A stretch of DNA of 21,813 nt, from positions 1 through 21,813 of IMG/VR virus record IMGVR_UViG_3300046467_001101; one strand, 5' to 3'. Positions within the stretch are counted from its first letter, which is position 1, and the number at the start of each line of letters is the position of its first letter. Shown in pieces: positions 1 to 21,813 of this stretch. The stretch is from a virus. Position numbers and translations under genes: made by a program. The notes under the pieces are model-generated. The model worked only from the letters and a program-made list of their open reading frames with translations. It was not told where the DNA came from and did not search any database.

Positions 1-1416
1 AGCAAATACATAGTTTTGTCGAGGAGCAAAATCATATAGATTGAGGAAGCGACGAATATCTGCGGTGCGCTGGTCGGGTGTTTTTTGGATTTGGCGCTCA
101 GAAAGTCGTGCCATGTAAAAACACTTAAGAGCCCACCTATCTCTATAGTCCGCAGTCGCCCCAGAAAAAATATCAAACCCCGCCGGAAGACGCTCCACGA
201 CGGTTGCCTCTACCATCTCGCACTCGCTGTTCCACCGGGGAAAGCTGACGGTATTGTAGGTGGATGCGAACGAATTATAAAACTGAAGTAGATAAGGTTT
301 TAAAATCTCTATGTCAAGGTGCCACGTCTCAACATAGGCGGCAGAGAAGATGGAATCAAAAACTTTAACGATGTCATCTTCGGCTTCAATGTTGGTGGGT
401 GCGGTCTTATACTTAATGTAACCTGGGAAAATTTCGGTCCCGTGCTGATATACGTTAACATGCCTCATCACCCCCTCGTATCCGGAAACTTGTGAAAATC
501 CGTAGTGCTCCCCCACATTCACATCTCCAACCAACAAGGGATCATCGCATTTCTCTAAGTTTCTATTGTCCACGTCCACGTCCTCAAGCGGTACTCCATA
601 CATATATTCTTGTAAAGCGGGGCTCCCAATGTTTGCTATAAGACGCCAGGGAATGTGCTGATCTATAGAAAATCCATATTCGGCGGCGATACTGGCTATA
701 AGCTGAAATTCTGTCCCTCCCCAAGTAGCAGACTTATTAAGGTCGTCATCATAGCGGTCGGCAGAAACTTCGATGATGAGTCCGGACATAAGGGGATTAG
801 AGGTGGGGGACTCCATGAACCCCGATAAGGTTAAAGGACCAGCATAACTTAAAACGTGAGTGTTGTACGAGGTGAACTCTTGAAGAAAGCTTTCGACGTC
901 AGTGACATTATGTTGGTGCGCTCCAAGTGACATATAAATTTCATTGAATGTAGGAAACACCATTTGTGTCAAGTAGTTATCGTAGGCTACCTCGGCAGGC
1001 TCCCATGCTTTATAGGCCTGAAGGGTTGTCCAGGGGCTATCCTTGGGGAGAATATTGTTAAGGGCCAACTGACGAATCTTTTCTACAAAATCCCGCCAGG
1101 CATCAGACACAAAGTCCATAGCATACAATACCTTTTGGGGTCCGCAATATTTTAGGGGCTTAAGGGCGCTTTCTTTGGGAATAACTGCGTTTCCCACACT
1201 ATTGATAAGTCCATAATAGCTGTCGCGCCCCCAAGTATTCATCATGTTGGGGACGGTTCCCCACGGAAAAATATCATCGCGATAAATCTTGCGCCCCTCA
1301 AAAGTTAGTATCGAGCGCGACCCATTAGTAACATTGGGTACCACTAAGATTTCGTTGGCATCCTTATCCCCATTCTGGAAGTAAGTATTTTTTCTGAAGG
1401 GTAACAAAGCAGCCAT
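1..1416 (-). CDS. Large unrecognised virion/baseplate-region protein (partial, runs off left edge)
   Basis: The reading frame opens at ATG 1416 and stays open for 472 codons to the left edge, so the C-terminus is missing. It begins MAALLPFRKNTYFQNG. It starts five bases after the stop of the hub-like gene, so it is co-transcribed and perhaps translationally coupled. The protein is acidic and rich in Trp, Tyr and Phe (for example WGRDSYYG and WRDFVEK). It shows no signal peptide, membrane segment, coiled coil or low-complexity repeat, which suits a globular virion component. I do not recognise the family. Its place after the tube-initiator, LysM and hub genes suggests a baseplate or tail-tip protein, but that is inference from position only. 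The small plus-strand frames across it look like shadows. Confidence 0.8.
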   Translation of the reverse strand, partial: MAALLPFRKNTYFQNGDKDANEILVVPNVTNGSRSILTFEGRKIYRDDIFPWGTVPNMMNTWGRDSYYGLINSVGNAVIPKESALKPLKYCGPQKVLYAMDFVSDAWRDFVEKIRQLALNNILPKDSPWTTLQAYKAWEPAEVAYDNYLTQMVFPTFNEIYMSLGAHQHNVTDVESFLQEFTSYNTHVLSYAGPLTLSGFMESPTSNPLMSGLIIEVSADRYDDDLNKSATWGGTEFQLIASIAAEYGFSIDQHIPWRLIANIGSPALQEYMYGVPLEDVDVDNRNLEKCDDPLLVGDVNVGEHYGFSQVSGYEGVMRHVNVYQHGTEIFPGYIKYKTAPTNIEAEDDIVKVFDSIFSAAYVETWHLDIEILKPYLLQFYNSFASTYNTVSFPRWNSECEMVEATVVERLPAGFDIFSGATADYRDRWALKCFYMARLSERQIQKTPDQRTADIRRFLNLYDFAPRQNYVFA

Positions 1417-1421
1417 AAAAT

Positions 1422-4088
1422 TTATACCTTGGTGGGAACGGGAGAAAATTGGTGGATGCAGTCGATAGTGGTCTGAAAAGTTCCAGGCTCTATGGAGTGG
1501 CTCGACTTGTACACGCGATAATAACCTCCCAATTTTAAAACTTTAGCCGCATTGCGACCAAGTCCCATCTCCGCATTTATATACACCAGGCTTCCGTTAA
1601 TAAAAGCCGTATTCCCAATCAGTCCCACTGAGCAATCTTGGGGAATGACGAGGACGCCCGCCTTGTTCTTGTTGTGATTTGCCGACTCAATATTCATGGC
1701 GCGTATTTGAGGCATTGCTTTTTCTTTAAAAGCGAAGCGTTTAGCGATTCCTGTGTCGGCTCCTACAAAAAGATGATAAATTCCTTTTTCTTCATCCTTC
1801 TCGCGGTTGCCGTCTAGGTTTGCGACTTGTTTCGAAAAGACAATAATGTAATTACCATTTATATGCTTGACCGCTGGCAGCTTCAGAGCCTTCCGAAAAA
1901 GATCAAAAGAACGTAGCCCCACCATAAAGCTGGATTTTCTGGAGTCTCGGGCGCTGCGACCAGTTCCTTCACGGACAAGCTTGTTGGAACGTAGAGGAAG
2001 ACTGAGACTCGTAAATCCAAAGGCTGCATGAGATTTGGGAGACTTGTTTTCAGCGTAGTTCATCATCGGACTAACCAGTCCATTAAACAATGAATCTAAA
2101 AATCGGCGCAAAGACCAAGTATTCCTCTCTTGAGTCACTACATTCTCTAGAAACCACTGACTAAAGTGAGCCAGGGATATGGGAATGTCGCCGATAGGTA
2201 AGGCCAGCGTAGAAGTGGGACTGAACCCTTTATACCCCAAAAGTCCGGGGGAATAACTACCTAAGATGATATTATGGTCGAGCGCGCTCATACCCGCGTT
2301 TTCCATAGCCACTTCGATTAAATCTGCCAAGCGGATATAATAAGTGTTTACGATATCCCTTCCTTCTTCGTGCTCCGCCGCCGACTGACTCAAGGGGTCA
2401 AGTGTGTGAGTTTTTTCGAGCCATTCGCTGATATCACTTTGTCCCCGAGCCACATCCGCCCAGGCTGTTTGCATAAGTTTTTGGCTGACGAGAGCCGCGT
2501 CCGCCGTACTAAGATTTTTACTTACGCTCACAATCGCCTGAGTGCGTGTAATACGGCTTTGGGCGTCACCGGTAACGCTGGCTGTTCGTCGCAATGATTC
2601 GAGGCGCACGGCGGCGATAAAAATCTTTCGCTTTCTGATAAGCCCTTCCATAAAAGCTTGGTAGCGCACACCTCGGCTCTTCCTCAGACCTTCTTCGTAG
2701 ACCTCCTCGGCAGCACTGAGCCACTTTCTAAGGGTCTGCAAGTCGTCGCTCTCTGGCTGGGGGGTTGGCGTGCCAGTGGGTCCGGATTTCCCCGAACTTC
2801 CCACTAGTAGGAGCAACTCAATTTTATCGTGCAACAGTTCTACCTCGGCGCGAATGCCCTCCAGTCGGCAACGAAATGCCTTATCAAAGCGAGTGGTGCC
2901 GCCAGAGCCCTTAGAAAAAATAAACCCAAGTCCGTTGAGCATCGCCCCCGCTGTAACCTCATTTGTGGGGTTGTCGTGTTCGGGGTCGTAGGTTTCATCG
3001 GGCCAGTTCCTCGCAGCCGCTTGGTCATATTGAGCCTTGATATAGCCCCCTGGCCAAAGGGTATCATCGCGGTCTGCTTTCGTTACACGCCAAAAATGTT
3101 CTGCCCGAGCAATTGCTACCTCGCGATCTTTTATTTTTGGAACCGAGGCGTCTCCCCTTAAAACATCCGTTCGCTGCGACAGCATTTCGGCGTCAATACT
3201 TGCCACATACTCGATGCTCAACTCCACGGTACCGTTTTCCCCAAAATTAATACCGTAACTCGTTAAATTTAAAATCAAAGTTTTACGCGAAGCTTCTACG
3301 CCCGATATAAAACTGTCTGTCAAAAGTTTGGTGTCGGCATTGTCCGGAATAGCCCAGCCAACCAACACCTTCAGGACCTTAAAGTTGCGTTTCAGAGACT
3401 CACTCTCGGGCTTTGCTGAATCAGGAAGTTCTCCTTTTTTTAGGGACTGTGTTCGCGCCTCAATACGCTTTTTCAAGGCATCCTTTTTGCCTGCTTTACT
3501 CTCCTCGTCGGGGGTTCCCACGAGATCTGCGGGCGGGTCATCTAGATTAACACTCAAGAAATCGAGGTAAGTCTCGTTCAGTAATTCCACCATCGATCCA
3601 AAATAAAGTGACAGGCTGGCCTTCACGACCCGATCTCCTTGATGTTTATTATCAAAATTCCAGCTAAAAGACTTCACCCCCACATTGACACCCAACTGAT
3701 TAGATGGTTCCGTAATCGACGCAAGCGACCCCTCCCCACGCAAGGCCGCAAAGTCAACCATTTTCTGAGAAGAGACGTAATCGCTAAAAATGACAGGTTT
3801 TGATGACGGGGACTTGACCCCTCCAATGTAGAATTCTAACTTGGGCTGGAGAAGAGAAAGCTGGTGATTGCTCGCATGAAAAAAGTCCTTTGTGTCGGCG
3901 GGGTTCACTAATTTATTAGGAATATCCGTCGGTGAGCCGCGGTAATTGAACACAAAGCGCCCGGATGGAATAAATTCTACACTGTTGGGAAGGAGCGCGT
4001 TTTGATTGTGGAGCAGAATTGCTTGGATGCTTTGACGCCGAATTTCCTGCGCTTCGCTTTCTGCCATTCCTTCGGGCTTAACACTCAT
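1422..4088 (-). CDS. Probable baseplate hub protein (gp27/gpD-like role)
   Basis: An 888-residue protein that probably forms the central baseplate hub, the ring joining the tail tube to the spike. The N-terminal third (about 80-320) has two beta-rich stretches reminiscent of tube-like hub domains, around LEFYIGGVKSP and LILNLTSYGINFGENGTVEL. They are separated by a Lys/Glu-rich linker near 190-235. The middle (about 330-560) is charged and helical. The C-terminus, ending GGYYRVYKSSHSIEPGTFQTT, resembles the last domain of phage hub proteins. The ATG overlaps the stop of the LysM gene as ATGA, and GAGGG lies just upstream, indicating translational coupling. The gene order tape measure, initiator, LysM, hub matches P2-type and other contractile systems. 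I see no lysozyme or spike-tip domain. At over twice the length of T4 gp27 it may combine functions. Hub identity is inferred from C-terminal pattern and context. Confidence 0.55.
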   Translation of the reverse strand: MSVKPEGMAESEAQEIRRQSIQAILLHNQNALLPNSVEFIPSGRFVFNYRGSPTDIPNKLVNPADTKDFFHASNHQLSLLQPKLEFYIGGVKSPSSKPVIFSDYVSSQKMVDFAALRGEGSLASITEPSNQLGVNVGVKSFSWNFDNKHQGDRVVKASLSLYFGSMVELLNETYLDFLSVNLDDPPADLVGTPDEESKAGKKDALKKRIEARTQSLKKGELPDSAKPESESLKRNFKVLKVLVGWAIPDNADTKLLTDSFISGVEASRKTLILNLTSYGINFGENGTVELSIEYVASIDAEMLSQRTDVLRGDASVPKIKDREVAIARAEHFWRVTKADRDDTLWPGGYIKAQYDQAAARNWPDETYDPEHDNPTNEVTAGAMLNGLGFIFSKGSGGTTRFDKAFRCRLEGIRAEVELLHDKIELLLLVGSSGKSGPTGTPTPQPESDDLQTLRKWLSAAEEVYEEGLRKSRGVRYQAFMEGLIRKRKIFIAAVRLESLRRTASVTGDAQSRITRTQAIVSVSKNLSTADAALVSQKLMQTAWADVARGQSDISEWLEKTHTLDPLSQSAAEHEEGRDIVNTYYIRLADLIEVAMENAGMSALDHNIILGSYSPGLLGYKGFSPTSTLALPIGDIPISLAHFSQWFLENVVTQERNTWSLRRFLDSLFNGLVSPMMNYAENKSPKSHAAFGFTSLSLPLRSNKLVREGTGRSARDSRKSSFMVGLRSFDLFRKALKLPAVKHINGNYIIVFSKQVANLDGNREKDEEKGIYHLFVGADTGIAKRFAFKEKAMPQIRAMNIESANHNKNKAGVLVIPQDCSVGLIGNTAFINGSLVYINAEMGLGRNAAKVLKLGGYYRVYKSSHSIEPGTFQTTIDCIHQFSPVPTKV

Positions 4089-4435
4089 TGGGAACCCTCA
4101 AACATCCCCAGGGCTTCTTGTAGGGGCAGCGGAACATAAACTACATCCCCTACCTTAAAGTGAGATTCGGTGGGTTTCTTGTTGTACCATGCGATTATCC
4201 ACCACATCTTCGAATCATTATAATAGTCGTGAGCTAAATTATAAAGCTTATCGGTTGATGACCATAGATGAGTAATGGAACGTAAAGAACGAATGGAGGC
4301 ATTAGTAGGGTAGGAAAAAATCGCGCTCTTGTATTGCACAAGTTGTTGTACGTCCCTATTCTTGAAGAATACTTTCCTATAGTTCTCGTCAGCGTTGGTA
4401 AAAATTCCTCGATTATCGTATCTTGAATAAGCCAT
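4085..4435 (-). CDS. LysM-domain baseplate protein (gp53/gpX-like)
   Basis: A 116-residue protein whose C-terminal half (about 55-104) is a LysM-like module: TDKLYNLAHDYYNDSKMWW, then NKKP, then FKVGDVVYVPLP. Such modules occur in T4 gp53, P2 gpX and contractile-injection-system baseplate proteins, where they bind at the hub-wedge interface rather than to peptidoglycan. The N-terminal part (1-50) is basic and tyrosine-rich. The ATG follows the upstream stop directly, and AAGGG about ten bases before it serves as ribosome-binding site. Its own stop overlaps the hub gene start. The small size and position between initiator and hub fit a baseplate adaptor. Confidence 0.75.
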   Translation of the reverse strand: MAYSRYDNRGIFTNADENYRKVFFKNRDVQQLVQYKSAIFSYPTNASIRSLRSITHLWSSTDKLYNLAHDYYNDSKMWWIIAWYNKKPTESHFKVGDVVYVPLPLQEALGMFEGSQ

Positions 4436-5308
4436 TTATTTATTTCCCTTTTCCGCCATGTACTTCTGATACTCGGAGCGTATCTTGGCGTCCCGACCGG
4501 CGAGGCGGTTGGCGAGATCTTGATCGCTCTCGATAGGTGCAGTTTGATTGGCCGCAGCAGGGCTGTTCGGCTCGGCGGTGCGGGGCGCTTTGGGTGGTGA
4601 AGGGGGTTTAACTGGGGTGTGCCACTTGTCCTTCCTCTTGCTTCCGTAGGGAAACCCTAATTGTCCGCCTCGGAGGTAGAACTTATTGCCTGTCCCTTTC
4701 TCAAAGCCCAGGGAGTGTTCATGGAGGACTGTAAGTTCGAAATTAAGGCGCACCGCTTTAGGAATATACTCTACTCCTCCCGTATTCATTGGTCCGCTCC
4801 GGGCATAAGTGAAAAACCCTTCCTCTAGGTTGGGGTCCATGGTGAACCCATTCACATACCCCATCAAGGGTCCTCCGGTGCTCCCGTCCTGTATTAAATT
4901 TCCAAACTTTACCTTCAGCAACGGTCCCATATTAATTGTGGAAGCGCCATCCCTCGCCTCATATAGAGGATAAAGAAATGTAAGTAGTTTATTAATCTTA
5001 TTAAGATTTTCGGCGGCCTGTTCGGGTCCCGATGCCGGGATAATCCAAGCAACCGATAAGGCGCGGCGAGTTTGGCGAAAGGTGGCGATGGGGTCCATGC
5101 GCCCGAAAACTTGTTCTGCGTTCCACTCAGAGTTATAAGCGTCGCTAAACCCATCGAGAAACGCAGAAAATTCCACGAAGTTCTTTTGCTTTTCCGTACT
5201 CGTCGGGACATGCTCGATATACAATGTATACCCCCTGTTGTAGAGGTCTTGTTCCCCTGGCATCCCCGTCATCATGGGATATTTAGGGTGGCTATTGTTT
5301 CCTGTCAT
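4436..5308 (-). CDS. Putative tail-tube initiator / baseplate tube-cap protein (gp48/gp54 or gpU-like role)
   Basis: A 290-residue protein directly after the tape measure and before the LysM and hub genes, the slot used for the first tube-like ring on the baseplate. Residues about 25-110 contain a conserved-looking block (FSAFLDGFSDAYNSEWNAEQ, then FRQTRRALSVAWIIPAS) followed by a helix NLNKINKLLTFLYPLYE. Residues 125-205 have the alternating beta pattern PLLKVKFGNLI, GYVNGFTMDPNLEEGFF, AVRLNFELTVLHEHSLGF, typical of tube-fold proteins. Residues about 225-290 form a Pro/Ala-rich linker and a charged terminal helix. GGAGAGAAG upstream of ATG 5308 is a good ribosome-binding site. The exact T4 counterpart is uncertain. 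Confidence 0.5.
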   Translation of the reverse strand: MTGNNSHPKYPMMTGMPGEQDLYNRGYTLYIEHVPTSTEKQKNFVEFSAFLDGFSDAYNSEWNAEQVFGRMDPIATFRQTRRALSVAWIIPASGPEQAAENLNKINKLLTFLYPLYEARDGASTINMGPLLKVKFGNLIQDGSTGGPLMGYVNGFTMDPNLEEGFFTYARSGPMNTGGVEYIPKAVRLNFELTVLHEHSLGFEKGTGNKFYLRGGQLGFPYGSKRKDKWHTPVKPPSPPKAPRTAEPNSPAAANQTAPIESDQDLANRLAGRDAKIRSEYQKYMAEKGNK

Positions 5309-5322
5309 TATCTTCTTCTCTC

Positions 5323-7704
5323 CTAGCTAATGGCTAATGGGTCTGTGTGTTCATCATATGTCTCCATAACCACTTCACCAAACACCCGATCTTTCACCAC
5401 CAGTTGTACTGGTTGGCGTTGGCGTTGCATCTTGTTTCTTCCCGCAGATACATTCGCCGTGGCTGTAGCCGTAGACCTGAGTGCTACTTTGTCAGCCGCG
5501 TTAGAGGCACTAAATGTAGCCTGGACTTCCCCCATCACTGCGCGCATGTTATCGAGATCACTAGTACTCACTTTGGTGGACACCGTTATTATTTTCTCAA
5601 GGCTCCCTAGGGCGTCTGTGGAGACAGCAATAAGAGCTAGGGCTCCAGCTATCCCGTACAACGCCGCCGTAAATATGCCTATCCCAACTAGTAGAAGGGG
5701 GTTCATAAACGCTATCGCAATCAGAGTTAGTCCCAGAGCCATTTTTCCCAAAAGATCGATGGTGTTGTCAATCTTGGGTCCTGTTTTTTCATAAAAGTCT
5801 ACAATGGTTTTTGTGATAGACCCAAAAGAGTCTTTAATAGCAGCCGCGGCTGGTCTAATGTTTGTAGCGACAGTTCCTAAAGCCAGACCCAACGACCCCA
5901 AGGCGACCGCCAATGAGAGGAGTGCGGCGACGCCTGCGGCAAATAACACAGCCCCCACACCCGTAAACATAACTGCGCCGAGACCAATAATGGCAAGTCC
6001 TAACAGGGCTATAGCGGCGGTCGCAACCCCCACTTCACCCATGCCCACCTCGACAAATGTGCCCATGGCCAGTCCCAGGAGGGCAATTGACCCAGCTAAA
6101 ATCGCTAGAACCAGGGCTCCCTTAGCAATCTGAGTCCAACTGATGGTCGATAGAGCTTTCCAGAAACCTTTCAAACCCACTCCTAAACTAGTGAGCAGTC
6201 CACCGCCTCCGGTTGAGCCAACAAGCCCCAAAGAAGTACCAAGCTTGGTAAACATACCAGTCACGAGTGGGAGAACCTTACCCATGGACATGAAAATACC
6301 CAAAAAAGTTCGAAATGCCGCCACAGCCAACCATATCTGTAAAATTCCCGTATCAGCCAAGAACCTCACGAAGGCGAGAGTCCCTTCGATGACCGGGGAG
6401 AGTGCCAGGAATACATCTTCTAAGGCGACCCTAAACTTATCCATCGCCGTTGTCATAGCTTCGGCACGCTCCGCCATCGCCTTTTGTTCTTTTTGGTATT
6501 TGCGTAATTTGACAGGATCTCCGAAGAGACGGCTAGCCATATCCACATCAACTCCCAACACTTCGGCTATAGCTTGTCTCTGACGTCGTCCCATATCCTT
6601 AAAGTTTTTGCCACGCAGATCAAACTCTTGTCGTAAAATTTTAATTCTATCCGCGTGACTTGCAGTCATCATCTGAACTGAATTAAGCTGGAGCCCGATT
6701 TGGGCATTTAATTTCCCGGCTAAGTCCGCTGCCCCCTGGAAAGTGTCAAATGCTTCTGCAATATTAAAGGCGTCCTGCACAGCCATTCCTAGACCTCTAG
6801 CCTGCTTTTGCAGGTCCATGAATACCTTTTTGCCTTGGGTTCCGTAGCGTGCCAACTGCTTCTGGAGGGTTCCAAAATCCTTTATCATTTGAGACGTCGG
6901 CAAACCTAATTGTTGAGAGAGCTTATCGAAGTCCTTCGCTGTTTGCTCGGCAGCCTTAACCGACATTCCCATGCCACGAGTGAGTCCGTCAAAGAATGCA
7001 CCTGTGTCTGCTGCTGCCACTCCCATCTTTTCGAGCATGGCAGTCGTGCGTCCCATGCTTTCTCGGGTTTCCGCGTTAAGTGTAGCAAACAGAGTGAACT
7101 GGCTATTTAATCCTCCCACAATTTCCCCGGCTTTAGCGATGCCAATGCCCATGCCCCTGGTGTTCCCCACCATGTTTTTCATATCTTCGTTGAGGGCGGT
7201 GGTATAGCCAGTGGTTTTTGCTAGAGCAACTTGGGCTGCGTCCAGACTATGCGCCATGCTTATAATCGCACTTGTCAGCCCCTTGACCGTGGTCAGTTCA
7301 TCTAGTTGGACTCCGGTGAGCTTATTCCCTAGAGATAATAGCTCTTGTTTGAGATCAATTTCTTGCCGACGGGCCTCGTTGGCTATTCGGAGTTGACGAT
7401 CAAACTCTTCTGTCTCAGAGGTGAGGTCAGTAAGAAGTTTTAACTCGTCTGCGGAAAGGTCTTTACCCAGAGCCTGAAGCTTGATTTGTTTTTCAAGTAG
7501 ATTGAGACGAGTTTTATTCTTCTTGTTAAGGTCTTCTATTATTGGCCCATCAAGCTTCATCGAAGCCTGTACAGCCTCTAAGGCAATGCGCCCAGCATTA
7601 GCTTCCTCTGCAATTTTTTTTCGAAGGAGAGCCTCTTGCTCTAGAGCACTTAAATCCTCGGGAGAAGGAATTGGAGTTTTGGTTTTGTCGTCACCATTAG
7701 CCAT
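5323..7704 (-). CDS. Tail tape measure protein
   Basis: A 793-residue protein that sets tail length and is carried inside the tube. Residues 1-160 are highly charged and helical with coiled-coil character. Residues about 160-430 are helical and rich in Ala, Met and Gly. From about 430 there are several long hydrophobic stretches (around 440-490, 525-620 and 655-700), including a glycine/alanine-rich series such as ALLGLAIIGLGAVMFTGVGA; such segments are usual in tape measures and may enter the host membrane at injection. The C-terminus is short and polar and ends DEHTDPLAIS. GAGGTG eight bases before ATG 7704 is a strong ribosome-binding site. It lies between the chaperone region and the baseplate genes, as expected. 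At the commonly used 0.15 nm per residue the tail would be about 120 nm long. The plus-strand frames over it are compositional shadows. Confidence 0.9.
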   Translation of the reverse strand: MANGDDKTKTPIPSPEDLSALEQEALLRKKIAEEANAGRIALEAVQASMKLDGPIIEDLNKKNKTRLNLLEKQIKLQALGKDLSADELKLLTDLTSETEEFDRQLRIANEARRQEIDLKQELLSLGNKLTGVQLDELTTVKGLTSAIISMAHSLDAAQVALAKTTGYTTALNEDMKNMVGNTRGMGIGIAKAGEIVGGLNSQFTLFATLNAETRESMGRTTAMLEKMGVAAADTGAFFDGLTRGMGMSVKAAEQTAKDFDKLSQQLGLPTSQMIKDFGTLQKQLARYGTQGKKVFMDLQKQARGLGMAVQDAFNIAEAFDTFQGAADLAGKLNAQIGLQLNSVQMMTASHADRIKILRQEFDLRGKNFKDMGRRQRQAIAEVLGVDVDMASRLFGDPVKLRKYQKEQKAMAERAEAMTTAMDKFRVALEDVFLALSPVIEGTLAFVRFLADTGILQIWLAVAAFRTFLGIFMSMGKVLPLVTGMFTKLGTSLGLVGSTGGGGLLTSLGVGLKGFWKALSTISWTQIAKGALVLAILAGSIALLGLAMGTFVEVGMGEVGVATAAIALLGLAIIGLGAVMFTGVGAVLFAAGVAALLSLAVALGSLGLALGTVATNIRPAAAAIKDSFGSITKTIVDFYEKTGPKIDNTIDLLGKMALGLTLIAIAFMNPLLLVGIGIFTAALYGIAGALALIAVSTDALGSLEKIITVSTKVSTSDLDNMRAVMGEVQATFSASNAADKVALRSTATATANVSAGRNKMQRQRQPVQLVVKDRVFGEVVMETYDEHTDPLAIS

Positions 7705-7715
7705 TAATGGTCACC

Positions 7716-8051
7716 TCAGTTCCGAATGGGCCAACTTATGCCGGATTCGCGTTCAAACCTTTTAATTGCCACATCAAGCTTCCCCTTCTGAGAATACGTC
7801 ATAGGCTTATCAAGTCCGTACTTCTTTATATAATCCATGTACCGCTTTTCATTTACAAGGGCATCTGTGAATCTTTCTACTTCGATCTTATTCCCTCGGA
7901 CTCTGACCGGGATTCGTCTTCCCTTGTACATTTTAGAGAGCAAATACGATATCCAAGCGGCGAAGACTTGGAGAATATTTTCATTAAGCTGACCCTTGCG
8001 GGCAGCACCTAAATCAAATACGACTTCTTCTAGCTGTTCTTCGGTGAGCAT
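7716..8051 (-). CDS. Small conserved-type hypothetical between tail chaperone and tape measure
   Basis: A 111-residue soluble protein beginning MLTEEQLEEVVFDLGAARKG. The N-terminal half is predicted helical (ILQVFAAWISYLLSKMYKG); the centre is basic (RRIPVRVRGNKIEVERF) and may form a beta hairpin; the end is a charged helix and the tail SGISWPIRN. GAGG precedes ATG 8051 by about seven bases. It ends 11 bases before the tape measure start. I do not recognise a family. The position suggests a role in tail assembly, for example a second chaperone acting on the tape measure or a minor tail protein, but nothing in the sequence decides this. Confidence 0.75.
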   Translation of the reverse strand: MLTEEQLEEVVFDLGAARKGQLNENILQVFAAWISYLLSKMYKGRRIPVRVRGNKIEVERFTDALVNEKRYMDYIKKYGLDKPMTYSQKGKLDVAIKRFERESGISWPIRN

Positions 8052-8115
8052 AATAAATCCTCGGCAACATAAAGCGTTGCTTAATAAGTAGTCCTTAGAT
8101 TAGATTTCGGGGAAA

Positions 8116-8316
8116 CTAGCGACTGCGAGTTTTAGCTTTTCTCATTGCCTCTTCGTGCATCTCGGCTTCATCTTTCTTCTGTTTGCCTAAGCGCGTCAAA
8201 AACCAGCGTCTTATGACGACTGGAAGGTTGTATGCTTCAAAAAAGCTCCATCCCCCATAATATTTGAGTTGAAAAAACTCTTCGTAGACGCCTTCAGCGT
8301 ATTCGTCACTTAGGCC
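8116..8316 (-). CDS. Frameshift extension of the gp26-like tail assembly chaperone (lambda GT-like T domain)
   Basis: A 66-codon frame that overlaps the last codons of the gp26-like gene and continues to a TAG at 8116-8118. It encodes GLSDEYAEGVYEEFFQLKYY, then GGWSFFEAYNLPVVIRRWF, then a basic helix ending KAKTRSR. There is no ATG, GTG or TTG before the motif; the first in-frame ATG is codon 53 and a TTG is codon 40, so it is not a normal independent gene. The frame connects to gp26 through seven T residues (8317-8323) by a +1 or -2 shift, giving a fusion of about 352 residues. Tail chaperone extensions of this kind occur just upstream of tape measure genes. The pattern of a helix, an LP and R-R-W-F resembles small proteins next to gp26 in T4-like phages, from memory. 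A missing or extra base in the T run is the main alternative. Confidence 0.6.
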   Translation of the reverse strand, partial: GLSDEYAEGVYEEFFQLKYYGGWSFFEAYNLPVVIRRWFLTRLGKQKKDEAEMHEEAMRKAKTRSR

Positions 8317-9175
8317 AAAAAAAGTCGATGGTCAGCGGAACCTCCATGTCCGCGGAGTAGCCACATGAACTGCACTCGTATATTTGGGAGAGGTCAACAT
8401 TGGGAGCAACCTCTCCATAAAAAGTTCGAAGAAACTTAGAATCGCGTGCGGGCATTGCGCTAATAAAGCTAGCAATTGTGAACACATCATTGTCTCCATT
8501 AACCGACACGATGAACGACCTAAATTGGTCGGTTAAAGGCGATTCTGCCATTTTCTTTTTGTTCTTCCGTTGGGTTTCCTTAAAGAGCTTCATTTCATCC
8601 GCTCCCGTCAGGAGGCGGCATTCGACCTTAGCCTTTGTCAGTGGAGCTTCTACAATAAAAGTATTGTTGGCAGTCAAAATCGCTCCGTGAGTAGTCACAG
8701 CAGCCTCAACATTTTTCGTTTCGCCGTCGTTCAGGTCGAATGAATAATCCTCCGATTCGTCACACGAAGGACATGTTACTTTGGTGGCATACTCATTTCC
8801 ATACCCCGTAATCCGTGCTGCAATAATGAGGGCGTTTTTATCTCCGACCAACAAGGAGTTGAGATTGATGCTTTTATCAACCAATAGGTTCTCTAGTACT
8901 CTGTCAATTGCTACCCCGGCTTTAATCAAAGAACGAGAGGTAAGAATATCTTCTTCCTTAGCCGTCATGTATTTAATTTCTACCGTCTCTTCATTGTGAA
9001 GAGGGTGACTAGAGTTATAAAACCTTCCTTGGCTGGGAAGTTTTACCATCTCTGTGGGAGTGGCCCACGAAAATCCCCCACCCGCCGCTCCAGTAGCAGC
9101 GGGAGCCGGGGAATTCTCATCCAAGTCTAGAATATCTTCGTCCTCGATGCCGAGGCGTTCTTTATTTCTGCTCAT
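8306..9175 (-). CDS. 26: gp26-like baseplate/tail assembly chaperone (T4_baseplate family)
   Basis: A 289-residue protein resembling T4 gp26-type proteins, which act in hub and tail assembly and occupy the lambda gpG slot between tube and tape measure. An acidic, Ala/Gly-rich N-terminus (1-40) precedes the family-like block KLPSQGRFYNSSHPLH (45-60), IKYMTAKEEDILTSRSLI (67-84) and the helical region LVGDKNALIIAARITGYG (109-126). Two CxxC pairs, C135/C138 (CPSC) and C268/C271 (CSSC), probably bind zinc together. It ends DFFWPK followed by TGA. AAAGG precedes ATG 9175. The last codons contain a T7 run from which a second frame continues. The T4 name rests on pattern recognition rather than alignment. 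Confidence 0.75.
   Translation of the reverse strand: MSRNKERLGIEDEDILDLDENSPAPAATGAAGGGFSWATPTEMVKLPSQGRFYNSSHPLHNEETVEIKYMTAKEEDILTSRSLIKAGVAIDRVLENLLVDKSINLNSLLVGDKNALIIAARITGYGNEYATKVTCPSCDESEDYSFDLNDGETKNVEAAVTTHGAILTANNTFIVEAPLTKAKVECRLLTGADEMKLFKETQRKNKKKMAESPLTDQFRSFIVSVNGDNDVFTIASFISAMPARDSKFLRTFYGEVAPNVDLSQIYECSSCGYSADMEVPLTIDFFWPK
8314..8323 (-). promoter_or_regulatory. Candidate programmed ribosomal frameshift site (T7 run)
   Basis: On the minus strand the end of the gp26-like gene reads GAC TTT TTT TGG CCT AAG TGA. Phe-tRNA on the second TTT can re-pair perfectly after a +1 slip or a -2 slip on the seven T bases. Either event enters the 66-codon frame starting GGC. A -1 slip does not reach that frame. 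The zero-frame stop lies only three codons downstream, so unshifted ribosomes end almost at once. No strong downstream hairpin was obvious by eye. Confidence 0.5.
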
Positions 9176-9206
9176 TCTTCAAAACCTTTCTGTAGAACTA
9201 TTCTTC

Positions 9207-9749
9207 TTAGCCAACGGCTCCCGCAGCATATTGTACCCCAGTGCCGGATGTTTCAAGCTTCGCATAATCAAACGCAATTTCTAAAGTAATTTCCTGCATG
9301 TCGTCAGAGCTATAGTCCAATGCGCCTCCGAAGTCAACACTACTTATCCAGGGATTAGTGAGTGTCCATGTTTCAATTACTTTGCCATCGCCATTAATCT
9401 GAGAAATGCTCACCCCAATAAGTCCCTTTTGGACAGAGTCTTTTTTACTGATGGTGCCGCGCTTATTTTCATCTTCCGGATATTCATATCCCGACTGGAT
9501 AAGGCGCTCAAGCATAGTCTTAGCCATATCCGGGTCATAGGGGTCAACTAGTGTAACGCTAATAGGGTCCCACGTTACACGCCCAGGATACTTAAAAGTA
9601 TGATTCAAGAAAACGTGCTCAATTGTGCTGACCGTTGCTTTCGGCTTGGCGGCTGTTTTAATAACCCAGACCGGGATGTTCCCAATATTAAGAATATACC
9701 GGTATCTACGCTTCGGATCAAGATTGGAGTTATTCCAAAAAAATGCCAT
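9207..9749 (-). CDS. 19: Tail tube protein (gp19-like)
   Basis: A 180-residue protein of the T4 gp19 tube family, which stacks as hexamer rings to form the inner DNA conduit. Family-like features are the start MAFFWNNSNLDPKRRYRYIL, the beta segments IPVWVIKTAAKPKATVSTIE and FKYPGRVTWDPISVTLVDPY, and the closing EITLEIAFDYAKLE. Length is close to T4 gp19 (about 163). AGGAG upstream of ATG 9749 is a strong ribosome-binding site. It follows the sheath gene by 49 bases, and a TATATAATAG element lies in that gap, so it may also have its own late promoter. Confidence 0.93.
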   Translation of the reverse strand: MAFFWNNSNLDPKRRYRYILNIGNIPVWVIKTAAKPKATVSTIEHVFLNHTFKYPGRVTWDPISVTLVDPYDPDMAKTMLERLIQSGYEYPEDENKRGTISKKDSVQKGLIGVSISQINGDGKVIETWTLTNPWISSVDFGGALDYSSDDMQEITLEIAFDYAKLETSGTGVQYAAGAVG

Positions 9750-9771
9750 TTTTATTAGTCTCCTGTTGGTA

Positions 9772-9782
9772 CTATTATATAG
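9772..9782 (-). promoter_or_regulatory. Candidate late promoter element before tail tube gene
   Basis: The sheath-tube gap contains CTATATAATAG on the minus strand, about 22 bases upstream of ATG 9749. Initiation a few bases downstream would leave a short leader that keeps AGGAG. It differs from the T4 late consensus TATAAATA, and no -35 TTGACA is visible. Abundant tube protein would benefit from a dedicated start, but this is inference. Confidence 0.3.
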
Positions 9783-9798
9783 TCAGTCATAACCTTTT

Positions 9799-12700
9799 TT
9801 AATCCTCGAACGATGCCCCGCTGTTAGTCACTACAAAATCAATAGCAAAGAACTCCGCTGCCCGTGTGGGCTTGACGAGAAGCTTTGCATAAATAATATT
9901 CCTATCAATAAGGTCTGGAGTGGTTGTACTCTCATCCAAGATAAGTTTAAAATCTTCCACGCCGAACTGAGATTTCACGTCTGTTAAGATCGGAGTTGCA
10001 CGCTGTTTAAACCGCGTCCAAGTGTCTTGGGTATTCGGAGCGAAAAGAAGTCGCGACGCGATGAAAGAAATTTCCCGCTTGAGATAAATCAACAAGCGGC
10101 GTACATTAATACGATCCAAGGCTGATGCGGTCTGTTGGAGAGTTTTTTGCCCAAAGATTACAATGCCTTCCGCAGGGAATTTAGCGATGGGGTTAATGTT
10201 TGCCCCATAGAGAGAATCTCGATCATCAGATGTGAGGCGCTTCGATGTATCTAGCACCGGCACGCCGCCGCCGCCTTCCGACAAACCTCCGCGCGCAAAG
10301 CCGGCGGGAGCATACCATGGAGCCGCTATTTTATCAGTATGGGATAAGGCTCCCAAAGCGACAACGGAAGGTGGAGACCACAAACTTCGTCCAGAGATGC
10401 TATCATTTATCAAGACCCATGGGTAGTACGTCGCCCCGTAGCTGGTATTAATATTACGATCTTTTATCGCATCCACAGCCTGCTTAACAGTAAAGCTATT
10501 GCGGCTTTGAGCCGACTCAGCGTTTTCTGTGTCGGGAGTATACACATTCTTAATATCAATAATCGCTAGTGCATCACCCCGATCTTCTGCCATGTCGAGA
10601 AGATAATTGGTCACCACATTTTGTGTCTGCCCTGGAATCGTCACCGCGTTCATCTGAACTACCTCGGCGTCGCTTACCACGTTAATCGCTTTCTTGAGTG
10701 AAAAGAGCGGATAAGACAATTCTTGATTTGTCGCAGCGTCAAACGTAGTAGATAGGCGGAAAGGATCTCTCTCGGCTATGTCAAAGCCGTCCGATCCGCC
10801 ATGTAACAACGTCGTAAACTGATCATATCCCGCTGCCAAGGTTCCAGTGTAGCTGAACTTCGCCGACAAGCTCGTCCCAGCAACACGGTTCCCCCCTCCA
10901 TATGCGCCTGTAATAGCGACATTGGCGCTGTTAAGACTACCCGACACATCGTCCAGTGAGAATACCCACGCAGTTTGTATGGCGTCTGACAGACCCAAGC
11001 TCTGAGAGGCGGCACTCACAAGATCGTGAGTAACTGCGTCCGGAGTTGTCTGGAATCCTTTAGCCGGGGAGCGCAAAACATCGACTATCTGTGCTGCCAT
11101 CTGAGGATTAGTGGCAGTTTGTCCGGTCCAGGCTCCCCAATACACTTGGCTGTTGCCACGGGGGCGACCCCAGATGCTCTGCTTCCGAAGCGGAACACTG
11201 GGCCACTGGATAGAACCACTGAACCGATAACTCACGCTGGATGCCCATGAGGGAACATTGCCCAGCGATAGTTTAGCCTCGCTTCCGGGGTAATCTGGGG
11301 CATCGGATGGGTTCGTGTGACCACCAATGTCGCCATATTCTGATTGACCGCCGCCTTCTGTCATTGATGCGGCGATGCCTTGAGCTATTCCAGCTTCGCC
11401 GGCTTGCGGCTTCATCAGAGGTAGCGTATTTGCGGCAGCGATGCCGTAATACACAGATCCCGATGCCCAGGTTACGTTTCGGTATTGGGGCGGTCCCCAC
11501 ATGCCAAACGGCAGCAGGCGCGTATCTGTGCCACCTCGGTCCACAGTCTCATCCATCTCTACACGAATAAAGCGCGAGTTGTTCTCATACTGTCCATATT
11601 CCCGATTGTCTTCCAAGTCGGAATCATAGACTAAAAATCTGTCCCCTACAACTTGTGCAATGTAGTTGGCGGAAGCAGGGTTTAAATTCAGGCTATCAAA
11701 ACGTTCCAATATCACAGGAGCGCCGTCCGTGTCCGATAATTTTCGGACAAGAAGGGAAAAGGTTCCATATTGCTCAAAGTCTCCTCGGGGAGCCTTAATA
11801 TTGGTAATAGAGATTTTAACTTCTTCCTGAGTGGATGATCCCGCTGTGCGGGAGACTACGCGGAACAACCTTTGCATATCCTTCGACGCGTAGGAAGCGG
11901 CTACCCCCAAATCCTGAGAAATAAACCACCCGGTAGTTCCGATGGTCGAACTGTATTGCCTATCGCTTCCCTGTTCCGCGGAACCACGTTGGTTCTGAAG
12001 AGGAATGATAGTGGCGAAAGCGCTCGTAGCAATAGAAGCCCCCAAGAGACCAATACTGGAATCTCCAGAGGCTAACAAAGATCGCTCATATGATTCGCCT
12101 AGCCAGTAATTACCGCCCTGAGCAGCGCTTCTGGCTGCGGCGGTGGTAATATCGCTATTGGTAATGGTAGGATTAGTATTTAATACATTACGAATAAAAT
12201 TAGGCTGCGCTGGGTCAAGGCTTACTTTTACCTTTTTAATGTTCGCAGCGGTGCCATCCGAAGTAAATCCTAGAGTCACTTCACGGTTAGTGATCTTATA
12301 CATTTCACATGCGGACCCAGTGGCAGCACCATCTGTACGAGTTCCGTCGATAATGACGCGTCCACCCGGACAATACATCACTGCTGCCAGGGATCCAGTA
12401 AAGGTGGTGCCGACATCCATGGCACCACTCGGCCACACGACCAAGCCCCACGCTCCACCGTCTGCTGGGGTTACGTTGGCTGTTCCTGCTTTCCAGCCGG
12501 CAAAGCCCGCCGATGATGCATCTTGGTCTTGGTCGCCCAGTAGACGAACAAAGGTTAAGGGACTACTATTTCTCAGCCACGCTTGAGCCGCAAATGGTCC
12601 GTAGGTAGGGGCGCTATTGTTTCCCTCACGCCAGTAGTCTCCGGGCTCAGGTCCTGCAATAGGATCACCAAAGGTGTTCACAAAGTCAGAAAAAGATGAA

Positions 12701-12855
12701 ACTTTCACGGGAATCATTCCCGGTCCTTTGCGTGCTGTTCCAATTACCACGGGGCCCACAGAAGAAGGGGTGTCCGGTAGCTGGGAGTTATCGATCTCAT
12801 CAATGAATACCCCAGGTGAGATAAACTTGAACTTTCTTGAAGAATTATCCGCCAT
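9799..12855 (-). CDS. 18: Tail sheath protein (gp18-like), unusually long
   Basis: A 1018-residue contractile sheath subunit. The N-terminus has the sheath signature FISPGVFIDEIDNSQLPDTP, then GPVVIGTARKGPG (about 10-45). The C-terminus has the conserved polymerisation domain: INVRRLLIYLKREISFIASR, then FAPNTQDTWTRFKQRA, then LVKPTRAAEFFAIDFVV. T4 gp18 is 659 residues, so roughly 360 extra residues are present, mostly in the Gly/Ser/Thr-rich middle (about 100-800). These presumably form surface domains on the sheath exterior. AGGAG is well placed before ATG 12855. The gene follows the gp15-like gene by about 100 bases and precedes the tube gene. Confidence 0.95.
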   Translation of the reverse strand: MADNSSRKFKFISPGVFIDEIDNSQLPDTPSSVGPVVIGTARKGPGMIPVKVSSFSDFVNTFGDPIAGPEPGDYWREGNNSAPTYGPFAAQAWLRNSSPLTFVRLLGDQDQDASSAGFAGWKAGTANVTPADGGAWGLVVWPSGAMDVGTTFTGSLAAVMYCPGGRVIIDGTRTDGAATGSACEMYKITNREVTLGFTSDGTAANIKKVKVSLDPAQPNFIRNVLNTNPTITNSDITTAAARSAAQGGNYWLGESYERSLLASGDSSIGLLGASIATSAFATIIPLQNQRGSAEQGSDRQYSSTIGTTGWFISQDLGVAASYASKDMQRLFRVVSRTAGSSTQEEVKISITNIKAPRGDFEQYGTFSLLVRKLSDTDGAPVILERFDSLNLNPASANYIAQVVGDRFLVYDSDLEDNREYGQYENNSRFIRVEMDETVDRGGTDTRLLPFGMWGPPQYRNVTWASGSVYYGIAAANTLPLMKPQAGEAGIAQGIAASMTEGGGQSEYGDIGGHTNPSDAPDYPGSEAKLSLGNVPSWASSVSYRFSGSIQWPSVPLRKQSIWGRPRGNSQVYWGAWTGQTATNPQMAAQIVDVLRSPAKGFQTTPDAVTHDLVSAASQSLGLSDAIQTAWVFSLDDVSGSLNSANVAITGAYGGGNRVAGTSLSAKFSYTGTLAAGYDQFTTLLHGGSDGFDIAERDPFRLSTTFDAATNQELSYPLFSLKKAINVVSDAEVVQMNAVTIPGQTQNVVTNYLLDMAEDRGDALAIIDIKNVYTPDTENAESAQSRNSFTVKQAVDAIKDRNINTSYGATYYPWVLINDSISGRSLWSPPSVVALGALSHTDKIAAPWYAPAGFARGGLSEGGGGVPVLDTSKRLTSDDRDSLYGANINPIAKFPAEGIVIFGQKTLQQTASALDRINVRRLLIYLKREISFIASRLLFAPNTQDTWTRFKQRATPILTDVKSQFGVEDFKLILDESTTTPDLIDRNIIYAKLLVKPTRAAEFFAIDFVVTNSGASFED

Positions 12856-12881
12856 TTTAAACTTATTCTCCTCTAAAAATG

Positions 12882-12893
12882 CCTATATTAATT
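12882..12893 (-). promoter_or_regulatory. Candidate late promoter element before sheath gene
   Basis: The 103-base gap before the sheath contains AATTAATATAGG on the minus strand, about 26 bases before ATG 12855. It is AT-rich and placed like the element before the tube gene, leaving a leader that contains AGAGGAG. Similarity to the other gaps is loose, so this is a weak call. Confidence 0.2.
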
Positions 12894-12958
12894 TCAGTTG
12901 TGTAGGGCGATACACTAATAATAAATAGTAAGACAAACCTCGAAACTCCCTCCTCTTA

Positions 12959-13858
12959 TTAGGGTCGATATTTTTCTTTTTTCCCGAAGTGAAAATCGGG
13001 AATGTCGCCAACGACGCTGCGCTCTCTTCCTATAGTAACTTTTACGGCAGATTCACGTTTTACGACGACCGGGGTTTCTTGATTTGTTTCGGCTGCCACA
13101 AGGTAGCCCAAGACCTTAATTGTGATGTTGGTTTTAAAAATTCGTTCTGCTACATCTAGCCCCGCCATATTGCTGTCTAGCGCAAAATCAGGCTCCATAA
13201 AGGCTTCATACTTATTGCCTTCATGAGTCACAGTAAACACGCTAGGGGTGCTACTCCGCGTCGCAAAAGGAGCCACCACTTCATTCATTTGTTGTTGGTA
13301 ATTACACACAATTCCAATGGTATAATTCACCTCTACAAAGGTGGGCATCGGAATCAGCAATGTCTCGTACACAATGTCTTCATTGTTGCCCGGAAAAGTT
13401 TGGAAATTTTTATCCGTCTTGGTGGCCGATTTTCTGATGGAATTGGCGTTGGCGAAGTTCTTGGTTTTATCTTGCTGGACTTGGCGGGCTATTTCGATGG
13501 ACCCCCCTTTCATATAGTAATCGTAATAAGGAGGAACATATACCCCATAACGTCCTTTGTTTTGAGGATTGCGATTAACGGAGGTACGCAGAATAGAGAT
13601 AAGGGGGTATTCTAAAGTTCTTCCGCCGCTCTTGTTCGGGCTACCTGACCGTATATCGCGCTCATTTTTAATCTGATAGGCTCGCTCGGGGACCGAAAAA
13701 ATAACAGGCACCTTCCGAAATCCTGTATTTTTAGTAGCAAAGATATTTAGCTCGTCATTGATGTAGTTATATATCGCATAGTCAATATCTTCCATCGTGG
13801 ATGGAGAGAGTGGATACGAGGCATTTAGCTGGGTGTTTACTATAGAATTACTTGGCAT
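12959..13858 (-). CDS. 15: Tail sheath terminator/completion protein (gp15-like)
   Basis: A 299-residue protein matching the pattern of T4 gp15, which caps the last sheath and tube rings and binds the neck. Recognisable segments are VPVIFSVPERAYQIKN (about 48-63), LEYPLISILRTSVNRNP, and a central beta block VYETLLIPMPTFVEVNYTIG followed by a helix QQQMNEVVAPF. KTNITIKVLGYLV follows nearer the C-terminus. T4 gp15 is about 272 residues. ATG 13858 lies inside the upstream gene (11-base overlap). The only Shine-Dalgarno-like sequence, AGGGACGG, is rather far away, so translation may be coupled to the upstream gene. The neighbours gp14-like and gp18 support the call. Confidence 0.75.
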   Translation of the reverse strand: MPSNSIVNTQLNASYPLSPSTMEDIDYAIYNYINDELNIFATKNTGFRKVPVIFSVPERAYQIKNERDIRSGSPNKSGGRTLEYPLISILRTSVNRNPQNKGRYGVYVPPYYDYYMKGGSIEIARQVQQDKTKNFANANSIRKSATKTDKNFQTFPGNNEDIVYETLLIPMPTFVEVNYTIGIVCNYQQQMNEVVAPFATRSSTPSVFTVTHEGNKYEAFMEPDFALDSNMAGLDVAERIFKTNITIKVLGYLVAAETNQETPVVVKRESAVKVTIGRERSVVGDIPDFHFGKKEKYRP

Positions 13859-14369
13859 TAAAGAGTCCGTCCCTGGCTTGCTTGCAGACGGCGCTCACTT
13901 CTAGAGAAGTGCCGTCTGCGAAATCGCTGTCCTGTCCAAATAAATACCGAGGCTCAGATACGTCCACTATCTCAAAATACATCTGGTCGTATTGTACAAA
14001 ATCTCCGAGCCGTACAAAAAGATTTTGGTCAGCCGTTACCCTCCGCTTATGAAAGTGAATGGTGATGTTGTAGAGATTATCAAACCCGTATTGTGCTTGT
14101 GTTCGATCTGAACCATTAAATTCTACCAAGGCATAAACCCGCACTGGCGGTAAGAAAGTTTTTTTCAGCGCTTCGCCGTATAGAGGATGATAGTTTGTCT
14201 TTTCCATATCAAGAGATAAATACAAAAGTGGTTGTCCAATAATTCGTTCAATGATCTCATCATTGATTTGTTTAACAAAATTTCTTTCTGCCTGCCCAAC
14301 AAATAGAGGAGGAGGAGGAGAGGATGGCTGGGACCACTTGTTGGCGTTAGGACCTTGTTTCCACGTCAT
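13848..14369 (-). CDS. 14: Neck protein (gp14-like head closure)
   Basis: A 173-residue protein with an N-terminal Pro-rich stretch (SSPPPPLF, about 16-23), a helix FVKQINDEIIERIIGQP, and a C-terminal beta domain YNITIHFHKRRVTADQN, RLGDFVQYDQMYFEIVDVSE, then PRYLFGQ. This C-terminal pattern is like T4 gp14 proteins, which with gp13 form the head-tail neck. T4 gp14 is longer (about 256), so the protein may be reduced. GTGGGA before ATG 14369 is a modest ribosome-binding site. A striking inverted repeat is embedded near the 3' end of the gene. Confidence 0.65.
   Translation of the reverse strand: MTWKQGPNANKWSQPSSPPPPLFVGQAERNFVKQINDEIIERIIGQPLLYLSLDMEKTNYHPLYGEALKKTFLPPVRVYALVEFNGSDRTQAQYGFDNLYNITIHFHKRRVTADQNLFVRLGDFVQYDQMYFEIVDVSEPRYLFGQDSDFADGTSLEVSAVCKQARDGLFNAK
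13884..13919 (-). repeat. Strong inverted repeat/hairpin inside the 3' end of the gp14-like gene
   Basis: Arms GCAGACGG (13884-13891) and CCGTCTGC (13912-13919) pair perfectly. Inside them CACTTC (13896-13901) and GAAGTG (13906-13911) pair around the loop TAGA, leaving a four-base bulge at 13892-13895. The RNA on the coding strand would form a 14-bp hairpin about 25-60 bases before the next gene's ATG (13858). No U tract follows, so it is not a standard terminator. Confidence 0.7.
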
Positions 14370-14373
14370 TTAT

Positions 14374-15663
14374 TTATCCCACATATATGCCTTGAGGTAT
14401 CTTGGCTAAAACCTCTTGCACACTGGCTTGGAGCGCTTGGTCGCCTTCCGCTAATTTTCCGTATACTAGCTCGTCAAACACCGCTTTAAGTTCCTCGCGA
14501 AGCGAAGTTTGCTCTTCTTTCGCTTCCGATACTAAGGCTGGCCCATTCAGAGTCACATCATTGCCCGGTATAGGAATCGTAGACAGTTTAGATCTTACCT
14601 GCCCTAATGTTTCTTTTGCCAAGGAAAGAGCGAATCGGCGAATCCACTGCTTTCCAATGCTGTTAATATTTGCGTAGGGCACGTTGGGGAACGGTAGCGT
14701 ATTAATATTATTCACTCCATCTGCCCCGTATTTTCTATCTCCCTGTTCGTCAAATGCATCCTCGGATACTCTAAAGTCTACCCAAAACTTATCGGGAAAA
14801 CTCCCGTTAGGCGTCGGAAAGATCCTCAACTTATTATCATTGATCCGGAAGGAGCTATGAGAAGCGCGTACATGCATATCCTCTTTGAAGGCATATGCTT
14901 GCAAAACATTTTGCCAAGCCGGTACTAATTGGAAGGTGCTGTCATCCGCATACATCCCGTAAGTAGATAAGTTCCCTACCGTCCCGATGGCAAATCCTCC
15001 GAAAAAATTCCACATGGTATTGGAAGTTCTATAATATACGCGCTGAATACTGATGGCGTTGGTTCCTACTTTCCCAAAATAAGGAAGGGCATTGGGATTT
15101 CCAGGGGCGATGGATGCCGTGTAAATAATGGCCTGTAAATCATAATCTTGCTGGTCCCGCACGGGGGTAAAAGAAGCCGAGTAAATAGCTTGCGTTGCTC
15201 CTATTCCAGCGTGTAAACTGGCTCCCTTGGCAACATGAGTAGCATAACCAAGCTGAAAGCGGGGGAATTTTAAATTGGGTTTAACATCGGTACCACCATT
15301 GGTATAGGTAAGGAACTCCCCATCTTGATTAAAGGATCCCGTAGTATTGGCCAGCATATCCGACAGAACATTTTTAGCCTGGTGGGTGTTCACCAGATAC
15401 GAATATTCCAGGCACGCTTCTTCATAGGAGTTGTAGACGTTGTTAGGAGTTATTTCGAGATCAAGGACGTTGCCACCTAGTTTATTATACACATAGGCTA
15501 CTTGGTCCACGGCTCCCGAAATAAATGACCGAACGCCAGCACTGGTCAGTCCGGCGTCGGTATAAATTCCATAGGCTAAAGAGTCCACCACATAGGTAAG
15601 AGTGCCCGTAGCGGGCAGCACCACAGAACTTACGGTACTTTTTGGTTGTAAATTAGTTGGCAT
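14374..15663 (-). CDS. 13: Neck protein (gp13-like head completion/connector)
   Basis: A 429-residue protein, longer than T4 gp13 (about 309). The best signature is near the C-terminus: WIRRFALSLAKETLGQVRSK, then the strand PIPGNDVTLNGPALVSEAKE, then the helix EEQTSLREELKAVFDEL. This resembles the connector region of gp13 family members. The N-terminus carries an acidic helical region with YEEACLEYSYLVNTHQAKN. Its middle (about 110-270) is rich in Gly, Ser, Tyr and aromatic residues and probably beta. GAGGTAG precedes ATG 15663. It is the first gene after the terminator that closes the head region, so it needs its own promoter or read-through. Confidence 0.75.
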   Translation of the reverse strand: MPTNLQPKSTVSSVVLPATGTLTYVVDSLAYGIYTDAGLTSAGVRSFISGAVDQVAYVYNKLGGNVLDLEITPNNVYNSYEEACLEYSYLVNTHQAKNVLSDMLANTTGSFNQDGEFLTYTNGGTDVKPNLKFPRFQLGYATHVAKGASLHAGIGATQAIYSASFTPVRDQQDYDLQAIIYTASIAPGNPNALPYFGKVGTNAISIQRVYYRTSNTMWNFFGGFAIGTVGNLSTYGMYADDSTFQLVPAWQNVLQAYAFKEDMHVRASHSSFRINDNKLRIFPTPNGSFPDKFWVDFRVSEDAFDEQGDRKYGADGVNNINTLPFPNVPYANINSIGKQWIRRFALSLAKETLGQVRSKLSTIPIPGNDVTLNGPALVSEAKEEQTSLREELKAVFDELVYGKLAEGDQALQASVQEVLAKIPQGIYVG

Positions 15664-15687
15664 AAAAGGGCTACCTCAATTATAGAT

Positions 15688-15699
15688 CTTATTAATTAG
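15688..15699 (-). promoter_or_regulatory. Candidate promoter element between terminator and gp13-like gene
   Basis: Between the terminator and ATG 15663 the minus strand contains CTAATTAATAAG and, a few bases on, TATAAT. The TATAAT is too near the ATG to leave a leader with the GAGG site, so the upstream AT-rich element is the better candidate. Some promoter is expected after a terminator, but no clean -35 sequence is visible. Confidence 0.25.
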
Positions 15700-15720
15700 T
15701 TTTCTAGTGCGAGACTTTAC

Positions 15721-15757
15721 AAAAAATAAAAGAAAACCCCGTCACAAGGACGAGGTT
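15721..15757 (-). terminator. Rho-independent terminator after the major capsid gene
   Basis: On the minus strand AACCTCGTC and GACGGGGTT pair over nine positions (one G-T) around the loop CTTGT, followed directly by TTCTTTTATTTTTT. It lies 37 bases after the capsid stop. It should end or attenuate head-region transcripts before the neck genes. Confidence 0.88.
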
Positions 15758-15793
15758 CTCTTCGGTTTATTCACCGGGAATGATTTTAATTAA

Positions 15794-17563
15794 TCAAACC
15801 AAGTCGTGAACAATAACCAATCCGTACATGTCCGGACGCACCATCTGCTTCGCATAGCGAGTCATGACACCCTTACGGGGCACGAAATCCTCTGGTCCAA
15901 AGATTGTGGGCGTGACCTGTAGTGGGACATACGGCGCATAAACATAGCCACTTTCAAGGAAGCTATTGCCGCGTCGTCCAACAAGGCACAGGTTACGAGG
16001 GAAGTAAGGATCGACGTGAACGTCCATCTTACGGCTCAGGCTACCGACCTTGACGGCACCCCAACTACCCTTCTCTTCATCCACCACGGCATCCGCACGG
16101 AAACCAGCAGTGAACTCCATGATGCCAGCAAGCTCCGGAGAGCACACAACAAAGTTGGCACCACCACGCAGCGTCTTACGGTGAATACGCGCGCTGACGT
16201 CGTTAATAGTCTCAAGAAGAGTCTCGTACCATTCACTCACCGTTCCGGTAAAGTCGGGGTACAACGACGTGGTAACATCCTCACCATTTTCGCGGTTTAG
16301 GAAGCGACCCGGCTGACGACTCCAATGAAGAGTGGCCCCCGTAGCTCCTACAACCAAATCTTCAAGAATTTCTTGATCGATCTCCAACGCGATGTGCTCA
16401 GACAACACGCTAGTAAGCTCAACCTCGGCGTCGAGATTGTGGTAAGCATTAAGATCCTGAGCAAGCTCGGGAGTCCACTTAGCCTTAAGCTTCTTGGTCA
16501 AAGCCGTAACAGCCACCGAATCAACCTTGATGTCGATTTCAGGGATGTACTGGTTGTTTTCCAGTCCCCATGGCGTCGTGCCACGGATGGAACCAAGAGC
16601 ATTACCAGCTTGGAAGGCATCCACTTGAGGGTAAGAGACCTGCGGGTTGTTAGTACCACCGCCGCCCCATTGCGTGGTGACCGCTTGGAGAAGCATCTGA
16701 GGTAGACCCGTAGATCCTGTAATCGAAGCTACGACGAACAAGATATTATCCTTGGCCGATCCCGAGAACCGTGTCAAGCGGCGCAAAAACGGGCTTGTGC
16801 CGAGTTGTCCACCGATCGAACCAGTACCCGGAACGATACCTATCAGATTGTCTGTGTTCAAGTTAGGGAAACTCGCAGCAGGCTCGCTAATAATAAGAAA
16901 GTTGGTGCTTCCCGAAACAAGAGCCGGATCATCACGCAACACATCAACGATGTTATTACGATTCCCGTAATCGGACTCGCCAAAAGTACCGGACTCCTCA
17001 AGCGTAAAGGACACGGTTACGCTACCTGTCGGGCTGGAGTAGCCGCTATTAAGGCTATAGAACGATGTTTCGTCGCCAAGTTGGCCACCATCATTGGGAA
17101 AGTCGGTCTTATTAAGATCGCCCAAATCAACGCCGCCAGTAAGCCCAGCCCCAACACGACCACCGCCGTAAATCGAGGTGTTCTGCATAGCGCCAAGACG
17201 ATTTCCTAGAGCCGACATACCGCTATCTGGGCTGTAGACAAAGTCTAGGAAGAAAATGAGTCCGCTTGGGAGGCTCATAGGTTGAACGGACACGAGCTCG
17301 TGTGCCAAAAGATTGCCGAATACACGGCGCACCAATGGAAAAGCAACTGCGGCAAATCCTTCTACGTCGCCTGCCTGCATGGTGGTGGTTTCTCTGAGAA
17401 GTTGGGCGGCCTGGTTCTCCAGAAGACGACACATATTGGAACGTCCCTGGTCATCCAGTCCTTCTAGGAGCCCTGTACGCTCCCACTTGCCCAACAGAGC
17501 CTCACCTTCATGAGATAGCGACCGTGCTCGGATGCCTTCTGTTAGTGTTTCAATTACTGACAT
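15794..17563 (-). CDS. 23: Major capsid protein (gp23-like)
   Basis: A 589-residue capsid subunit of the T4 gp23 (HK97-fold) family; T4 gp23 is 521. Family features near the N-terminus are LLEGLDDQGRSNMCRLLENQ (about 32-51), GDVEGFAAVAFPLVRRVFGN (65-84) and VSVQPMSLPSGLIFFLDFVY (91-110). Further on come the helix-rich ELAQDLNAYHNLDAEVELTS and the C-terminal RKMDVHVDPYFPRN region. A likely prohead protease site is LLRE|T after Glu58, matching the T4 gp21 preference for L/I-x-E and the position of T4's cleavage. AAGGAG before ATG 17563 is a strong ribosome-binding site. It follows the scaffold gene closely and is followed by the terminator, as expected for the most abundant virion protein. Confidence 0.96.
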   Translation of the reverse strand: MSVIETLTEGIRARSLSHEGEALLGKWERTGLLEGLDDQGRSNMCRLLENQAAQLLRETTTMQAGDVEGFAAVAFPLVRRVFGNLLAHELVSVQPMSLPSGLIFFLDFVYSPDSGMSALGNRLGAMQNTSIYGGGRVGAGLTGGVDLGDLNKTDFPNDGGQLGDETSFYSLNSGYSSPTGSVTVSFTLEESGTFGESDYGNRNNIVDVLRDDPALVSGSTNFLIISEPAASFPNLNTDNLIGIVPGTGSIGGQLGTSPFLRRLTRFSGSAKDNILFVVASITGSTGLPQMLLQAVTTQWGGGGTNNPQVSYPQVDAFQAGNALGSIRGTTPWGLENNQYIPEIDIKVDSVAVTALTKKLKAKWTPELAQDLNAYHNLDAEVELTSVLSEHIALEIDQEILEDLVVGATGATLHWSRQPGRFLNRENGEDVTTSLYPDFTGTVSEWYETLLETINDVSARIHRKTLRGGANFVVCSPELAGIMEFTAGFRADAVVDEEKGSWGAVKVGSLSRKMDVHVDPYFPRNLCLVGRRGNSFLESGYVYAPYVPLQVTPTIFGPEDFVPRKGVMTRYAKQMVRPDMYGLVIVHDLV

Positions 17564-17584
17564 TTTGATTTCTCCTTTTTTGTA

Positions 17585-18577
17585 TCAGTTGTTAGTTAAA
17601 CCCGCAAGGGTCGCCCAACGATTAAGCGTTGGGGCTTTCGGATCAATGGTGCTTTCGTCGGAACGACGTCCGCTAAGAATTACCGAAGATTTTCTAGATA
17701 CCGCCTCAGACAATGATTCGGGTGCGCTCTTATGATTGTGCGCCATTGTCTTTTGAAGGGTTTCGAAAATTGTCTTCGCCTCTTCCACTGATCGTGCTTT
17801 CCTGACCATTTCAGCAATTTTATTTTTTTGCTGCTCATTCAAGGAGCTATCAGAAAGTACTTGATTTGTATACAAAAGCCTTGCATTTTGTAGATGGAGT
17901 TCGTGAAGCTTAGTTTTAAGCGCTCCCAGGACTCGTTTAAGTTGTTTGTTGTTTTGTTGGAGGGATTCAAATTGGGCCATAGTGCGGCGCATGTGTTCGA
18001 TTTCTTTTTCGTCCATGCCGTCCACATGGCGCGACACTATTTCCTCTCTTTCTTCGTCCTCTTCTTTGTCAGCAAGATCGACGAGGGCTTCTTGATCATC
18101 TTCCGTCACTTCCAAAGACAGCATCTCTTTAAAGACATTAACTAAAACGTCTTCGTCAATTTCTACTTCGTTATCATGCCGGTTGGCAGGCTCTGGGGTC
18201 TCGCCCATATCGAGGTCAATGCCGATCTCGTCGCTAATCTCTTCCCGGTCGAGTTCGAATTCACCCTCGTCCTCTTCTTGGTCGCTTGCTGCGGCAATAA
18301 TATCATCCAAGTCCACCATTACAATCTCTTCCTCGCCGTCGCCAGAAAGATGGGACATGGGTACTTGTTCCATAGCTGTACTTTCCGCCTCTTCGGCTCC
18401 AGCCTCAACGTCCGCGATTGCGTCCATACCAAGCTCTTCATCTTCCTCTAGTAATGTCGTTACCGCAGTTCGGACTTCATCGGAGTACTTTTCGATAATC
18501 ATGGTTTCAGCATTCTTCATAGCTGCTTCACGGAGCATATTGGCGTCCACAATTGCCTGGTCTAGCATATTTGACAT
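17585..18577 (-). CDS. 22: Prohead core scaffold protein (gp22-like)
   Basis: A 330-residue, strongly acidic helical protein that should form the internal core around which the prohead assembles before the protease degrades it. Residues about 40-190 are dominated by Asp and Glu. Residues about 195-290 are coiled coil with the block LLYTNQVLSDSSLNEQQKNK, then IAEMVRKARSVEEAKTIFET, which resembles gp22 proteins of T4-like phages. The tail is basic and ends RWATLAGLTNN. Several L-x-E sites (for example LREA near 15-18) could be protease targets. GAGAGGA lies before ATG 18577. It sits immediately upstream of the capsid gene, the usual T4 order. Confidence 0.88.
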   Translation of the reverse strand: MSNMLDQAIVDANMLREAAMKNAETMIIEKYSDEVRTAVTTLLEEDEELGMDAIADVEAGAEEAESTAMEQVPMSHLSGDGEEEIVMVDLDDIIAAASDQEEDEGEFELDREEISDEIGIDLDMGETPEPANRHDNEVEIDEDVLVNVFKEMLSLEVTEDDQEALVDLADKEEDEEREEIVSRHVDGMDEKEIEHMRRTMAQFESLQQNNKQLKRVLGALKTKLHELHLQNARLLYTNQVLSDSSLNEQQKNKIAEMVRKARSVEEAKTIFETLQKTMAHNHKSAPESLSEAVSRKSSVILSGRRSDESTIDPKAPTLNRWATLAGLTNN

Positions 18578-18707
18578 AAAAAAGGTCCTCTCACTGATGA
18601 CATTACATCAAATATAACTAGTTAGGCGCTTATGTAAAGGCGCATATTTCTGCTGTCGGGGGATTCGGCAGAGGTGATACAAGAGACGTCACTGCCTATA
18701 TCGTTTT

Positions 18708-19151
18708 TTAGGCATTGATACCTGAGCCACTCAAATGGAAGGTGGTCGCAAGATTAATACTGGTCAACGCAGCGTAAAGTTCGAAGAACCCGGCCTGTCC
18801 GGCGACCTCTGATATCCATATGCGGGAACATTTCACGTCGAGTGTCAGCGGTGATGCGAGCGCCGCAACGGTTGGAAGGGCAATCTGATGCCCCTGGCTC
18901 ACCACTCGGGGATTCGCCACTGGGTCAGCAAAAGCAACTTTGAACTGCGCCGCGCCACCCCCCGTGGGCATAAAGGTAATAGATTTGGTCACAGAGGGAA
19001 AAGCAATCTCATAGGTGGTGCTGGCCGCCGCGCCGGCACCGACGCTTCCCGTTACAAAGGGAAATCCGGAAACCTGATAGGCTCCTACGCTTCCTAGTCC
19101 GGGGGTTGCGAACCCTCTGCCGTAGTTGGTGGTATCGGGAGATATTGCCAT
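18708..19151 (-). CDS. Probable capsid decoration / minor head protein
   Basis: A 147-residue protein starting MAISPDTTNYGRGFATPGLG, rich in Gly, Ala, Ser and Thr with almost no charge. Alternating segments TTYEIAFPSVTKSITFMP, FKVAFADP, SPLTLDVKCSRIWISE and GFFELYAALTSI suggest a small beta sandwich. Similar-looking proteins occur next to capsid genes of marine phages, from memory. Its ATG directly follows the bS21 stop and its GGAGG ribosome-binding site lies within the last codons of bS21, so the two are tightly linked. The position among head genes suggests an outer capsid protein, but a small fibre-like protein is possible. Confidence 0.6.
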   Translation of the reverse strand: MAISPDTTNYGRGFATPGLGSVGAYQVSGFPFVTGSVGAGAAASTTYEIAFPSVTKSITFMPTGGGAAQFKVAFADPVANPRVVSQGHQIALPTVAALASPLTLDVKCSRIWISEVAGQAGFFELYAALTSINLATTFHLSGSGINA

Positions 19152-19430
19152 TTACCTACTCCTCCGTTTAAACTTGTCTCTGGTTGTAAATAGTTCTGCG
19201 CGCTTCTTATTTATCTTTTGGATCAATCTTTTTTTGTTACGCTTGCGTTCCGCTCGAATTTCTGTAGGTTTTCTGTAGTGAGTTCGGTTCCTAAACTCTT
19301 CAACAATACCGTCTTTTTTTACTTTGCGAATAAATTTGCGTACCATTTTTTCAGGGTCGCCGCCGCACTCCCTGTCTCTCACTATGATACAGGAGTTAAT
19401 TTGAGGCGGCATGCGTTGTTTGGTTTTCAT
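19152..19430 (-). CDS. rpsU: Ribosomal protein bS21 homologue
   Basis: A 92-residue, very basic protein resembling bacterial small-subunit protein bS21. Residues 15-72 carry the family pattern: IIVRDRECGGDPEKMVRKFI, then RKVKKDGIVEEFRNRTHYRK, then PTEIRAERKRNKKRLIQK. This corresponds to the E. coli order VREN, LRRFKRSCEKAGVLAEVRR, EFYEKPTTERKRAKA. The tail (73-92) is again Lys/Arg-rich. bS21 sits near the 3' end of 16S rRNA by the anti-Shine-Dalgarno region and is needed for initiation. A phage copy could enter host ribosomes and favour phage mRNAs; that function is inference. AAGGA is seven bases before ATG 19430, overlapping the previous gene's end. It has a downstream partner in the decoration gene. 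Phage bS21 genes are known from aquatic phages. Confidence 0.92.
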   Translation of the reverse strand: MKTKQRMPPQINSCIIVRDRECGGDPEKMVRKFIRKVKKDGIVEEFRNRTHYRKPTEIRAERKRNKKRLIQKINKKRAELFTTRDKFKRRSR

Positions 19431-19433
19431 TGA

Positions 19434-19829
19434 TTATTCCTTCTTACTTGATGCGACGTGGGCCCACTTTTGTCTTCCCGGTATATTAGAGATGTCCACC
19501 CCCGGATCGCCGGGGGCTACACCAGCCATGGGTCCCCGTCCGTCGCCCTGGGGGATCGGGGTGGTGCCCTCAAAAAGAGAAGGGTCGGCAAATCTCTTTT
19601 TGAGGTCTTCGTAGCCCTTACTTCCAACAGCCGCTAATACGCGGCGTTTAGATTCGGAAGTCGGATCTGGGTCGGAGGAAGCGAGGCGTGATGGGGTTGC
19701 CTCTTGGAGCACAGGCACTCCCTGCAATCCCTGGGCCACCTCCGTAATAATGCCCGACAAGACGCCCTCCTCAAAGATGACCTCCTTCACGCATTCTTTA
19801 ATTATATTTTTTAGTTCCGATTTTTTCAT
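19434..19829 (-). CDS. Small charged hypothetical between protease and bS21 (possible core/head protein)
   Basis: ATG 19829 gives 131 residues and is preferred over a GTG at 19913 because AAGAAAG lies just before it and the upstream residues look non-coding. It begins MKKSELKNIIKECVKEVIFE, an amphipathic helix, continues EGVLSGIITEVAQGLQGV, and ends with a Pro/Gly/Asp-rich, probably disordered region and KWAHVASSKKE. VLQE|A near residue 44 fits the L-x-E preference of T4-type prohead proteases. Function is unknown; position between protease and scaffold makes a minor prohead core or structural role possible. Confidence 0.65.
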   Translation of the reverse strand: MKKSELKNIIKECVKEVIFEEGVLSGIITEVAQGLQGVPVLQEATPSRLASSDPDPTSESKRRVLAAVGSKGYEDLKKRFADPSLFEGTTPIPQGDGRGPMAGVAPGDPGVDISNIPGRQKWAHVASSKKE

Positions 19830-19919
19830 TGGTTTCTTTCTTTGTTTATACTTGATACCAAGCAGAGATTGCGGCGGTTGAATAGTATACAAAATTAAGG
19901 GATGTTTTGGCACCGGCCA

Positions 19920-20516
19920 TTAGTCGTCTCCAAGCACGTCGTTGAGGGCTCGGTTGATTCGGTCTGCCTTCGTTAGGTGGGTTTTGACTTGACTTTCTGC
20001 CACAAGGTAGGCACCCGTAGTGCTGGGTTCCGAAACTAAATCAAAACAGAGAAGCTGAAAGTCATCTTCGACCATGGTTGTTCCGCCTTCTTGGCGCGTT
20101 GAGCCAAGTCCACGACTGGAGATGCCCAGTTGGACCCCGCCATTAACCAGTTGTTTGGCGATTTGTCCAGCCGGAGTTTCTAGAATCTTCATCTTTCCCA
20201 TCACGTCGTCGCCTTTCCACCACACTTCAGTGACAAGGTGGCTGGCGTTCTTGAGTTCTACGACTGAACTGTCTGGGTGATCGAGTTCGCCGATGGCTCG
20301 TCCCTCTCGGACAAGCTTTTCGTAATTCTTCATTTCCCGCTCAAGGATTGGTCGAGGGTAAATGCGACCGTTGCCGTTCTTTGTGCCGGCGGCTTGGATT
20401 TTGCCTGCGACGATAAGATGGCTACCGTTCTTGTTACCCTCTTTTTCCTCTTCTGTTAGAAGCGAATCGCTATAATCTAGATTCATAAACTCTTTTAAGA
20501 CGTATTTCTTATTCAT
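19920..20516 (-). CDS. 21: Prohead core protease (gp21-like)
   Basis: The serine protease that matures the prohead by cutting scaffold and capsid proteins. ATG 20516 (198 residues) is chosen over a further upstream start because AGGGAGA lies right before it. The conserved blocks are present: NGRIYPRPILEREM (about 50-62), GELDHPDSS with probable catalytic His80, the nucleophile motif GISSRGLGS with Ser133/Ser134, and FDLVSEPSTTGAYLV (158-172). Length matches T4 gp21 (about 212). The initial residues (MNKKYVLKEFM) may be a self-cleaved propeptide. The next genes encode the presumed substrates. Confidence 0.95.
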   Translation of the reverse strand: MNKKYVLKEFMNLDYSDSLLTEEEKEGNKNGSHLIVAGKIQAAGTKNGNGRIYPRPILEREMKNYEKLVREGRAIGELDHPDSSVVELKNASHLVTEVWWKGDDVMGKMKILETPAGQIAKQLVNGGVQLGISSRGLGSTRQEGGTTMVEDDFQLLCFDLVSEPSTTGAYLVAESQVKTHLTKADRINRALNDVLGDD

Positions 20517-20532
20517 TTTTTTCTCCCTGAAA

Positions 20533-20551
20533 GTACGGGCGCTACCCGCAC
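20533..20551 (-). repeat. Small hairpin before the prohead protease gene
   Basis: GTGCGGG and CCCGTAC pair over seven positions (one G-T) around the loop TAGCG in the leader between the membrane-protein gene and the protease. No U tract follows. It ends about 17 bases before ATG 20516 and could modulate translation or protect an RNA end. Confidence 0.35.
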
Positions 20552-20558
20552 GGTACAA

Positions 20559-20903
20559 CTACCCCTGCAACACCTTGCGACGGGCCTTAGCATCCATTTC
20601 TGTGTCCACATTCCCTCTAATTCCGTATTCATGTTGGAACCCTCCGTCCGATATGAGTACGCCCAATGCATAGGAAGTTCCTGCCGAGAGGCAACCTAAG
20701 ACGAATGCGTTGACCACACTTATATCAAAAGTAAATAGTTCTGTAAATGGGTTTAGGAGAAGAAGAAAGACCCCGGTCCAAAACCCCATACACATGACAC
20801 AGTGAAAAAAATGATGGGAAGGTCGTACCTTTTCTAATAACCGTGAGAATACGAGAATTTGTGTAAGTCCATATGAACTTAGAATAAAATACGCCAGACT
20901 CAT
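20559..20903 (-). CDS. DUF1360-like small membrane protein
   Basis: A 114-residue protein with hydrophobic segments at about 1-20, 38-52 and 62-84, consistent with two or three membrane passes. The motif HHFFHCVMCMGFWTGVF (C35 and C38) resembles DUF1360-type proteins, whose CxxC..W sits at the membrane edge. The C-terminus is charged and soluble (DTEMDAKARRKVLQG). AAGG precedes ATG 20903, nine bases after the upstream gene's stop. Function of the family is unknown. A membrane protein between portal-side genes and the protease is odd for a virion set; it may anchor prohead assembly to the membrane or act on the cell envelope. Confidence 0.65.
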   Translation of the reverse strand: MSLAYFILSSYGLTQILVFSRLLEKVRPSHHFFHCVMCMGFWTGVFLLLLNPFTELFTFDISVVNAFVLGCLSAGTSYALGVLISDGGFQHEYGIRGNVDTEMDAKARRKVLQG

Positions 20904-20912
20904 GAAAGTGCC

Positions 20913-21461
20913 TTAATACATGTAGCCCCACCCGGCAAACGTATAGGTGGAGTCTGAAATTTGGCTGCCTTCAGGGGTATCTTGATAGGGGAGAATTTCT
21001 CCATAAGCCGTGCTATCTTCCGGAGTAGGATCAGTAAAACGGTCTTCAATGTTTTTGTCATATTCTTGTGCTAGGGAATCCTGGTCTTCTGTCCTCTTAA
21101 AGAACTCATAAAGTTGTAAAAGAACTACCTGAAGAGGGTCCCCCTCGCCTTCGGCGGGGTAGGTGGTTTCCATAACCCCAAACTGTGCGGCCGCTTGAGG
21201 GTCGCCAGCATTCGTAATCCCTCCCTTAAACAAAGACTGCATTAATTCTTTTTGATAGTCATAAACATCTTTTTCTACAAATGGTTTTGGCATGCATATT
21301 ATTTTATTCTCGGGGGGAACCACCAAAATGTCTAGGTATTGGTGATCGTCGATCAAGAGGTTACCGTCCAGCGTTTTCGTAATCCGCAACCCAATAGTGG
21401 CCTGTGGGGGCTTTACTTCTTCTTCCTGGGTGGCAGAGGGGAGGGTTATTTTAAGAGGCAT
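20913..21461 (-). CDS. Conserved-type hypothetical upstream of the prohead protease
   Basis: ATG 21461 gives 182 residues beginning MPLKITLPSATQEEEVKPPQ; an ATG at 21470 and a GTG at 21482 are also in frame but overlap the previous gene more. The central block IGLRITKTLDGNLLIDDHQY, then LDILVVPPENKIICMPKP, resembles hypothetical proteins near the protease of marine T4-like phages, from memory. The C-terminal half is strongly acidic (Asp/Glu-rich, 115-170) and ends in the aromatic tail TFAGWGYMY. No membrane or enzyme motif is seen. Function unknown; a head-assembly role is suggested by position. Confidence 0.7.
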   Translation of the reverse strand: MPLKITLPSATQEEEVKPPQATIGLRITKTLDGNLLIDDHQYLDILVVPPENKIICMPKPFVEKDVYDYQKELMQSLFKGGITNAGDPQAAAQFGVMETTYPAEGEGDPLQVVLLQLYEFFKRTEDQDSLAQEYDKNIEDRFTDPTPEDSTAYGEILPYQDTPEGSQISDSTYTFAGWGYMY

Positions 21462-21813
21462 CGGTCTCATACTCTCGCACAAGCTGCTGCAATTTCAATA
21501 CTTTTAAGATATCTTTCTGGGTTGCAGTAGAGACGTTAATATCCTCCATCTCCTCCAAAACTTTGTGAGTATTGGCGTGCATCTCTTTGTCCTCTAATAG
21601 TTCAGAGGTGCTGAGGGAGTCTTTGACTTTCGCGTATATTCTCTTAAGTTCTTCTGACAAAAAGAGCCGAAAATCGGCCCCCCTATCCTTGAAGGAGAGC
21701 ATATATTGTCCCAGCATTTTCTTTTGCTCAGGCAATAGATCGTCGTATCCGGAATTAAATCTGTGGGAAAACTTTTTAACCACCAAGCTGTCCAAGTTTT
21801 CCAAGGTATCGGC
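21451..21813 (-). CDS. Helical hypothetical protein (5' end cut by window edge)
   Basis: The frame is open to the right edge, so the true start lies outside; the TTG at 21804 need not be the start. About 120 residues are visible. They are charged and helical: VVKKFSHRFNSGYDDLLPEQ, then KKMLGQYMLSFKDRG, then LEEMEDINVSTATQKDILKV, then LKLQQLVREYETDAS. The pattern looks like conserved hypotheticals between portal and protease genes of T4-like marine phages. It overlaps the next gene's start by about 11 bases. No function can be assigned. Confidence 0.65.
   Translation of the reverse strand, partial: ADTLENLDSLVVKKFSHRFNSGYDDLLPEQKKMLGQYMLSFKDRGADFRLFLSEELKRIYAKVKDSLSTSELLEDKEMHANTHKVLEEMEDINVSTATQKDILKVLKLQQLVREYETDAS

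Follow-up and report, generated by a model that had tools for sequence, protein, structure and literature searches.

Very probable +1 programmed ribosomal frameshifting for the tail assembly chaperone pair of a T4-like phage clade

In phage lambda, the tail assembly chaperones gpG and gpGT are the short and long forms of one protein and result from a -1 frameshift. The lambda model assigns binding of the tape measure to the G part and binding of the tube protein to the T part (PMC5009743). HK97 gp13 belongs to the same kind of arrangement, and an efficiency of 6 to 7% was measured for the frameshift in an HK97-type chaperone cluster (PMC3711429). T4 is listed as the exception among the long-tailed phages, whose chaperone pairs come from a frameshift (PMC5009743). 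According to papers that cite it, the study of Vladimirov, Gautam & Davidson (2022, Virology) deals with the identifiable chaperone genes of T4-like phages. Forward shifts have been described as well: the tail chaperone frameshift of the haloarchaeal HSTV-2 is very likely +1, and forward chaperone frameshifts are found among actinophages in the PRFect training set. A +1 shift is also known from RF2 (prfB), where, at CUU_UGA, the tRNA on a P-site YUU codon followed by U moves +1 onto UUU; the A-site codon there is a stop, and a Shine-Dalgarno sequence lies upstream.

The locus described here lies on a 21.8-kb fragment of an uncultured virus from IMG/VR, the whole of which is called the window. 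It resembles lambda gpG/gpGT and HK97 gp13 in its position between the tube and tape measure genes and in the short and long forms that a frameshift would yield, and the fold predicted for its short form is a modest match to that of HK97 gp13. In contrast to lambda, the programmed frameshift at this locus is very probably +1. This direction is shared with HSTV-2 and the PRFect actinophages, which are likened here by description and are not known as members of the gp26 family. A large, mostly uncultured T4-like clade, with some cultured members, appears to obtain its chaperone pair from a single gene in this way. No description of the +1 site of this clade was found in the open-access papers searched, and +1 sites in gp26 relatives may have been reported before.

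The gp26-like gene and its overlapping frame

The minus strand of the window carries a myovirus structural module that extends from the head maturation protease through the baseplate wedge protein and includes the major head protein, the sheath, a gp19-like tube, the gp26-like protein, a small ORF and the tape measure protein. The tail tube gene (9207-9749, minus strand; PF06841, E 1e-5; PHROG 4542, E 4e-23) adjoins the gp26-like gene directly upstream. The tape measure gene (5323-7704, minus strand; PHROG 167, E 4e-7) is located downstream, with one small ORF in between. The gp26-like gene is thus found at the position of a G/GT-type gene. The small ORF (7716-8051, minus strand; 111 residues) has no match in Pfam or PHROG; ORFs starting like LTEDQLEEMVFDL also come after the T domain in three relatives (L002, L009 and L010). 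The tail sheath protein of the window (9799-12855, minus strand) is very long, with 1018 aa. The roughly 500 positions of a sheath profile are stretched across its residues 11-1016, so it probably contains large inserted or surface domains.

The gp26-like gene (8306-9175, minus strand) encodes a protein of 289 aa, the putative short chaperone, called TAC-N. This protein belongs to PF12322 (T4_baseplate), with 49.9 bits for a curated cut-off of 24.5, and matches PHROG 150 (baseplate hub). Its predicted structure, built like that of the T domain from sequences of the window and IMG/VR alone, is confident (pLDDT 88.9). Among 357 chains of solved structures compared, YqbN (Z 5.6) and HK97 gp13 (Z 5.1) ranked as the top two, with modest Z values and a match over residues about 30-127; a search of solved structures by sequence found no relative. 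In PMC9603447, YqbN and HK97 gp13 are each counted among the tail assembly chaperones. The position of the gene, its place in PF12322 and the best matches of the confident model point to a chaperone, and the original prediction of a short G-like protein with the second frame as its extension holds up. TAC-N also contains two CxxC pairs (CPSC and CSSC, residues about 134-137 and 268-272). Cysteine pairs are similarly placed in T4 gp26 and gp51 and are lost in several relatives; the motifs suggest a zinc-ribbon-like element.

The zero frame ends with GAC (8326-8324), TTT (8323-8321), TTT (8320-8318), TGG (8317-8315), CCT (8314-8312), AAG and the stop TGA (8308-8306, minus strand), which terminates the short product. 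The second frame, +1 relative to it and equivalent to -2, is open from just past a TGA at 8334-8332 (minus strand) to a TAG at 8118-8116. As this TGA is in frame, the T frame has no start codon of its own ahead of the slip site. Its first ATG is codon 53, counting from GGC (8316-8314), and a TTG is found at about codon 40, within the conserved core. The sequence of the gene end, the overlapping frame without usable start and the ATG at codon 53 are exactly as the original prediction had them. The second frame encodes TFFGLSDEYAEGVYEEFFQLKYYGGWSFFEAYNLPVVIRRWFLTRLGKQKKDEAEMHEEAMRKAKTRSR. By composition it would stay open by chance in about 1.5% of cases, so its openness alone is weak evidence.

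The T domain, from GGC to TAG (8116-8316, minus strand), is predicted by AlphaFold2 to be a compact three-helix unit (pLDDT 91.6). Comparison of this model with solved structures gave nothing useful, and no family of such fold is thereby ruled out. Against DUF6760 (PF20546), the T domain of the window scores 13.4 bits (E 0.084), below the curated cut-off of 27 bits. Among 91 relatives, 33 have a T domain that matches the same family weakly, at E up to 0.1, the best at 3e-5. These matches hint that DUF6760 may include related chaperone parts, as a lead to distant kinship only. Searches with PF20546, on controls and 192 genomes of one phylum, yielded no match and hence no link to a bacterial gene.

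In the records examined, the second frame is either left unjoined or annotated as a short orphan, an annotation that is corrected here. An orphan of 36-45 residues, started at an internal ATG, is annotated in Syn1 (L266), KBS-M-1A (L259), immuto (L083) and SP-15 (L084). It is named 'gp51' in the cyanophages and hypothetical elsewhere, and the front of the domain is lost.

Conservation of the slip site and of the second frame

Viral contigs were scanned with the window protein and relatives as queries, and the counts of relatives given here are among the matches listed (at least 240, later at least 248). The slip site TTT TTT TGG CCT (8312-8323 in the window, minus strand, in zero-frame codons) is identical in 182 of the 240 listed relatives with a readable junction, each with a homologous +1 second frame. 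Another 41 of the 240 have TTT CTT TGG CCT, and the remainder differ only slightly. In 238/240, the +1 frame is matched by a profile of the second-frame domain; this profile was made from +1-frame translations, which biases the test towards +1. After further scans, the domain was found in +1 in 245 of 248 listed non-identical relatives. The alternative frames soon close, the median number of open codons after the site being 2 in the -1 frame vs 76 in +1. For 57 independent pairs, the median dN/dS in the +1 frame is 0.13, with every pair below 1, as compared to medians of 1.25 and 1.68 for the same DNA in the other two frames. The alignment of relatives thus bore out that slip site and second frame are both conserved, the latter under purifying selection. 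The two frames are under purifying selection and the slip site is conserved; the direction and the gene order are shown as well, and the second frame is conserved as a protein reached at a conserved slippery site, as in a G/GT-type pair.

The same +1 arrangement is present in the cultured phages Flavobacterium immuto, Microcystis Mel-JY01, Bacillus SP-15, Listeria LIS04, Streptococcus GXN1 and Streptomyces BRock. Bacterial genomes gave just two matches, both metagenome-assembled and each with TTT TTT TGG CCT and the +1 domain. In the plasmids searched, no relative was found.

Relatives retain the site in the form TTT-YTT-TGG-CCT. Across 198 distinct contexts, TTT stands at the first codon in 192, TTC in 3 and CTT in 3; the second is TTT in 160, CTT in 35, CTA in 3 and TTC in none. 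In the same genes, TTC makes up 25% of the Phe codons and TTA is the commonest Leu codon. The base ahead of the run is T in 0 of 192 contexts of the +1 group. The Asp codons GAC:GAT occur as 33:0 at the site vs 348:1220 in the rest of the genes. A like avoidance of T ahead of the run is seen for AAC:AAT, AGC:AGT and TCC:TCT. Simple binomial values overstate this case, as the relatives share ancestry, but the codon bias still counts because synonymous third positions would drift across such divergence. The same picture is obtained with 76 clusters at 60% identity. These codon patterns indicate that the site is selected for recoding, beyond protein coding. In the wider set, a T precedes the run in 6 of the 248 listed +1-group relatives: in L025 the anchor is mis-set, in L385 and L391 a C interrupts the run, L049 and L369 have TTC TTC TGG and do carry the domain in -1, and L358 is a real exception.

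Proposed mechanism and alternative explanations

It is highly likely that +1 programmed ribosomal frameshifting at this locus yields a pair of tail assembly chaperones. Most ribosomes would read the gp26-like frame to its TGA, resulting in TAC-N. Some would slip by +1 base while Phe-tRNA occupies a YUU codon with U as the next base (UUU UUU UGG); in some relatives, the slipping tRNA would be Leu-tRNA. The slipped ribosomes would add the 66-residue three-helix T domain and produce the long form TAC-NC, with a junction that would read ...LTIDFFGLSDEY.... If lambda gpG/gpGT is taken as the model, coating of the tape measure would fall to the N part and recruitment of tube protein to the T domain; placing N on the tape measure and T on the tube protein is the most likely assignment. 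The earlier proposal that the T domain recruits the tape measure is probably reversed, judged by the lambda model (PMC5009743). Slippage in vivo, its efficiency, the YUU codon that slips and the protein contacts are points that we infer.

As in RF2, a P-site YUU codon is followed by U, onto which the tRNA would move +1, and the CUU variant of the relatives is identical to RF2 at the P site. Such re-pairing on YUU_U at +1 is found throughout, except for the CTA variants at the second codon, which re-pair at +1 on the first. Unlike in RF2, the A-site codon is UGG. It is no stop, and we know of no special slowness of UGG. No Shine-Dalgarno sequence was seen at the RF2 distance upstream of the site. 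The signal for downstream RNA structure is weak and not convincing, with a mean z of about -0.7 vs -0.2 and -0.4 in control stretches. The site is unusually clean, with a nearly fixed UUU-YUU-UGG and no clear stimulatory structure. In four loci (L097, L108, L119 and L122) the site is TTT CTA TGG CCT and the +1 domain is kept. Since CUA is unable to re-pair at +1, the slip in these four would occur at the first codon, and which of the two codons slips may differ among relatives.

The domain is found in +1 in the relatives, which agrees with the original choice of +1 over the -1 mode of lambda. That prediction left open "+1 or -2", and a -2 ribosomal shift at the T run would indeed lead to the same frame, with DFFFGL instead of DFFGL. 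Both shifts re-pair in the window, -2 is feasible at TTT TTT and TTT CTT sites in general, and -2 shifts have a precedent among phages in Mu. However, relatives with TTC TTT TGG (L042, L047, L065, L385 and L391) re-pair at +1 and not at -2, and so do GXN1 (TTC TTT CGT) and BRock (CTG TTT CGC). As the TTC TTT TGG relatives cannot re-pair at -2, this half of the prediction is disfavoured, and we regard such a shift as quite improbable. The T domain might also be made separately, through a start codon of its own, a non-standard start or reinitiation past the zero-frame stop, and short orphans from internal ATGs are annotated in database records. An ATG, GTG or TTG does lie near the site in some T frames, but 56 of 198 have none within 15 codons past the slip site; a start codon of its own, which the original prediction named as a refutation, is not conserved. 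Moreover, conservation of the frame sets in at the slip site, FFGL is nearly invariant, and T4 gp51 appears to have the equivalent part fused, all of which makes a separate protein highly improbable.

Slippage of the polymerase on the T7 run could join the frames through length-altered mRNAs, and T7 is present in the window and most relatives. Relatives with TTTCTTTGG, TTCTTTTGG, TTCTTTCG or CTGTTTCG, on the other hand, have no long run and keep the same +1 domain. With a T run of at most four in several relatives, transcription slippage is less fitting and, in our judgement, extremely unlikely. Homopolymer runs are also prone to error, and the alternative given originally was that one base of the T run is wrong, here taken as a fault of sequencing or assembly. 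The same frame break with the same codons is found in 198 distinct homologous contexts, drawn from numerous assemblies as well as several isolate genomes, some of these contexts without a long T run or any homopolymer. Such an error is thereby ruled out, and the retention of the domain in 245 of the 248 listed relatives excludes it as well.

Relatives with a -1 domain and the two genes of T4

In addition to loci with the proposed +1 frameshift, the gp26 family contains others that appear to shift in the opposite direction. In the cyanophages Syn1 and KBS-M-1A and in the jumbo phages PA5oct, Atu_ph07, BF, RaK2, XacN1 and RAS14, the gp26-type gene has T TTT TTY at its end, with a domain in the -1 frame after it. 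This domain is related or similarly placed, the profile match being weak for Atu_ph07, PA5oct and XacN1. As in the window, a Phe-Phe codon pair within a T run marks the end of these genes, and an overlapping frame comes next; unlike in the window, a T stands ahead of this pair and the -1 frame holds the domain. In cyanophage contigs, the T before the codon pair and the domain in -1 were found in 68/68. Viral scans with the PA5oct query gave three loci and with the RAS14 query none. In the window, the base preceding the run is a C (8324, minus strand), and a T here would give the heptamer U UUU UUU. This heptamer suits a -1 shift.

From the base before the run, it follows that the codon phase of the T run tracks the direction of the shift across the family. 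A fairly likely reading is that this phase sets the direction and that lineages moved between +1, -1 and, in T4, gene duplication. A T before the pair would then probably give -1, as in cyanophages and jumbo phages. No T before and a T after would, with similar likelihood, give +1, as in the window's clade, some Gram-positive myoviruses and an actinophage. If true, the family is a natural series for the evolution of recoding direction. With homologues in which the T run is moved by one base and the direction is opposite, the choice of direction is testable with small reporters.

In T4, the match to PF12322 covers residues 1 to about 200 of gp26 (208 aa) as well as of gp51 (249 aa), and gp51 is about 48 residues longer past this shared part. 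A fused profile of the window type aligns to the end of T4-like gp51 with a pairwise E of 1.7e-4, the T domain alone with 0.015. T4 thus appears to hold the two forms as genes 26 (short) and 51 (long). As proposed for the window, there is a short PF12322 form and a long one with a C-terminal extension that may correspond to the T domain, to which it aligns; T4 differs in having two separate genes instead of a single gene with a +1 frame. These two genes look like another way of answering this need for a short and a long form.

The short-form tree is deep, with partial support. T4-type genes form one clade (99/96), and in 72% of bootstraps a branch has the +1 group on one side. The -1 group is found in two places, with the cyanophages beside T4 and the jumbo phages beside the +1 group. 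Within the +1 group, the two relatives L049 and L369, on separate contigs, have TTC TTC TGG, a T before the run and a -1 domain, apparently the outcome of a recent switch from +1 to -1.
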